From the NCBI GenBank assembly GCA_027923505.1, contig BROI01000017.1:310001-374000 (forward strand): a DNA stretch of 64,000 nucleotides. Reading direction: 5' to 3'. The translations under genes and the position numbers were made by a program. Of this stretch, positions 1 to 64,000 are shown piece after piece; positions within the stretch are counted from its first letter, which is position 1, and each line of letters opens with the position of its first letter. This DNA comes from Mayamaea pseudoterrestris (lineage: Eukaryota; Bacillariophyta; Bacillariophyceae; Sellaphorales; Sellaphoraceae). Under the pieces are notes generated by a model. That model had not been told where the DNA came from. It did not search any database and saw nothing but the letters and a program-made list of their open reading frames with translations.

Positions 1-1080
1 CCATCCCGGGTAACCATCATGAGCATATTCTCCGCGTCACACGCTAAATTGGCAATTACCCAGAGAGCTGAGAGTCGAGCTTGCCAGGGAACGGCCGAAT
101 ATGGTGACTGGCATAGTCGCATCAAGATTGGTAGACACTTGGGAAAGTTTGCTAGCGTCTTGATGGCATCGCCCACACGTGCATAGTGGCCAAGCAGTTT
201 TGTTGCGTACTGCAGAAACAAGGAAGCGTCATGCGACGCATCGTACTCATTATGCTGATTGTTGTCATTTGCACCATGATGAACATAGCCTACGTATTCC
301 TTACCATCCTGACAATTTGCAAGGCGTCGATCCATTTCTCGCTCGACGGCATCAATCAGGAGACTCAAAGTAATGCTTCCCATGCGCAAAAAGCTGGCGC
401 GGACCATGCTACTTGAGCTTCGATGCACTAGTTCCATGGCTTGGGCAGTTAGTGCCAACTCCGTCGTGATTATTGCTTCATGCTTGTTAGTACCGCTACT
501 GACACGCGTTGTTTCCGTTTGACTGGCAACACGCAGTAAAAAGACAAAGTGTTTCAACAATGCCGCGTCTGCTCCAGCGGCCATTTCCTGATTGTGATGC
601 GATTCATCATCGTTGCTTTCAAAGGTTTCGACTGCTCGTTGAATGGCCTCGAGTCGCTCCGATCGTGTCACGCAAGTGGCGAGTGCTGCAGAATGCAAAT
701 GAACATTGCAAGTAGGAAATGGAGACTGAGCAGGCAATTTATGCAAGCGTCATCACAATGTATCTCACTTGGAATACCTAATCCTACGTACCATCCACGA
801 CTTGCTTTGGCGTCCATTTTGACGGTGATGCTTGGAGTCGCATTCGCTTGTGCTGAGGCAGACTTGATGCATCTTCATCGTGCTGATGCTGCTGATGGAA
901 CAAGGTAAAATCAACGCTCTTTTTGCGTCGAGGTGGCCCGGATTCATTCGTGATTGGAGTCGCTTGGTGGCTATTATGATTCATGGTGCTCCTTTCAAAG
1001 CTGCTCGTCGAAATGCGATAGTCATCGTCATCCGATGCGGACAGCATGGCATTGGCCATGGTTAACAGGCTGGCGGCCAT
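1..1080 (-). CDS. ARM/HEAT-like helical repeat protein, N-terminal part (runs off left edge)
   Basis: Two exons on the minus strand: 1080-792, then 685 to the window edge, with an intron at 791-686 (GTACGT...TGCAG). The joined frame is open for about 324 residues. The start is the ATG at 1080. The first ~95 residues are polar and disordered and carry a basic patch (PPRRKKSVDF). The second exon looks helical, and a segment near the edge (WQARLSALWVIANLAC) resembles an armadillo or HEAT repeat. The family is not identified. An importin-alpha-like or other ARM protein is possible, but the C-terminal part lies outside the window. It is divergent from the SNF2 gene at 1644, so the 563 bp between them probably holds both promoters. 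I see the exon structure directly; the ARM assignment is an inference from one segment. Confidence 0.6.
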
Positions 1081-1643
1081 GCAAAACTACTATGATACTT
1101 GACCGCAGCCTGACTTTTGTCGTTCGAGTTTAATGTCAATGCCCTTTATGAATGAGGCTGCTGACCTTGTCCGCCTTTCCCTCACGCATTGGAGAGTGGC
1201 TTCACCATGATGGATCGCTGTCACGTTGACACCGAATCTTCGCGTTCGCACCGCGGAGCCACGAAACGTCCCTGTGTCACATCAGGACCAATGTAAGTGC
1301 GAGTTTTAGTTAAGCCTGTTTTGCACTATTGCCTACTTATGAGTTTTCATCTGTTGCCCATTCGTGAGTGTTCATCGTGGCCTGTTTTATACTATTGCCT
1401 GCGTTTGGCTTTCATTGTCGGTGCCGACGCGCGGAAGTCGGACGTTGGTGCGCCGCGCGCCATGGCCAATGAGCCAACGAAACAAAGATTGCAGCAGCCA
1501 TCGAACGAAAGGTCCTCATCTCGTTACGCTACAATTGTATCACTGTAAACGTTATTTCCTTTCGCGAGCGCAGTCGGTAACAGGGACTGCGATTGTTGAA
1601 GCAAGTTTCTACCTCCATCCGCTGCAAGTCCTTCGTCATTGCA
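1081..1643. other. Divergent intergenic region (ARM-like gene / SNF2 gene)
   Basis: No coding sequence that I can support. It separates two divergent starts, so it should contain both promoters. It holds an imperfect direct repeat of about 20 bp (see 1315-1400). Short open frames here lack any recognisable protein. Confidence 0.6.
1315..1400. repeat. Imperfect 20-bp direct repeat, 66 bp apart
   Basis: CCTGTTTTGCACTATTGCCT at 1315-1334 recurs at 1381-1400 with 18 of 20 bases identical. Both copies follow a GAGTnTT-like sequence. It may be a small local duplication in the promoter region. Confidence 0.6.
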
Positions 1644-4600
1644 ATGACAAGTTTGATGCAAATGCAAGCAACCGCCACAGGGGAAGCGCAGTCTTTGCAT
1701 CCTGGCGAGGATGACCAAAGCAAGGAGCAGCGAGAGACTATCGAATCGAAATATGCCGCTAATGATGAAGATTCCGGTGAAGATGACGATGATGACGATG
1801 AAGTCATAGTCTTGAATGAAGGAGGAGGCAAGCTGGAGAATGACTCGACTCCACGCCGCTCTAGCCGCAAGCGAACATCGACAGTCATCCACGTCAAAGG
1901 CGGTCATGCCATCAAGAAGGAGAATAACTATGTTCTCAAGGGACATTCGTACGTTTTTGGAGTCCGCGATGAGGAGCAAGTTGCACCGAAACAGCGAGCC
2001 CCCAAGAAGGCGCGTCAAACGAACGGAGCAGCAGCGCCTGCGAAACCAAAGTCAAACCATGAGCAGCGTCGCATGCAATTCAAGGAAGAGATCAAGCAAG
2101 CAATTGCCGCCAAGAAGGATTTGCGACTTGCTTTTTTGAAAAAGCACTTGCCGTCGTTTGTTCCATTTATTGACCCCAAGGTTGCTGCGGGCATTAGAGA
2201 CACCCCGATGCCCGCACAAGCCGCGACCAGGGAGCTGCAAGTTTTAATGCAACCGGATGCTATTAAAGCTGAATTACGCGACTACCAAATGGAGGGATTG
2301 CAGTTCATGGCTCGCATGTATGCTTGCAATATGGGAATGATCCTCGGAGATGAAATGGTAAGTCAAATTTTCCTTGATGACGCTGTGCAGTTGTGCGAGG
2401 CTGTCGTCGCTATAGAGCCGAGCTGGGTCCATTATTCCAAGTCGCTTGCTTGATGCTGCTGCTGATGACGATGATGATGATGACAATTGCGCTCTTCCTC
2501 TGATCGAAATTGTTAATTTTTGCCCATTTGCATAGGGACTAGGAAAGACGATTCAAACTATTAGCTTGATTTGCTATTTAAAGGAACATCACGGTCTCAC
2601 GGGCCCAAATCTTATCATCTGCCCAATGAGCGTCCTTTATTCATGGTGCTCGGAGATTAAAAAATGGAGTCCCTCGTTGAAATACCTTCGCTTCCACAGC
2701 TCGTCCACCACGGATGCCTCGATTCATAATGAAGATTTAATGAAGTACGACATGATTGTCACCACCTACGAAATGGCCAAGGCTCCGAAGCTTGCTCATT
2801 TTTGGCAGCGTCACACATTTCGCCTGCTCGTTCTAGACGAAGGTCATAGAATTAAAAGTACAGAGACGCAAACAACTCAAGCCATTTGTAAAATTCACGC
2901 GGAGAATCGTCTCATTCTCACGGGGACGCCGTTAAGTAATACGTTGACGGAGCTATACAGCCTTCTCCACTTTCTGGCGGGCGATGTGTTTACAACCAGC
3001 GAACCTTTTGATGATGCGTTTGATCTGACTCTGAACAAGGTTGACGACAAGAGACTCAGTCAAGCCCACATCATGCTGTCCACTTTAATGCTCCAACGCA
3101 GAAAGGAAAAGGTGGAGAAGCTTATTCCGACAAATTTGGAAACCAAGGTGATTTGCCCCTTGTCGACGATTCAAATTTGGTGGTACAAGGCAATTTTGCT
3201 CAAGGACATAGCTTTACTATCCAATGGCGGCGCTGGAAAGGGCAAGCTTCTCAGTAACTTGATTATGCAGTTGCGAAAATGCTGCTTGCATCCCTTTTTA
3301 TTCGACGGAGCTGAAGACATTGGAGCAACGACACTCGAATTACTCATTGGCGCATCAGGAAAGCTAGCAGTGTTGGACAAATTACTTTGCAGCCTCTACC
3401 GCAAGAAGCACCGCGTTTGCCTTTTCTCGCAGTTCACGCGAGTGTTGGACATTTTGGAAGACTACTGTATTGGCCGCGGTTGGAAGTTTGTCCGATTCGA
3501 TGGGTCGACTGCACGAGCCAAGCGAAACTTCGTCGTTAACTCTTTTAATGCGCCCAACAGCGACAAATTTCTGTTTTTAATGTCCACGCGAGGTACGCTA
3601 AAAGTGTCACTCGGTTCTTGTTGCTACAAACGTCTTCTCACAAATCAGTTGCTTCTATGTTGCTCAACTTAGCTGGTGGCATGGGCCTGAATTTGCAGAC
3701 GGCAGACACTTGCATTCTCTACGACTCGGACTGGAACCCTAGTGCTGACAAGCAAGCCATGGCAAGAGTTTGCCGGATTGGACAGACGAAGAAGGTCCAT
3801 ACGTATCGCCTCGTGACGGAAGGAACAGTCGAAGAGCGCATGATTGAGCGAGCAGAAAAGAAACTATACCTTGACCGCATGGTGACACGCGATGGATCAG
3901 AGCTCGCCCTTGACGACGCGGAAGGAGAGGATGTGCTGGACGAAGGAGTTCTCATGGCAACACTAAAATTTGGCTGCAGTGCCGTTTTTGGGCAAGGAAG
4001 CATGAAGGGCAACAGACTTCCATTCGACGACGACATTGAACTCATAACTGATCGTAGTCGGACTGACGATTTTTCGCAGGGCAACCTCCGAGGCGGCACT
4101 CTTGCGACTGCCAAGGATTTTGACGCCACTAAGATGTTTAGTTCAACAACAGATTTTGCCGGAATTGATTTTGCAGCGATTCGGAAGCAGTATGAGAAAC
4201 AGAAGCGCCCTGGAACGATCAACGACATTGGCGAAATATGGAAGAAGAAGCGCGAAGTGAAGCAACGAATCCAAATGGTCGAATCAAAAGGTTCTGGATA
4301 CGGCTCTGCATTCGTTCCCGTTTTGAAATCAAATGACTATGATCTTGAATCAGGCGAGCCTTCCGTATTCCAAAACGAGCTCAAAGGTCGTCGCGAACTG
4401 ACACAACAGAAGAAGAAGGTTCACATTGAACATCAAGACTTTTGCCAAGTATGCACAGACGGAGGTAGTCTGATTGAATGTCCTCGCTGCCCCTGCTGTG
4501 TCCACCTAGAATGTTCCGGTGTCGACAGCGCCAAGAACTTTCTATGTTGCTCGCATCACCGTTGCGAGGTCTGCGAAAAACCAGCACATGCAGCGGGTGG

Positions 4601-6026
4601 CTTTATCTTCCCATGCTCGGCGTGTCCAAAGGCCTTTTGTGAAGACCATTTGCCGAAAGAAGCGACGTTTCTGGAACCGTGTGATCGAATGGAAGCCCTT
4701 GATTTTACAATCAAAAATGGCGTATATATTCACTGCTCCAGCGGATGTGAAACGCTTGCCATCAAGGAATTTGGTTTCAAGCCAGCTCAAGAGAAAGAAC
4801 GCAATCCCTGCCCCGAGAAGCTGGATGTAGCGTCGCATTTTGGTGGTGAAGTGGACGACTCTCTAGAAGCTCCCGAAGACCTCGTCGTTCATCATAAGCG
4901 TGATCGCAAACAGGTTCGACCTACGACAAATGAAGGCACCCGTGCGGCCATGAGTATGGTCACCATTGAAAGTCCCGACACGAGCGGTGACAGCGACGAT
5001 GACTTTGTTATGGAATTGGGCCATACTAGCCCACACCGGGGCCAGCGGCAGAAACCAAATTCAAAATGGACAAATGCGGTCGCTGTCCCAAGTGCGTCAG
5101 TCCACGTCCTCGTCGACGGCATAACGGCTCCTCTTCCAGGCCGTGCAAAGCAACCTTCTATTCGAGATGGTAACACGCAATCCAGTCTGTTGTCTGGCGA
5201 ATATGATGTGTTCCTTCCTGTAATTGACAAGAGATTTGGTTTGCGTATTGTCGAACAAGGCCAGAACGTGGTATTTGCCTCTTACGCAAAAACGTCGAAA
5301 GGAACTGCATGCTTTGCTGAGCGCAGTAAGCTCATCCGAAACTCTGGCGACGTATTAGTAAAGGTCGGCGACGAAAGTACAGAGGGCAAATCGTTCCAAG
5401 AGGTCAAGCAAATGATCGCAACCTGCATCAGCGCCAATGTAACGCCTCTTGCTTTGCGTTTCTTTGACATTAAAACTCTGCGTTATCAGTCTCAACCGTT
5501 TCGAGGAGTGGTCAATGAATCACTTGTTGCCGGGCACTCGATAGCTCACAAACCTGAATCGAAGGCGCCCGCCAACAAGTTGCCTTCAACATCGAATAAT
5601 CCTCATCCCCTTCAGTACACAGCAAAAATTCCTCCTGTCAATGGCAAGCTCTTCATAATTATTGTAAAGGGTTCTCATGGTGGATCATGCTTTTCTGGTT
5701 ATGAACGCCATTCGGACGGATCCAGGGGATTTGCTGAACTGCATGGTCTCATTCGCAACGTCGGTGATCGAATTATCGCCATTGATGGCTCGCCTATGAT
5801 GCATATGCAGCACAAGACCATTGCATGCGTTCTTCAAGAGCGGGCCAAGACTGGACGTCCAGTCACGTTGCTGCTTGAACAAACTACTGAATGTCAAAAC
5901 CAGTCTGCCCCTTACACCGCTGACTCGCACGTGTCATCGGCTGTAGGTGGCCTGATGCAGTCAATTCCATCGGACGACAACGCTCAATTAAGTACTAAAG
6001 CTTGCGCCGTCACCGGAACAATCTAA
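1644..6026 (+). CDS. SNF2-family chromatin-remodelling ATPase with PHD-like finger and two PDZ-like domains
   Basis: Three exons: 1644-2357, 2536-3592 and 3673-6026, about 1,374 residues. Introns are 2358-2535 (GTAAGT...ATAG) and 3593-3672 (GTACGC...TTAG). The first ATG of the frame is at 1644. An acidic, basic-flanked N-terminus leads to the ATPase: ELRDYQMEGLQFM, the Walker A motif completed across intron 1 (GDEM/GLGKT, about residue 240), DEGH, and the C-terminal helicase half across intron 2 (STRA/GGMGLNLQTAD...SDWNP...RIGQ). This module is typical of ISWI/CHD-type remodelers, which slide or exchange nucleosomes. A Cys-rich PHD-like finger starts near residue 848 (CQVC...CPRCPCCVHLEC). 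Two PDZ-like folds follow near 1100-1190 and 1247-1325 (GLRIVEQGQNV; NVGDRIIAIDG). PDZ domains are not usual in SNF2 proteins. Adjacent gene at 6329 is on the same strand. Confidence 0.9.
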
Positions 6027-6328
6027 GCAGAAGGTTTCTGATGCTTGTCGTCCCGAAAGTGGTAGTCAACGTTCCTGTAAACCGATGTTTGCTTGTTGCT
6101 TCAAGCGCTATATCTCTTTGTCCGTAGTATACCTGTACGACGATGAATAAACTACCACCATACAAGTAGGATACCTCAGTGTACCACAACTATTAGAGTA
6201 GTGTACCTGTATCGCTACTGCATCGGTAGCTATCGGAAAGGTCTTGCACGGGACCCAGCATTCCCGTCTTTTCATTCACGATGAGCCAAGGAAACGGAGG
6301 GTGAATCACTCGAACAAGCCATTCGACC
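6027..6328. other. Intergenic, 3' of SNF2 gene and 5' of PncC-NUDIX gene
   Basis: No gene seen. TACCTGTA occurs twice (about 6129 and 6206) along with a GTACGAC element, which also occurs in other intergenic stretches of the window. Confidence 0.5.
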
Positions 6329-7948
6329 ATGACGACCAAATCAAGGTGCCCTTGCCTAATCTTTCCACTCTTCCTTTGCATCCGCTCTTCATTAAGCATG
6401 ACAGTGACATCACCTGCTTTTTACAAGCTAGTCCAAGCACTAAAATGTCACAAGAAAACCTTGACAGTGGTCGAGCAATGCTGCGGAGGTTTGATCTCGT
6501 CGAGCATCTTGGCACAACCTGGTGCATCGGCAGTCTACTATGGAGGTTCCGTGAGCTACAATACAAAACATAGCAAACCATTGCTGCTAAACGATGAAGA
6601 ATTGTATCAGTCAGTATCAAAAAGGCCTCCAAACGATACTGGTTGCAGTGAAGCCGAGCAGTACATTCAGTCGAAACTCTCATGGACGGCAGCAACTTCA
6701 GTTGCCTTTTGTAAAGCTTTGAATACGGACTTTGCAATTGCTGAAGGAGGAGCATCTGGGCCAACCTTTCGACCTAATGATATGGATAAGGGATTTGCCG
6801 TTGTTTGCGTCGCTGGCAAAGGGGCTGACGGAAAGGTGTCGGTTCTGAAACAGGAGGTGATTCACAGCGAGACGAACGACCGAGAGCCTAACATGCGACT
6901 TTTTGCAGATCAAGCGGCGGAAATTGCAACATCCGTCATCACTACAGTGAAAGAAAGCAGTTTAAATGCTCAAGACCCTACGAAGGCATCAAAACCGCTC
7001 GGTTTGGATCGAGCAGTGCATTTACGTTCCGACGCCAGTGCCTTGACAGAGATGAGACCTAGTGCGAGGTTCGTCCTTTTGCAGGGAGCTAAAGTGCTGC
7101 TGCAAGAAACTATCAAGCCAGCTCTACTCGACTTTCCTACTGTCCAGAAAGTTGTCCTAGATCAGCAGCAACTAACCTTCCTGGGTATCATGACGAACGA
7201 TCGAACGCCGATGTTTGCCGTCGACCTTGACGAGAATTCAGACGTTTCCCAGCTTCCTACCGGCACCCGTTTTGCCGACACTCGAACGACCGCTCCTTTG
7301 TTTACGTCGCTACACAATGAACTTGTGTTACACGCCACTGCTCTCTCACAATGGCAGCGACGTACCAAGTTTTGCACCGCATGCGGAGGATCCACCCGCT
7401 TGATTGACGGCGGCACAGCCTGCCAATGCACCCAATGCAGCACCAAGTCGTGGCCCCGACAGGATCCTAGCATGATTGTCCTCATATCCTCGCGTGATGG
7501 ACAGCGCGTTCTTCTCGCCAAGTCTCCCAGACATCCCGATAAGATGTATACCGTTCTTGCTGGATTTGTCGAAGCCGGTGAAGCGTTTGAAGCGACAGTT
7601 GTTCGAGAAACGTTTGAAGAGACTGGCGTGATTGTGGACGAGGGGAGTATGCAGTATTGTGGGAGTCAGCCGTGGCCCTTTCCGCAAAGCTGCATGATCG
7701 GATTCATTGCCACGGCCGATGACACGACACCGCTCAACATTGATACGGCGGAGCTTGTCGACGCCAAGTGGTTCAGTCGCAGTGACGTGGAAAGGGCGGC
7801 GACTGTTCCCGGCGCCACCATGCAAAAGGAAGTTGCCGAGGCGGCCTTGAAAAATGACCCATCAATTCCACTGCTCATCCCTCCCAAAAATGTGATTGCT
7901 CGTAAGCTTATTGATCGATGGCTTGATCAGGGTATTAATACACGTTGA
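6329..7948 (+). CDS. Fused PncC/CinA-like NMN amidase domain + NADH pyrophosphatase (NudC/NUDT12-type NUDIX)
   Basis: Single exon, 539 residues, ATG at 6329 (Met24 is an alternative). Residues ~40-205 resemble the CinA C-terminal/PncC family: VVEQCCGGLISS, then QPGASAVYYGGSVSYN, matching the family's ESCTGG...PGSS...YS pattern. PncC converts NMN to nicotinate mononucleotide plus ammonia. The Ser of PGSS and the Tyr, remembered as catalytic, look retained; the ESCTGG Ser is Gln and the catalytic Lys is shifted by about one position. Residues ~290-530 are an NADH pyrophosphatase: a four-Cys zinc ribbon (CTAC...CQCTQC, near 350-375), a NUDIX box (near 412-434, GFVEAGEAFEATVVRETFEE then TGV) and the SQPWPFPQS signature (near 447) that marks NADH-preferring enzymes. 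NudC splits NAD(H) into NMN(H) and AMP, so the fusion would place consecutive steps on one chain. The N-terminus is hydrophobic and could be a targeting sequence. Confidence 0.85.
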   Translation: MTTKSRCPCLIFPLFLCIRSSLSMTVTSPAFYKLVQALKCHKKTLTVVEQCCGGLISSSILAQPGASAVYYGGSVSYNTKHSKPLLLNDEELYQSVSKRPPNDTGCSEAEQYIQSKLSWTAATSVAFCKALNTDFAIAEGGASGPTFRPNDMDKGFAVVCVAGKGADGKVSVLKQEVIHSETNDREPNMRLFADQAAEIATSVITTVKESSLNAQDPTKASKPLGLDRAVHLRSDASALTEMRPSARFVLLQGAKVLLQETIKPALLDFPTVQKVVLDQQQLTFLGIMTNDRTPMFAVDLDENSDVSQLPTGTRFADTRTTAPLFTSLHNELVLHATALSQWQRRTKFCTACGGSTRLIDGGTACQCTQCSTKSWPRQDPSMIVLISSRDGQRVLLAKSPRHPDKMYTVLAGFVEAGEAFEATVVRETFEETGVIVDEGSMQYCGSQPWPFPQSCMIGFIATADDTTPLNIDTAELVDAKWFSRSDVERAATVPGATMQKEVAEAALKNDPSIPLLIPPKNVIARKLIDRWLDQGINTR

Positions 7949-8237
7949 TAGAATGGCTTGATGAAGGCACTGAAGCGTACTTGTAGCAACTACATACATG
8001 TGTGTCTCGCGCCATAGCTACGTACTGGTGCCAAAGATGTCGAGTCGCAATGGTATTGCGTGACGGGCCTGCCGATGTGGAGCTCACAATTTCGCGGGCC
8101 GTCACCTCTCATCGCTCATCAGGAACCTCGTCGAAGGCCCGCCATTACGATCGGCATTCTTACAAACGACCACAAACATACTGGCAAATTCATTGAGAAA
8201 GTAGTGGAAGCCAGTGAAGAAACCTACATTGACATAA
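7949..8237. other. Intergenic between PncC-NUDIX and thioesterase genes
   Basis: 289 bp between two plus-strand genes. Nothing recognisable; an open frame here is a shadow in a different frame from the thioesterase. Confidence 0.4.
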
Positions 8238-8855
8238 ATGGTTTTAATTCACACCCCACGAACCTTAGTCGCCATTGGCAAGGGCTTGATGCGCAAAGGT
8301 GCATCAGATGCCCAGAGGATCGGCCTCGGCGATTGTCCCCACGTTTACACATCGCGGGTTGGTTTATTAGATCTGGACTACATGGGCCATATGAATAACG
8401 CTGCCTATCTAAGTCACGCAGAGCTGGCGCGATGGCAGATGACGACGGAAAGCGGCATGCTGCACAAGGGCTACAAAAAGAATTGCTTCTTTGTCGTTAC
8501 GGCGAGCACTGTTCGGTATCGAAAAGAAATCCGTTATGGAAAATTCAATATTGAGACTCGCTTCATGGGCTTTGACGACAAGAGCATGTGGGGGATTCAC
8601 AACTTTTACGTTCCGAACAAGAAGGACCAAGCCGCATCTCGTCGCGTGCGTGCACAAGTCTTGGTGAAAGCTGCCGTTTTGCGAGAGAATAAGCTTATTA
8701 GTCCCAAGGAGTTTTACACAGGTATTTTGGAGCTGGAAGATGACATTATTAAGCAACAAGAATCTTTCTACGGCGACGAATCCTTTCAAGAAATGGTACG
8801 CAACTACACTGCACTGGAGGAGTCGATGCGAACGGCAGCAGCCCTTGAGGAGTAG
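8238..8855 (+). CDS. Hotdog-fold thioesterase-like protein (THEM6-like)
   Basis: Single exon, 205 residues, ATG at 8238. The stretch DLDYMGHMNNAAYLSHAELA is the characteristic hotdog/4HBT motif around the central helix of acyl-CoA thioesterases. The following part (FFVVTASTVRYRKEIRYGKF...TRFMGFDDKSMWG) fits the THEM6/Al4a-type branch of single-domain thioesterase-like proteins. The general role would be acyl-CoA hydrolysis or lipid metabolism; the substrate cannot be read from the sequence. The 3' end overlaps, antisense, a small open frame at 8804-9070. Confidence 0.85.
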   Translation: MVLIHTPRTLVAIGKGLMRKGASDAQRIGLGDCPHVYTSRVGLLDLDYMGHMNNAAYLSHAELARWQMTTESGMLHKGYKKNCFFVVTASTVRYRKEIRYGKFNIETRFMGFDDKSMWGIHNFYVPNKKDQAASRRVRAQVLVKAAVLRENKLISPKEFYTGILELEDDIIKQQESFYGDESFQEMVRNYTALEESMRTAAALEE

Positions 8856-9070
8856 TGATTACACACGCACAACACCATGTCATTTTTATAAAAGCGCGTA
8901 GATTTCATAAATTGCTCAATGTCAGAAAAGTTATCCTGTAGGAATACGTAGTTTCGAAAGACCTTGACATTTTGCTTATAAGACTTCAACTTTTGATCCA
9001 TTTCCCATGTGTGCAGCTGTCGATCATACGACTGCCAAAACTCACTGGCTCTTCGCAATATGTCGCCCAT
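8804..9070 (-). CDS. Small hypothetical protein, 88 aa
   Basis: Open frame from the ATG at 9070. It begins MGDILRRASEFWQSYDRQLH and has a charged, helix-prone composition with regular aromatic residues, unlike a random shadow frame. It reads toward the thioesterase gene and its last ~50 bp overlap that gene's 3' end antisense. The upstream 320 bp is shared with the divergent Rab escort gene. The true 3' end could involve an undetected intron. No family recognised; it could be a small mitochondrial or structural protein, or not a gene. Confidence 0.35.
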   Translation of the reverse strand: MGDILRRASEFWQSYDRQLHTWEMDQKLKSYKQNVKVFRNYVFLQDNFSDIEQFMKSTRFYKNDMVLCVCNHYSSRAAAVRIDSSSAV

Positions 9071-9392
9071 ACTAGCGCTAACACATCAATCACCTATTGA
9101 CTAACAGAAATCAATCAGTGACACAAGCGCACTCAGCAGTCGCGTCGCTCTTTTTCACCAACGCGCAAAGCGCGAGCAGTGCAACAAAGCTTCTACATAA
9201 TCTAAAGACAAAATAACAAAAGAAAGATGTTGGCGCAGACTGGTCCTGCGGGAAAGACGTCGCCCTGCGACACCCTCTCACTGCGTCTCAGGATTGCTCG
9301 CGCACCTCCCTCCGATTCACCACCGCCCGTCTATTTATACATAACTAAAAACTCAAAGATACACTGACATTTCATACCAATCGAGCAGAGTC
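9071..9392. other. Divergent intergenic region upstream of Rab escort protein gene
   Basis: No gene seen. A TATA-like run (CTATTTATACATAAC) lies about 60 bp before the ATG at 9393, preceded by a C-rich stretch. Confidence 0.4.
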
Positions 9393-11531
9393 ATGTCGCG
9401 TCTCCTCGCCTCTCTCGACCATTCTCCAAGCTCACTCACGATCATGGCGTCTCCTCGCTCCGTCTCGACTATAAAAAGGCCCGAACATGAACAAGATAGT
9501 CTGTATGGCGGGATATCTTCTCATTACGACGTGATTCTATGTGGAACATCACTGACAAACTCCATTCTCGCGTCCGCTCTGGCGCGCGCCGGCTACAGCG
9601 TGCTTCACTGCGATGGCGCTGACTACTACGGAGAGCTTGATGCCGTTTGGACCTTGCCATATATTGTTCAAGAGTATGAAAAGATGCAAGCAGCACGAGA
9701 AAGCGACGAAAAGAGTTTAGATAAAGCAGTCGAAGCTGCAGAGAATTCTGCTTCCGCTGCCGATTCATCTACAAGTAGGAGTATCAAGCTCTCGCCTCTA
9801 GGCGCCACGAAGAGTGTGACTATCAAGTCTTTGACGAGACGAACAGAGCCAGAGCAATACCCGTTCCATGCAGGAATTCCAATTGTGACGCCTTATGGAG
9901 GAGGAGTCATTGAATCAATCACGCCGCAATTTACAGGGGCGACAAGCATTATAATCAAGCTTGACAAATGGAGTGCGAGGTTGCATCTCTCGGTGCCTAT
10001 ACAATATGACAGCACTGACGAAGAGTTGATTAAAAAGCTCGCCAAGTATGTGTATGACCAACACGGTGTCTTGCATGCAACGTGTAAGGTAGCACGTCTG
10101 CTTCTACACGACCATTCGCGTGCATTTGCATTGGACGTTACACCAGGCCTTGTCTTTTGCAGCGGACCAGCCGTCCAAGGCCTCCTGGCCAGTGGCGTTT
10201 CCGAATATCTAGAGTTTAAAACCATTCAAGGCATGTTGTTTGGCAAAGAGCTGGCGGCAGTTCCCTGCAACAAGAGCGAAGTCTTTGCCAGCAAGCTGCT
10301 CAAGGCTATGGACAAGCGACGCTTAATGTGGTTTCTACAGCTCGCCATGGACTATGCAATTGCACAAGAAGTACTTCAAGAAGCTGATGCGATGGTAGAC
10401 GAGTCAAATGCATCGGACGCGACAGCTGTTGAGTCTTTGAATGAGCGCCATTTGAATCAGGGTCGGGCGCTCCGACGTCCACAGAATAAGCCAGTCGCCA
10501 GTGACGATTTACAAGCTTTGGAACGATCCATGAAAAGCGGCATGTCATTTCGAGACTATCTGAAGGGTCAAAAACTGTCTGAGTCGCTTATTGAACTGAT
10601 TCGCTACGCCATGGCGTTAGAAAATTGCACCGACGGCGAGAATGAGACTAGTCTGTCTGATGCGATGCGTAGCTTGGGTCGGCATCTTATTGCTTTAGGA
10701 CGATTCGGTACTACTGCTTTCCTCGCCACGTTGTATGGAAGTGGAGAGCTGCCGCAAGCATTTTGCAGATCCGCTGCTGTGTTTGGTGCGACGTATATGC
10801 TACGGACAGCAATTCATTCTATTGGCTGGAACGATTACGTCGACAATGCACGGAACATTTCTGTCACTGCTGAGACGCGCGATGATCTTACTACACGAAA
10901 CTTCACCTGCGCCCACGTTGTCGCGCCTCGGCAAGCACTGAATGGTGTCAACTCCACCCATCGCGTATGGCGGCGAATAAGTGTCCTCTCAGGCAAACCA
11001 ATTCCGGACGGCCAGCAACGACACGTTATCATACTACCGCCCAACACGGTTGCTGGTTACTCGCAAGTCATTCAAGGTCTTATATTGGACAATGGTGTGA
11101 ATGTTGCACCGCATGCACCGTCGAACTCCCTCCTTCATTTAACAACTATCGCACCTATCGATGATTTCGACGTTGAATTGGTCCTCGAATCAGCAGTGTC
11201 GTGCATTTGTAATGCTTCCTTGACCGATGACTCACTGGAAGAAGTCTTTCAAGTGTCTTTCACCTATGATTTGGGTGGTCCGGCGTCGTCTCAACCTCAT
11301 CCTGGTGTCCATTTGCTGCCCGCTGATGCTCCTAACATTGCGGTCGACCAATCCTTTGACCAAGCTCAATCTATTTTTGAGTCCATTTGCCCCACCATAC
11401 CATTTTTGACAGTGTCGGAGAAGGTGACGCATATTATTGAGGAGCGACTTGGTTCAGCAGCACTTAACGTACCAGACGATAATGAGCAGACCGTTCTGGA
11501 GAGTGCCATGATGATGGCTAGTAGCAAGTGA
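9393..11531 (+). CDS. Rab escort protein / Rab geranylgeranyltransferase component A (REP, GDI superfamily)
   Basis: Single exon, 712 residues, ATG at 9393 (Met18 at 9444 is an alternative). The N-terminus has the GDI/REP dinucleotide-binding-like fold: HYDVILCGTSLTNSILASAL followed by LHCDGADYYGELDAVW. Downstream are further family blocks: FKTIQGMLFGKELAAVPCNK, a helical mobile-arm region with SFRDYLKGQKLSESL, and LYGSGELPQAFCRSAAVFG. REP presents newly made Rab GTPases to geranylgeranyltransferase II and delivers them to membranes. It is longer than GDI (about 450 residues) and in the REP size range, with charged insertions near residues 105-150 and 330-370. REP is favoured over GDI because of the length and the insertions. 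Confidence 0.87.
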   Translation: MSRLLASLDHSPSSLTIMASPRSVSTIKRPEHEQDSLYGGISSHYDVILCGTSLTNSILASALARAGYSVLHCDGADYYGELDAVWTLPYIVQEYEKMQAARESDEKSLDKAVEAAENSASAADSSTSRSIKLSPLGATKSVTIKSLTRRTEPEQYPFHAGIPIVTPYGGGVIESITPQFTGATSIIIKLDKWSARLHLSVPIQYDSTDEELIKKLAKYVYDQHGVLHATCKVARLLLHDHSRAFALDVTPGLVFCSGPAVQGLLASGVSEYLEFKTIQGMLFGKELAAVPCNKSEVFASKLLKAMDKRRLMWFLQLAMDYAIAQEVLQEADAMVDESNASDATAVESLNERHLNQGRALRRPQNKPVASDDLQALERSMKSGMSFRDYLKGQKLSESLIELIRYAMALENCTDGENETSLSDAMRSLGRHLIALGRFGTTAFLATLYGSGELPQAFCRSAAVFGATYMLRTAIHSIGWNDYVDNARNISVTAETRDDLTTRNFTCAHVVAPRQALNGVNSTHRVWRRISVLSGKPIPDGQQRHVIILPPNTVAGYSQVIQGLILDNGVNVAPHAPSNSLLHLTTIAPIDDFDVELVLESAVSCICNASLTDDSLEEVFQVSFTYDLGGPASSQPHPGVHLLPADAPNIAVDQSFDQAQSIFESICPTIPFLTVSEKVTHIIEERLGSAALNVPDDNEQTVLESAMMMASSK

Positions 11532-12181
11532 CGAGGTGGCCGGTTCATGATGACGTGTTTAGCAGGTTTAATTTTTTTGAGCATCCCTTTGATATCCATT
11601 TTTGCGTGGCCAGCGAACAAGGCCATGATTCGCTTAACTTATAGGGAGTTCAGCAATTAGCAACAATTGGACGCCATAGTTGTATCAATGCTAAATCGCG
11701 AAGCTAAAGTGCATTGCCAACTTGGTCAATCAACCAGTGATGGTGATGATGAAATGACCTACAAGCTTAAGATACGATTATTCCTCTTTTGCCATTCTGA
11801 GTGTTTGCTCATTCTCATAGTTTGATATAATGATGTTAGGCAAACATGGGAGCGTACTCGAGTTTAAGGGAGTACTCCATAGTTTACAGTCTATAATTCG
11901 GTCGTGTTTGTTTATTTGTACATTGAATACTTATCATGAAATGACTCAGATACGCTCATTGATGCCTTACGTCAGCGTTTTAATTTCGATGGCGAGGCCG
12001 TTTGCCAGCGGATACCATCAACCATCAGCCCCACACGATGACGGCCGTTGCCTTCCATCGCTCGTAGCCCCCTGCCTCCTCCCTCCAACCTGCATCCAAC
12101 CCTTTTGTTCTGTGGCAGCGAAGTAAGATTTTGTCTCATCAGTTGCCGCTAGCCTCATCCATTTCGCCATCATTCGCCATC
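11532..12181. other. Intergenic region 5' of the SWW-repeat protein gene
   Basis: 650 bp without a supportable gene. The distal part carries bZIP-type elements (see 11942-11974). The 3' end is C-rich just before the ATG at 12182. An open frame ending before 12130 has no recognisable content. Confidence 0.5.
11942..11974. promoter_or_regulatory. CRE/AP-1-like bZIP elements upstream of SWW-repeat gene
   Basis: TGACTCA at 11942-11948 and TTACGTCAG with ACGTCA at 11969-11974, the latter about 213 bp before the ATG at 12182. ACGTCA and TGACGT are the CO2/cAMP-responsive half-sites described for a diatom beta-carbonic anhydrase promoter. Function here is inferred from resemblance and from similar elements before the neighbouring carbonic anhydrase gene. 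Confidence 0.4.
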
Positions 12182-13054
12182 ATGCAGAAGAACGTGTGTG
12201 CCATCGCAGCCATGACGGCCCTTGTCCAGGGCACCCTGGCCTTTATGCCACTCCATCTTCGCGCCACTGTGCGTTCTAGTACATCGTCGAGCTTCATGTC
12301 CAATGGCGACGAGTCCACATCATGGTGGGGGCAGGCAGGTTCATTCAACGATGAACAAGTACAAACCTATGTAACGCCGCGCCGATCCAAACATGGCGCT
12401 CTTTACGACGGAGCTGATTCCATTATTGATTTAAGTAGATGGGACGATGGCACCTACGTCTATGACGAACCCTCCTATCGCAGCAGCACTGGCAGCGACA
12501 GCTCTTCCCGCGAGCGAAGCCATGACACATACGCTTCCTTTAGTCAACCATCTGATCGCAGCTACAACAATCAATACGCATACGCCGACGACCCACGCAC
12601 CTATCAATCATATTCTGGCTATGGCAACCGTCAAAGCGAGTTTTACGACGAGTCATCCGACTATGGCAAGAATTATTACGAAGAGCCCTACTTTGCTAGT
12701 GGTTACTCTGGTGAAAACTCTCGCAATCGCTTTGAATATGACGACGGCCATTACAATAGTCGACAATACTCAAATCAGAACCGCCAACGCTCGGGAAACA
12801 ACGATGAGTCCAGCTCATGGTGGGGCCAAAGTGCCGTGGTGAATGAGAATCAAGTGCAGACTTACGTCGGCAGCAGCGACTACTACCAGACTGACGCGCG
12901 CCCAGTGACGGAGTCCAACTCGTGGTGGTCGCAGGGAAACGTTTACAATGAGCAGCAGGTACAAACCTACACGCGGCCGTCGGCTGGTCAGTACTATGAG
13001 CCAATGCGAGATTACTATCGCGATGAGCAGCGAGAACCACAATACTACTACTGA
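12182..13054 (+). CDS. Plastid-targeted, disordered Tyr/Ser-rich protein with three SWW-QVQTY motifs
   Basis: Single exon, 290 residues from the ATG at 12182 (the frame upstream has no earlier ATG). The N-terminus is a signal peptide ending VQGTLA|FMP, the A-F cleavage pattern of complex red plastids, followed by a basic Ser/Thr-rich transit region. The rest is low-complexity and probably disordered, rich in Tyr, Ser, Asp, Asn and Gln. Three copies of SWWxxxx[VS]xNxxQVQTY start near residues 48, 212 and 247; S, W, W, N, Q, V, Q, T and Y are invariant. The same motif occurs three times in the tail of the carbonic anhydrase encoded next door on the same strand. A disordered, multivalent, plastid-targeted chain with spaced aromatic motifs is the architecture of pyrenoid linker proteins such as green-algal EPYC1 and diatom PYCO1, though those motifs differ. 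A linker role is inferred, not shown. No enzyme domain is present. Confidence 0.85.
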   Translation: MQKNVCAIAAMTALVQGTLAFMPLHLRATVRSSTSSSFMSNGDESTSWWGQAGSFNDEQVQTYVTPRRSKHGALYDGADSIIDLSRWDDGTYVYDEPSYRSSTGSDSSSRERSHDTYASFSQPSDRSYNNQYAYADDPRTYQSYSGYGNRQSEFYDESSDYGKNYYEEPYFASGYSGENSRNRFEYDDGHYNSRQYSNQNRQRSGNNDESSSWWGQSAVVNENQVQTYVGSSDYYQTDARPVTESNSWWSQGNVYNEQQVQTYTRPSAGQYYEPMRDYYRDEQREPQYYY

Positions 13055-13474
13055 GTAAATACAGTCGACCCCATATCCATCATAATCCACATTACTATTC
13101 GTCTCTTTGTTTACTTCTTTCGTCACTATCGAAGTACATGTAGTCGCTGCAAGGTGAGTTGTACAAGATAGCTTGGCCAAACCCTTTGACGTCGGTCCGG
13201 CACTCGCGGCTGACGTCACTAAGAGGTGCGGTTGGCGATTTTGAAAAACGATCACCATCATGACGCTAGCGGCGCTGCCGTCAAACAAGGAGTAGTGCAG
13301 CAAGACGACAGAGCGCGCCGACACTTTCTCCCTTGACAACGTTTTTGGGCTCTTCAAAGACCAGGCACTCGTACCAAAACCTCTTACCGTTTAGCAATTA
13401 ATCACCTCAAGCTGTTTACAAGAGAAGTTGATTTTTTAGAGCCAGGGACGCAATTAACCACTCTGGCATTAACG
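13055..13474. other. Intergenic region 5' of beta-carbonic anhydrase gene
   Basis: 420 bp with no gene. It contains a cluster of three TGACG-type elements (annotated separately) and an AT-rich stretch before the ATG at 13475. Confidence 0.5.
13187..13266. promoter_or_regulatory. Cluster of CRE-like elements (TGACGTC, TGACGTCA, TGACGC) upstream of carbonic anhydrase
   Basis: TGACGTC at 13187-13193, the full palindrome TGACGTCA at 13211-13218 and TGACGC at 13261-13266, that is 288, 264 and 214 bp before the ATG. Three TGACGT/TGACGC-class elements control the CO2/cAMP repression of the pyrenoidal beta-carbonic anhydrase gene ptca1 in Phaeodactylum via a bZIP factor. The resemblance in motif class, number and gene family is direct; CO2 control of this gene is inferred. 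A full TGACGTCA also occurs upstream of the gene at 30488-32167, so the motif alone is not specific. Confidence 0.5.
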
Positions 13475-15667
13475 ATGAACACGAGGCAACTGTTGCTATG
13501 CTTTGCCGCAGTCTTGCAGGCACGCTATGTATCTTCGTTTCAGCCCCAGCCTTTATTATCGCATCGATTAAGAATGACAGAAGTAACAATGGCGTTGAAT
13601 GCTGAGAGCGACGAGAACTTTTCCGATATTCTAAAGGCCAATCAACAATGGAAGAATCGAATGCTAGCCAACAATCCCATGTATTTCAACATGATGAATA
13701 AGGAACAAGACCCAAAGTACTTGTGGATAGGTAAGTTGCATGCAGGCACTTCGCGACGCTCGCTGTTTGCTAAATTTCGAGAGTCACTCACCAGCCTATT
13801 ACCACTCCGTCCCAGGATGCACCGAAATGCGAATACCAGCGCATGATATTATTGGGCAAGATGCGAAAGATGTATTAGTATATCAGAACATGGCAAACAT
13901 GGTCTTGACGAATGACGCCAGCCTTCTGGCGGTACTGGATTATGCTGTAAAATCAAACATACAAGACGTTTTCGTTTGCGGCCACTATGACTGCAACAGC
14001 CTTCGATCCATGGCGATGCAACACCACCGGGGAATGCCTCTTGGAAACTGGCTGGGGAGTGTCCAGGACGTGTAAGTACACAATGATCATTTTTTGAGAG
14101 TGAATGAACTAGATCAACTCACACTTTTCTTCCATTTTCTCTCAGCTACCGACTCCATCAACAAGAATTGGACGCCATTGTCAATTCGGAGCAGCGACAT
14201 AGGCGGCTGGTTGAGCTCAATTCTCTTGAACAGTGCCGCAATCTGCAAAAGACTGGACTTTTGCGAGACAGCGTTCGTTTCCATGCATGCGTGTTTGATG
14301 CAGGCACTGGGGATCTGAAGCAAGTTAGTCAAGAGCCCGCTCGCGCAACGCACGACGCGCCGAGTGTTTCGACGAAAGAGCCTTTGAAGAAGGATGTGCC
14401 GTTGACACAGATGCTGCTGGGTAAGGCGAAACAATCGGCTGCCGCAGCAGACAATACGACGAGTTCAGACCCATTGCGAGCAACCCAGCAAGAATCTGCA
14501 ACGAAAAAGTTAGCTTCCGCAGAAAAGATTCCCTTGTCCAAAGTATCCCAAACTCCGACATTAGCGAAAGACTCAGCCGCTGTCCAATCTAATGAAAGGT
14601 CTGGCGCACCTCAGGAAATTCGACCCTTTTACGCAGAGAGGGGAAAGCGACCGTTCGCTGGCAATGGCAACGGTAACAAGCCAACGGAAGTCACCCAAAC
14701 AAATGGAAGTGTTGACGAGTTAAAAATGGAAGAAGAAGATGAACAGCGGGGATCGCGGTCGCAAGATAGGCAGCAACCGATACAAATGGAAGTAGCGGAT
14801 GAACAGCGGGGATCGGAATTACAAGCTAGGCAGCAACCGATGGAATATGTCGATCCTCGATGGGACCCTGAACTTGATCGGCAGCCAGAGCAGTATGACG
14901 ATTTTCAATACGACCAACCTCCATTTGACGACCGGGAAGATTTCCCGCCAATGCAAGGCTACCCAAGGGTAACGCCTGAGCCACAACGAAGCAGAGCCAA
15001 GCCAGACGCAGGGAGTAACGGAGCTTTCGACGAGGCCAATTCTTGGTGGGGTGAAACCTACGTCGTCAACAAAAACCAAGTACAAACCTATGTTAAGGTT
15101 CGTGAACAAAGTGACGCATATGATGATCCATACGACTTGGACGAGGCTGGGAACCGGCCTTTGAGCCCAGAAGGAATGAGGCTGCTAGTCGATGAAAAGA
15201 ACTCTCGTCGAGAAAGCGTTCCCTTAAATGATCCCGCGCAAGAACCAATGGGATCTTGGTGGAACAAAGGCAACGTATTTAACAAGGATCAAGTTCAAAC
15301 TTACGTAAAGCAGTCTCTTCGTGACATTGAGGAAGACGATAGACGCTTCGATGATTATGACGAATACAATAGTGGCTTGGACTATGCTGATGCTCTGGAC
15401 GATTACCGACCACCGCCGGAAGAATATGACCAGCGCATGTATGATACCAGAGAACAAGATCTCGGACCGCTTGGCTTTAATGAGGATTACCAAGACCAAA
15501 GGCAACAACTTCCTCGTCCGCCTCGCGACGAGCGAACAAAACCAACTGGTATAAACTTAACTGGAAGTGACGGTCCGGATTCATGGTGGGAAAAGGGAAG
15601 AGTCTATAACGAGGACCAAGTGCAAACTTATATAAAGAAAAGGCGAGATCCAGATGAGTCGAGATGA
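13475..15667 (+). CDS. Plastid beta-carbonic anhydrase fused to a disordered tail with three SWW-QVQTY motifs
   Basis: Three exons: 13475-13730, 13816-14071 and 14146-15667, 677 residues. Introns are 13731-13815 and 14072-14145, both GTAAGT...CAG. The N-terminus is a signal peptide ending RYVSS|FQP, the complex-plastid pattern. Residues ~55-235 are a beta-carbonic anhydrase, which interconverts CO2 and bicarbonate: KYLWIG/CTEMRIPAHDI, VYQNMANMV, VCGHYDCNSLRSM. The three zinc ligands (Cys, His, Cys) are present. The usual CxDxR Asp is Glu, and the Gly-Gly after HxxC is Asn-Ser, so activity may be altered. From ~240 on the chain is charged and disordered, with a 20-residue internal tandem duplication. 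SWWxxxxVxNxxQVQTY repeats start near 470, 541 and 650, the last close to the C-terminus. The motif is shared with the upstream gene, suggesting a common partner or compartment. Confidence 0.9.
14725..14843 (+). repeat. 60-bp tandem duplication within carbonic anhydrase tail
   Basis: Two adjacent copies with period 60 bp; the shared block GATGAACAGCGGGGATCG occurs at offsets exactly 60 bp apart (starting about 14738 and 14798), followed by CAGCAACCGAT in both. In protein it gives DEQRGSxxQxRQQP twice. This is a recent in-frame expansion of the disordered spacer. Confidence 0.8.
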
Positions 15668-15806
15668 GAGTTTCTAACCTTCTGTTACATTTAGTTACAT
15701 ATTTTTTTATCTCGCATTGAAGGTATGGTCAAAAAACATGCAGACAAATCGTCTAAAAATAAACATATTGAACGTTACTAATCATATACACTTTACTAAA
15801 TTGATA

Positions 15807-17238
15807 TTACAATGCCAGCGCTCCGTCAGCCAGCTCATTGACAATCGACTGAGTTGCCTGCAGGCCAATCTCGACCGCTCGCATGCCATCCTCGAGCGAA
15901 ACAAGCGGCGTCCATGTTCCATTTTCTTGGCACGTTGTCATAGCCTGTAGCAAGCGATACCATTCTACAGCAGTCGAGCTGTAGTGGTAGCCACCATGAG
16001 TGGGAATCGTCTGGTCAATGCCATGCACACTGCGAACGTCCGAGCAATCATAAACAATCTCCCGCTTGACGTGCTTTGGCGGCGGAACACTTCGATCGGC
16101 CCACTCGTCATGTGACGGACGTTGATACTGATATACCTTATTCTCCGGCAGGTACGCTTCGAGTCTTCCCCGTGTACCAGTGACAATGATTTCCTCCTGG
16201 TGTCGACTTCCTTCGGCGTACATGCAGAGCTCCAAACATCCAATGGTGTTGACCTTCGACTTACTGCGGTCGCTGCCATTCTGGGGCGGCACAAAGGGAA
16301 GTGTCACGTACGCTGAATCGAGAATGGGTACATCGTGCTGATCGTCTACCTCCGCTTCATAGTTTAAACCTCGCTGAGCCAAAGCCCGCACGTGTGAAAG
16401 GTTTGCCTCTTTGCGCGTAATGAGACGAAAGAGGTCAAAGAAATGGCAGCACTTTTCGACCAACGTGTCGCCTGCATTGAAAATGAATGTGGCGAGTCAA
16501 GCAATGAGAATGAATTTGGCCGACGACGCTATGACCCGTCCTTTTGTATGTTACACGACCATACCCCGGTTATAACTTACCCGTCTTGCTTCTATCTCGA
16601 TTCCAGTTGCCAATCTTATTGAGAAACGGATATCGATTCTCGCGAATAGTGACCATTTGAACTTCTCCCACCGTCGGCAAAAGCATCAACAACTGCTGTA
16701 CGGCTGGAATGAAGCGGTACTCCATGGCAATCCAAATCTTTGCCTTTGGCTGCATGTCTTGTAGCCGTAGCAGTTGCTCGTAAGATACAGCGACGGGCTT
16801 TTCGCACAAAATCGTCAGGTGCTCGTAGCGCGACCATTTCAATAGCTGAGGCGTGTGCAAGTAGTTGGGCGACGCAATAATGAGCAAGTCAATCTCATGG
16901 GCGTGCTGCAAAAGCTCATTCTCGTCATTGAACAGCTTTGGAAGCTTGACCATTGAATCACTAAAGTAATGTCCATTGTTGATACTTGATGTCACAATGG
17001 TCTTTGGCTGCTGGAACTCCTTCATGACTTGGAGGCATTTAGTCAATGATGGTTCATGAGGATCGCAGAGAAAGTCAAGTCGAGTCTGATTCGGATATCC
17101 CATAAGATAACTGACATGCTCCTGTCCCATCATGCCGCAGCCGAGAATTGCGCAGCGAAATACCTTGACGTTTGTCGTGTCATGCTCGACAATCAACGGG
17201 CTGTCACGAGGAGACGGAGTCTGGAGATTCGGAGGCAT
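15807..17238 (-). CDS. Gfo/Idh/MocA-family NAD(P)-dependent oxidoreductase
   Basis: Two exons: 17238-16581 and 16471-15807, with an intron at 16580-16472 (GTAAGT...TGCAG), 440 residues. The first in-frame ATG is at 17238. The Rossmann start CAILGCGMMGQEH, the ASPNYLHTPQLLKW segment and CEKPVAVS are family hallmarks, the Lys of EKP being the conserved active-site region. The intron splits RSKTG/GDTLVEKCCHFFDLF, the substrate-domain block typical of inositol 2-dehydrogenase-like enzymes. The substrate is probably a cyclic polyol or sugar, but it cannot be specified. No clear targeting peptide, so a cytosolic location is likely. It converges with the carbonic anhydrase gene, leaving about 140 bp between stop codons. 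Confidence 0.88.
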
Positions 17239-17731
17239 CTTGAGCTTGCGAGAGAAACAAACAGGAGATAGGCTCTTGTAGTAAATGCAGTGTGGTAGGA
17301 GGTGATTCTCTCGTCGCTCAAATTGAAACCCGACTCGAGAGACCAAGATTTACTTGACGAAAGTGTCGTTGACGGCTTGTGTTGCCGAACAAGTGAGTGC
17401 GATGCCTCTCGCTCGCGTTTTGGCTTCGTCATCACGATTTGGAGCTCGCCAATCACGCTTGCTGCGCGGTCGTGAATACTCGATCGCCGAATCTTGCAAG
17501 AAGCTCAACATCAAAAGGTCCCGTGAGCTAATTGGGAAGGTCCGGGCGCACTATTGTTTGTAGATACCCAAATAACCTGCTAAGAGGTGGTGCAGCCAGC
17601 TGGGTCAACTCATATTTAACCTACTTTAACTGTAAGCAAGCAGTCGGAGTTAACCTTTAAACGATTGATTGCACGTCAACATGAGTGACTTTTGCAACAG
17701 CATGCTCGAGAAATTTGTCTCGTTGCAATCT
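17239..17731. other. Intergenic, 5' of oxidoreductase and 3' of alpha/beta hydrolase gene
   Basis: 493 bp between two minus-strand genes. A 69-codon plus-strand frame at 17354 has an Arg/Ser-rich start but nothing recognisable; I do not call it. Confidence 0.4.
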
Positions 17732-18952
17732 TTAAATGCTTTTACCTTCGCCAGTCATTATCGATTTCACCAAAACTTCGTCGGCACCATTACTTTGCAG
17801 TCGCTCCAAAAACTCGTACAGCATGTCATGCACCAAATCGGCCCTCTCATCCATGGGGCAATGTCCCACTCCAGCCCATCCCGTGACTCGCTCCACGGGT
17901 GAATATTGCGTCAAGGCTTCGACGCGAGCGGCTGGCGTCCACGGATCCTCATGACCGTAGCAAACCCAGACTGGCTTGTTTGCCGGAAACGTTTGGAGCT
18001 GCTGCTCCGGCAACGGACCAGCAGAATAACTGAGCGTGTCAAACACGACGCGTGACGCTCCTTCCGTCAGCAGCGGATCGAGCAAGACTTGCACCAGTGT
18101 ATCGTCCACTTGCTCCTTGACAGCGTAGGGTACTTTGAGAATGTTCTTGACCGTGGCCGGCTTGGCCAGTGCATCAAACAAGCCTTGTCCCTGGTCACGA
18201 AGCCACGCTTGCTGAAATCTTATAATTGGCATGGCGAATTTGGAGTACGGTACTTCTGCCGAGTGCAGCTCGCGAAAGTTGGGTGCAATCACCATGACTC
18301 CACGATACAAGTCTGGTTGGTCAATGACGGCTTGAAGAGCTGAAATCGTTCCAATCGAGTTACAAACCAGCACTGCGTGCTGCTGCTGCTTGTTCATTGA
18401 CGAATCCTTCAATACAACGTCGCGACAAAAGTCGTTGATGAGGTTTGCCCACGTGAAAAAGTTGTACGGACTGTCAAGCGGATGCTTGAGATCCACGTCG
18501 CGTATGCGATTCCCTTTTCCATCCGCTGTTCCAAGCTTTACATTTTTGAGTATGGAATCGCTCGCAGTTGGAAACCTTTCTTGTTCGCCGTTGGTTTGTT
18601 GCGCCACGTCCGTCTCGCGAAAGGGCTTGGCGCTGTAGCCGCAGCCGTACAAGTCGAGCGCGTAAGCCTTGTATTTTGGAGTGTCAGCTGATGGAGCAGC
18701 TGCATTAACAAGCGTCTTTCGCCAATGATCCGAATTGCAGAATAGTCCATGAATAAGAATGACGGGTATTCCGTCATCCGGACCATTGACTTGATATCGA
18801 ATTTGTTGGTCAAACTTCCATTTGTATATTCGGTTCTCCAATCCAGTTGCAGGCGAGATTTTGGGTGGATCGTTTGAATGGAAACCACTGGTACAATTTA
18901 GTGTAATCAGAATGATGGTTATCTTCCAGTAAAAGACGAAGAAAGCCGCCAT
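17732..18952 (-). CDS. Plastid-targeted alpha/beta-hydrolase (pheophytinase/dephytylase-like)
   Basis: Single exon, 406 residues from the ATG at 18952. An earlier in-frame ATG at 19087 would bury the signal peptide, so I prefer the later one. The N-terminus is a signal peptide with cleavage near NCTSG|FHS, the complex-plastid pattern. Core features of the fold are VILIHGLFCNSDHW (oxyanion region), the nucleophile elbow VLVCNSIGTISA, an acid region near GHEDPWTP and the histidine in GVGHCPMDE. The elbow is CNSIG rather than GxSxG; related plant plastid hydrolases have GNSxGG. Overall it resembles pheophytinase and chlorophyll-dephytylase type enzymes, so chlorophyll or lipid ester hydrolysis is plausible but unproven. 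Head-to-head with APC10, with 196 bp between start codons. Confidence 0.82.
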   Translation of the reverse strand: MAAFFVFYWKITIILITLNCTSGFHSNDPPKISPATGLENRIYKWKFDQQIRYQVNGPDDGIPVILIHGLFCNSDHWRKTLVNAAAPSADTPKYKAYALDLYGCGYSAKPFRETDVAQQTNGEQERFPTASDSILKNVKLGTADGKGNRIRDVDLKHPLDSPYNFFTWANLINDFCRDVVLKDSSMNKQQQHAVLVCNSIGTISALQAVIDQPDLYRGVMVIAPNFRELHSAEVPYSKFAMPIIRFQQAWLRDQGQGLFDALAKPATVKNILKVPYAVKEQVDDTLVQVLLDPLLTEGASRVVFDTLSYSAGPLPEQQLQTFPANKPVWVCYGHEDPWTPAARVEALTQYSPVERVTGWAGVGHCPMDERADLVHDMLYEFLERLQSNGADEVLVKSIMTGEGKSI

Positions 18953-19018
18953 GGTGGAGTTAGTTTGGAAGACGAATGAGGCATCGTTCATCGGTTTCGT
19001 CATGTCGCAGCAAGTAAC

Positions 19019-19048
19019 GGTACGACGAGTTAGGGCATCGTACCGGTA
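19019..19048. promoter_or_regulatory. Paired GGTACGA ... TCGTACCGGTA elements between divergent genes
   Basis: GGTACGA at 19019-19025 and TCGTACCGGTA at 19038-19048 form an inverted pair roughly midway (about 90-100 bp) between the start codons of the hydrolase and APC10 genes. The same core recurs in other intergenic regions (21214, 23179, 25927, 38298, 38368). Probable shared promoter element, inferred from recurrence only. Confidence 0.35.
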
Positions 19049-19148
19049 TTGTCCCTCCGCGCGGAAACGGCGGTCGCCATGGCGCATCGCCCAGTTTACA
19101 AGTTTACAACATAAATATACTCCTTCACGCCGAGCATACTATCCTAGC

Positions 19149-20042
19149 ATGGCATCGGATGCGGCAGCGATATTTGATTCCCTCTCGGCAACCTTTCCAG
19201 CTGACGATGACGACGACGATGAAGATGATTCCGATAATGAGGACCAAGACGAGGAAACAGATGCTGCTCCTGCAGCAGCACCCGTGGAGGACGAACCACC
19301 AGCCTCGCCCACTGACAATGAAGAGGCAGATCCGTCATCTTCCGACTATCACAAACCAATCACCTCTGTACCGACTCTAGATTTACTCTACGGATTGCGT
19401 GAATTAGGGCGGGAAGCTCTTTGCTGGCAGCTGAGTAGCGCCAAGCCAGGCAATGGCGTTGAGCAGTTGCTTGACGCTTCGCTCGATACGTACTGGCAGA
19501 GCGATGGCAATGCGCAGCCGCACTGGATTCAGCTCCACTTTGGACGCCGCGTCGCCATTAGTCATGTATGTCTCTATCTCGACTTCCAACTCGATGAGAG
19601 CTACACGCCGCGCAAGGTGATCGTTGAGATTGGACTGACGCAGCAAGACTTCATTCCAGCCTGTGCGCCCGTCGAGCTCATGGACCCGACTGGTTGGTGC
19701 ATCATTCCTCTTCAATCGCCACCTGATCCACTGGATGATCCGGTGCATGCCGACTCGCATCGAAACCTTGTCAAGACGCATCTCATCCGCGTTTCCGTCT
19801 TGTCCATGCATCAGAATGGACGCGACACGCACGTGCGACACATGCATTTGTATGGGCCACGCATCAACACCAATGTATTAATGGGAACGAACAACCAGGG
19901 TTTGGCGTGGGAGACGAGTTCGCCTGCGGCGGCGGCGGCGGATCAAAGCATGACGCCTGGCAGTGCTGAAAACAGACGCTTGAATCGTCGAGAGGTTGGC
20001 GAAAGCTTGGGTATGTTGCAAGCATTCTCTTCAATTCGATAG
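19149..20042 (+). CDS. APC10: Anaphase-promoting complex subunit 10 (APC10/DOC1)
   Basis: Single exon, 297 residues from the ATG at 19149; an upstream in-frame ATG at 18951 overlaps the divergent gene and adds unlike sequence. An acidic, Pro/Ala-rich N-terminus of about 70 residues precedes the DOC domain: LGREALCWQLSSAKPGNGVE, LLDASLDTYWQSDGNAQPHW, then IQLHFGRRVAISHVCLYLDF. This beta-jellyroll forms part of the degron receptor of the APC/C ubiquitin ligase with the Cdc20 or Cdh1 activator. The chain ends in Ile-Arg, the IR tail that in known APC10 proteins docks onto a TPR subunit (CDC27/APC3). Both the DOC domain and the IR tail are visible, so identification is firm. Confidence 0.94.
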   Translation: MASDAAAIFDSLSATFPADDDDDDEDDSDNEDQDEETDAAPAAAPVEDEPPASPTDNEEADPSSSDYHKPITSVPTLDLLYGLRELGREALCWQLSSAKPGNGVEQLLDASLDTYWQSDGNAQPHWIQLHFGRRVAISHVCLYLDFQLDESYTPRKVIVEIGLTQQDFIPACAPVELMDPTGWCIIPLQSPPDPLDDPVHADSHRNLVKTHLIRVSVLSMHQNGRDTHVRHMHLYGPRINTNVLMGTNNQGLAWETSSPAAAAADQSMTPGSAENRRLNRREVGESLGMLQAFSSIR

Positions 20043-20419
20043 CCTGGTGTAAATATACTGTCAAAGCTTTGCCTTGTAGAGGTTTTCTTTATTTTCTACG
20101 CAACCAAACTGCAATCACCTAAACTATTGCTTTTTAAGAGTAGGTTAAAAAATACGAAATATACTAAAGATTAATGTAAATTCGAGTGTGGCGACATTAT
20201 TTTAGCTGCAGATCTTCTCCTCTATCGTTTCGGAAACTTGCTCTTGGCCGCGGAGCAACAATGGTCCACAAAACGCAGTGAACCAGGCTTCTCCGTTTGT
20301 TCAGCATCCTCCCAAAGAGGATGCGTCATTCAGGCTTCGTGCAAGCTTGTTCAACAAACGAGTTAATTCACCAACAGCTGCCATTGCGAAATTACTACTC
20401 TACATGCATCGCTCGGCAG
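20043..20419. other. Convergent 3' region of APC10 and selenoprotein peroxiredoxin
   Basis: 377 bp shared by two converging 3' ends. On the minus strand there is an AATAAA at about 20090, and the strongest hairpin is the candidate SECIS at 20291-20362. Confidence 0.5.
20291..20362 (-). promoter_or_regulatory. Candidate SECIS-like stem-loop in peroxiredoxin 3' region (non-canonical)
   Basis: On the minus strand, ATGA (20329-20326) and TGA (20303-20301) flank an 8-bp perfect hairpin GCATCCTC/GAGGATGC with a 5-nt loop. An outer stem, CTCGTTTGTT against AACAAACGGAG, closes the structure asymmetrically. ATGA and TGA around a helix resemble the SECIS quartet. Against it: the apical loop lacks the usual AA, the helix is short, and the 5' internal loop is large. 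It lies 58-129 nt past the stop codon, a suitable place for a SECIS. I treat it as a candidate only. Confidence 0.3.
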
Positions 20420-21144
20420 CTACGTGGCTGCTTTAATGGCTTTCATCATGGCTTCCGACAAAACGCTACTTGGATCCTTGTCTCCAGCGGGGTCATCCTC
20501 CGACTCGGCAACATGAATGACTTTGATGACTCCATCATCCGCATAAATGGCGTGACGCTTGCATCTATTATACAATCCCAATTCTTGCGGACCAGGATGA
20601 GTCATTTCCATGTCGAGTGCTCGCGTCAGATTGCCTGCTGGGTCCGCCATGAAAATGAGCATGGAAAGTCCAATCCTTTGATCCTTGGCCCAAGCCTGCA
20701 TGACGGCTGCATCATTTACCGCGTAAACAATAACATCACTGATTCCCAACTTGCGCAAGGCGTCTTGGTGCGCGAGATAGTCAGGGACTTGCTTTGTGGA
20801 TCAGGTGGGAGTGCTGTGTTAAAATGTGGAATTAAAAAAGCGTGCATGTTGTGAGCTTGAAATCCTATGATACCCAGCGTGCCAATTACGAGCAATACAA
20901 CTGCAATCACTTCAAGTGTAATGTATACTTACAAAGCTCCCGGCAATCCAAGCAAAAGAACCTTCTTTCCTTTCGCGTACTCGGCAAGGTTGTAATTCTT
21001 TGGTGGCCATCCAAGATGCAAATCCACCGACGGAAGCTTCTCGCCAACCGAGGCAAAGGACCGCAACCCGACGTGACGCGTCAAGCGTGACATTGACGCT
21101 TGATTCAAGAGAAACGTGGAGCTCCGGCAAAGAGCGCTCATCAT
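20420..21144 (-). CDS. Peroxiredoxin-5-like selenoprotein (in-frame TGA at the peroxidatic position), mitochondrial
   Basis: Two exons: 21144-20933 and 20813-20420, with an intron at 20932-20814 (GTAAGT...ACAG), 201 residues if TGA is read. Start is the first ATG pair at 21144. The N-terminus (LTRHVGLRSFASVGEKLPSV) looks like a mitochondrial presequence. Splicing yields LLLGLPGA/FTPT-U-STKQVPDYLAHQ, where U is the TGA at 20803-20801 (residue ~75). In Prx5 enzymes this block is PGAFTPxCS, so the TGA replaces the peroxidatic Cys exactly. The frame then continues open for ~125 conserved residues (VIVYAVNDAAVMQAWAKD, RHAIYADDGVIKVIHV) to a TAG stop. Prx5 reduces hydrogen peroxide, alkyl peroxides and peroxynitrite; Sec should raise reactivity. 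Selenocysteine is inferred from homology and frame; a canonical SECIS was not confirmed. Divergent from the gene at 21313. Confidence 0.85.
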
Positions 21145-21213
21145 GGTGGAGTGGTGTGGTTGTGACGCATCGATCGAATGGTTCGCTTCGATCCTTCGAT
21201 GGAATGCTGTAGT

Positions 21214-21224
21214 CGTACCGGTAC
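21214..21224. promoter_or_regulatory. CGTACCGGTAC element in divergent promoter
   Basis: CGTACCGGTAC lies 70 bp before the peroxiredoxin ATG (21144) and 89 bp before the ATG at 21313, again near the middle of a divergent pair. A CTT-rich run follows at about 21289-21306. Confidence 0.35.
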
Positions 21225-21312
21225 TGAATCTCAATGTCTTTCCGGTTTTTCTACGACATTACCATGACCGACGTCGAGACGCAGACCACTTCTTCTTCTT
21301 CTTCCTCTCACC

Positions 21313-22020
21313 ATGGCAGCCCTTGCGCAATCCAACAGGACACTCAGAATCTCAGCAGTGACTTTGCGGAGATCATCTAGCGTGATAGAGAGAATAAATG
21401 GATTTCATATTCGGTTCAGTTCGTCCGCGGGGTCACGCGTTGAACGACTCGGCGACCACCCCTACGGATCGCGACAATATCGGCTAGTCAATCGACAAGC
21501 GGAAACCGTCCTTGCGTCTATACATGCTCATCGCAACATCATATTCGGCGCCAGAGTTCATCAAGAAGGCTATTCGATGTCGAAAGCGTGTCAGACTCTT
21601 TTGATAGAAGCCGTTTTGGATGCTGGTTCCAATGGAGAGCAACCACAGTCAATGGCTGCCTTACACGGCCTTTGTGAATGGGTTGTTCAGCAGGGACTGG
21701 AACCTTCCAATTCAGCATCCAGCACGATTCAATCAATAACTGACAATATTCAGTTGGAAGCAGTGAAAGCCATTGCCACGAACACTCCTAGACCGGGACA
21801 TTCCGTCGTCGGACAAGGTACGCATCGCGATGCAGGCGATGCATGGGAGCATCTTGCTCGCGAGTTTGTCCAAAGCAAGGCTGCTACTGACAGTGACGAT
21901 GAATGTGTCTTGCACCAAAGAAATGGTGGACAACTTGTGGAGATTGAGCTCTTGGCCGACACGAAACCAGAGTATTTGCAGTCAGCGGGTGGAGCCATGG
22001 CAAGGTTCTTTCTCTTATAA
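21313..22020 (+). CDS. Hypothetical protein, probably mitochondrial
   Basis: Single exon, 235 residues, ATG at 21313 in a CCATGG context. The first ~35 residues are Arg/Ser-rich without acids (SNRTLRISAVTLRRSSSVIE), like a mitochondrial presequence. The rest is a soluble, helix-rich sequence with YSMSKACQTLLIEAVLDAG and DAWEHLAREFVQSKA. I recognise no family. It is divergent from the peroxiredoxin gene (168 bp between starts) and so probably shares its promoter region, and it converges with the plastid membrane protein gene, with 73 bp between the two stops. Confidence 0.6.
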   Translation: MAALAQSNRTLRISAVTLRRSSSVIERINGFHIRFSSSAGSRVERLGDHPYGSRQYRLVNRQAETVLASIHAHRNIIFGARVHQEGYSMSKACQTLLIEAVLDAGSNGEQPQSMAALHGLCEWVVQQGLEPSNSASSTIQSITDNIQLEAVKAIATNTPRPGHSVVGQGTHRDAGDAWEHLAREFVQSKAATDSDDECVLHQRNGGQLVEIELLADTKPEYLQSAGGAMARFFLL

Positions 22021-22093
22021 GCAATGACATGCTACTATATACAAACATTTTTTCTTCTATTACATCACTAAAAGGTTCTTTGACTTGCAAGTT

Positions 22094-23084
22094 TTATTCA
22101 AACTCGGCCTTTCTCGAATCTGGCTCCTCCGACGTGTTGTTTGTTCGTCTCTCCATGGCCGTCACAATGCTAATGAGACTCGTAGCTGCCAAAACTATTG
22201 ATCCCACTTCCAGAGGACCAAATGTACGTGCCGTGAATGCTCGCTGCATGAGCTTCACAACGTAGCTGTAAAACAAGCCCCCAACGTGTCGGCCGTAGCG
22301 CAAGCCTTGTCCCGACCCAGAACTCACGCCGCGATTGACAATGGATATCATCAGCAACAGACCCGAAAAAGCCAACCCCGCAATGCCAGTTCCCATGCGG
22401 CCTCCATCGTAGTGAAAGTATGTCCGACATGCAAGCATGTAAGCGAACCCAAGCATGCCAAAGACAAAGTGAGCGTTTGTTCCAAGCCATGGCACGTTAA
22501 AGTCGCGAATCAGCAGGTGCCTGCGACAAGCATGATGAGAGGCATTAGGCTTACATGTAACTTTTATAAGCTCCTTTAGCATGTACGTATTAGAACTTAC
22601 CATACACTTTCGGCTGGAGCAATTTGCATTTCCGTCAATTGGTTGACAGCCACCGTGGCCCACATGACACTAATGAGCTCCGACAAGAGACTCAGCATGG
22701 CTACAACCTGATATGACAGTCGAAGGCCTCGTTTAAAGCTGCCTTCTGGTTTTTCTTCATTCTTCATGGGCAGTGGATTGAGAAAACCAAGTGGCATGAG
22801 AGCTCCAGCTGTAAAGATGGGAAAGAATTATGAGTCGGACTCCATTGCGTCCAATGTCCACTTCACGCATGACTGAATCACTCACCTATAATTGAAGCAG
22901 GCGTCTTCATGTTGTTGAAAAGTGAAATGGCGTCGGGTCCGTACTGAGCCAATTGAAGCGTCGTCGAAGGTGAAGCTTTTGGCATGTTTCTCGTCGCACC
23001 CGTAAGAATGGCGCGTGGGGAAAACCCCGTCGACATGGACGCAAAGCAGCAGGAGATGACAACAGCGAGTAGACGACTCTTCAT
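22094..23084 (-). CDS. Plastid-targeted multi-pass membrane protein of unknown function
   Basis: Three exons: 23084-22886, 22808-22601 and 22520-22094, with introns at 22885-22809 (GTGAGT...ACAG) and 22600-22521 (GTAAGT...GCAG), 277 residues. The signal peptide ends ASMSTG|FSP, the complex-plastid pattern. About four hydrophobic segments follow: PASII/AGALMPLGFL, SYQVVAMLSLLSELISVMWA, FVFGMLGFAYMLACRTYF and GIAGLAFSGLLLMISIV, with a last one near SIVLAATSLISIV. The C-terminus is charged. It probably resides in the thylakoid or a plastid envelope membrane. I recognise no family with confidence. Splice phases join in frame and give a continuous conserved-looking segment (ESVW/HLLIRDFNVPWLGTN). 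Confidence 0.78.
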
Positions 23085-23178
23085 GGCAAGCTACAGACAA
23101 CAATATAAGTTGTGCGCTCCATCTTAATCACGTTGATGCGTTTCTTTCGAATCCTTCGAAACTCGGCAAAATTTGAAA

Positions 23179-23187
23179 ACCGGTACG
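23179..23187. promoter_or_regulatory. ACCGGTACG element in divergent promoter
   Basis: ACCGGTACG (complement CGTACCGGT) lies 95 bp from the ATG at 23084 and 157 bp from the ATG at 23344, in a third divergent gene pair. Confidence 0.3.
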
Positions 23188-23343
23188 ACTTTTTGTCACT
23201 CTCGACAACCGATCGGGAACCCTCGAAGATGTTCTCGCGAAACGCGCTGGTGCAGCGTATTGCGCATGCAATCAATCCAGGCTTGCATCGTGGAGAGTCT
23301 AAATGATAGATACAATGGCTAGTAGTGTTGTGATTGAGTCAAT

Positions 23344-24348
23344 ATGACTGCTGAAAGTAAGACTGCGAGCGACAACGATGAGAATTCTGCTGCCGACAAA
23401 GAACACCGGGCTGATCGAAAGAATGACGACGATGAAAGCGACGAAGAGGACGATGAACATCGCAAAGACTTTGGAGCAGAAGCAGCCGGCGTCGTCCGGG
23501 GCGTCTCTCGATCCATTGGTCGTTCACTCGCTCGATCGCCCATTGGAAGGCTTCCGCAGTCGATTCCAACGGCAATCAAGCCATCCACGGCGCGACAAAT
23601 TGCAAGGATGACGGACCGCGTGTCAAGCGGCCTGACATGGTATGGTGCCTACGAGGAGTCGTCTCAGGCTGCGGTTGCACCTAAACCACGCCCATGGCTT
23701 CGACAAGCAAAGGCATTTGCCATGTCCTTGGCGAGACACTCTGTACTTGGAACGCTTGTGTTTGAGACCTACGGGAAAGTCGTGACTTCATATACATCGG
23801 GCAAGGATCCTGATGAAGTCGATTTACTGGATGAGTATGCGCGAGCTCCCGTTCCACTCCACTATGTGGCAGGTTTTGCCGCGGGAGGCGTGCAGGGAGC
23901 TCTAGTATCAAGTCCAGCGATGTGGGAAGCTGCCAAGGCTTATCGAAACGCTGGATTGCTAGCGTCGCCGCTACATACTCCCTCATATGCTACTAGATTT
24001 GTGTCATTGAACACGTTGAACCATTCGTTGGCGCAGTCGCTACTATTTGGAAGCTATCAGGGAACAAAGCGACTTTTTGAGAATGCCTTGTTGGATGACT
24101 CATCGCCATCGTTTGGTATTGGCTACCTTTTTTGCTTTTCCATGGCTGGTGGTTTCGCTGGCCAGATACAGCATGTGTTTTCGCACTATAGCGAGCAAGT
24201 TTTTGGCTTGTCGGAGAATGAAATGCGAGTTGCTCCCTCCATGATGTTTCGAGGTTTCATCCACCCTAGTTTACGGTCCACCATGATGGCATTTCCCTCC
24301 AGTGCGATTGGATTTCTAGCTTTTGAGTACGGAAAGAAGTTTTTGTAA
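23344..24348 (+). CDS. Divergent mitochondrial carrier (SLC25-like) protein
   Basis: Single exon, 334 residues, ATG at 23344. A long, highly charged N-terminus (~60 residues of Asp, Glu and Lys) is followed by an Arg/Ser stretch. The C-terminal ~200 residues look like the carrier fold: YVAGFAAGGVQGALVSSPA, QSLLFGSYQGTKRLFEN, MAGGFAGQIQHVFSHYSEQV and FRGFIHPSLRSTMMAFPSSA, then GFLAFEYGKKF. The last block matches the carrier pattern (RG...LR...P..AI.F..YE). The canonical Px[DE]xx[KR] signatures are weak or missing (SSPAMWEAAK), so transport may be altered or lost. It is assigned by fold-level resemblance; the substrate is unknown and the acidic extension is unusual. Confidence 0.65.
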   Translation: MTAESKTASDNDENSAADKEHRADRKNDDDESDEEDDEHRKDFGAEAAGVVRGVSRSIGRSLARSPIGRLPQSIPTAIKPSTARQIARMTDRVSSGLTWYGAYEESSQAAVAPKPRPWLRQAKAFAMSLARHSVLGTLVFETYGKVVTSYTSGKDPDEVDLLDEYARAPVPLHYVAGFAAGGVQGALVSSPAMWEAAKAYRNAGLLASPLHTPSYATRFVSLNTLNHSLAQSLLFGSYQGTKRLFENALLDDSSPSFGIGYLFCFSMAGGFAGQIQHVFSHYSEQVFGLSENEMRVAPSMMFRGFIHPSLRSTMMAFPSSAIGFLAFEYGKKFL

Positions 24349-25034
24349 CACATTTACTCTGGCGAAGAAGGCACATGGGGGACGAAGCAGACGGGCAATG
24401 GACATTGATAAAGTATGCGCCCAATGCGCTTTCAGCTATGACTAGCTACTGTAAGTAAGAAATATTTGCAGAGAAAGCTTGTAGTAGCTTGTTACTCCTC
24501 GCAATGCCGGATAATTCATTAATCGTACGGTAGGAGTAGCTGACCTTCCACATACATGGTTGATCGAAAGACGAGCTGCATTGCACGGCCAAGGAACAAT
24601 GACCGCGACATTCCGACCAGCTGTTTGGGCGAGCTCGACCAGCCGAATTTAGCCTTCCGCGATTTACTATAAGCGATAAAGTATGCTGAACTTTCGAATC
24701 GACGTGGCGCGCCACAGGATACAGTGACGTACGCGTTAGTATTCCTTGGCGTCGCTAATGGATGGATATTGATCATAAATCTATGCAAAATTCCGATTTC
24801 GAGCGCCTGAGAGCAGCGACTGGCCACCATCAGCCACGCGCCGCGATGATCCACAAAACGCTTGCGTTGCCATCACTTAGTGTTGCAAGCCGACACTGCA
24901 ACTGCAAACCAACGACTCGTATTGTCTTCTGCTCCAGGGACACAGCCCAGCCACACGTCCATAGATCAGGAAAGCTAGCTACGCTATCAATCATTGATAC
25001 AAGAGTGAATCGCCTTTGCTACAAGAGATTGATC
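24349..25034. other. Intergenic region 5' of plastid ClpS gene
   Basis: 686 bp with no gene I can support. A plus-strand frame continuous with ClpS from 24762 precedes the obvious signal peptide and looks non-coding. Contains CGTACGG near 24528 and a TGACGTACG near 24725. Confidence 0.5.
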
Positions 25035-25541
25035 ATGTCCGCCGCCGTCCGAAAAATACTACTGCTCGCCGCCTTGATCGCCGCTACCGTTTCAGCCTTT
25101 GGTCCAATGGGTATGAGTCAGCGAGCAAGCAGCAGCTGCACTTCATCATCAAGTTCGCTATGGGGCATGCCGACAAGAGCATCCACTGAGATGTCAGGCC
25201 CTGCCATTCTCGACCGGCCGTCCACGTTGGAACGTCCGGCCGTCGAGACGGACCGCACCCTGGAACGCAATCCAACCAAGGAGCGTAAAGGCATGGGCGG
25301 CGAAGCTTGGGAGGTTCGCATCTACAACGACGGCCTCAACACGCGCGAGCATGTTGCGCGGTCTCTGGTGCAAATCACGGGCAAGACTGAGATGGAAGCC
25401 TACCAAACCATGATGCAGGCGCATCAAAATGGAATTGCTGTCGTCGGACGATGGGTCTATGAAGTTGCTGAGATGTATGCTGAAGGCCTTAAAAAGAATG
25501 GTATTGTTGCCGACATGGTTCCTGTCGACGAAGAGAAGTAA
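25035..25541 (+). CDS. clpS: Plastid ClpS-type adaptor of the Clp protease
   Basis: Single exon, 168 residues from the ATG at 25035. The signal peptide AALIAATVSA|FGPMGM shows the classic cleavage before Phe, followed by a Ser-rich transit region. Residues ~90-160 form the ClpS domain: WEVRIYNDGLNTREHVARSL, then MEAYQTMMQAHQNGIAVVGR. The Asn-Asp pair of YND and the His of AHQNG correspond to the N-degron-binding residues known from bacterial ClpS. ClpS delivers N-degron substrates to ClpC/ClpA-type chaperones of the Clp protease. The role here would be plastid stromal proteolysis. Length after cleavage is close to that of plastid ClpS1. Confidence 0.9.
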   Translation: MSAAVRKILLLAALIAATVSAFGPMGMSQRASSSCTSSSSSLWGMPTRASTEMSGPAILDRPSTLERPAVETDRTLERNPTKERKGMGGEAWEVRIYNDGLNTREHVARSLVQITGKTEMEAYQTMMQAHQNGIAVVGRWVYEVAEMYAEGLKKNGIVADMVPVDEEK

Positions 25542-26062
25542 AAGACGCCGGCGGTGCGATCTGCGCAGTCACAATTCAGTTTGGGACGCTATGACCGCCA
25601 GCTAATGGTTTTTGCTCTTTCTCTTGCCCGCCCGCCCACAATGTTGTCCACTGATAATGTGGAAGAAACCGTTTGGTGCGGCTTGTACAATACAAATCAC
25701 TACTTTTGTGCACGTGGGACACCACTTGTACACTGCTACATAATAATGCCAGACCTGGCTAAGTAACCCTAATTACAGATAATTTAACAACATGGGCGTC
25801 TGTTTATGATCTTGCAAATGGAAGGCATGTAGTGGGGATGTCGAAAGTTTAATTCCATTTAGCTGGCAGATTTGTTTCATACAGTTCATTGGTTGCATTG
25901 GTGTGGACTATCGCATCGCGGTACTTGTACCGGTAGGCATGCAAGAGGCTTATGTCCGGTCATAACTGGTGCGACACGGTCGAATTGACGACTGCAGTCA
26001 ATCTCGCGTTACATTACTGTACCTACCAACCTACCTATCCAACTACTCCTTTCTCTTTTACC
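25542..26062. other. Intergenic region 5' of coiled-coil protein gene
   Basis: 521 bp with no gene. GTACCGGTA at 25927-25935, 128 bp before the ATG at 26063, within the partly palindromic GGTACTTGTACC context. Confidence 0.45.
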
Positions 26063-26839
26063 ATGTCGAAGCGACTCAATAGTTCGGGCGAAAGTTCCGC
26101 GTGGACGCCACCAGCTTGGCTGTTTCCTGAAAATTCGTCGGTTCCTTCCACCGAAACAGTCGGTGCTGGGGGAAGACGCAACATGAACCATCCTTACTTG
26201 TCGGTGTCTATTCCGCCAGTACCACTAAAAGTCCGCAAGGCAATAGAAGCGAAACTTTCCGGTCAAGGTCAATATTTTCATGAGAAGAAGCATATTAACC
26301 AGCTCATGGCAAAACTTGCCGACCATCGCCACAAGCTTGCTGCTATGCAAGACAAGGTTTCAGAACTAGAAGCTCAGAAGGAACGCGGCCTCCGTGATAT
26401 TCGCGTCATGCAAGAGGAAAAGACGCAAAAGGCTCTCGAACAGATCGAGGCGGACATGCGAAAGCAGTTCTACGACGACCGCGAGCGCAAGGAGCAAACG
26501 TGGAAACGAGCGTTGCAGGACGAATTCGATGGACGGAAGCGACAACGATTGCAACAATACAAGACGGAAGATGCAGAAGCTGCACAGAAACGAATAGAGA
26601 GTGAGGCACGTATATTAGATGCTGTGGAAGCGTCGGACGCAGTCAAGGCCATTCGGAGTCAAGCTGCTACAAAGCGCGCTCAATGGCAAGCCCTTCAGCA
26701 AGAGCTCGAAACCTTGCAAGAGACAAAGTCTGAGATTGTGTGGTTGCTCAAGCAAGTCATCAAGGCAGAAGAGAAGAATAAAGCCAAGAAGGATGCGACT
26801 GTTTTGCCCGCAAAGCTAACTGTTCCAAAGCAAGCGTAG
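26063..26839 (+). CDS. Coiled-coil protein of unknown function
   Basis: Single exon, 258 residues from the ATG at 26063 in CCATGTC context; an upstream in-frame ATG at 25952 adds 37 unlike residues. The first ~55 residues are Pro/Ser-rich (SAWTPPAWLFPENSSVPSTE). Residues ~75-245 are a long charged helix with heptad-like spacing: KLADHRHKLAAMQDKVSELE, ALEQIEADMRKQFYDDRERK, ALQQELETLQETKSEIVWLL. The C-terminus is Lys-rich. No catalytic motif. A structural or nuclear role is possible but not deducible. It converges with the RBBP6-like gene; the two stops are 135 bp apart. Confidence 0.75.
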   Translation: MSKRLNSSGESSAWTPPAWLFPENSSVPSTETVGAGGRRNMNHPYLSVSIPPVPLKVRKAIEAKLSGQGQYFHEKKHINQLMAKLADHRHKLAAMQDKVSELEAQKERGLRDIRVMQEEKTQKALEQIEADMRKQFYDDRERKEQTWKRALQDEFDGRKRQRLQQYKTEDAEAAQKRIESEARILDAVEASDAVKAIRSQAATKRAQWQALQQELETLQETKSEIVWLLKQVIKAEEKNKAKKDATVLPAKLTVPKQA

Positions 26840-26974
26840 TTGGTAAGCACTGCAAATATACAGATGGGGCTATCGTTTTTGAGCCGAACTAATTCATTAA
26901 GAAACTGATGTATGTCACTTCTTTCATTCATTACTAGTAAGATCGTAGCCACAAGTTTGGTATGCCTGGCCCTT

Positions 26975-29170
26975 CTAATAGCGACCACGTCCGCCACGAA
27001 AGCCTCCCCGCCCACCGCGATACCCTCCACGGTCGTCCCAGCGTCCCCTGCCTTCGAAACGACCACCACCTCTGCCTCCACCGCGATCAAAGTATTGTCC
27101 TCCACCACGATACGGCGGCGGAGGAGCGGGTCCACGGCTGCCGTAATCATCACGATGGTGAGGCGGGTCATCGATCGACTCTGAGCGGGTGCGTTTCGAT
27201 CCACGGTCGTCGCGGGGGTCGTAGTGCTGTGCAGGTGGAGAAATTAACCAATGTGTGAGCTGAAAACTAGTAACGATTTTTAACTAATTATAGCAGGTTT
27301 ATTGGCTACAGTACAGTCGCTACAAGATAGTCCAGTAGGCTGACAAGCAAGTTTACGGAGGCGGTCAACACAACATTGCTCAACACACGACAAACGGAAG
27401 ACGTACCTGGTGCTGCGGAGGAAAATCTCCATATCGCCCTCTTCCGCCAAAACGACCTCCTCGGTCGCCTCTTCCTCCATGATAAGATCGATCGTTGAAA
27501 CGACCGTCGAATCCACGAGCACCCATACCCGTAGGCGACTGATGGTGATTAATGATGTTATTTCCATAGTTAGCAACACTACGATCCATACCTGCTCCAC
27601 CTGCAGGACCCATTTGGTAGCCAACGGGAGGGCCACGACGCCGATGCGGCTCACGTCGTGGATTTGTATCCGTCGTAGACTCGGACGGACTACGCTGACG
27701 ACTAGCGGCGGGCGACGGTTCGGCTTCAGGCTGAGCCACATTCTTTGGGCTGCTGTCCGTCTTCTCCACTAGCACAGCCGTTTTCATTAGAGCTTCTTTC
27801 GCTGACGCATCCTCTACCTCGTCGCTTTTTGGCTCGGTAATATTCGCCACAGGCTCAACAGACTTTGATTTCGGAACAAGAACTTCTTCCTCTTGTTCAT
27901 TCGGTGCAGCAGCAAACACATCGCCACCGAAGCCAAGATCGTCGCCACCAGACAAACCTTCGTCGTTAGCTCTAACAGGAGCAGTTCTACGAGAAACCAA
28001 GACGCCCTTCTCCGCTGTTTCGCCGTCAAGAATCTTGCCCTCAATGCCATGTTCGTCTCCAACAAGATCATCGTCGTCCGGAAGCTCTTCAATCTCTTCA
28101 ATTTTAGCCATGACTTCGTTAATAAACGACTGTGCCGCCTTGCGCAGCGCATGGTTGGGAAGCAAGTCATCTGGGCTTACTCCTTCCTGTCCCGTCAAGG
28201 GACAACGAAACCCGCTCTTGGTCAATGCGTCACGAATACAAAAATCACACGTCGTTCGTCCCTCCGTATCCCAAGGCAGCATCATAGCGTCACGGACGAC
28301 ACTGTGACAGATAGCACACAAAAGATACTCAGGTATAGTTGTAGAGGTTAGCTTTAAAGCATAATCCAAGTCCTTTCGCCCACCAGTCGCTAGCTCGGAG
28401 AGGCCGCCACCTCGATTGAGAAGTTCCTTAAAGCCACTAACATTTGGCTGCAGTAGCGGGACATTTGGGTCTCCATCTCCGGTTCCGTCTGGTGCCGCCG
28501 ATAGGTTCAAAAATGTGCGCGGAATCCCAGTGGCGCGCTTCTTTGGCATCAACTGCTTTTCTTGTTCGCGCAGCTCAGGATCAGCGTTAGGACGTTGCTG
28601 CTGCTGTCGCACACCAGCACCATGATTGTTAAATCGCGGAGGCGGAGGACCACTGCCAGCAATGGCTGTTTGACGCATTCCAGCGCGCGCCATCGTCATG
28701 GGGATGACCGCAGTACCGGCCGCTTCCGTCGCTGCACGAAGCGCGGCCAATTCCTTATCTTCGACACTTGTTGAAGAAACGAATTCCTCATCTTCATCTT
28801 GTCCGCGACCATCAATCGTATAAAAGTTGTCTGGAGCAGCTCCGGATGCAGCTGCGCCACTAGCGGCGGATCCAGCAAACCCAGTCATTTGCGCTCGGGC
28901 TACTCGGGCCAAGAATCCCTGCCCCTTGGCTGCTGGTAATCGCTGCACAACGACGCGCGTCCCTCGCGGCAGCAGCATACTCTCATCCGTGTAGTCTTCA
29001 TTCGTCGTGGCATCCTTGACGGCAAGATCAAACTCAATCGACCCTTGGTCCAACTTCTTGGCGGCGACAATGGCCTTTTTCACATCAAGCAAGCGCGCGG
29101 ATGTACCAGGCAAACTGAGAGCTTCAAAATTGGTTCCCGAGCGAAATTTATAAAGAATCGTCGATGACAT
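26975..29170 (-). CDS. RBBP6/Mpe1-like mRNA 3'-end processing factor (DWNN + RING/U-box + RGG tail)
   Basis: Two exons: 29170-27407 and 27226-26975, with an intron at 27406-27227 (GTACGT...ACAG), 671 residues. The N-terminal DWNN ubiquitin-like domain is clear (STILYKFRSGTNFEALSLPG; LLPRGTRVVVQRLPAAKG). A spacer includes the family's GIPRTFL motif. Residues ~290-345 are a U-box/RING-like module (YLLCAICHSVVRDAMMLPWD; TTCDFCIRDAL; FRCPLTGQEGVSPDDLLPN). The C-terminal half is disordered and ends in RGG/GRG repeats, which the second exon extends and finishes with RGGRGRY and TAG. Members act in the cleavage and polyadenylation complex and as E3 ligases. The CCHC zinc knuckle normally between DWNN and RING is absent: no Cys lies in that interval. 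Reading through the intron would give a shorter tail ending eight residues past the donor. Confidence 0.88.
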
Positions 29171-29756
29171 GGTCGTTTATTAATTGTATTGATTAAAGTA
29201 AAATTGCGACAGTATTTCAAGGCGTGTGCAGTCAGTCGGCGTCACGCAATGAGCCTTAATAATATGTGATCGCGCGAAAATATTTGCTTCCAACTATACG
29301 ACTCAACAAGCGATGTGCCTGGCTTCTTGCTCTTGATAAAACAGAACACGGTAGCAGCGCAAGCGAAGAAGCGGTGACTGGTTGTAAAACGACTAACTAA
29401 ACTTTCCGGTTTAAATTCACCACGTCAAAGCTTATCCACTTCCGATCTACACAAAGTTTTTGAGGTATAAACAATACTCTGGCACGTATAAAGGTCTGCA
29501 GGAGTATGAGAAGAAACAACAGCGAAACGTGAGTGCTCATGCGCTCCATGCTCATTGTGAAACCTGTGGCTCACGGACGAAGCAAAAAGATCCTGAAAAC
29601 TAGTCATGAAGGCAATAATAGACTTAAAATACCAGTGAATACTAGTCATTTTTGGCAATACTAACTTGTCTGGGAATGAAAAGACTACATGGTTTCCTAT
29701 AGTAAGTCAATCATTCCAGCGACCGTCGCGCACGGGAACGTCTTCCTGTTGTCACC
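29171..29756. other. Divergent intergenic region (RBBP6-like / CoA-binding protein)
   Basis: 586 bp without a supportable gene. Short frames on either strand have no recognisable content. Confidence 0.5.
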
Positions 29757-30356
29757 ATGGCGCACCACAATCGAACCTTGTCAAGCAGAAACTTGTCGAA
29801 TCTCTTTAAACCATACTACAGTAATACATATATGCGCTGGCTATCTCCCATTGTACGTTCCTCATCATTTCTGAGTGCACTTAGAATGTCATCAGCAGCA
29901 GCGCGTGAGTTTGAGGATTCCGAAACGATGAAAAGGATTCTTTCGTCGACTCGTACCATAGCCTTGGTGGGTGCCTCGCCCAAGCCGGAAAGACCCTCTC
30001 ATCAAGTTATGAACTACTTGATGCAAAAGGGGTATACTGTCTATCCAGTCAATCCTGGTTTGGCTGGCAAGGAAATTTTGGGCCGAACCGTCTATGCCAA
30101 CTTGGTTGACGTTCCAAAACCAGTCGACATGGTTGACGTATTCCGCAACAGCGCCGATGCGGCAGGAGTCGTGGATGATGCCATATCTGTCGAGGCCAAG
30201 AGTGTTTGGATGCAGATTAGTGTCATCAATGAGGAAGCGGCAAAAAAGGCGCATCAAGCAGGTTTGATGGTCGTCATGAACCGGTGCCCCAAGATTGAGA
30301 TTCCGAGACTGGATATTAAAGTGCTTGGATCGGACAATGCATCGTCGTCTTTGTAA
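29757..30356 (+). CDS. CoA-binding-domain protein (YccU-like Rossmann fold), organelle-targeted
   Basis: Single exon, 199 residues, ATG at 29757 (CACCATGG context). The first ~45 residues are Arg/Ser-rich and look like a mitochondrial presequence; Met44 could be the mature start. The CoA-binding fold is evident: [60 protein letters not shown] and [15 protein letters not shown]. These match the small YccU/CoA_binding_2 proteins, relatives of the succinyl-CoA synthetase alpha N-domain; their cellular function is poorly known. An AATAAA lies just after the stop (about 30388). Confidence 0.88.
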
Positions 30357-30487
30357 AGCTACTTAAAGGTCTGTCATATCATTTTGTAATAAACGAACTT
30401 GCATGCTTCATACTTGACAGGCCTATTACTTTCTAATTAATGTGATTAGTGAATGCACGATGTATACAACAGGTATCTTAGCTGACC

Positions 30488-32167
30488 CTACATGGTACCC
30501 GCAAAATTGGCAGCATCCTTACCATGACTATCCATTTGGTCTGCCTTGCGCTTCGCCATGGGCCATTTGCTCGTAATCTTTACTCGATGCGAAAAGAATT
30601 CAATTCCACCATCGCCTGTAATATCACTATCCCCATACTTGCTCATTGTGTCATATCTGCCCCCGAACGAAAAGGGCTCTCGAGGCACTGGAATGCCAAT
30701 GTTTATGCCAAGCATGCCAGCGCGGAAGCGATCCGTGAACCAGTCGGCATGCGCTCCACAGCTCGTGTAGATGGATGCTGCATTGCCAAACGGATTGGCG
30801 TTTTCAATCTCCACAGCCTCTTCCCATGACTTGCAGTTGTAAATGCTAAGAACGGGTCCAAACACTTCTTCCTTCATTGTCTTGTCTTTAGAAGACGAAT
30901 GCAAAATTATAGTTGGTCCAATCCAGTGACCATTGCCGGGTTGTTCCCAACTGCGTCCATCCAAAAGCAGTTCCGCTCCATCGTTCTCCACCGCATCCTT
31001 AATGTACCTATGAATCTTCATGTACGAAGCTTCGTCAATGACTGGTCCCATTTCTCCCGGTCCAGAGCCTGGTTTAATCTTCGTCGCGCAGTCCACAATG
31101 GCTTGAATCAATGATGGCTCAGTCTCGTTGCCATTGCTACCATCATTGACGTGCAGCAGTACACTGGCTGCCATACATCGCTGGCCTGCGCATCCGGCGA
31201 ATGATACAGTGATATCAGACGCTGCCGTGGAAACATCACAGTCGCTCAACGCGACCAAATGGTTCTTGGCGCCTCCCAAAGCAATGCAGCGCTTGTGCAG
31301 CCTGTTGCATTCCTCCTTGATGATTCGCGCCACTGGACTTGATCCGACAAACGTGACCGCCTTGACGTTTGGGTGGCGCATCAAGGCCTGCACCGGCGCT
31401 GCCGCACCTTGCACGAGTTGCACGACGCCCGACGGAACGCCGGCTTGCGTCAAGAGTTGCATTGCGCGGTGCATGGTCAAGGGCACCTTTTCGCTCGGCT
31501 TGAGCACGACGCAGTTTCCCATGACCAAGGCGATTGGCAGCGTCCACATTGGCACCATGAACGGAAAGTTAAAGGGCACAATGCTTGCAACCACACCAAG
31601 TGGACGTCGATCGTCCCGACAGTACACCCCGCCCGAGCTCACTTGCATCAATCTGCCAGCCGCCAGTTGCGGCAAACTGCAGGCATACTCGACAGTTTCG
31701 TTTCCCTTGGCGACATCCGCCAATGCTTCAGTGATATTCTTGCCATTTTCTTTGACAATCAATTGCGCTAGCTCGTTGGCGTGCTCCTGGACGAGAGCGT
31801 GGAATTTGAGCATGATTGCAGCCCGCGTTTTGATGGTAAGCTTGCTCCATGACGCAAATGCTGTTTGAGCGGCAGCGACGGCCTTGTCGACATCTGTTTC
31901 GTTGGATAGAGCAACCTTGGCAATCACCGCGCCATCGGCCGGATTGTGAACGTTCATGTACTCCTTGGTGGACGGAGGTACGAACGTGCCAGAAATGTAG
32001 TTGTCAATCGTGACAACATTCGACTCCGTTTTGGCATGGCATCTTTCGCTCATATTGAATATTTCGACTTTATGAGAAATATGCTTTGCATTTATAGCTA
32101 TGGTGTATCCTGCTTGTACTGTAATGCGAGCAAGAACGGATCCGTATTTTGTGTGTCGTTCCATCAT
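30488..32167 (-). CDS. Methylmalonate-semialdehyde dehydrogenase (acylating), mitochondrial
   Basis: Single exon, 559 residues from the ATG at 32167; the core starts near Met39 (32053), and the first 38 residues could be a mitochondrial presequence. ALDH-fold hallmarks of the MMSDH branch: NYISGTFVPPSTKEYMNVHN, VVASIVPFNFPFMVPMWTLP, VTFVGSSPVARIIKEECNRL, GGAKNHLVALSDCD, and the catalytic Cys in FAGCAGQRCMAAS. The SxPFNFP and GGAKNH blocks distinguish it from ordinary aldehyde dehydrogenases. The enzyme converts methylmalonate or malonate semialdehyde with CoA and NAD to propionyl-CoA or acetyl-CoA in valine, pyrimidine and inositol catabolism. A perfect TGACGTCA lies 27 bp upstream of the ATG. 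Confidence 0.93.
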   Translation of the reverse strand: MMERHTKYGSVLARITVQAGYTIAINAKHISHKVEIFNMSERCHAKTESNVVTIDNYISGTFVPPSTKEYMNVHNPADGAVIAKVALSNETDVDKAVAAAQTAFASWSKLTIKTRAAIMLKFHALVQEHANELAQLIVKENGKNITEALADVAKGNETVEYACSLPQLAAGRLMQVSSGGVYCRDDRRPLGVVASIVPFNFPFMVPMWTLPIALVMGNCVVLKPSEKVPLTMHRAMQLLTQAGVPSGVVQLVQGAAAPVQALMRHPNVKAVTFVGSSPVARIIKEECNRLHKRCIALGGAKNHLVALSDCDVSTAASDITVSFAGCAGQRCMAASVLLHVNDGSNGNETEPSLIQAIVDCATKIKPGSGPGEMGPVIDEASYMKIHRYIKDAVENDGAELLLDGRSWEQPGNGHWIGPTIILHSSSKDKTMKEEVFGPVLSIYNCKSWEEAVEIENANPFGNAASIYTSCGAHADWFTDRFRAGMLGINIGIPVPREPFSFGGRYDTMSKYGDSDITGDGGIEFFSHRVKITSKWPMAKRKADQMDSHGKDAANFAGTM

Positions 32168-32485
32168 GGCGAGGTTCTTCCGCGCGTCAAAAATGACGTC
32201 ATTCTATGTCGCATCGGTTCGCAAATAAACTTGCGTCTGACCGTCTCCCGTCAACGAACTTCGGTGAGCGTCGACACGCCCACTCGCTGCGGCATCATCA
32301 TCACAATGGGATTGGACCGGCTGCTGCTGCGTTAATATATATTAACAATCCACGACGGACGAGCCGTAGCGAAGAGGAGACTTACGATTACTTTATAAAC
32401 TCATTGGTACTCGCCCAACGGTAGAAGAGATTAACGATATTTACAGAGCTCAAATACAGCAAAACACTTTTATTTTCTTCAAGAC
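32168..32485. other. Divergent intergenic region with CRE palindrome
   Basis: 318 bp between divergent starts. Contains TGACGTCA at 32194-32201 and an AT palindrome TTAATATATATTAA at about 32333-32346, which could serve as a TATA-like element. Confidence 0.45.
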
Positions 32486-33454
32486 ATGCCGCCAATAAAT
32501 ACAATTACGGTAGCGCCATCGCCAAAGCGCTTTCAGGAGACGGTTCGTCGCACCATGGACGACCTAATGAAATCTCATGGTTTTGACCGGGCGACTGCCA
32601 CAGACGCTTTGGTGACGGCCATGTCGGCCGCGTGGGTGGTGCCAGTGCCGACGGAAGCGGAGGTATGATTATATAACTTGATGGCCTTTGACCGACTGCT
32701 TGTCTTGCATTTCACATGGAATAATACACGCTCACGCCATTTTTTGTTCCTTCAGGTTTACGCTTTGGTAAATTCGGTTGGAATTGGATCGTTGGAAGCC
32801 AAGGCGGCGCTCATGGTTGCTGCCACGCTCGACGAAATTATGCGGCAAGAATCACTTTCGTTGCCAAAGGCGCTGGTTTTGATTACCAAACGAATGACGA
32901 CCAAGCATGTATTGGAGCATTTAACGGAGCGACAAGGGGGCAAGGAAGCTGTAGATATTAAAATGGCTGCGCCTGTTGCAACTGCGAGTGGCAAAGCTGC
33001 ATTGTCTAGTACAATGTCGTCTGCAGGTATTGATACAGACAACATGATGGAATCGTTCGACAGTAATACGAGTTTGTCTGAGCAGAATTCAATGATGGCA
33101 TCAAAATTATCAAAGCAACCTCTTTTGGTGCATAGGACTGCAGCAAGTGCGAGAAAGACTCGCACGCGGCAAGCGAACGTTGACAAGGCCGCATCGGCCG
33201 CCCAGACTACGGATAATATAACGACTCGCTCACGGGCGGATTCCATCGATCTTCAAGTGCATGACAAGCTCGAGACGGCAGGAGCGAGTACGGCGAGTGA
33301 GGACTCTAGTTCGTCCGTGGTTGCCGCCGCACCGACCACGACGCGAAGCAGCAAGCGTTTGCGCGCGGAGGAAGCGTCCGGCAGCGGGACGGCGGCAAAT
33401 ACTGCAACGCTTGCTACATTGGCAACGAACAAGCGCCCGCGTCGGGGTCGGTGA
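32486..33454 (+). CDS. Hypothetical protein with helical N-domain and basic C-terminus
   Basis: Two exons: 32486-32662 and 32756-33454, with an intron at 32663-32755 (GTATGA...TTCAG), 291 residues. The N-terminal ~130 residues are helical and ordered (FQETVRRTMDDLMKSHGFDR, SLEAKAALMVAATLDEIMRQ, LPKALVLITKRMTTKHVLEH). The remainder is Ser/Thr/Ala-rich and disordered, ending with basic clusters (SSKRLRAEE; TNKRPRRGR) that could be nuclear localisation signals. No family recognised. The HGFDRATATDAL stretch vaguely recalls a UBA-type three-helix motif, which I do not claim. Confidence 0.7.
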
Positions 33455-33628
33455 GGTTAGTTGGTGAGGTTACAGTTCTTGATCATGGCTGATTTAAAAA
33501 AAGTTTTGGCGGATGTTTGGCGAGGACGTTTGTCGGATTTTGATGAAGAACTTTACGTAACAATATCCTTCGTGGCTCTTAAGCGCTTACAAAAAAAAAA
33601 GATAAACATATATACACATCTTCCGTCG

Positions 33629-35463
33629 CTACACATCCATAGACTCTAAAACCTCATGATAATCCCGCTCAGTCAGTTGCGATTCATCAATTTGGTTGTT
33701 CTGATGGTGGTGTGGCAACTGACCATGATCATCCATTCCCAGGCGATCCAACGGCTCGTGATGATCTTGTCCGCCAGTGCCATCATCCGCGTTTTCGTCT
33801 TCATCATCGTCGTCATCTTCTTCGTCCTCTTCTTCGTCATCTTCGTCATCAGGCAGTACTGGTGTGGGGAACCCCTCCACTGCCAGCGCAAGATCTACAT
33901 CCTTGGTAAAGCCTAAATTCGCCAAAAGCGCGACACGTTCCTGACTCATCTTGGTCTTCATGGTCCGCGTAGCATCCGTTCCATGTCGATGCAAATTCAT
34001 CAGTCGCAGCTTTTGCTCGACGCACCAAGCCCAGAGTTCGGGCATTTCGGCGGGAGGTATGAGAAAATGCCCGTGGACTTTGAAGAAATCCTCACATTGC
34101 GAAAATCGCTGCCGCCACGTATGGCGGGGACCCGCGAGCGTCTGACGAACCTCCCACGAAAAGCCAAGCTGATCCAGCAACTGAGTGCGTGCCGGCGTCA
34201 TGCTTGACTTTTTGCCCTTGAGCATTTGCCGACGCTGATGTCGTTGCGTATGTACCCATCGGCCAAGCTTGGGGTTTTGCGCATAATGCGTCGGGACCAT
34301 TGTGTTTCCATTCTGCTGCGAATACATTTGCAACTCTCGGTAGTGGTCTTCCCATTTGTCAACGTGGACGCTGTGCAAAAGAGGGCATGAATAGTGAGAA
34401 ACGAAGAAAGCAGGACAAGCACTAAAAGAAGAAAGGCAACTCAAAACAACACTGCCAAATACACTTGCACATACCGAAAGTGGAACCCAAGCTCCTCTAG
34501 TTGACGCATTCGTTCCTCCACCATGCGATTCTTCCGCCCCTCCTTCAAGTGCGTCGCATACGTTGTGCGCTGTCGATGAATCCACTCGGCGAAGCTTGGG
34601 TCCGCGGGAAATCCATGAGGCACCAACGTGTTACCATGCACCTGCTTGTAGCGTTGCAGCTGCTGAAATCGTGCGTTCCAATCCTCCTTTTGTCTGCGAC
34701 TGCGCTCCGTGCTCCATACAAAGCCAAGATCGTCCAGCTGCGCAATCTTATCCGCCGTGAGAGAACACTTCTTTTTATATCCCTCCGGCGTCAACTTGTG
34801 ATAGAGCTTGTATTGCTCGCGCGTATTGTGCACAAACTTGCCGAGCGAGGGATTCTCCTTGTATCGAATTGGTATCAACAAATTACCATGCTCAAGCCTG
34901 TAGGCTTCCAACATGGCGAGGCGATCCTCCCAGTTGACGCGAGTAGGCGTTGCGCGGGGACGCTTCGTTGTTACCACATCTGTGGTTCCAGTTGGAGCAT
35001 CCTTGCGCTTTTTATCACTACCGTCATCAGTTAAAAGCTGTTTCGCTGCATCTTGATCATGATGAGGAGTTACTTGTGACTGTAAGTTTGCTAATGGAAT
35101 CGGCTCGTGATCATCATGCTGCAATGCAGCGGCCGCAGCCGCAGCTGCAGTGCTCGTCGGAGTCGAAGGCTGCCCATAGGCGAGAATGAGGTTTCCAGTA
35201 GTGTTTGCTGCATCCTTTTCGACGGCTGCAGGTTCTTCAATAGTCGCTTCGTGCAATTCAGCCGCCGCAGCCTCGACGCTCAGAATCGGTTGCTGAATAA
35301 TGTTCTCGGTGCTGCTGCATGTGTTGACGACGACCACTTCTTGCTGCGGCTGTTGCTGTTCAATCGGTTCGCTCGCTTCGTTCAAGTACTCGCCGTTACC
35401 GCCATGAAATGGCTCCGCGGCTGGCTCACGATCGTTGGATCCATCATTCACGGAGTCATTCAT
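33629..35463 (-). CDS. Protein with four helicase-associated (HA) domains
   Basis: Two exons: 35463-34475 and 34370-33629, with an intron at 34474-34371 (GTATGT...ACAG), 576 residues, ATG at 35463. The first ~165 residues are disordered with poly-Ala and a possible nuclear signal (VTTKRPRAT). Four HA repeats follow, each starting with W and carrying the GNxLxPxxYxxNPxLGxWVxxxR pattern: VNWEDRLAMLEAYRLEHGN, EDWNARFQQLQRYKQVHGN, DKWEDHYRELQMYSQQNGN and HTWRQRFSQCEDFFKVHGH. A long Asp/Glu run and a His/Gln-rich tail end the protein. HA domains are predicted small helical, probably DNA-binding, modules, strongly expanded in diatoms. There is no helicase core here, so it is a stand-alone HA protein, perhaps a DNA-binding regulator. 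Confidence 0.88.
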
Positions 35464-35706
35464 CGTCGCCGAGGTTCAAGACGGAAGTTTAGTTGGTCGT
35501 TGTGCTCTGCTGTAGGAGATGGAGCGCCATTGTCGACTGCGCAAAACCGATTAGCCACCAAACACATAACGGTGTGACATGAGTACCGTTAAGAGTTTGC
35601 TTACGTTGGTCATGAAACCGATTTGCGCAAGCCAGCCTTGCCTCATTATTTACACAAGACGCCGACGACGCCATACAATAACATACAATAACAATCGTCA
35701 TAAACC

Positions 35707-36381
35707 ATGGCAATGAACATAGACAATACGACCAAGCTCCTTCAAGGAACCATTCTTGATATCTGCAAAGAGCAGCGCAAATGGGCTGCTGAGGCCAAAT
35801 TCAATGTAATTTTGCCGCGATCGGCAGAAGCACAGAGTCATAACATCATGTCATTCATCGGCCGTCATGATCCTGCATGTCAGCCATATTTCAATGAAAG
35901 GATTTACTTTGACACAGCAAAGTACAAAAGTTCTTCTGATTGGAATGACTTGTTACACGACTTGCAAAGAGCGGCACTGGAATCCGGTTCCATCCTTATT
36001 TCAAATGGGTCAACCAAACGCAAAAACTATCGGTCGCACCAAATAGTCTGCAATCATTATCGTCCATACAAGCCACAAAACAACAATCAAGAAAATAATA
36101 CCAACAAGCAGTATAGGAAGACGTCATTACACAATGACCGATTGAATAGTCGCGGGAAGGATGGTCAGAAGTTGAACCGAAGGACAACAAATGGCGTGGC
36201 TTGCGCGCGCGCGCGTTGCGCGCGCCATGCTGTTGAAAACCTCGTCGCACTGGTTCACACCGCCATGTCAATGGCGAGCCGTTCGTTCGCTCGCCACCTT
36301 CTCCGAAAAGTAGGATGGATGCCATCATTGACTCTATCCAGTCTAGTTTTTGAGCATTCTTGTTATCCCTTTCTACGTTAA
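35707..36381 (+). CDS. Hypothetical protein, possibly a relic of a transposase-like DNA-binding domain
   Basis: Open frame of 224 codons from the ATG at 35707 (CCATGG). The first ~160 residues look coding, with a central basic part (SHQIVCNHYRPYKPQNNNQE; DGQKLNRRTTNG) that faintly recalls the start of FAR1/Mutator-type zinc-binding domains found in many algal genomes. The following stretch is encoded by an alternating GC run (about 36206-36227) and becomes Ala/Arg-rich with no resemblance to a fold, so the real protein may end or be disrupted there. No zinc-ligand pattern is completed. It could be a short real gene, a truncated transposon-derived gene, or decayed sequence. Confidence 0.4.
   Translation: MAMNIDNTTKLLQGTILDICKEQRKWAAEAKFNVILPRSAEAQSHNIMSFIGRHDPACQPYFNERIYFDTAKYKSSSDWNDLLHDLQRAALESGSILISNGSTKRKNYRSHQIVCNHYRPYKPQNNNQENNTNKQYRKTSLHNDRLNSRGKDGQKLNRRTTNGVACARARCARHAVENLVALVHTAMSMASRSFARHLLRKVGWMPSLTLSSLVFEHSCYPFLR
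36206..36227. repeat. Alternating GC (Z-DNA-prone) tract
   Basis: A run of GCGCGCGCGCG, interrupted by TT, then GCGCGCGCC. It is the only long alternating purine-pyrimidine GC tract I noticed in the window, and it also forms a near-perfect inverted repeat. Confidence 0.7.
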
Positions 36382-36389
36382 AGTGCAAG

Positions 36390-38108
36390 ATGATGTTATC
36401 GCACGGACGACTTTACTCGACATTATTCACGGCCATGTTCCTTGCTCTGGGACCATTGCCGTCCAATGCCTTTTCCGTGTCGAAGGTCCGCAAACATGGC
36501 CACGCACCCGCCATTCCTGCTTCCTTTCCGACGACTCCAAAGCCCTTGAACAATATCTCTTTGAACTTGTTTTCGTCGCGACGAGCGGTTCATAGTTTTG
36601 CAACCAGTAACAGCAATCGACTCAAAGTGCGAAAGACGCGCAAGATGATGTTTGCCGCTCTGACGGTACTATTGCGACGCACGCGACGAGCCGTTGCATT
36701 CATGGCGTTTGCCGTTTGCGTTTGGATGAGTCACCAGCATGTCGCGCATGCCAATGTTGTTTCGCAGCAGCAACCAGAGATTGTAGTTTCAACAACCAAG
36801 AATCCGGGCAAGGTGATTGCTGTCTGCGGCGGCGTTGTTTTGACGAATGAACTTTACAAGCGGTCCATGAAGCAGCAAGGAAGTGACGATTCGTTGAGCT
36901 CGCCTGGTGGAAATGATAATGTTGATAATGTATTGACGCGACCGGCGCGGGCCTTGGAGCAAGTGGAACCTTTGCCGACGAAGGAACCATTGATGAATGG
37001 AGACAAGTCGCTCACAAACTCTACCAACGTTTCCACCGACTCGGTCTCGTTTTCCGTCGACAGCAGTACCGACTCGATCACTCAGACTAGTACCAAACTA
37101 CCATCATTACCAAACGAAGACGTCAACATGACCACGGTCCAAAAGCTCCAGCAGAGGGTCGAAAATGCTGCCACCAAGATGGAAGGCAAGCTCCAGGAAT
37201 GGTCGACTCGAAGCTCACCGGCAATCGACTCGCTGCCAAAGCCAACCACCATTTCGTTGCAGCGCACCAGTGCGGGGACTTCAACTAGTAGTCCATCTGT
37301 CGCAAGTGCGACCAAGACGTTGACGAAACCAGTCAAGATTACCATTCCGCCGCTACCGGCAACCGCTGCCAAGCCACGTACGACCATGACAGCTCCAGCG
37401 ACTGCCACGTCTCCGACGGCTCCGTTTTCGACGGCTCTCACGGCAGTCGCTCCGGCGACTGCCGCGGCAACGTCAGTGGCAGCATCACCCGTCAAGTCCA
37501 CGTCTGCGCCAACGTTAACGGAGTTGCCTCTAGCCGTTGCATCTACAATGGCGTCCGTACCTTTAACAACGACACCACCTTCTTACAAGGAAACACCAAC
37601 AAAGCAACCTTTACAAGTGATTGATCAAGACAAGCCAACAGTGAAAGTTGCCGGGAGTGGTGACCAATTACCGCCGCTGAGTGTCATGGGATTCGACGCG
37701 AACGGCCGCGCATTGACGCCCGAGCCAAAGAAAAATAGTAAGGATCGAAAGGAAACCTCAACGAGCATAAGTCCTCGGAAAGGCAGCACCAACAGCCCCA
37801 AGCATGACGCTCTACGAGCAATTGGATTTGGGAATGCTACGCCAGCGACCGAAGCGAAAACCTCTCATCAACAACCATTGGTAGTTAAAGATACGTATCA
37901 AGCTTCGCGCAGCAGTACTTCCTCTTCCGTGTCTTCTGCACCATTTGTCAAATCTGGAGCGGCGACGAATGGTGAATGGAAGGAACGGCCAATCATTGTG
38001 CAGCCAAGGCCACTTGATGAGGAGGTTGCGCTTCAGCAAAAGTATGCTGCGATTGACGATGTTGGGGAGAGGGCATACCAGATTTTGATTGATTTGTCAA
38101 TGATCTGA
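36390..38108 (+). CDS. Plastid protein with second thylakoid-type signal and long Pro/Thr/Ser/Ala-rich disordered region
   Basis: Single exon, 572 residues from the ATG at 36390. A signal peptide ends LPSNA|FSV (complex-plastid pattern), then a basic Ser-rich transit region. A second hydrophobic segment, preceded by RRTRR and ending HVAHA|NVV, resembles a thylakoid (possibly Tat-type) transfer signal near residues 100-125. A short ordered piece follows (KVIAVCGGVVLTNELYKRSM). Residues ~180-500 are low complexity with many TAPATA-like stretches. The C-terminus has a short conserved-looking tail (EVALQQKYAAIDDVGERAYQ). No known domain. It is probably thylakoid-lumen or thylakoid-membrane located; function unknown. 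Confidence 0.7.
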   Translation: MMLSHGRLYSTLFTAMFLALGPLPSNAFSVSKVRKHGHAPAIPASFPTTPKPLNNISLNLFSSRRAVHSFATSNSNRLKVRKTRKMMFAALTVLLRRTRRAVAFMAFAVCVWMSHQHVAHANVVSQQQPEIVVSTTKNPGKVIAVCGGVVLTNELYKRSMKQQGSDDSLSSPGGNDNVDNVLTRPARALEQVEPLPTKEPLMNGDKSLTNSTNVSTDSVSFSVDSSTDSITQTSTKLPSLPNEDVNMTTVQKLQQRVENAATKMEGKLQEWSTRSSPAIDSLPKPTTISLQRTSAGTSTSSPSVASATKTLTKPVKITIPPLPATAAKPRTTMTAPATATSPTAPFSTALTAVAPATAAATSVAASPVKSTSAPTLTELPLAVASTMASVPLTTTPPSYKETPTKQPLQVIDQDKPTVKVAGSGDQLPPLSVMGFDANGRALTPEPKKNSKDRKETSTSISPRKGSTNSPKHDALRAIGFGNATPATEAKTSHQQPLVVKDTYQASRSSTSSSVSSAPFVKSGAATNGEWKERPIIVQPRPLDEEVALQQKYAAIDDVGERAYQILIDLSMI

Positions 38109-38498
38109 TGAAAGATGCAAACGGATTCTAGATCTTTTGGTGGGCAAAATCTATGGCACTATGGAGCTGGAGCTTGGACGCCTATCCTCTCAACTAGTTT
38201 ATTTAGGCTAGGTGAACATGCATCAAATACGCTTTTTTAATCGCAAGTATGTTCCTGAGTATAGCTAGCAAAGGTACCGTTGCATTGTTGTACGACTACC
38301 GGTGGTTGTTATATCTCAAAGTCCTACTACTACGACGTAGTACGACTTATGTCAATGTCACAGTGAATACCGGTCCGACATTTCTTGATCCTTGACAACC
38401 ACCACTCGAAACGATGAAGGGCACAATGGATATGATCATCTTTTCCTTCACAGCCTTCGACATATAGACAACTTTGATATCACTCGTCGGTACCTACA
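38109..38498. other. Intergenic region 5' of ELP3
   Basis: 390 bp, no gene. Contains ACCGGT at 38298-38303, TACCGGT at 38368-38374 and several GTACGA/TACGAC elements around 38290-38345, plus GGTACC close to the ATG. Confidence 0.45.
38298..38374. promoter_or_regulatory. Repeated TACCGGT / GTACGAC elements upstream of ELP3
   Basis: Two ACCGGT cores and at least two GTACGAC elements within 90 bp, 125-200 bp before the ELP3 ATG. The same motifs occur in other promoter regions of this window; function is inferred only from recurrence. Confidence 0.3.
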
Positions 38499-40148
38499 AT
38501 GTCGTCACAGGCGCTCTCTCAGACTCACTCCAGCAAGTCGCAGTACGCATTGTGCATCGCTCACGTTGTCAATGAACTCATTCAATCCTACGAATCTGGC
38601 GCGACGCTCAACTTGACGACTCTAAAAACGCAAGCCGCCCGCAAGTTCAAACTCAAGGGAATTCCCAAAATGAGTGACATTCTCCAGGGACTTCCGATTG
38701 AGTATCGCGCCAAACTATGGCCGTACCTCCAAACGAAACCAGTCCGCACGGCGAGTGGCGTGGCCGTGGTGGCCGTCATGACCAAACCGCACCGCTGTCC
38801 GCACATTGCCTACACTGGAAACGTTTGCGTCTACTGCCCCGGTGGACCGGACAGTGACTTTGAGTATTCCACGCAGGCGTACACTGGTTACGAGCCAACC
38901 TCCATGCGAGCCATTCGAGCGAGATACGATCCGTACAGTCAAGTGCGGGGTCGGGTGGCGCAGCTGCGTGCGATTGGACACAATGTCGACAAGGTTGAGT
39001 TCATTGTCATGGGAGGAACATTCTTGAGTCTTGATAAGGAATACAAGGACTTTTTCATTCGCAACTTGCACGATGCCTTGTCGGGTTATCATAGTCAGAG
39101 TGTGGAGGAATCGATTCGATACTCGGAGCAGGCTGTCACCAAGTGCATTGGAATTACGATTGAAACAAGACCAGACTATTGCTTGAAGCCGCACTTGGAG
39201 GAAATGCTGCAGTATGGATGCACGCGCATTGAGATTGGCGTGCAAAGCATTTACGAGTCGGTGGCGCGAGAGACGAATCGGGGACATACTGTGGCGGCGG
39301 TGTCGCATTCGTTCCACTTGGCCAAGGATTGCGGATTCAAGGTGGTGACGCACATGATGCCTGACTTGCCCAACATGGGTTACGAGCGAGACTTGGAAGG
39401 CTTCAAGGAGTACTTTGAGAACCCCGCCTTTCGAAGTGATGGTATGAAGCTGTATCCAACACTTGTTATTCGAGGTACTGGCTTGTATGAGCTATGGAAG
39501 ACGAATCGATACCAAAATTATACACCGGACCAGTTGGTGGAGCTGACGGCGCAAGTTTTGAGCCTAGTTCCACCCTGGACGCGACTGTACCGCATTCAAC
39601 GTGACATTCCCATGCCGCTCGTCTCATCTGGTGTGGAACACGGTAACCTACGTGAGCTGGCATTAGCCAGAATGCGTGAGTTGGATCTGCCGTGCCTTGA
39701 CATTCGTACGCGAGAGGTTGGTATGAAACAAATCCATGCCTCCGTGACTCCCAATCAAGTGGAGCTTGTACGACGAGACTACGTGGCTAACGGTGGCTGG
39801 GAGACGTTTCTGAGTTACGAAGACCCGACGCAAGACATTTTAATTGGCCTTCTTCGGCTGCGCAAGGTTTCGGACGCTGCGTGGCTCAAGGAAATTACGG
39901 AGCGTCCGTCAAGCATCATTCGCGAGCTGCACGTTTACGGATCCGCTGTTGCCGTTTCCACAAGAGATCCAACTCGATTTCAGCACCAAGGTTTTGGTAT
40001 ATTGTTAATGGAAGAGGCGGAGCGCATTGCTCGAGAAGAACATTTATCTGAAAAGTTACTTGTCATTAGCGGTGTAGGAACTCGCCACTACTATCGAAAG
40101 TTGGGATTTCAGCTTGATGGAACTTACATGAGCAAACTGTTGGTGTGA
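38499..40148 (+). CDS. ELP3: Elongator complex catalytic subunit ELP3 (tRNA U34 modification)
   Basis: Single exon, 549 residues, ATG at 38499; the length matches eukaryotic ELP3. The radical SAM domain carries the three cluster cysteines in [19 protein letters not shown] (Cx9CxxC), followed by [50 protein letters not shown] and [14 protein letters not shown]. The GNAT acetyl-CoA-binding half ends with [20 protein letters not shown] and [17 protein letters not shown], then [12 protein letters not shown]3 uses acetyl-CoA and S-adenosylmethionine to make the carboxymethyl group of wobble uridines. All key motifs are intact. The extreme N-terminus is short and has no organelle signal. Confidence 0.97.
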
Positions 40149-40292
40149 CGAAGTGCTTTTATAGTCGTTTTTGGCTAAAGAGCAATGAAGTTCTTCTTCT
40201 TAAATTTTGCGTTAAAATTTACATACAAATTACAACGGCTCGATAGCGTCGGTAGCCGGACTGGACTATAAGGGAGACCAAGCCACGCGGAC

Positions 40293-42827
40293 TTAATCGT
40301 CAAATATTGACTTCATCAACTCTAAAATCTCCTTCGTTTCAGCGTCCAGCGGATTCGCCATTTCTTCCATGGTTGCGCCAAATGTCTGGTCGAATTCTTT
40401 TTTAATGTTTGCCAGATCGTCCTTACTAAAAGCCCCCGAGTCTTTCAGTTGCTTCGCACCCAAGAGCATTTGCTTGACCTTGTCAAGATCATAATTTCCA
40501 TCCTCTAGGTTTAAACCGTCCACTCCAGCCATGCTGCCCATGCTCGCCATCATTTCTTCCATGCCTTCCATCTTCTCGCCATTCTTCATCATCTCCATCA
40601 TATTTTTTTGGACGGCAGACATCATAAGGCCTTCTGCCTTCTTATCGCTAATTTTGAAAATGTCCTGCAGGGACTGCAGTCGAGAATCGAAATCGTCTTT
40701 TGGGTTTGACATCATGGAACCAGCATACGCGCTGTACAAGCTTTCAAGCTTGCCTCTGCCAAGATCGCCCTCATACGTGACCGGAGCAATAACCACGCCA
40801 TCAGCCACAGCGTCATACATGGAAGCCGCATGCATAATGAACTGAATGGCCACATCCAAAGCTTCCACCTGGACCTTTGTGTCCTTTTCCTTTAACGTTA
40901 CAGCGGCAAGGTCAATTATGTTGATTAGCATGCAATTAACGACATTGGCAAAAATTTCGGCCGATGATACCAGGTCGAGATCTGCTTTTTCGCGAGCATT
41001 AATAAGCTTTTGCTTCGCACTTTCTAGATCGAATTCAGGCATGGGCATGTCGCCTGGAAGCGCTTGCACGCGCGGAAATCGGCCTGGAGCTCCAAACGTT
41101 AGCAATTTTGCCAGTAGCGTTGCAAACTCTGGGGCCTCCGCATCCGGTGCAACAAGAACCGCAATATCCGTCTCTCGTCCAGTCTTGTTTCTGTTAAAGA
41201 CATTTTTCAAACCAAGACGTTTCTTTTTCGGCGCTGGTTCCAGCGGTAACTTTACTGGCGCCGGGCTCGGTGCTGGTGCCGATGCTGCTTTTGGAGACGG
41301 CTTCGAGCCATTAAAAATATCCAAGTCCCATTCCTCGTCGTCAACATCCATCATGGATGTTGAGGTTTTTGGACGCTTCGTCTCCGTTCCAGATGCATCT
41401 CCCATAATGAGTCGAAACTGGCGTTGTCGTTCCTCCTCCTCGCGAGCGGCTTTGTCTCGGTACACTTTGAACGCCAATCCTCCACCACCAATGGCGACAA
41501 AGGCTGCAGCGGCTGGCAGTGCCTTTTTGACCAAATGGTCTTTGCTTATATTGGGTCTAAAAGTCAAAGCTGCTCTCTTAGCTTTAGGAGCCACCGTTTT
41601 AGACACTGACTTGGCGGCATTAACAGCTTGTTGCTTCGTTTCTTCCAGCTTGCTGGCAGCTTGATGCATCTTCTGGTCAGCTTTTGTGGCAACTTTTCGT
41701 TTCTTCTGGTTAAGTTTGGCAACCTTTGGCTTTGCTTGCTGAACTTTAGCGACAAGCTTGCGTTGAGACTTGGACTTTGGGTTTTGTTCCTTGACACTCG
41801 TCTCTCCATTCTTGGGTGGAATTACCTGCCCGTACTCTTCCAAATTTGCCTCAAACTGCGCCGCCATTTGGGCAGCACGTTCCGTCGGAATTTCTAGTAT
41901 GCAAATTGTGTTATCCTGGTGCGTGGAAAAGTACTCGAGTGGATCTATTCCACGATTGCGCATGTCCTTGGCAATGAGCGCAATAATCTTTCGATTGTTT
42001 CGAAGCCGATACGCTTGAGACTGCTTCGAGTTCCTCGACTGCAAAACGTTTTCTACGTTGAAAGGAGTTCCTGCAACCTCGCCAAGATCAACACCTTCCT
42101 TGTAAAAGGTAGTTTGTCGCTGTCCCTCCATGTCGACGTACGGATCAATGCCTTGCTCCAGTAGATTGCGTTTCAGCTGCTCCAAACCTTGTGCCATTTG
42201 TTCCGCCTTTTTGATTTGCTGCTGCTTATATTCCTGTTCAAACTTGACGCGAGCGCCTTCTCCCTCGGTGGCTTCAATCTCGCGACACTTTTTCGCAAAC
42301 GCCCGAAGTTCATCTTGCTGCACCTTGACTTGACTACGCTTGTATTCCGACATGGCCTCAACAATGGGGTCTCTACTTTCGCCCTTGGGCATGACCATGA
42401 CGGGAGCGGATGCGTGGGCAGGCTGCGGTCGCATGGTGCTCATGGTTACCGCCAAGAACAGTGAGAGTGCAAACGAGAGTTTCATGCAAGCTCGAACGAC
42501 GGACTGGAGTAAGACGGAGGTCCGTTGGAACTTGCGGCTGAGATACCGGCGAATCGCCGATCGCTTTGATCTATCATTATGTTCCGGTAAATTGAAGAGT
42601 CGAGAAGCTTGGAAGACAGTCGAATGGTGATGGAATGATCGTGATGGACTCACTGTCAAACTTGCACCAAAACGTGAATTTGTCGACGAAACGCGCGTTG
42701 ATGGAGCTAGCGAGACCGGTCGCTGTAGACCGGAAAGCTGCTGGAAGGCTTGTACGCCTTTGCCAAGCAGCAATAAAGCGACTACTAGTAGACGACGCAT
42801 CATTCTGTGAACCATCATTTTCGCCAT
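40293..42827 (-). CDS. Large plastid (thylakoid-associated) protein of unknown function with Met-rich C-terminus
   Basis: Single exon, 844 residues, ATG at 42827. A signal peptide LLVVALLLLGKGVQA|FQQ gives the complex-plastid pattern, followed by a Ser/Arg-rich transit region. A second hydrophobic segment ends QPAHA|SAP near residue 140, resembling a thylakoid signal. Charged helices follow (residues ~160-400, with Lys-rich KPKVAKLNQKKRKVATK), then one likely membrane span (KKALPAAAAFVAIGGGGLAF, ~residue 440). Residues ~560-760 form an ordered domain (EKADLDLVSSAEIFANVVNC; LDVAIQFIMHAASMYDAV). The tail is Met-rich (MMEMMKNGEKMEGMEEMM). No known family. Its two-step targeting resembles that of the protein at 36390-38108. 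Confidence 0.75.
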   Translation of the reverse strand: MAKMMVHRMMRRLLVVALLLLGKGVQAFQQLSGLQRPVSLAPSTRVSSTNSRFGASLTVSPSRSFHHHSTVFQASRLFNLPEHNDRSKRSAIRRYLSRKFQRTSVLLQSVVRACMKLSFALSLFLAVTMSTMRPQPAHASAPVMVMPKGESRDPIVEAMSEYKRSQVKVQQDELRAFAKKCREIEATEGEGARVKFEQEYKQQQIKKAEQMAQGLEQLKRNLLEQGIDPYVDMEGQRQTTFYKEGVDLGEVAGTPFNVENVLQSRNSKQSQAYRLRNNRKIIALIAKDMRNRGIDPLEYFSTHQDNTICILEIPTERAAQMAAQFEANLEEYGQVIPPKNGETSVKEQNPKSKSQRKLVAKVQQAKPKVAKLNQKKRKVATKADQKMHQAASKLEETKQQAVNAAKSVSKTVAPKAKRAALTFRPNISKDHLVKKALPAAAAFVAIGGGGLAFKVYRDKAAREEEERQRQFRLIMGDASGTETKRPKTSTSMMDVDDEEWDLDIFNGSKPSPKAASAPAPSPAPVKLPLEPAPKKKRLGLKNVFNRNKTGRETDIAVLVAPDAEAPEFATLLAKLLTFGAPGRFPRVQALPGDMPMPEFDLESAKQKLINAREKADLDLVSSAEIFANVVNCMLINIIDLAAVTLKEKDTKVQVEALDVAIQFIMHAASMYDAVADGVVIAPVTYEGDLGRGKLESLYSAYAGSMMSNPKDDFDSRLQSLQDIFKISDKKAEGLMMSAVQKNMMEMMKNGEKMEGMEEMMASMGSMAGVDGLNLEDGNYDLDKVKQMLLGAKQLKDSGAFSKDDLANIKKEFDQTFGATMEEMANPLDAETKEILELMKSIFDD

Positions 42828-43145
42828 GGTCGCATCGCAGCGTGCGGTCGTCCCTCATCGAAATCCGATCTATTGGTCTGGCCGTCAACCGCAATGTACG
42901 TCATCATGGCAGGCTGGCGCGCAGACATTTTCGGACGCCGAAAAATTCGACGGAAATGACTGCGGTCATCATCACGAGCACCTCTCCGCGCTCCTCGAAG
43001 GATGGATCGGACGACCACCTTTTTCTCAGTCAATATCATATAGTATCTAGATCATTAGCAGTGTGTGTGAGCCGGGCTTGTCAAAAAGATAGTGATTCAT
43101 CAGCTCGACTTCAAGAGGTGCAGCTGTGAATCGGGAGCATTCATC
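42828..43145. other. Divergent intergenic region (plastid protein / PP2C-CNBD gene)
   Basis: 318 bp between divergent start codons; no gene and no motif I can name. Confidence 0.45.
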
Positions 43146-45662
43146 ATGTTCAAGAAACTCTTCAACAAGAACAAGAACAAGCTGGGCGGGTCGGCGTCAA
43201 ACTTGGCCGAAGGCGACGGCTCGGAAGCGGGCTTGCTGGACGAACGCTCGGATCGAAACTTTGAACCTGAAAAGACAGCTCCGGCGCTAAAGAAAAAGGC
43301 GGCAGCTCCCGCCAAACCAGCAAAGGCTGCAGCAGCACCGTCGAAATCAAGCAGCAGCAAGCAAGCTCCACCGGCTCCAGCGCCACAAGGTTTGCCTGAC
43401 GCGGGAACTCCGATTAATAGAGCAAAGGATCGGACGGATGCCATTGACAAAGCACGGACTGTGCAGGTATGTTGGGATTCTCTCCGATTCTGTTGTGATT
43501 GCTCGACGAAGTCATTTGTCAGTCTCACATTCGCTAAATGTTTATTCTCGCACCGCAGGTTGGTGGCATTAAATTGACCTACGCATACATTTCATTGCGG
43601 GGATTTTATCCTGATGATCCATTCAAAAATAATCAAGACGCTTACGCCGTCAAACAAGGCGTTGGCAAGGACAAGAACAACATGCTCTTTTCGGTATTCG
43701 ACGGACACGGCAAGGATGGTGATGGATGTGCCATTTACGCCAAGAAACAGTTGCCCGTCAATCTAGCTCATCACTTGGATCGAGCCAAGCCTAAAAAGGG
43801 AACCAAGGACATTAGCAAGGATCAAGTGCAGCAGGCACTGCACCGCGCTCATCTCGATACCAACAAGGGTCTGCACAAGAATCCCAACGTTGATGACACA
43901 CTTTCGGGAACGACTGCCATTTCCATGTATTTCCACGGCAACCGCAATCGCATCACCGTGTCGAACGTTGGTGACTCGCGCGCCATTCTGGGACAGGAGG
44001 TGGCCGGTTCCAATCGACGCGAAGGACCTCGCGCGCTCAAGGCGTTGGCGCTGTCGAGGGATCAAACACCCTACCGCAAGGACGAAAAGGCTCGCGTGAA
44101 GCGGGCGGGTGCCCGCGTCTTGTCGTTGGATCAGCTGGAAGGGTTGGAGCCGATCATTGAAGGAGCTTCGGAGAATGACGAGTCATTGGAACTTGGCGAG
44201 GAATTGGATGAAGGCGGTGACCCTCCGCGCATTTGGGCGCAGAATGGCGATTATCCCGGAACGGCCTTTACGCGATCCATTGGAGACTCGGTCGCCGAGG
44301 ATCTTGGAGTGTTTGCCGAGCCAGAAATGTTGACGCGTGAGGTCTTGCCCGAGGACAAGATACTGATTATTGCATCGGACGGTGTGTACGAGTTTCTTAC
44401 CAACCAGAGCGTGATTGATATTTGCGCCAAGTTTGCTGATCCGCTAGAGGCTTGTCGGGCCGTTGTGGCGGAAGCGTATGAGTTGTGGCTGCAGTATGAG
44501 CTTCGTACCGATGACATTACCATTATTTGCATGTTTGTGGATGAAGTCAAGGGAGGAAGCCGGCGAAGTCTTGGTGACGAGTCGGAGGGATTTTCGACCA
44601 TTCCTGCTCCCATACTTGGAGGCCTGCAATCGGATGACGACATTGATGCTCAAATTCTTACAGAGGGCGCGCGACCTGTCCGAAAGCATGTCTCGAAGAA
44701 GACATCAAAGGCTCTCGAGAAGATGCGTGAGCAAGGCAAGAAGATGGACATGTACGAAGGCGACGAGGACTTTGACTGGAAAAAGCACGCGACAAAGAAA
44801 ACCGCAGAAGAAAAGGCTTCCATTGCGGAAGCCATCAAAGCGTCTGTCATGTTCCGCAATACGAGCGATGAGCAGCGCGAGATGATCTTTGCATGCATGG
44901 AATCTGTCCACGTCAAGGCTGGCACCTGGGTCATTCGACAGGGCAGTGTTGGAGATCGCTTCTACATTTGCGACGAGGGGCAGTTCGAGGTTCGAATTCT
45001 ACCGGACGGTCAGGAGGATCCGACTGGACATGGCGGTCACATTGTGCACGTTTACGATGGCTCGCGGGCGAGGAATTCGCACCCTAGTTTTGGAGAATTG
45101 GCGCTGGTACGTTGTGTGCGGCTTATGGTTGCATGTATCTGTTGCCAGACCGAATTCTGAACATCTTATTCTTTCAACACAGGTCCATAGCATGCCACGT
45201 TCCGCCTCGGTAGTTGCCAAGACGGATGGTCACCTTTGGGCTTTGCACCGAGCCGCTTTTCGCCAAGTGCTCGTCGAGGCCCAGGACCACCGCAAGGAAC
45301 TAAAGAAGGTGCTTGGCAATATCCCATATTTCCAGTATCTGGACTCGGACGCCATTAACAAGCTGGCCACAATCATGGACGAAGTCACCTTTGGTCGTGG
45401 TGAAACCATTACCGAGCAAGGTCGCAAGGGCGAATGCATGCATGTGATTGCCTCTGGTTCATGCTACGGCGTCCAAACGCACGGAAGCGACACGAAGCGA
45501 GTCAACTACAAGACTGGTAGCTACTTTGGCGACGAAATCTTTTCGTCGGATCATGGCAAATACTCAAGAACGGTGGTGACGCTGCAGACTACTGTTTGTT
45601 GGCAGCTGGATCATGAAGTAATGAAGCAAACAATGGGTCCATTGCTCAAGCCTCCATCGTAA
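43146..45662 (+). CDS. PP2C protein phosphatase fused to two cyclic-nucleotide-binding domains
   Basis: Three exons: 43146-43466, 43559-45106 and 45183-45662, with introns at 43467-43558 (GTATGT...GCAG) and 45107-45182 (GTACGT...ACAG), 782 residues. The N-terminus is Lys/Asn-rich (MFKKLFNKNKNKLGG), then an Ala/Pro/Lys linker. Residues ~110-440 are a PP2C Ser/Thr phosphatase: VFDGHGKDGDG and ITVSNVGDSRAIL, TAFTRSIGDSVAEDLGV, IASDGVYEFLTNQSV, supplying the metal-binding aspartates. Two CNBDs follow: HVKAGTWVIRQGSVGDRFYI with SFGELAL/VHSMPRSASVV, and VTFGRGETITEQGRKGECMH with SYFGDEIFSSD. In the first domain the phosphate-binding pattern GELAL...PRSA is intact. A PP2C-CNBD chain with a C-terminal kinase exists in plants; here the chain stops after the second CNBD. 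It is probably a cAMP- or cGMP-controlled phosphatase. Confidence 0.93.
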
Positions 45663-45947
45663 TTGTAACAGTTGGTGCATGTAGTTGCAGAATAGCTTTG
45701 CAATGATTCGGATTGTATGCTAGTGTATGCAGCCGGATAAAATGTTGTTAACGGTTTTAGTTAGGTTATATGACTGTATAAAGAGGAATATAGAGATTGT
45801 GCGTATCGAGTCATAAAAGATTGCACCTGTATAATGAATGAATGGATGTTGAAAGGTGGACAGCAACGTGCGTTTACATCTTGCTGGCAAAGGTGAGCCA
45901 GCCATAGAAGAACGTCAAGCCTTTTAGAAACGAGCGTCACCCGACTT

Positions 45948-46367
45948 TTACGCCGACACCCGAGCTCCATTCGTTTCTCCATTTGCTTTGATGCGCTTCT
46001 TGTCGGACCACTGCGTCAAGAAGCGCAGAAACAAGAGCGAAAGAAGGAGACGAAGAAGTTCCGACAAGGCATTCGTCTGCGGCTTGACGGTATCGAAATC
46101 TACCGATCCTTCCAAAGAAGACTCATCCGATGCCATGGAATCTTCCTCGGCACTTGGTTTGAGGTCTGTATGGTCAATAGTCTTGGTAATGTCAGTCTTC
46201 AAGGTGGTGGTTGGAGATGGATTGGCGACTGGAACAGCTGCTGGCTTCGTTGTGGCTGCAAATGACTTGGGCTGAGCGGAAGGAACGCAGCACGAGAGCA
46301 GCTTGCTCCACGGTGTTCCGCCAGGTGGCAAAAGGTCAAAGCAGGGAGCCTGGCTAGGAGTCGACAT
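45948..46367 (-). CDS. Small hypothetical protein with a hydrophobic C-terminal segment
   Basis: Open frame of 139 codons, ATG at 46367, placed head-to-head with the TLDc gene (ATG 46620). A Cys/Pro-containing start (SQAPCFDLLPPGGTPW) precedes a Thr/Ser/Asp-rich middle. A Leu-rich hydrophobic stretch (LLRLLLSLLFLRFLTQW) near residues 106-122 could be a tail anchor, with a charged end. No family. Its composition looks coding, but support is limited to the frame and context. Confidence 0.5.
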   Translation of the reverse strand: MSTPSQAPCFDLLPPGGTPWSKLLSCCVPSAQPKSFAATTKPAAVPVANPSPTTTLKTDITKTIDHTDLKPSAEEDSMASDESSLEGSVDFDTVKPQTNALSELLRLLLSLLFLRFLTQWSDKKRIKANGETNGARVSA

Positions 46368-46619
46368 CGTGCTTGTATGATGGAAGAATGGGAAAGAAAG
46401 AAGAATGGTTCGAGTGGCTGTTCATTTGAAGGATTTCGTGTCGCAGACGCGGACGGCGCGGCAAAAAAGGGTTCGGTGGCATAAAGTCGGACCGGCACCG
46501 TTCATCCACGATCTTCTGGTTCAACGTCACCCCCTTTTGGCGATCTTTCATTTCGCGCCTCCGGCAATCCGATTCCGTCTGTAGACTTGATCACATATCA
46601 CATCGTTTCGACCAAAACC

Positions 46620-47612
46620 ATGGCAAAACAACCATCGAGGACGCTACAAATAGTAACGATACTTGTGTGCACATTAATAGATGTAACACATTCATTTGCT
46701 CCTTCTAATGCGCAGCAATGCCATGCATCATTACGGAGCTGCCAATGTCCGGTCAGCCCTGCTGCACCATGCTTCCCAGCCGCCACAACAATAATTTCAT
46801 CCACGCAACTGTACCTTTTCGACTTTTTCAAGCAGCAATCAGAAACTGAATCGTCAGAGATAAAAATTGAAACCATCGAAGACTCGACACAATCGCAACG
46901 AGCAGACGAACCAGATTTGGTGGAAAAGATCTTTGGTGTATTCTTTGGCAAGCCAGAGGCGAGTCCAATGGGTTTGAAGCGCTTTGGTCGATCGGACTTT
47001 CCGGAACAGTATCCGGCTACCGTTGATACATGGGCCGATCCTGTCGACGGAGACGACAAGGAAGTGGCCTTGCTGCGACCGTTGTTGAAGAATACCAATT
47101 TGGAACGACGACGCCTGAAACTCGCCTATAGTGCCAATGCGAATGGCTGGAACGCGGCGGCCTTTCATAAGGCGGTCGATAAAAAGGGACCGTCGCTTGT
47201 TGTTCTTACTACAACTTCAAATCAGTTAGTAGGCGGCTACAATCCAAAAGGCTGGGTCAGCTACGGAGAAGCGCGAGGTTCGATTGCAGCATTTTTGTTC
47301 GTCAAAAACGCCGACGGATCATTCACCAAACTCCGCAAAGTCGGCGGCCCAAGCTTGGCGCAGCTCGACTATCCAGAGAGTGGCCCAATGTTCGGAGCCG
47401 ACTCTCTCATTGTACCACTTGCCGGTGACAATCCGAAATTGGCGCGAAGCAAGCTCGGGAGCTACTACGAGCGCTTTGCGGACGGATGCAACTCGGTGTT
47501 TGGAGCCAAGCAGGCGTCGGCGCCGCTGCGTGAATTCAAAGTATACCAAGGTGTCTATGGCGAAGGGGAGTTTGTTCCGTTCACTGATGCAGAACCATTT
47601 GCCTTGTACTAG
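46620..47612 (+). CDS. Plastid-targeted TLDc-domain protein
   Basis: Single exon, 330 residues from the ATG at 46620. The signal peptide ends IDVTHS|FAPS, a textbook complex-plastid cleavage motif. Residues ~165-325 resemble a TLDc domain: RLKLAYSANANGWNAAAFHK, SLVVLTTTSNQLVGGYNPKG, WVSYGEARGSIAAFLFVKNA, ending EFKVYQGVYGEGEFVPF. TLDc proteins are linked to oxidative-stress resistance and V-ATPase regulation in animals and yeast; a plastid role is not established. There is a lysine- and acid-rich spacer (~90-130). An AATAAA lies ~30 bp past the stop, in the 86-bp gap before the converging phospholipase D gene. Confidence 0.82.
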   Translation: MAKQPSRTLQIVTILVCTLIDVTHSFAPSNAQQCHASLRSCQCPVSPAAPCFPAATTIISSTQLYLFDFFKQQSETESSEIKIETIEDSTQSQRADEPDLVEKIFGVFFGKPEASPMGLKRFGRSDFPEQYPATVDTWADPVDGDDKEVALLRPLLKNTNLERRRLKLAYSANANGWNAAAFHKAVDKKGPSLVVLTTTSNQLVGGYNPKGWVSYGEARGSIAAFLFVKNADGSFTKLRKVGGPSLAQLDYPESGPMFGADSLIVPLAGDNPKLARSKLGSYYERFADGCNSVFGAKQASAPLREFKVYQGVYGEGEFVPFTDAEPFALY

Positions 47613-47698
47613 TGCCAATGGCGACGAACATCTAGAGCAAACCAATAAACCAAACAAGAATTATTTAATGCATATTAATACCCTGTCATAGCAGCGCT

Positions 47699-50443
47699 TT
47701 ATGTCGTGAGAAAATCGGGAAGAAAAGAATTGACGCCCAGAATACGAGCCTTGGTGTCTGGAAAGTGGCCGTCCTCCGTCTTGGCTCGAACCTTGCCCTC
47801 GCGCGTCACCTTGATTGGATAGGGCATCAAGTACGAAGTCATTTCACAAGGCTCATCTTGTGTGTATAGCTTCCAGTTTGCTTCAGCAATTTCGTTCACT
47901 CGGTTTACGCAAGCAAGACTTGAAGGTTCCGCAAAAACCTTGTCCAGTACACCCGTTGTGTGTGCCCAGCACGCCAGTCGAAAACCATGGATCTCTCCGT
48001 CTCCGATGCGAGTCCTGTCAGCCAGATGATCCTCCTGCCAGTAACCCATAATGAGCTCGCTATCACGATTTCCGTCAAGCGACCGTTGATTCATGTTCGC
48101 TGAGCCAATTAAGGCGACAGCGTCATCGACGATCGTCATCTTAGAATGTACATAGACTGGATGACGGCGAGTCTTGGCCAGTAGCTCCTCCTTAGTTCCC
48201 GGCTTTGGTGTATTCACGGCTTCGCTTCCCTTCTCCGTCTCGCGATTCCCCAAACAGTAAAAGTTCAAATAGTCGGTTGGTGAGGCATCAAATGACTTGT
48301 CGTAAGCTCGCTTCCGGGAAATGGCAGCGGCAACGGCTGTGTACATTCCTTCCATCGTCAAATACTGCCAGTAAAGAATTTCTTGCACCGCTGACGACTC
48401 GGGAATGCCTTCTGACCACATCGGGAGAAGAATATAAACGGCAAAACGTTCGTCGGCTTCGATCTTCTGGCAAATCTTGAAGACCAGCTCAGCTGCAACC
48501 AAGTTGCCGCACTTGACAGAGCTGTGAGCCTTCCATAGGTGTGAGCTGCTCAAAAAATACTGATTCTCAATGTAGATTGAATGTTCAGCCCGACGGATTT
48601 GGTGAACTAATGCTCGATGCGCACTTGTGTCCGTCTCAATGCCGCGATTGTGAAAGATCTTGCCCTGAAAATTAAATCCGTGAATGCTTTCACTCTCGAA
48701 TCGCTTCTCGTAGACAGGCCGAGGGTCTTTGAGCAGAACCTTTTCTCTTTTCTTGACCTGCGGCTTCTTGTCGGTCTCGCTAAAGGTAACGCCTTCCGTC
48801 TCGTCGAAGTCCTTCGTCCATGAGTTGACTTCACAAAGCTTTGCCGTTCGATCATCAATCGAGCGAAATAACTGACAGCTCCATGGTCGCTTGCTTTCCT
48901 CTGAACGCAAAGCGCCTCGGATTCCAAGCTTGGTTGTATCGACAAGCGTACCCTTTTGCTCCTCCGATGCTTGGCTCATCCATCGTTCCTCAAAGTTTTG
49001 AATCATATCAGTGAGCGCAGGCCCGTGCTCAAGTCGCGAGTGAATGTCATGCCACGGCTGTCTTGGTCCAGTCTTATTCTCGTCTACGATTGGCGCGCAG
49101 CCATTATAAAAATCGTCAGCGTGGGCAGTGGCAAGCGAACGGAACAATGGGTATTTGTGTGTTTCGTAGCGACCATTTGTCAAGTCAATTCCTCCGACAT
49201 ATCCAACTAAAGTTCCCTTGTGATCGCAAACAACCATTTTCTGATGGTGAGTGCACGTGATGGCGTTACGCATACCAAGAAAGGGGTTGTAATGTCCGCT
49301 GACAATCGGCGCTAGACAAAGATTAATCTTGGTGCCGGCGCAAAAGTTTCGCAGATCCTCGTCATACGTGCCCATTACACCCTGCATAAGCATATTCGAA
49401 GTGCGATCGTCCCACACGAGAACATTGACCGTGACTCCTTCGTCAGCCTTTTTCTTGAGTAGCTCGCCAATGTACGGCGAATACTTTCCAATTTTGATTG
49501 CTTCATCCTTCTCTTCGTCTCGCAGAAGACTTTGCTTGTGATCGACAGACCATCCAGCTACATAGACAAAATGCTTAGCGGAACAAATGCTCTCGTAAAT
49601 GTCGCGCCAGCAGCGACCAGCCTCGTAAACTTCCTCCGCAATAGCACCATCCATAATCTTAAACGATCCATCACGAGTTTCTGGATGGTCGGCGTTTATG
49701 TAGAACCTGACGTCGCTAGTGTTTAAATGAGGTTCAAAATAGGCACCTTGAATGCCAACGTCGCCAGTCATCAAGTGCGATGGAACAAACTCGACAACAT
49801 ACTCGAGCGTTCCATGTCGGGGCTTGTCGTCCAGATTGACAATACGATGAATTCCCGTTCGAAGCGGCAAATCGTTTCTGTCCAGCTTGATAATGTCTTC
49901 CACTGGCAAAAAGGCCTTGCCAAGCAAGTCAATCGTCATGTTCAAATCCAAATCCTTGACGCGGAACTCGAGTGCGTTCACATAATTGGCAATAGGAATG
50001 AAAAATTCTTGCTTGAATTCCGGGTCCAATTGATTGGCAATCGCAACCGTCTTGAGCAAGCGATGGCTCCCCGCCTGCACCGTCACGTATGGATCCGACA
50101 CATCGCCAACAACAACCGAGCAGCACTTGGCATCCGTGCAGGCCCACGCTCCCATGCAGTCAAAATTGCGCAGATTCTGCGCGCGGACAATTTGAATGCG
50201 CAAGTAGCCGTGCAAAAGAATGCGCTTGCGATTGTCAACCATGTGAGTTCCAGACAAGCGATCCAGCAAGGCTGCCTTGCGATCGCCCGATGAGGATGAT
50301 CCAATGCTGGACTTGCTCATGCGACGTGATGACATTTGCGGCGATGGCTCTGATGGCTGTGAAATTTGCGATGGTTGCGAGTCATCCCTGACGGCAGGCT
50401 TGGGAGTCTTGCTAACAGTGCGTTTAAAAATACGCATTGGCAT
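47699..50443 (-). CDS. C2-domain phospholipase D (plant-type C2-PLD)
   Basis: Single exon, 914 residues, ATG at 50443. A Ser-rich N-terminus (~65 residues) precedes a C2 domain (~75-215) containing the long GYLRIQIVRAQNLRNFD start and VSDPYVTVQAG, typical of Ca-dependent lipid binding. The catalytic core has both HKD motifs: HHQKMVVCD (HxKx4D, ~residue 400) and HSKMTIVDD (~residue 770), each followed by the expected GG/GSxN sequences (VGYVGGIDLTNGRYE; ALIGSANMNQRSLDGNRDSE). The plant-type IYIENQYF motif is present. The enzyme hydrolyses phosphatidylcholine and related lipids to phosphatidic acid. The C2-PLD architecture matches plant PLD alpha/beta rather than the PX-PH type, with full length and all key residues. 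Confidence 0.95.
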   Translation of the reverse strand: MPMRIFKRTVSKTPKPAVRDDSQPSQISQPSEPSPQMSSRRMSKSSIGSSSSGDRKAALLDRLSGTHMVDNRKRILLHGYLRIQIVRAQNLRNFDCMGAWACTDAKCCSVVVGDVSDPYVTVQAGSHRLLKTVAIANQLDPEFKQEFFIPIANYVNALEFRVKDLDLNMTIDLLGKAFLPVEDIIKLDRNDLPLRTGIHRIVNLDDKPRHGTLEYVVEFVPSHLMTGDVGIQGAYFEPHLNTSDVRFYINADHPETRDGSFKIMDGAIAEEVYEAGRCWRDIYESICSAKHFVYVAGWSVDHKQSLLRDEEKDEAIKIGKYSPYIGELLKKKADEGVTVNVLVWDDRTSNMLMQGVMGTYDEDLRNFCAGTKINLCLAPIVSGHYNPFLGMRNAITCTHHQKMVVCDHKGTLVGYVGGIDLTNGRYETHKYPLFRSLATAHADDFYNGCAPIVDENKTGPRQPWHDIHSRLEHGPALTDMIQNFEERWMSQASEEQKGTLVDTTKLGIRGALRSEESKRPWSCQLFRSIDDRTAKLCEVNSWTKDFDETEGVTFSETDKKPQVKKREKVLLKDPRPVYEKRFESESIHGFNFQGKIFHNRGIETDTSAHRALVHQIRRAEHSIYIENQYFLSSSHLWKAHSSVKCGNLVAAELVFKICQKIEADERFAVYILLPMWSEGIPESSAVQEILYWQYLTMEGMYTAVAAAISRKRAYDKSFDASPTDYLNFYCLGNRETEKGSEAVNTPKPGTKEELLAKTRRHPVYVHSKMTIVDDAVALIGSANMNQRSLDGNRDSELIMGYWQEDHLADRTRIGDGEIHGFRLACWAHTTGVLDKVFAEPSSLACVNRVNEIAEANWKLYTQDEPCEMTSYLMPYPIKVTREGKVRAKTEDGHFPDTKARILGVNSFLPDFLTT

Positions 50444-50943
50444 GCTTTTGCAGTGTCAACCTTTCAAATTCGTATTGTGGGTTTGCTGTTTGCTACTTTA
50501 TCGTTTGCTGGGTCCACGCAACGCTTGTTTTGAAGCGTTGGATATGCATTGCTTCGCTGGCCGCGCTGATGGAAGCATGCAGACCTCCGAGTCGAATCGG
50601 AATGCATTCGAATGTTCTCGAAAGATTCGGTTCACGGGGCTATTCGGAAGTGAAACACGTGAATCACGGCACGACTCACAGGCTAGCTACATGTCCACAG
50701 GCTGCGTCTCTACAATAGTTAACTACCGGTAAGTAGCGGAGACGACACTGCGTTACCATAGCTCCGGTTAATATATTGCATATTAGCAAGTACTATATGG
50801 CAGGCCGCCAGGCTTGGACTAACAGCGGTTGTATTGACTGCAGCCCTCGCTGTACAAACATACATATATGCAGGTCCTGCACCAATACGAGTAGATGCAA
50901 TCGATTACTCATTCGCCGCAAGGCCGTGGCAAGGCAACTTGAC
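50444..50943. other. Intergenic region 5' of PLD and 3' of acidic membrane protein gene
   Basis: 500 bp; no gene or RNA recognised. One ACCGGT at 50725-50730. Short frames lack recognisable content. Confidence 0.45.
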
Positions 50944-51660
50944 TTATAGTTCCTCCTGTATATGTTCTTCCTGCAGATGCTCCTCCGCGTGTTGCTCGTC
51001 GTCAAAGACTTCCTGCTGCTGCTCGTCGTGCTGTTCCTCGTCTCCGCCTTCATGCGTACCCGTATGTTGCTCTTCATCCTCCGTAAATTGCTGTGCTTCT
51101 TCGTCCATAGCAGGAATGTCATTTTCATTTGCATGCTCGTCCAAGTGTTCGTCGAAAGCAGCAGCTTCGTCGCTTTCAGTCTCCGCTGGCTGTTCCAACT
51201 CCTCCGGCGCTGCATCATCCAAATCACTGTCAGGAACATCTTCCTCGACGTCTTCGTTTGAAACAACCTCTTCAGTTTGCATATCTTCGTCATTAGGAAC
51301 TAGCTCTTGCGTTGCTCGCTCCTGGTCGACAGAATCCCCTTCATTTCTGACCTGACTCTCATCCGAAGCTTGCTCATCCGTCTCCACCTGTTGCGGAATG
51401 GCTGCTGCCGCTTCTGTTGTTTCTCTATCTTCTACTTTCGTCTGCTCCTGCGTTTTCTCCTGCCGCTGCTGCTTGAACGATTCTTGTTGCTGCATGCGTC
51501 GGTCAAACTGCGCCTTTAATTTTTCTGGATTGACGCCAACGTTTTCGCCGGGAAGTCGGACAGGCCGAGGCGGCACTGTTCGAACCCAAATGGCGAAGAC
51601 AATCATGAGAAGAAACAAAAGACCGCCAGCGTATGGGAGTAGTTTAAAGCATTGCTGCAT
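50944..51660 (-). CDS. Single-pass membrane protein with acidic, Gln/Glu-rich tail
   Basis: Single exon, 238 residues from the ATG at 51660 (an in-frame ATG at 51699 would add 13 residues). One N-terminal membrane segment (YAGGLLFLLMIVFAIW), followed by a Pro/Arg-rich juxtamembrane stretch (RTVPPRPVRLPGENV) and about 190 residues of low-complexity Glu/Asp/Gln-rich, probably disordered or helical sequence. The last ~60 residues contain EEQH/DEQH/AEEHLQEEH repeats rich in His. No family recognised. The topology suggests a type II or signal-anchored protein with an acidic soluble domain. Composition alone gives no function. Confidence 0.65.
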   Translation of the reverse strand: MQQCFKLLPYAGGLLFLLMIVFAIWVRTVPPRPVRLPGENVGVNPEKLKAQFDRRMQQQESFKQQRQEKTQEQTKVEDRETTEAAAAIPQQVETDEQASDESQVRNEGDSVDQERATQELVPNDEDMQTEEVVSNEDVEEDVPDSDLDDAAPEELEQPAETESDEAAAFDEHLDEHANENDIPAMDEEAQQFTEDEEQHTGTHEGGDEEQHDEQQQEVFDDEQHAEEHLQEEHIQEEL

Positions 51661-51784
51661 TTTGCAAATATGAATAAGCGAGAGTGAGTGATGCGTCATT
51701 GAATGGCGGTGGAAAACCTGTTACACTTTTATGGCTCTGCGCTACCAGCCTTAATAACATGCCATCGCATCAGCTTGATTCTAG

Positions 51785-51982
51785 TCACTTTGTGATAACA
51801 TAGCCTTTGCAATGACAAGGTGTCAAGCATGCGTCAATGCTATACAGGGTGCAGCAACGTCTCTGCTGCAAGCTCACCTCGCGTGCTTCCTCCTGCTTCT
51901 CCAAGCGTAACTTTCGCTCCTCTCGTGTCTCGGGTCGCTGTCCACCAGCTGACTTGCTTTTGCTACTCTTGCCGCGGGCCAT
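51785..51982 (-). CDS. Very small basic/charged protein (possible two-exon gene)
   Basis: From the ATG at 51982 the frame begins MARGKSSKSKSAGGQRPETR and continues with EERKLRLEKQEEARE, a Lys/Arg/Glu pattern seen in small nuclear or coiled proteins. It then meets GAG|GTGAGC, a good splice donor. Beyond it the unspliced frame (to 51785) turns Cys-rich and looks untranslated. An acceptor at ...TTGCAAAG would give a short end (AMLSQSD). Either way the product is about 42-65 residues. Head-to-head with the gene at 52153, 170 bp between starts. Low certainty. Confidence 0.35.
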   Translation of the reverse strand: MARGKSSKSKSAGGQRPETREERKLRLEKQEEAREVSLQQRRCCTLYSIDACLTPCHCKGYVITK

Positions 51983-52152
51983 GGTAGTTGTTATTGTTGC
52001 TGCTGTGATTGTTTTCTTCGCATGCAGGCAAGGTGTCGTCTCGTCTTGTCCTTGGATCCAAGAAGTGGAGGCGTCAGCGAAGTCAGTGTCAGAGCGGCAC
52101 TGTCTGCGACATTCAATGACGTTCATCGCGCACCACAATTTCCGAAACGACC

Positions 52153-53547
52153 ATGGCGACATCAACCAAGTCCTGGCTGCATTCGTTAATGCTTTATGGT
52201 CTAATTTACGCTTCTACTAGCTTCACATCTCCAGTAGGTGTCGTTAAATACCAAAGAAACCACGAATGTCCAGATAATTTTAATTGCATAAGAGTACTCG
52301 ACATCCAACGCCGATTTCATTCTACATCATCATGCCATGACGCATCATTGACGCGACTATCTGCACTCAAAAACATTGAGCTCATTCTCCTCGATCTTCC
52401 ACTGACAGAAAGTGATGATGAGACGGACTCTTTTCTTATTCCACTTCCATCTGACCACTTGCCCCGCGAGCTATCCACCATGAGCGTCTACGGCATGCAG
52501 CTGTCACTTCCCATTCACCAACTCGTCGTTCAGCGAGCCAAAGATGAGCATCGCGGCATCTTTGGACAAGTTGCGTACAAGCCAAACGACAATGATTCGT
52601 GGGTTGGAGCGATTGGTTGCGCCGCTCATGTTTTGTTGTTGGATAAGGGACCTGATGAAAATAATGATGAGAATGATAAAGTCAGATCCATGGCAAACGA
52701 TGAGGCGCAGCCACACATGGTTTTGGCTCAAGGCAAGTGGAGATTTGTCATCAAGGAAGTCAAATCCACCATTCCGTATCCTGTTGTTATAGTCGATGAA
52801 TTAGAGGACGGAGATGTTGTGCAGGGTCTTGTCGAACCAGCAGCAGCAGCAATTAGCATTGATTCACTCTACGCCGGCTTGTCGCCAAGCAAACTCGTGG
52901 ACCAACTTTTAGATGCCATGAAGACGTATGCGAAACAGCAAGTAGCTGCTCTCGAAATTAATCAGCAAGTGTCACCGCTCGAACAATCCATTGCCGCTGA
53001 CATGACGGTCGACCTCTTTATGCAGCGGGCGGCCGAGAAGCGAGCAGCGGAAGAAACAGCCGCCATTGTTGACGTTGTTTCAGTGTCGCTGCAAGATTTT
53101 TGTGCAACGCCTGCCGAACAGTACTACTGCCTGAGTTTCTTGGCAGCCGAAGTGGCTGGCTTTCCAAATGACGCGCGATGCAAGTGTCTCGTCATGACGG
53201 ACGCTGTAAACCGGATGCGATTCGTGTTGCAGACGCTCAACGAAAAAGTTAGTCGCCAGCAAGCAATGTCGCTGGCGGAGCTTATCACTGCGCGACAAGA
53301 TGAAGATGAAAAGGATTTAAAAGTGGGTGCGCCGACTCTGCCTCCATGGGCACGACAGATTCGAAAGGGTATGCGACTCGAGTATTACTGGAACGAGGAA
53401 TGGGAGTGGTGCGTTGGAGAAGTGGTGGAGGAACCCTTGTTTATTGTGGATGAAGTCATTTTGATGGTGCACTTTCCAAAGGATGGAAGCACCCACAGAT
53501 TGCCCGTGACTGCCGACGAGAAGGCTCGCTGGCGGCCACTGCAATGA
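52153..53547 (+). CDS. Plastid-targeted protein with Lon-N-type (PUA-like) substrate domain
   Basis: Single exon, 464 residues, ATG at 52153 (CCATGG). The signal peptide ends LIYASTS|FTSP, the complex-plastid pattern. Residues ~75-240 resemble the Lon protease N-terminal domain: IPLPSDHLPRELSTMSVYGM, DEHRGIFGQVAYKPN, WVGAIGCAAHVLLLD, GKWRFVIKEV, YPVVIVDELED. There is no AAA+ ATPase or protease part. The middle is helical (residues ~250-410, AEKRAAEETAAIVDVV). The C-terminal ~65 residues (RKGMRLEYYWNEEWEWCVGE) look like a small Tudor/SH3-like barrel. Plastid Lon-N-only proteins exist in plants but their roles are not clear. The fold assignment is by pattern only. Confidence 0.7.
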   Translation: MATSTKSWLHSLMLYGLIYASTSFTSPVGVVKYQRNHECPDNFNCIRVLDIQRRFHSTSSCHDASLTRLSALKNIELILLDLPLTESDDETDSFLIPLPSDHLPRELSTMSVYGMQLSLPIHQLVVQRAKDEHRGIFGQVAYKPNDNDSWVGAIGCAAHVLLLDKGPDENNDENDKVRSMANDEAQPHMVLAQGKWRFVIKEVKSTIPYPVVIVDELEDGDVVQGLVEPAAAAISIDSLYAGLSPSKLVDQLLDAMKTYAKQQVAALEINQQVSPLEQSIAADMTVDLFMQRAAEKRAAEETAAIVDVVSVSLQDFCATPAEQYYCLSFLAAEVAGFPNDARCKCLVMTDAVNRMRFVLQTLNEKVSRQQAMSLAELITARQDEDEKDLKVGAPTLPPWARQIRKGMRLEYYWNEEWEWCVGEVVEEPLFIVDEVILMVHFPKDGSTHRLPVTADEKARWRPLQ

Positions 53548-53968
53548 CGCCATCTGTCACTCCATTCTCGCAACACTTATCATAGCAACACGAAATAACA
53601 GTAGCTCGTCAATGAGCTGCGCATTGACCCTATTTAAATTTTCGGTTCACTACATAGTGTGGCGTAACCTTTTATGTTGATGACGTTACATTGATTGGAA
53701 AACTCGCCTATTTTTCCGACTGCCAATTGTGCGGCGGGGAACGCTTGGATGAAGGATTTAGTGATTTGTCTTTCTTGTGAGAGTCTGAAAGCCAGCCACA
53801 TACTGTGCTAATACTCAGCTCCATCTTTGTCGCGCAGTCGCGGAAGATCTCGTCGCGGCCAAAACGAGTCGTAACGGTTATCGATTTTCGTTCGATGCGA
53901 ATCATGCGCGAGATCCTTTGCGGCCTCCTTCTCCTTCCACATCATTATCTCATAAAGTAACACTCATC
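53548..53968. other. Intergenic region 5' of glucose-6-phosphate 1-epimerase
   Basis: 421 bp, no gene. Contains TGATGACGTTA (about 53677) and an in-frame upstream stretch at 53918 without an obvious coding character. Confidence 0.4.
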
Positions 53969-54904
53969 ATGACTGACAACGATAAAAACATAACTACCCT
54001 CACGCATGGCGGCGCCTCGTGCAAAATCCACGCATTCGGCGCGACAGTCCTTTCCTTCATGAGCGAAAATGGTCGAGAGAATCTTTTTCTCAGCCGTGAC
54101 GCTCTCTTGGACGGATCCAAACCCATTCGCGGAGGCATTCCCATTGTCTTTCCCATCTTTGGGCCTCCACATGATGGAAGCATGCCGCAGCATGGCTATG
54201 CCCGATGCAACCTTTGGAAGCTTAATGGCGTTGTCAATGAGGACGTTGCTTCCATTGCTCGCTACTCGTTGGAGTTGAAGGACGTGACGCAAGGACTTGG
54301 CGAAAACAACGCGTGGAGCAAGGCGCAGGCTGCTCTCGATGGGACTGACTGCCGACTGGAGTATGAGGTGCGGCTTGAGAATAAGCAGTTGACGACAACG
54401 TTGATCATCAAGAACACTGGAGCGGATGCATTCAACTTTAATTGCCTGTTGCATTCCTACTTTTGCGTCGACAATCATGCGGCGCTGGACGCCACCAAGA
54501 CTCATATTGATGGACTTGGTGGATACGCCATTGCGGACAAGATTTCCGGCGAACGCGATCAGCGTGTGCAGTCGTACGATGAACCTGTGTTCGTTGGGTC
54601 GGCGCAGGAGATTGACTGCGTGTTTGAACATCCAGAGGCGCATCCAGTGGTCCATGCCAAGATTGCCGCTGGATCGACCACACCCAACCTTCGCCTTGAA
54701 GCGGCGGGTCAGGTGAATGATGAGGTGACAAGCGTTTCCTGCGTTGTTTGGAATCCTGGCAAATCCAAGGCTGATGCGATGAGTGACTTTGGATCAGATC
54801 AATATTCCGACATGATTTGCGTCGAGCCTGGCTTGCTGGGTCATCAGCCATTGTTGAATCCTGGAATGGAAGCGCGTTTGACGCAAAGCATTATTGCTCT
54901 TTAA
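53969..54904 (+). CDS. Glucose-6-phosphate 1-epimerase (YeaD/aldose 1-epimerase-like)
   Basis: Single exon, 311 residues from the ATG at 53969. Hexose-6-phosphate mutarotase features are clear: HAFGATVLSFMSENGRENLF, SKPIRGGIPIVFPIFGPP, MPQHGYARCNLWKL (catalytic His region), NFNCLLHSYFCVDN (second His) and DMICVEPGLLG with the catalytic Glu near the end. The enzyme interconverts alpha and beta glucose-6-phosphate. Length fits the family (about 290-330 residues). There is no clear targeting peptide, so it is probably cytosolic. It is followed by ~90 bp before the converging gene's stop. Confidence 0.93.
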   Translation: MTDNDKNITTLTHGGASCKIHAFGATVLSFMSENGRENLFLSRDALLDGSKPIRGGIPIVFPIFGPPHDGSMPQHGYARCNLWKLNGVVNEDVASIARYSLELKDVTQGLGENNAWSKAQAALDGTDCRLEYEVRLENKQLTTTLIIKNTGADAFNFNCLLHSYFCVDNHAALDATKTHIDGLGGYAIADKISGERDQRVQSYDEPVFVGSAQEIDCVFEHPEAHPVVHAKIAAGSTTPNLRLEAAGQVNDEVTSVSCVVWNPGKSKADAMSDFGSDQYSDMICVEPGLLGHQPLLNPGMEARLTQSIIAL

Positions 54905-54994
54905 AGATTAGCGCAGTAGGAGGAAAGAATGCGACAATTAGAGGCTGTGCAAAATTGCACCAACAATAGTAATGTTGTAACACCAATTTTCATG

Positions 54995-56386
54995 TTACTT
55001 TATTGTATTTTTGGTGCTAGGCGTAGGCTGCTTTCGAACAAGGTCAGTGGGAACCTTGCTTGGACCATTCTTGACGGGCATTCGCAAGAGCGAAGTTCGA
55101 GTGGCAACGTACAAGAAATTATCGCCGCCTAGAGTCATGGAATGAATCCGCGCAATAGTTGACAATCTCGCAAGAATGGTCAAGTCCGAGTCTATCAAGA
55201 GAATCGTATCATGCAATGCCCAAAAGATATGTCCCTTTTGGTCCACGACGATGAAACCTGGCTCGTCAAACTCATTGTCCAATTGCAGCAACACGCGAGG
55301 TTGGGTCTCCAACGACGAAGACGAATGTTCCTCGTCAACGTCGTCCAAAGCGTCGTCATTTTCGAGCGATACTTGTAAAAGTAGTGCAGTGCGACCATTC
55401 TGCACCGCCGTCACCAAAAGCGACTTGTGGTCATGTGAAAGTGCCAATCCTCCCAACGCGTCCCGAGTAAGCACAAGCTCTGGCAAAGGGCCAAGGTGGG
55501 TCCATTCGTAGTGGGCCGCTCTCGATTCCGCCAGTGACCCTATCGATGGTGCATGCACAGCATGCTTGATCACAAACAACGCCGATTGTTGGCATTCCTT
55601 GTAGTGATCTATGAAAAACAAATCTCCCGACGGCGTGTACTGGAGCATCGTGGGTTTCTCCACTCGTCGCGTCGTCGCCGATGAATTGCTCTTAACGCAA
55701 ACATTTGGAACCGTAGCAACCAGTGGTGTTCGAGCTCCGTTCTCCTCCAGTCGGACAATGCGTCCCTCACCCCATTCACTAACGACAAGTCGTCCTTCCG
55801 CAAAGTCCTCCTTGCCGTAAAAGTCAATGGCCATTCCGCCAGGACCAAGCTCATGCATTGTTGACGCATCACTGCAGTTTCGGTAAACGTTCGACCGACA
55901 CCCCGCTTGATTTAAATGCAGCGTTTTCCCAATCGCAATGGGCCCTCCTCCCGTCTCCCATCGCCAGACGCGACCCTGCGACGCTGGTGCCGCATCCGCC
56001 AAAAGCAAGTAGCCGCGATTCAAATCGCTATCGTGTTTCCATGTCATGCTTGTCACGTTGGTAAAGCCGTGCGTTTGGACAATTGCCAATGGATGTGCAA
56101 GCTCTTGAAGCAAGTCATTCTCAGTTGTGTCACTTGAAAATATGCATCGGTGATTCACGAGGGAGACAATCGACGAAACTTGACTGCAGATTGTGGATAG
56201 ATCAGAGGTGGAAGATGTTGCCGACAAGAGTATTTGGTGTGCGACTAAATCTCCCGTCACGGAGAGGCCTGATGTTCGAGTTGCAATCAAATAGGCTAGT
56301 GCTGGACCGAACACAAAGATCCATGTTAGTGACGGCGGTATGGAGCGAGGTAACGACGACATAGCGACATGATGTTTTCTCGTCAT
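54995..56386 (-). CDS. Membrane-anchored beta-propeller protein (SMP-30/gluconolactonase/NHL-like)
   Basis: Single exon, 463 residues from the ATG at 56386; an open frame extends further upstream but without hydrophobic or conserved content before this Met. One N-terminal membrane segment (LTWIFVFGPALAYLIATRTS) acts as signal or anchor. The remaining ~420 residues carry repeated short strands ending in Asp or Gly: FTNVTSMTWKHDSDLNRGYL, PGGMAIDFYGKEDFAEGRLV, VVSEWGEGRIVRLEENGAR, YTPSGDLFFIDH, LGGLALSHDHKSLLVTAV. These resemble the calcium-dependent six-blade propeller of gluconolactonase, SMP-30 and strictosidine-synthase-like proteins. Substrate unknown. Probably extracytoplasmic or ER-lumenal. 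An enzyme is possible but the metal site cannot be verified by eye. Confidence 0.68.
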   Translation of the reverse strand: MTRKHHVAMSSLPRSIPPSLTWIFVFGPALAYLIATRTSGLSVTGDLVAHQILLSATSSTSDLSTICSQVSSIVSLVNHRCIFSSDTTENDLLQELAHPLAIVQTHGFTNVTSMTWKHDSDLNRGYLLLADAAPASQGRVWRWETGGGPIAIGKTLHLNQAGCRSNVYRNCSDASTMHELGPGGMAIDFYGKEDFAEGRLVVSEWGEGRIVRLEENGARTPLVATVPNVCVKSNSSATTRRVEKPTMLQYTPSGDLFFIDHYKECQQSALFVIKHAVHAPSIGSLAESRAAHYEWTHLGPLPELVLTRDALGGLALSHDHKSLLVTAVQNGRTALLLQVSLENDDALDDVDEEHSSSSLETQPRVLLQLDNEFDEPGFIVVDQKGHIFWALHDTILLIDSDLTILARLSTIARIHSMTLGGDNFLYVATRTSLLRMPVKNGPSKVPTDLVRKQPTPSTKNTIK

Positions 56387-56712
56387 GGTCGAAACGCGCG
56401 ATATCAATGGACGCCGTGGTGTCGCACCGAATAACATTACGACAGCGTTAGGATCGCAGTGGAGTGCTTTCCGCGTTGTCAAGCGCCGAAATAGACACTC
56501 CTGCGCGATCGCTACGAGAAACCCCGAAGATGGCCGCGCGATTCGCTGCCAAGCAAATGCGTCTCGATTCGCAGCTTTCACGATTGTCGTGTATCCAAGA
56601 CGGAGCGGATACTATTAGCAATAGACGTTGTATAGAAATTGCAGCATTATCTTAGTAAATAAGCGCATATATTCATAAGCAGCGTATATAGCGCCAGATC
56701 GCGCGAGTTGTC
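56387..56712. other. Divergent intergenic region (propeller protein / HUWE1-like gene)
   Basis: 326 bp. The minus-strand frame continues into it but without conserved content. No other feature seen. Confidence 0.4.
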
Positions 56713-59700
56713 ATGGCGCCAATCTTGACGACGGCGACGGGCATGACGCTTCCTCCGCTGAGCGAGCGCCTGCAGAAACTGTTGGTGGATCTTCATTCCG
56801 TCACGGCGGACTCGGTTCAGAATGTTTTCGCGGAGGCAGGCGATTCATGTTTCAGTGTGGAGCAGGTAGGGACTTGTGTGGATTGATTAGAGTGACTGTA
56901 GAAATGATTGAAAGTGTGCGGCGACCAGCGATCGATTGATCTTTGTCAGTTCGTTTCTTGTGCAGCTTTAAATCGACGTTTAGCGATAAGACAATCGACG
57001 TACTGATCACTTGGAGTTTGAAATGCGATGATGAACCAGAAATTTTATTGTCGGTTCGTTCCACTCGGAAAATACTCAAGCAACCCTCTTCGTTTCTTAC
57101 TCCAGATTGACCTTCATCAATGGATCGAGCCCATTAACAATCTGGACAAAATTCTTCGTTCATGCATGGAAGAGTATCCTCAGCTTTTGCTGCTTCCTCC
57201 AGTTCCGCGCATGAGCAAATTGAACAAGCCGCCATCCGTCAAGCCTGCCTCGACACTTGACGAGGCAAATTCGGTGCCGACAGAAACCATTCAACTTATT
57301 ATTGCAATTTTAACATTTTGGGAAGCAATGCTCCGCAATTCCACTGGAAAGTCTGTATTCAATTCTGTCGAGGAATGTTGTGACTTGCTCGCGTGCGGCA
57401 ATGACGACGTGGTGGACGCTGCGCTTCTTGTTCTGCAGGCGCTGGCTATTCCGCCCGCTCTTCATCGCCAGCAAGCACCTGAGATGCATGGACACGGAAC
57501 CGCCTTGACGAATGCGCACCAAATCTGCTTTGCGCGGTTGACTGTCTTGGCGCGGGGGTATACGAGTCGGGCAACCGGTTTGGGATTGTACCAACTTTTG
57601 ACAAGTCGCCAACCTGTACGAGCGGTGCAGTTTTCTTACTATCGGCGCGACAATGAGAATGAAACATGTAAAGACTGCGACGACAAGATGGAAGATGAGA
57701 ATGAAGGGGAATCATTTCTGCGTGAGATTGTTCTGGATGAAAACGAGATTATGCTTCCTACAGTGAAGGAAGGGAGCGCGACAAAGAAGCGTCGGCGAGT
57801 TACAACACAGATTTTGTCAAAGAGCAGTGACGATGATTTAGAACCGCCGACGCGGTCCACGATGGAGCTTTTCTTTTTAGCTCTTTCGAAAGCAAAGGAC
57901 GATATTCACCCGGAGCGCTTGTTTTCTTTGCTGGCTGATATCCGATGGTCTCGAAGCGCAACTTTGGCGGCAGTGAATCGTAGGCTTGCGGCGTTGACTT
58001 GTATATTGCACTCACATCCGTCGCCAGAAGTGTTGAATGGATACTTGACAGCACAACCAGAACTTGCTGCAGAAATAGTCGACTTGTTGCGTCCGACCGT
58101 GTCGGCGAATGCTGTCTCGTCGGCATCGGCAGCGCTGAATGCGTCGCGATTAAATCGGCTTCAGCAAGATGGTATCACGTGGCTCGCCGACACTCAAGAG
58201 ATTCCCTTTCGAACTCGCATATTAGCACTAGAATCTCTTACGGCGCTTGCTGCTCGGAGAGATGGTCCCACTAGTGGTCTGTTGGGATCAAGATTGTCGT
58301 CGGTTTTGACCGAGCTCGGTGTTGCAAAAGGACAGTACTTGGGTCTGCTACCATCGTTAATTCGATTTTCACTTGCGTCTCTGGGAAACGTGTTAGCGGA
58401 AAAGGGAACGATTGCGAGCGAGTCGCCAAGTGGTCCTACATCTCCTGTGATTCGTCCTAGTTTGCAATTAGGTCTCGCTTTTGTGGAGGCTATTGTACCT
58501 AATCAGCCATCGCGAGTAGTGCAAGTACGGCAAGCTTTAGAGATGATCGACAGCGTGTTAACGCTTACATCAGCCATCATCGCGGTACCATCTGGAGCTT
58601 CGTCGCTTATTGATTGTGGAATGATTCCTGCCTTGCTGTCGACGATATCTATCGACACGGACAAGACGATGCAAGTAATTCTTCGCGGACAGGAATTGTG
58701 CGACGTCGACCAGCACCATATCAAGGCCTTGTTGCATTACATTGTTGCCCAAGCGGTTCAGATACTGGAAGGAGCAGTGGTGACAAGTAGCAGTGCTTTG
58801 ACGGCTTTTCTTGACTTGAAGGGAGTCGATTCTCTGACAAGCCGTTTAGCTCATGAGATTTCCCTGATTCCGGCACTGGAGTCTAGTATATCAAGCGAGG
58901 CTGTTTCGATCATGATGGATGTCGAAGAATCGATAGTCAGATCGACGACGGAGGTTGATGTAGCAGGCGAGCGAGACACGACGCCAATATCATCCTCTCT
59001 GCGTGTGCTCCTTTTTAGTATAATCACTTGTCTGACTGTTGTTTTCCACCAGGAAAATTCCGCGTCAGCCGCTGCGGCACATTCGGGAGGACTTCAATTA
59101 CGGAAGAGGGAAGTTGCGGATGCTTTGATTCGCATCATGGACGATGTGACTTTGTTTGGTGGTCATTTGGCATCACTGGTGGCTACTCTTCTTGCCGATA
59201 TTATGAACAACGATCCTCTGATAGTTCATTACGTCCATGAGTCAGGTATTGCAAAGTCTTTTTTAAGAATGGTGACTGGGAAGCAATCGGGCGAAAATCA
59301 CGAGCCTGTCATGCCGCCTGTCGCTGAGCTTGTCATGGCGATTCCGAACGTTCTGGGTGCTCTTTCTCTTACCGAAGACGGTGCTAAGGCTGTCAAGAGT
59401 GCCGCACCGTTTCCTGCGTTGCTGCGAATCTTCTATCACCCTGCTTTCGCCATGCCTATGAGCCGATGCTTATTAAACGAAGTGACGTCGGCTTTCGGCA
59501 CAGGTCTGGATGAAATTATGAGACACGTTGAGCGGCTGAAAACAGATATTTTAGCGTCAGTTGCTGCAGCTTTGTTTGACGTTTTAAAAATGGCAGAAGA
59601 TCTTGCTGTGCGGGAAGCTCTTACGGAGAACAATTGTGACCAATTATCTCACAAAATAATACTCGAAGTGGAACGGACGTGTTTAATCCAATACATTGTA

Positions 59701-62700
59701 AATTTTGCGCAGCTTTTGGAACAAATATTGCATAATGAAGGACATTGCGAGCCTTTCGTCGATGCCGGAGGTCTGGATGTGTTACTGAAGCTGTTTTCTG
59801 CGTCATTGCCTGGCGGAACTCTTTTGCTGGCACATCTTAGCACTTTGAGTTCGCTTTCCATAAGCACGGTTCATCATTCAACGATTGAAGACTCCTTGTC
59901 GTTAGCCATTAAATGCATCCAATATCGTTTCGACCATGTGAAGATGATTCGGAAAATTGTTGACGTTGTGCAGGACTGTCTGACGGGTTTCGAGATCAGC
60001 CGCAAAGCACTGTTTGGGTCGGATGATCTCTACTTTGGACTCGACCAAGTTCAAAAAATGCCTTTTTACATAGGCGACTTAACAACACCGGGAATGTCAA
60101 AGACGGCGCTCGCTGCGTTTTTTAGAGATGCTGCTGTGCTTCAGTGGATCACCAGTGTTCTTGCTAGCACAGTTAAGCTTTTGTGTCAACGCGGTCAAGA
60201 GTCGGGCGCAGATGCTTGGGGCTCCTCGGAATCTGCCTGGAAAAAAGAACTTTCAAACGAAAACTTCTGTCAAATATTTCATCGCCTTTCGGAGTTCTAC
60301 CGTTCTTCACTTTTTGAAGTTTGTCGAGTGCGGACAGAAGGTGACTTTGATTCAGCTGAAGTGAGTCGCCTCACGACGCGGACGCAAAATCTTTTGTACA
60401 AGTTAAGAATCGTTTGCCCGGAAGGCGCGGTGGTCAGAGACGGCATTGAAATTGATTCGTGTGCTAGTGTCGGCAGCATGGAAATGGGCGAGATAGTGTT
60501 AGCGTATGATCGGTGTATCAATTCGTCGGGAATATTGCGATGGCGCACTAACAGGGGTTGGATATCGGAAATGACGCGGGGACACGGAAGGGAGCCCATT
60601 GCAGAAGTTATCGATGTCGTCGAGCAGCCTGAAGCGATGCCCATTCTCGAGGACGCAGACAACTCGAAGCGAATTGAAGCTGCCATTCCGGATCTGCGTG
60701 TCGTTGCGGTAGGCTTGTTAGCGAGAGGGCAACCACTATATTCCCTTCTCTTTGCGGAGCTTTCCAAATTGACTGTATATATTATTCGATCGATTCCAGT
60801 ACGCACAATCACATTTGCCAAGGAGAGTGCTTCAAGTCATGTCGCCCTCATCGTGCGCATGTTGTCGACCAGTTTCATGCAATGCCTAAATATCGATCAC
60901 TTAAAAAGTGTCATATCGGTCAACTCTGCCTCACCTGCTGAACCCTCAATCAGTCAATCGGGGTCGGCGATCTACTTTGGTTCATGTTTAAGTCAGCTGC
61001 AATCATCCTTATTTGACGAGCGTCGGGAGCGGCGTTTTGTCAATCTTCCGCTTCTCGTGGATCTCATCAGCTCTGATCCTTATGCAAAACAATTGATCAC
61101 TGGGGTCATTACTGACGAGGATGCCGCTATTTCAGAAGTTGGTATACTGAGGGCTTGTTTGTGTGTACTTCAGCAAGGTATGAGATTGATGTCATTGTCG
61201 ACGCAATATAATTCTAATTCTGGACATGAGCAAGCGCAATCGTCTGCCAGTCGACTCGATCGCAGTGTTGCTGCCAGCTTTCCTCTGATCATTTCACTGA
61301 TTCGTCGCCTCCTGACCACGCCAATATCTTCGTCTCCGGTTGCGTCGGTGATGAGTCGAATGAAATGGAAGGATATATCAAATTTGGTAGGGAAGGCAAA
61401 CCTCGACGATTGTTTTGTGTCTTCCTCGTCAAATGACGGCTTTTTTGAGCCGGAACGGTTTGTCAAAGTTCTAAATCTTAGTGTCTCTAGACTTGTTCAC
61501 AAGGCATGGCAAGATCCGAATTTGATGTTTGTGCCGTCGCATGTAATGCACCCATTGGTCAATTTAGTTGGAGACGTTGTCGCTGAGCTGATATTTGCGA
61601 CGAAGGAGAAAGGTCCCAATTCTTCGAGACAGGCTCAAAGCCAAAGTGGTTTCAGTTTGTCAGACTACTTACGACGTCGACGAGAAGCTGACGAGACCGA
61701 ACCACTGGACGAGGAAGAAGAAGTAAACGAAGAAGAGTTTGAACCGGATGAGAGCATTGTTGCGCAGTTAGTTGACATGGGATTCAATCGGGATAGGGCG
61801 CTCGATGCGCTTGAAACCACACGGTCAAATCGAGTGGAAGTAGGCATGGAGTATGCCTTGACCCACCCACCACCCAGTCCTGCGACGGTTGAACGTCGAC
61901 GAGTTGCAAGAGAAGAGCGTGAAGCACGTCGAACCTTAGAAGCGCAAGACGCGGCGGCGGAAACAAGTGAGAGCCACGACAATAATCCGGTGGCCGACGG
62001 AGCCAGTCTGAGCAATCGTGATGCAGACGACGCAGAGAAAATGGAATTGGAAGAAGTAAACCCCGTAAAGGATGGAGCTGCTACGGAGAATGAAGACGAG
62101 GTCGGCGAACTCTACAAGGCAGAAATTATATGCTGGTCAGAAACGATTCCTAGTGTCATATGTGAGGTCTTGGTGTGTATCGAACGAATGGATAAGAATA
62201 AAAACAACGAAACGGTGGCCATTACAACCGTGGTGTCAGCATTCCTGCTGCAGTTGAGCTCACAGTATCCAGAAAAAAGTCCAGTTCTTTTGGCTGGAGT
62301 CTTTCAGCGATTGAAGACTGAAATTGACGATTTTTGCGTGGATCCGAATACGCGAGACCAGGCTTTTGCCGCGCTTTGTCACGCTGCAGTGCTTGTCACC
62401 CGTGCAATACCAAAGTCACGAGTTTTGGTACTTCAAAATAATTTAATATCTTCGATTGTTGCCGCGGTTAATAGTTCATCTAAGGCACTGACAACGGATA
62501 CGAAGACGCCTAGGTGGTTCTCGTCAGCGCTACTGCTACTTGACGTTATGGCCGAACCTTTTGCGGGCTTTGCCGACGAAGAATTTTCAAAGAGCATGTT
62601 GAATGGCAACACGTCTAGCGAGAATGATGAATTAAAACGTGTGCAAGCGGAGCACAAAACGCTTGCGACCGCTCTTGGAGAAGCTACCACAAGCTTGTTC

Positions 62701-64000
62701 TTAGCCATTAATGAAAGTGCTGGAGTTCCGAATTCTGCGGTAAAAGAAATGAATGATGGCTTCGCATCTATCCCCGGTTACTATCCGTTAATACCAATTT
62801 CTTTGTCAAACCAATGCCTTGAAATTTGCTTGGATTTGCTAGAAACTGGATCGACGACAGCGCGGCGATGTTTGCTGACGCCAGAGGTTGCACAGGCGTG
62901 CCTTTCATTACTCGTCCACCTTCTGCGAAGTCCGAATGCATCTGAGGCATGTCGAAAATTAGGAATTGCCGAAGCTGTGGTGTCGCTCCCAGCCACAAGC
63001 AAATTTACTGGAAACGCGGCTCTTGTGGCAATTCTGTTGCGCCGCTTACTTGAAGACTGCTCAACGCTCCAAGCTGCTATGGAACTTGAAATGAGAGGTA
63101 TTGTCGCAAAACTTCAAGCGAAGAAGCTTCATGGATCTACGGACAAATCAATTAGCGTAATTCTTCGAGTTTTTATGGACGCAACGACTCCGTTAATACG
63201 GCGTGATCCCTTGACTTTTGTGAAGTCCTTGGCACTTGCCGTGAAGATAGAGGCAGCGACAGAAGGTGACCCGCGTGTAGTGCTACTCCCTACTGCTGAA
63301 CGTACTCGGAATCAGGCTCTCGTCGCAAACTTGTCGATGTCGATAGTTGCTAGGTCCTTGGAGACGCCGATTATCCATGCAGGAACTGACGCGAGTAGAA
63401 GTTCACTCCACCAGAAGAAAGAAAAGAGTCGCAGGAGCCTGTCGGCCGGTAGGAAGGTTCAGAAAGATGCAGCATTGGGAATGAAAACCGGGAACAGGAC
63501 TAGTTTCGGTGGCCCAGAATCACCTGCGGCTCATGTGATGGCTGTTCTCGTACAGGCAGTCATCTCGTCACCGCTCAGCAATACAGATGGCAACGGGATC
63601 GATGACAAATTTCTTTGGCTTGGCAGTCTTCTGGAAATAATTGCCGAATTAATATTGGTATTACCAGCTTGTGCGAGCGCAATTCATAATTACCGCCCCA
63701 AAGACAAACTCGCGCGAACGACTTTGACGTCACAACTGCAGCATGCCTTATCAGGGGCACCAAGTCCACCGAAAACATTTGTTAACTTTCTCCTGCATTC
63801 TGTCTTGCCGCAAGACCGCATGTCAGTTCGAAGTGAGACAGAAATCTGGGACAAACAAAAAGGAGCAACTGAGTATGAAAGGCGTGCGATAACAGAAAAA
63901 CGAAAGAAAGCCTTTTGGATTGCAAAATCTTCTCAAGGTGCCGCTCGCGTCATACTTGCTTTGATGATGCGCCCTGGTGAAGGGCGTAAGCGAGTCGTTG
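56713..64000 (+). CDS. HUWE1/TOM1/UPL1-type HECT E3 ubiquitin ligase, N-terminal part (runs off right edge)
   Basis: Exons 56713-56865 and 57106 to the window edge, with an intron at 56866-57105 (GTAGGG...CCAG). The second exon is open for 6,895 bp, so about 2,349 residues are present. The N-terminus has DUF908-like armadillo-type sequence (DLHQWIEPINNLDKILRSCM; IQLIIAILTFWEAMLRNSTG), then the DUF913-like region (GGLDVLLKLFSASLPGG). The segment RWRTNRGWISEMTRGHGREP is a block seen in protist HUWE1-like proteins. A UBA domain lies near residue 1,600 (ESIVAQLVDMGFNRDRALDA), followed by an acidic region. The HECT catalytic domain must lie beyond 64000. These giant ligases ubiquitinate nuclear and unassembled proteins. 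The N-terminal architecture makes the identification good although the catalytic end is missing. Confidence 0.88.

Follow-up and report, generated by a model that had tools for sequence, protein, structure and literature searches.

Pyrenoids arose repeatedly, and their linker proteins are unrelated. In the diatom Phaeodactylum tricornutum, PYCO1 is a Rubisco linker with a basic chain (pI 10.03) and the stickers KWSPRGGS and AAEWGSMNQ, the Trp stickers of which also drive homotypic condensation; its authors found no homologue outside the species, and they reported that, apart from a short PYCO1 isoform, no other Phaeodactylum protein was seen to carry the small-subunit sticker, whereas the large-subunit helix is described as recurring in variant form in further proteins (PMC10288592). 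Rubisco pulldowns in the same work always detected PtCA1 (PMC10288592), which, together with PtCA2, is described in PMC7378808 as a pyrenoidal, plastidic beta-carbonic anhydrase (CA) with the low-CO2 elements TGACGT, ACGTCA and TGACGC upstream of its gene. In Chlamydomonas, the EPYC1 linker motif is also present on other pyrenoid proteins (PMC10473226).

Here, we describe two neighbouring genes, A and B, from the diatom Mayamaea pseudoterrestris, which lie within a window of 64 kb (the whole stretch of DNA analysed). In our best reading, their products form a sticker pair that is specific to the lineage and belongs to the CO2-concentrating machinery of the plastid.

A repeated motif in two adjacent genes

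Genes A and B together hold six copies of the motif SWW-x6-N-x2-QVQTY, three per gene and all on the forward strand. The copies A1 (SWWGQAGSFNDEQVQTY, 12320..12370), A2 (SWWGQSAVVNENQVQTY, 12815..12865) and A3 (SWWSQGNVYNEQQVQTY, 12920..12970) are separated by 148 and 18 residues, and B1 (SWWGETYVVNKNQVQTY, 15041..15091), B2 (SWWNKGNVFNKDQVQTY, 15254..15304) and B3 (SWWEKGRVYNEDQVQTY, 15581..15631) by 54 and 92 residues. The first-pass annotation of this DNA had reported six copies with nine invariant positions and spacers of ~35 to ~165 residues. The six-copy motif is real and exact, as all six copies match SWW.{6}N..QVQTY; the spacers were start-to-start distances, and the true gaps span 18-148 residues. 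The nine positions are identical across all six copies of A and B, but once the copies of the gene A relatives are added (14 copies), the invariant residues are S, W, W, V, Q, T and Y, the N is kept in 12/14, and the site given as [VS], correct for the original six, also holds A. Chance or low complexity was ruled out as the source of the motif, since shuffling the residues of protein A plus the B tail 20,000 times yielded 16 bare QVQTY and not a single full motif.

A very recent duplication of the whole motif set was rejected on codon differences among the copies, which differ at 1-6 of the 7 invariant degenerate codons in the 15 pairwise comparisons across both genes; nucleotide similarity between A and B is limited to short stretches. 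A separate observation concerns A1 and B1, which differ at one of these seven codons and have identical QVQTY DNA, a near-identity that counts against the view that the motif duplication was not very recent. We also compared motif subtypes at ten variable motif positions of our own choosing. With the second motif of the gene A relatives P0002 and P0003, B1 agrees at 8 and 7 of the ten positions, compared with 5 for A2 of its own genome; third motifs are the best match of B3 (6 and 5 of ten), and B2 is less clear, with 5 matches to the third motif of P0003 and 5 to B3. This comparison suggests that position-specific motif subtypes predate the split of these species, and because the subtypes recur across genes and species, the sharing of the motif by A and B looks old.

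A genome-wide check of the pattern, proposed at first pass, returned two proteins only at the sensitivity used. The QVQTY codon pattern had 10 matches in the 30.6-Mb genome; six are the copies in A and B, and the other four have no WW within 40 codons upstream. With the motif detected in just genes A and B, by a search that could miss diverged copies, a genome-wide motif family was rejected, and a role as a general pyrenoid address across the genome, like that of the Chlamydomonas motif, is therefore not supported. Outside the M. pseudoterrestris genome, protein and profile searches found no motif-bearing CA, and no gene A homologue from a second named species was found, the homologues being three metagenome proteins (P0002-P0004). 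A protein search with the tail exon of gene B recovered only gene B itself among the best 7999 candidates by shared words, a profile search with E up to 10 gave no new protein among 2965 candidates, and viral contigs scanned with A1 gave 49 pattern matches with no relative among them.

As for known stickers, the PYCO1-type patterns KW-S-PR-GG (for the KWSPRGG form) and EW[AG]xMN had 0 genome matches as exact patterns, and the KWSPR/Q and EWxSMN stickers are absent from the A and B sequences on reading. The family RuBisCO_large had no match in the M. pseudoterrestris assembly. A literature text search with three motif strings retrieved no paper, and this empty result, together with the PYCO1 motifs KWSPRGGS/AAEWGSMNQ (PMC10288592), agrees with the earlier statement that the motif is unlike known linker motifs. 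The results suggest a previously undescribed molecular sticker.

A linker-like protein and a carbonic anhydrase-like protein

Gene A (12182..13054, forward strand) is a single-exon ORF of 290 aa without a match in Pfam, NCBIfam, PHROGs or PDB. Its product is rich in Tyr (11.4%), acidic and predicted to be disordered: the mature protein has a net charge of -18 and falls on the disordered side in the charge-hydropathy analysis, and the AlphaFold model, computed from an alignment of only 4 rows, has a mean pLDDT of 35.1, with 289/290 residues below 50 and no usable fold, the two short strands at 219-226 also having a pLDDT below 50. Gene A thereby shows two features of a linker, a long chain predicted to be disordered and several conserved sticker copies. 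Its relatives P0002, P0003 and P0004 keep 3, 3 and 2 motif copies while the linkers diverge. Conservation in gene A is highest, above that of the motif, in a 37-residue module after A1 (VTPRRSKHGALYDGADSIIDLSRWDDGTYVYDEPSYR, 12371..12481, forward strand), which has 27/37 invariant columns in the alignment of four gene A proteins. Mean identity to the copy in the window was 0.85 for this module and 0.74-0.81 for the motif regions, but lower for the presequence (0.39), the C-terminus (0.49) and the two linkers (0.35 and 0.42), all figures being based on four aligned proteins, region borders set by us and a motif 2 that is gapped in P0004.

The gene A presequence (aa 1-41, 12182..12304, forward strand; junction placed by eye from the sequence) consists of a hydrophobic start, an AF-x-P (ASAFAP-like) junction and an S/T/R-rich stretch, a layout that, read by eye, resembles diatom plastid presequences. 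F-x-P is kept in both relatives whose N-terminus is present, and 5/5 N-termini examined (those of genes A and B, of the CA paralogue and of P0002 and P0004) have F at +1 and P at +3 relative to the junction.

Gene B, on the same strand, has three exons with GT..AG introns: exon 1 (13475..13730) with the presequence (YVSS-FQP) and the start of the CA domain, exon 2 (13816..14071) with the CA active site, and exon 3 (14146..15667) with the end of the domain followed by the tail. The 677-aa product is 100% identical to P0005, 'hypothetical protein MPSEU_000783800 [Mayamaea pseudoterrestris]'. That A and B are one wrongly split gene was rejected, given the stop of A, the presequence of B and the separate 677-aa database entry. 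The sole Pfam match of gene B is the Pro_CA domain (PF00484, E 4.9e-25), and the 33 PDB sequences matching gene B are named carbonic anhydrases; judged from its sequence, gene B belongs by descent to the beta-CAs (Pro_CA). The tail of 441 residues (aa 237-677) is acidic, and in the charge-hydropathy analysis it falls, like the tail of the gene B paralogue, on the disordered side, whereas the CA cores of both proteins plot as folded.

The zinc ligands Cys87 (13818-13820), His142 (13983-13985) and Cys145 (13992-13994) of gene B are retained as Cys-His-Cys. CTEMR replaces C-x-D-x-R, so that the Asp-Arg dyad of active beta-CAs is missing, and the HRN arginine is changed to Gln; the dyad Asp is present in 13/13 bacterial relatives and in the paralogue. 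The Glu of gene B may partly replace the catalytic Asp. With a changed active site and kept zinc ligands, the product of gene B may be a weakly active enzyme or a pseudoenzyme, and the recruitment of an active enzyme is thus not a given. The sole detected paralogue has CADAR at the active site and lacks the SWW motif; its DPND[IMV]Y repeat had 2 genome-wide pattern matches, both within the paralogue gene.

The first-pass annotation had described A as a disordered Tyr-rich protein, B as a CA with a disordered tail, and both as carrying complex-plastid signals. The disorder of A is borne out by pLDDT and charge-hydropathy and that of the B tail by charge-hydropathy, both as predictions, and presequences of plastid type are seen by eye in both proteins. 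The CA domain stood as well, with its zinc ligands kept, but the catalytic Asp and other conserved residues turned out to be substituted.

Upstream of gene B, CO2-type elements lie 209-288 bp before the ATG, as a triple within 80 bp: a CCRE1-like TGACGT (13187..13192, forward strand), the palindrome TGACGTCA containing a CCRE2-like ACGTCA (13211..13218) and a CCRE3-like TGACGC (13261..13266, forward strand). Their order is that of CCRE1-3 as listed in PMC7378808, from which the element definitions were taken. This cluster is the densest in the window. The ordered triple occurred in 9/20,000 Markov sequences of 420 bp, and at least four hexamers within 80 bp in 4/20,000; in shuffled 64-kb windows, the triple appeared in 17/200 and a cluster of four in 8/200. 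TGACGT shows no enrichment over the window (35 observed, 36.7 expected), and another ordered triple is found at 32184-32201. Within the 500 bp upstream of gene A there is a single hexamer of this type, an ACGTCA at 11969..11974, 213 bp before the ATG, which stands without a cluster and is therefore weak.

Possible roles of the motif

We propose that SWW...QVQTY is a short linear binding motif common to the disordered protein A and the beta-CA-like protein B. As a sticker, it would gather both at one stromal partner in the plastid, for which the pyrenoidal Rubisco matrix is the most likely candidate. This reading is tentative, with a real chance of being correct; among candidate partners of this putative binding, Rubisco is the likeliest. 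Gene A would serve as a multivalent linker with three stickers and one more conserved module, and gene B as a presumably oligomeric CA-fold body with three stickers on each tail, so that one oligomer would offer many binding points. Gene B could supply CA activity at the site or, given its changed active site, act mainly as a hub. Points that weigh against this reading are the detection of the motif in just two proteins, the acidic chain of gene A in contrast to the basic one of PYCO1, the lone hexamer ahead of gene A, the absence of TGACGT enrichment in the window together with the triples seen in shuffled windows, and homologues limited to three metagenome proteins. We regard it as doubtful that gene B is, more specifically, an oligomeric pseudo-CA scaffold with three Rubisco stickers per subunit, working with the linker A and induced by low CO2. 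The occurrence of the motif on a linker-like and a CA-fold protein allows a concrete and cheap test of CA placement in a red-lineage pyrenoid, for which the motifs of A and B provide peptide sequences.

A and B might instead associate with each other through their WW/Y-rich segments, any contact to Rubisco or another protein being made by, for example, the 37-residue module. This is unlikely but deserves attention: the motif is aromatic and was found in just two neighbouring genes, as would be the case for a private pair, the Trp stickers of PYCO1 likewise drive homotypic condensation (PMC10288592), and the module rather than the motif is most conserved in gene A; the apparent retention of subtypes by position across species, however, is at least as well explained by distinct binding geometries on a folded partner. 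Also unlikely is a different plastid partner, such as a protein of the pyrenoid shell, of the pyrenoid-penetrating thylakoid or of the envelope, which would place the CA-like protein at the pyrenoid edge and not in the matrix. Such a partner would be consistent with the protein shell of diatom pyrenoids (PMC13159521) and with the missing genome matches of the two PYCO1 Rubisco-sticker patterns, but no sequence feature indicates a membrane or shell partner.

It is improbable that gene B encodes an ordinary active plastid CA with tail repeats copied from A, the motif being functional in A only. Copying would fit the adjacent position and same orientation of the genes, the local similarity of the B tail to A (two-sequence BLASTP E 4e-16, composition correction off), the A1/B1 pair with its single difference at the degenerate codons, and the disordered tail of the paralogue, which is without the motif. 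Nevertheless, nine positions are identical in all six copies despite the synonymous divergence of most pairs and the differing spacers, so that the gene B copies also look constrained, and the altered active site argues against an ordinary active enzyme. Tyr- and Trp-rich disordered chains occur among diatom silica proteins, of which the silaffin-type proteins, unlike gene A, are lysine-rich with lysine clusters (KxxK). That A and B are secreted or cell-wall (silica) proteins of a cingulin-like or CA-containing biomineral type, as such chains and the signal-like N-terminal start of both (by eye) might suggest, is very improbable in view of the Phe and Pro at the junction of all five N-termini, of the mere 3 Lys and absent KxxK in gene A, which lacks the lysine clusters of silaffin/cingulin-type silica proteins, and of the plastidic PtCA1/2, the characterised diatom beta-CAs (PMC7378808).

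Comparison with known linkers and scaffolds

The reading of A and B as proteins gathered by a common sticker can be set against the described systems. Like PYCO1, gene A comes from a diatom and combines a disordered chain with unevenly spaced, Trp-containing stickers and Tyr motifs; unlike in PYCO1, the motif sequence is different and the chain is acidic instead of basic. A PYCO1 homologue by descent was rejected for gene A, because the sticker patterns are absent (exact patterns only) and the chain is not basic. For PtCA1/2, no repeated sticker tail is known to us. Both PtCA1/2 (PMC7378808) and gene B are diatom beta-CAs with TGACGT/ACGTCA/TGACGC upstream. The CTEMR active site of gene B sets it apart from PtCA1/2.

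The motif of A and B differs in sequence from the shared Rubisco-binding motif of Chlamydomonas. As in the EPYC1 system (PMC10473226), a disordered linker, here a candidate, bears several copies, and the motif recurs on another protein; in contrast to Chlamydomonas, only two motif carriers were found, the Rubisco form and the algal lineage differ, and Rubisco binding is putative here.

CsoSCA of alpha-carboxysomes is likewise a beta-type CA with a disordered segment, which binds Rubisco and recruits the enzyme; this segment is an N-terminal peptide of an active enzyme, whereas gene B has a repeat-bearing C-terminal tail, and CsoS2, the scaffold of CsoSCA, has different motifs (PMC10614612). 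CcmM of beta-carboxysomes resembles gene B in that a CA-like folded oligomer is followed by three repeated binding modules on flexible linkers, but it combines a gamma-CA-like domain with folded SSUL modules (PMC8580825), whereas gene B has a beta-CA domain and a disordered tail bearing short motifs. Descent of gene B from CcmM was rejected, the two being unrelated and the only Pfam match of gene B being the beta-CA domain Pro_CA. If true, the sticker would be, within the searches made, the first one known that a linker shares with a CA in a pyrenoid of the red lineage. A degenerate CA that serves as a hub would strikingly parallel CcmM, and if gene B is indeed a pseudo-CA scaffold, it would represent an independently evolved eukaryotic counterpart of CcmM, with three Rubisco-binding modules per subunit.

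The motif, the two genes and their relatives

The window (C17:310001-374000, in an assembly of 30.6 Mb and 41 contigs) comes from Mayamaea pseudoterrestris, a diatom of the order Sellaphorales. Gene A, a single-exon gene (12182-13054), and gene B (exons 13475-13730, 13816-14071 and 14146-15667) lie head to tail, separated by 420 bases, and the spliced gene B product is identical across 677 residues to the hypothetical protein MPSEU_000783800 of this species in a protein database comparison. The six motif copies that the first-pass annotation had placed in these neighbors were recovered as SWW-x6-N-x2-QVQTY, three in each product, and the full motif appeared in 0 of 20,000 residue shuffles of protein A and the B tail. 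The claimed disorder of the gene A product and the gene B tail held up as a prediction: the gene A model reached a mean pLDDT of 35.1 with no residue at 70 or more (from an alignment of four sequences only), and by charge-hydropathy mature A and the tails of both carbonic anhydrases, gene B and a paralogue, count as disordered and the two cores as folded.

A 15-base QVQTY pattern matched the whole genome 10 times, 6 of these being the copies in genes A and B; the other four had no WW within 40 codons upstream, a stretch containing stop codons in three of them. Protein queries with the motif regions and gene A found no third gene in the genome, only noise matches (E 1.7 and E 3.5), in searches that score good candidates only and that a strongly diverged copy could escape.

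Among about 5.8 billion proteins, gene A had three relatives besides itself, from metagenome-type sources and with 46-53% identity; a profile built on all four proteins scored 2965 candidates and, with E allowed up to 10, added none. The relatives hold 3, 3 and 2 copies. In the resulting set of 14, the positions S, W, W, V, Q, T and Y remain invariant, whereas the first Q (13/14) and N (12/14) drop out of the nine positions originally described as such. Across the four aligned proteins, with region borders chosen after viewing the alignment and motif 2 gapped in the relative P0004, mean identity to the window copy was 0.74-0.81 in the motif regions, 0.85 in the module following the first motif (27/37 columns invariant), 0.35 and 0.42 in the linkers, 0.49 in the C-terminus and 0.39 in the presequence. 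Conservation of gene A peaks, above the motif itself, in this 37-residue module (12371-12481), which has a basic start, TPRR.KHGAL, then SIIDLSRWDD.T.VYD.P.YR, and matches no known family.

At ten variable positions, the first gene B motif, B1, has 8 matches with the second motif of the relative P0002, 7 with that of P0003 and 5 with A2, the second motif of gene A; B3 best matches third motifs, and the assignment of B2 is less clear. The copies apparently group by position into subtypes, and since these recur, with B1 closer to the relatives' second motif than to A2, the sequences suggest that the motifs of both genes go back to one old origin. All 15 pairs of copies show 1-6 differences at the seven invariant degenerate codons, and the single difference between A1 and B1 counts against full separation of the copies. 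As a protein query, the gene B tail exon found itself as the sole match among the best 7999 candidates, and thus no motif-bearing carbonic anhydrase of another species.

Read by eye, five N-termini (those of gene A, of gene B, of the paralogue and of the two gene A relatives that include one) begin with a hydrophobic stretch and show F-x-P at the junction, as is usual for diatom plastid proteins; a second hydrophobic segment was not seen by eye in these five. Also in the window, two long ORFs that match nothing in Pfam (36390-38108 and 40293-42827) carry what look by eye like plastid presequences (SNAFSV, VQAFQQ), the N-terminus of a TLDc-domain protein (46620-47612) resembles a plastid presequence (THSFAPS), and a PP2C phosphatase ORF (43538-45160) has a weak cyclic-nucleotide-binding match below the cut-off.

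The carbonic anhydrase core and its upstream region

Pro_CA matched at two places in the genome, gene B and a paralogue on the minus strand of contig 5 (about 814.35-816.04 kb), a canonical beta-carbonic anhydrase with the active site CADAR where gene B has CTEMR. The two, as assembled here, have both intron positions in common and are 41% identical across 237 residues, and their tails are weakly similar (E 6e-6, two-sequence comparison, composition correction off). The 238-residue paralogue tail, disordered by charge-hydropathy, carries DPND three times and lacks the SWW motif; both genomic matches of DPND[IMV]Y lie inside the paralogue, and this tail is possibly a second recruitment tag.

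Against the 51 invariant columns of 13 bacterial relatives retrieved with the gene B core, departures number 14 in gene B, 7 in the paralogue and 0-6 in the bacteria themselves (leave-one-out). The changes in gene B include Glu for the Asp of the Asp-Arg dyad, which is catalytic in beta-carbonic anhydrases, Gln for the Arg of the HRN segment, Ser for the Gly two residues past the second zinc Cys, and a shortened loop; Cys87, His142, Cys145 and Arg91 are retained. From these residues we infer that carbonic anhydrase activity may be lost or weakened in gene B.

The CO2 response of PtCA1 and PtCA2, beta-carbonic anhydrases of Phaeodactylum tricornutum, is described as running via three elements, TGACGT, ACGTCA and TGACGC, which lie between -86 and -42 relative to transcription start (PMC7378808; also PMC11142338). 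The gap before gene B holds TGACGT (13187), TGACGTCA (13211-13218) and TGACGC (13261), 209-288 bases before the ATG, a distance counted from the ATG and not, as published, from transcription start. Nowhere else in the window do four such hexamers fall within 80 bases. In 20,000 Markov sequences of 420 bases, the ordered triple within 90 bases arose 9 times and four hexamers in 80 bases 4 times, the spans having been set by us. Against significance, of 200 shuffles of 64 kb, 17 contained the triple and 8 the cluster of four, and TGACGT overall is not enriched in the window. On the same side stands a second such triple at 32184-32201, located 17-34 bp upstream of the start codon of an aldehyde dehydrogenase ORF on the minus strand (30488-32167). 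For gene A, the 500 bases before the start hold one hexamer, and another lies at -631. The paralogue has two within 700 bases, in opposite orientations, 285 and 347 bp before the ATG.

A proposed mode of action and known Rubisco linkers

Short, repeated motifs that stay constant in disordered chains with drifting linkers characterize multivalent binding elements. According to the sections cited, such elements bind Rubisco in EPYC1 and its relatives (PMC10473226), in PYCO1, the linker of P. tricornutum (PMC10288592), and in CsoSCA (PMC10614612). Gene B, a carbonic anhydrase gene with low-CO2 elements, would be a natural client of such a sticker system. Because beta-carbonic anhydrases are oligomers, its product would display many motifs per particle. 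On the grounds of these algal and carboxysomal counterparts, the natural client and its many motifs, we tentatively favor, by analogy, genes A and B as a CO2-concentrating sticker pair with Rubisco as the likeliest partner. The main rival readings, self-association of the motif and binding to another pyrenoid partner, appear less likely, to an equal degree.

The view that the motif is unlike known linker motifs agrees with a text search, in which QVQTY, NQVQTYV and SWWGQ occurred in none of the papers covered. PYCO1's two sticker patterns gave 0 matches in this genome, which, for exact patterns lacking the KWSPQ form, is weak evidence of absence. Titles and abstract openings on diatom linkers, stickers and pyrenoid carbonic anhydrases contained no description of a sticker common to a diatom linker and a carbonic anhydrase, and the 2024 papers on the diatom pyrenoid by Nam et al. 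and Shimakawa et al. could contain related proteins. The PYCO1 authors state that further proteins of Phaeodactylum contain variations of their large-subunit helix (PMC10288592). We regard the gene A/B pair as lying outside the PYCO1 and EPYC1 families. In CcmM, Rubisco is described as bound through folded modules (PMC8580825, section cited), whereas genes A and B carry short motifs in disordered chains.
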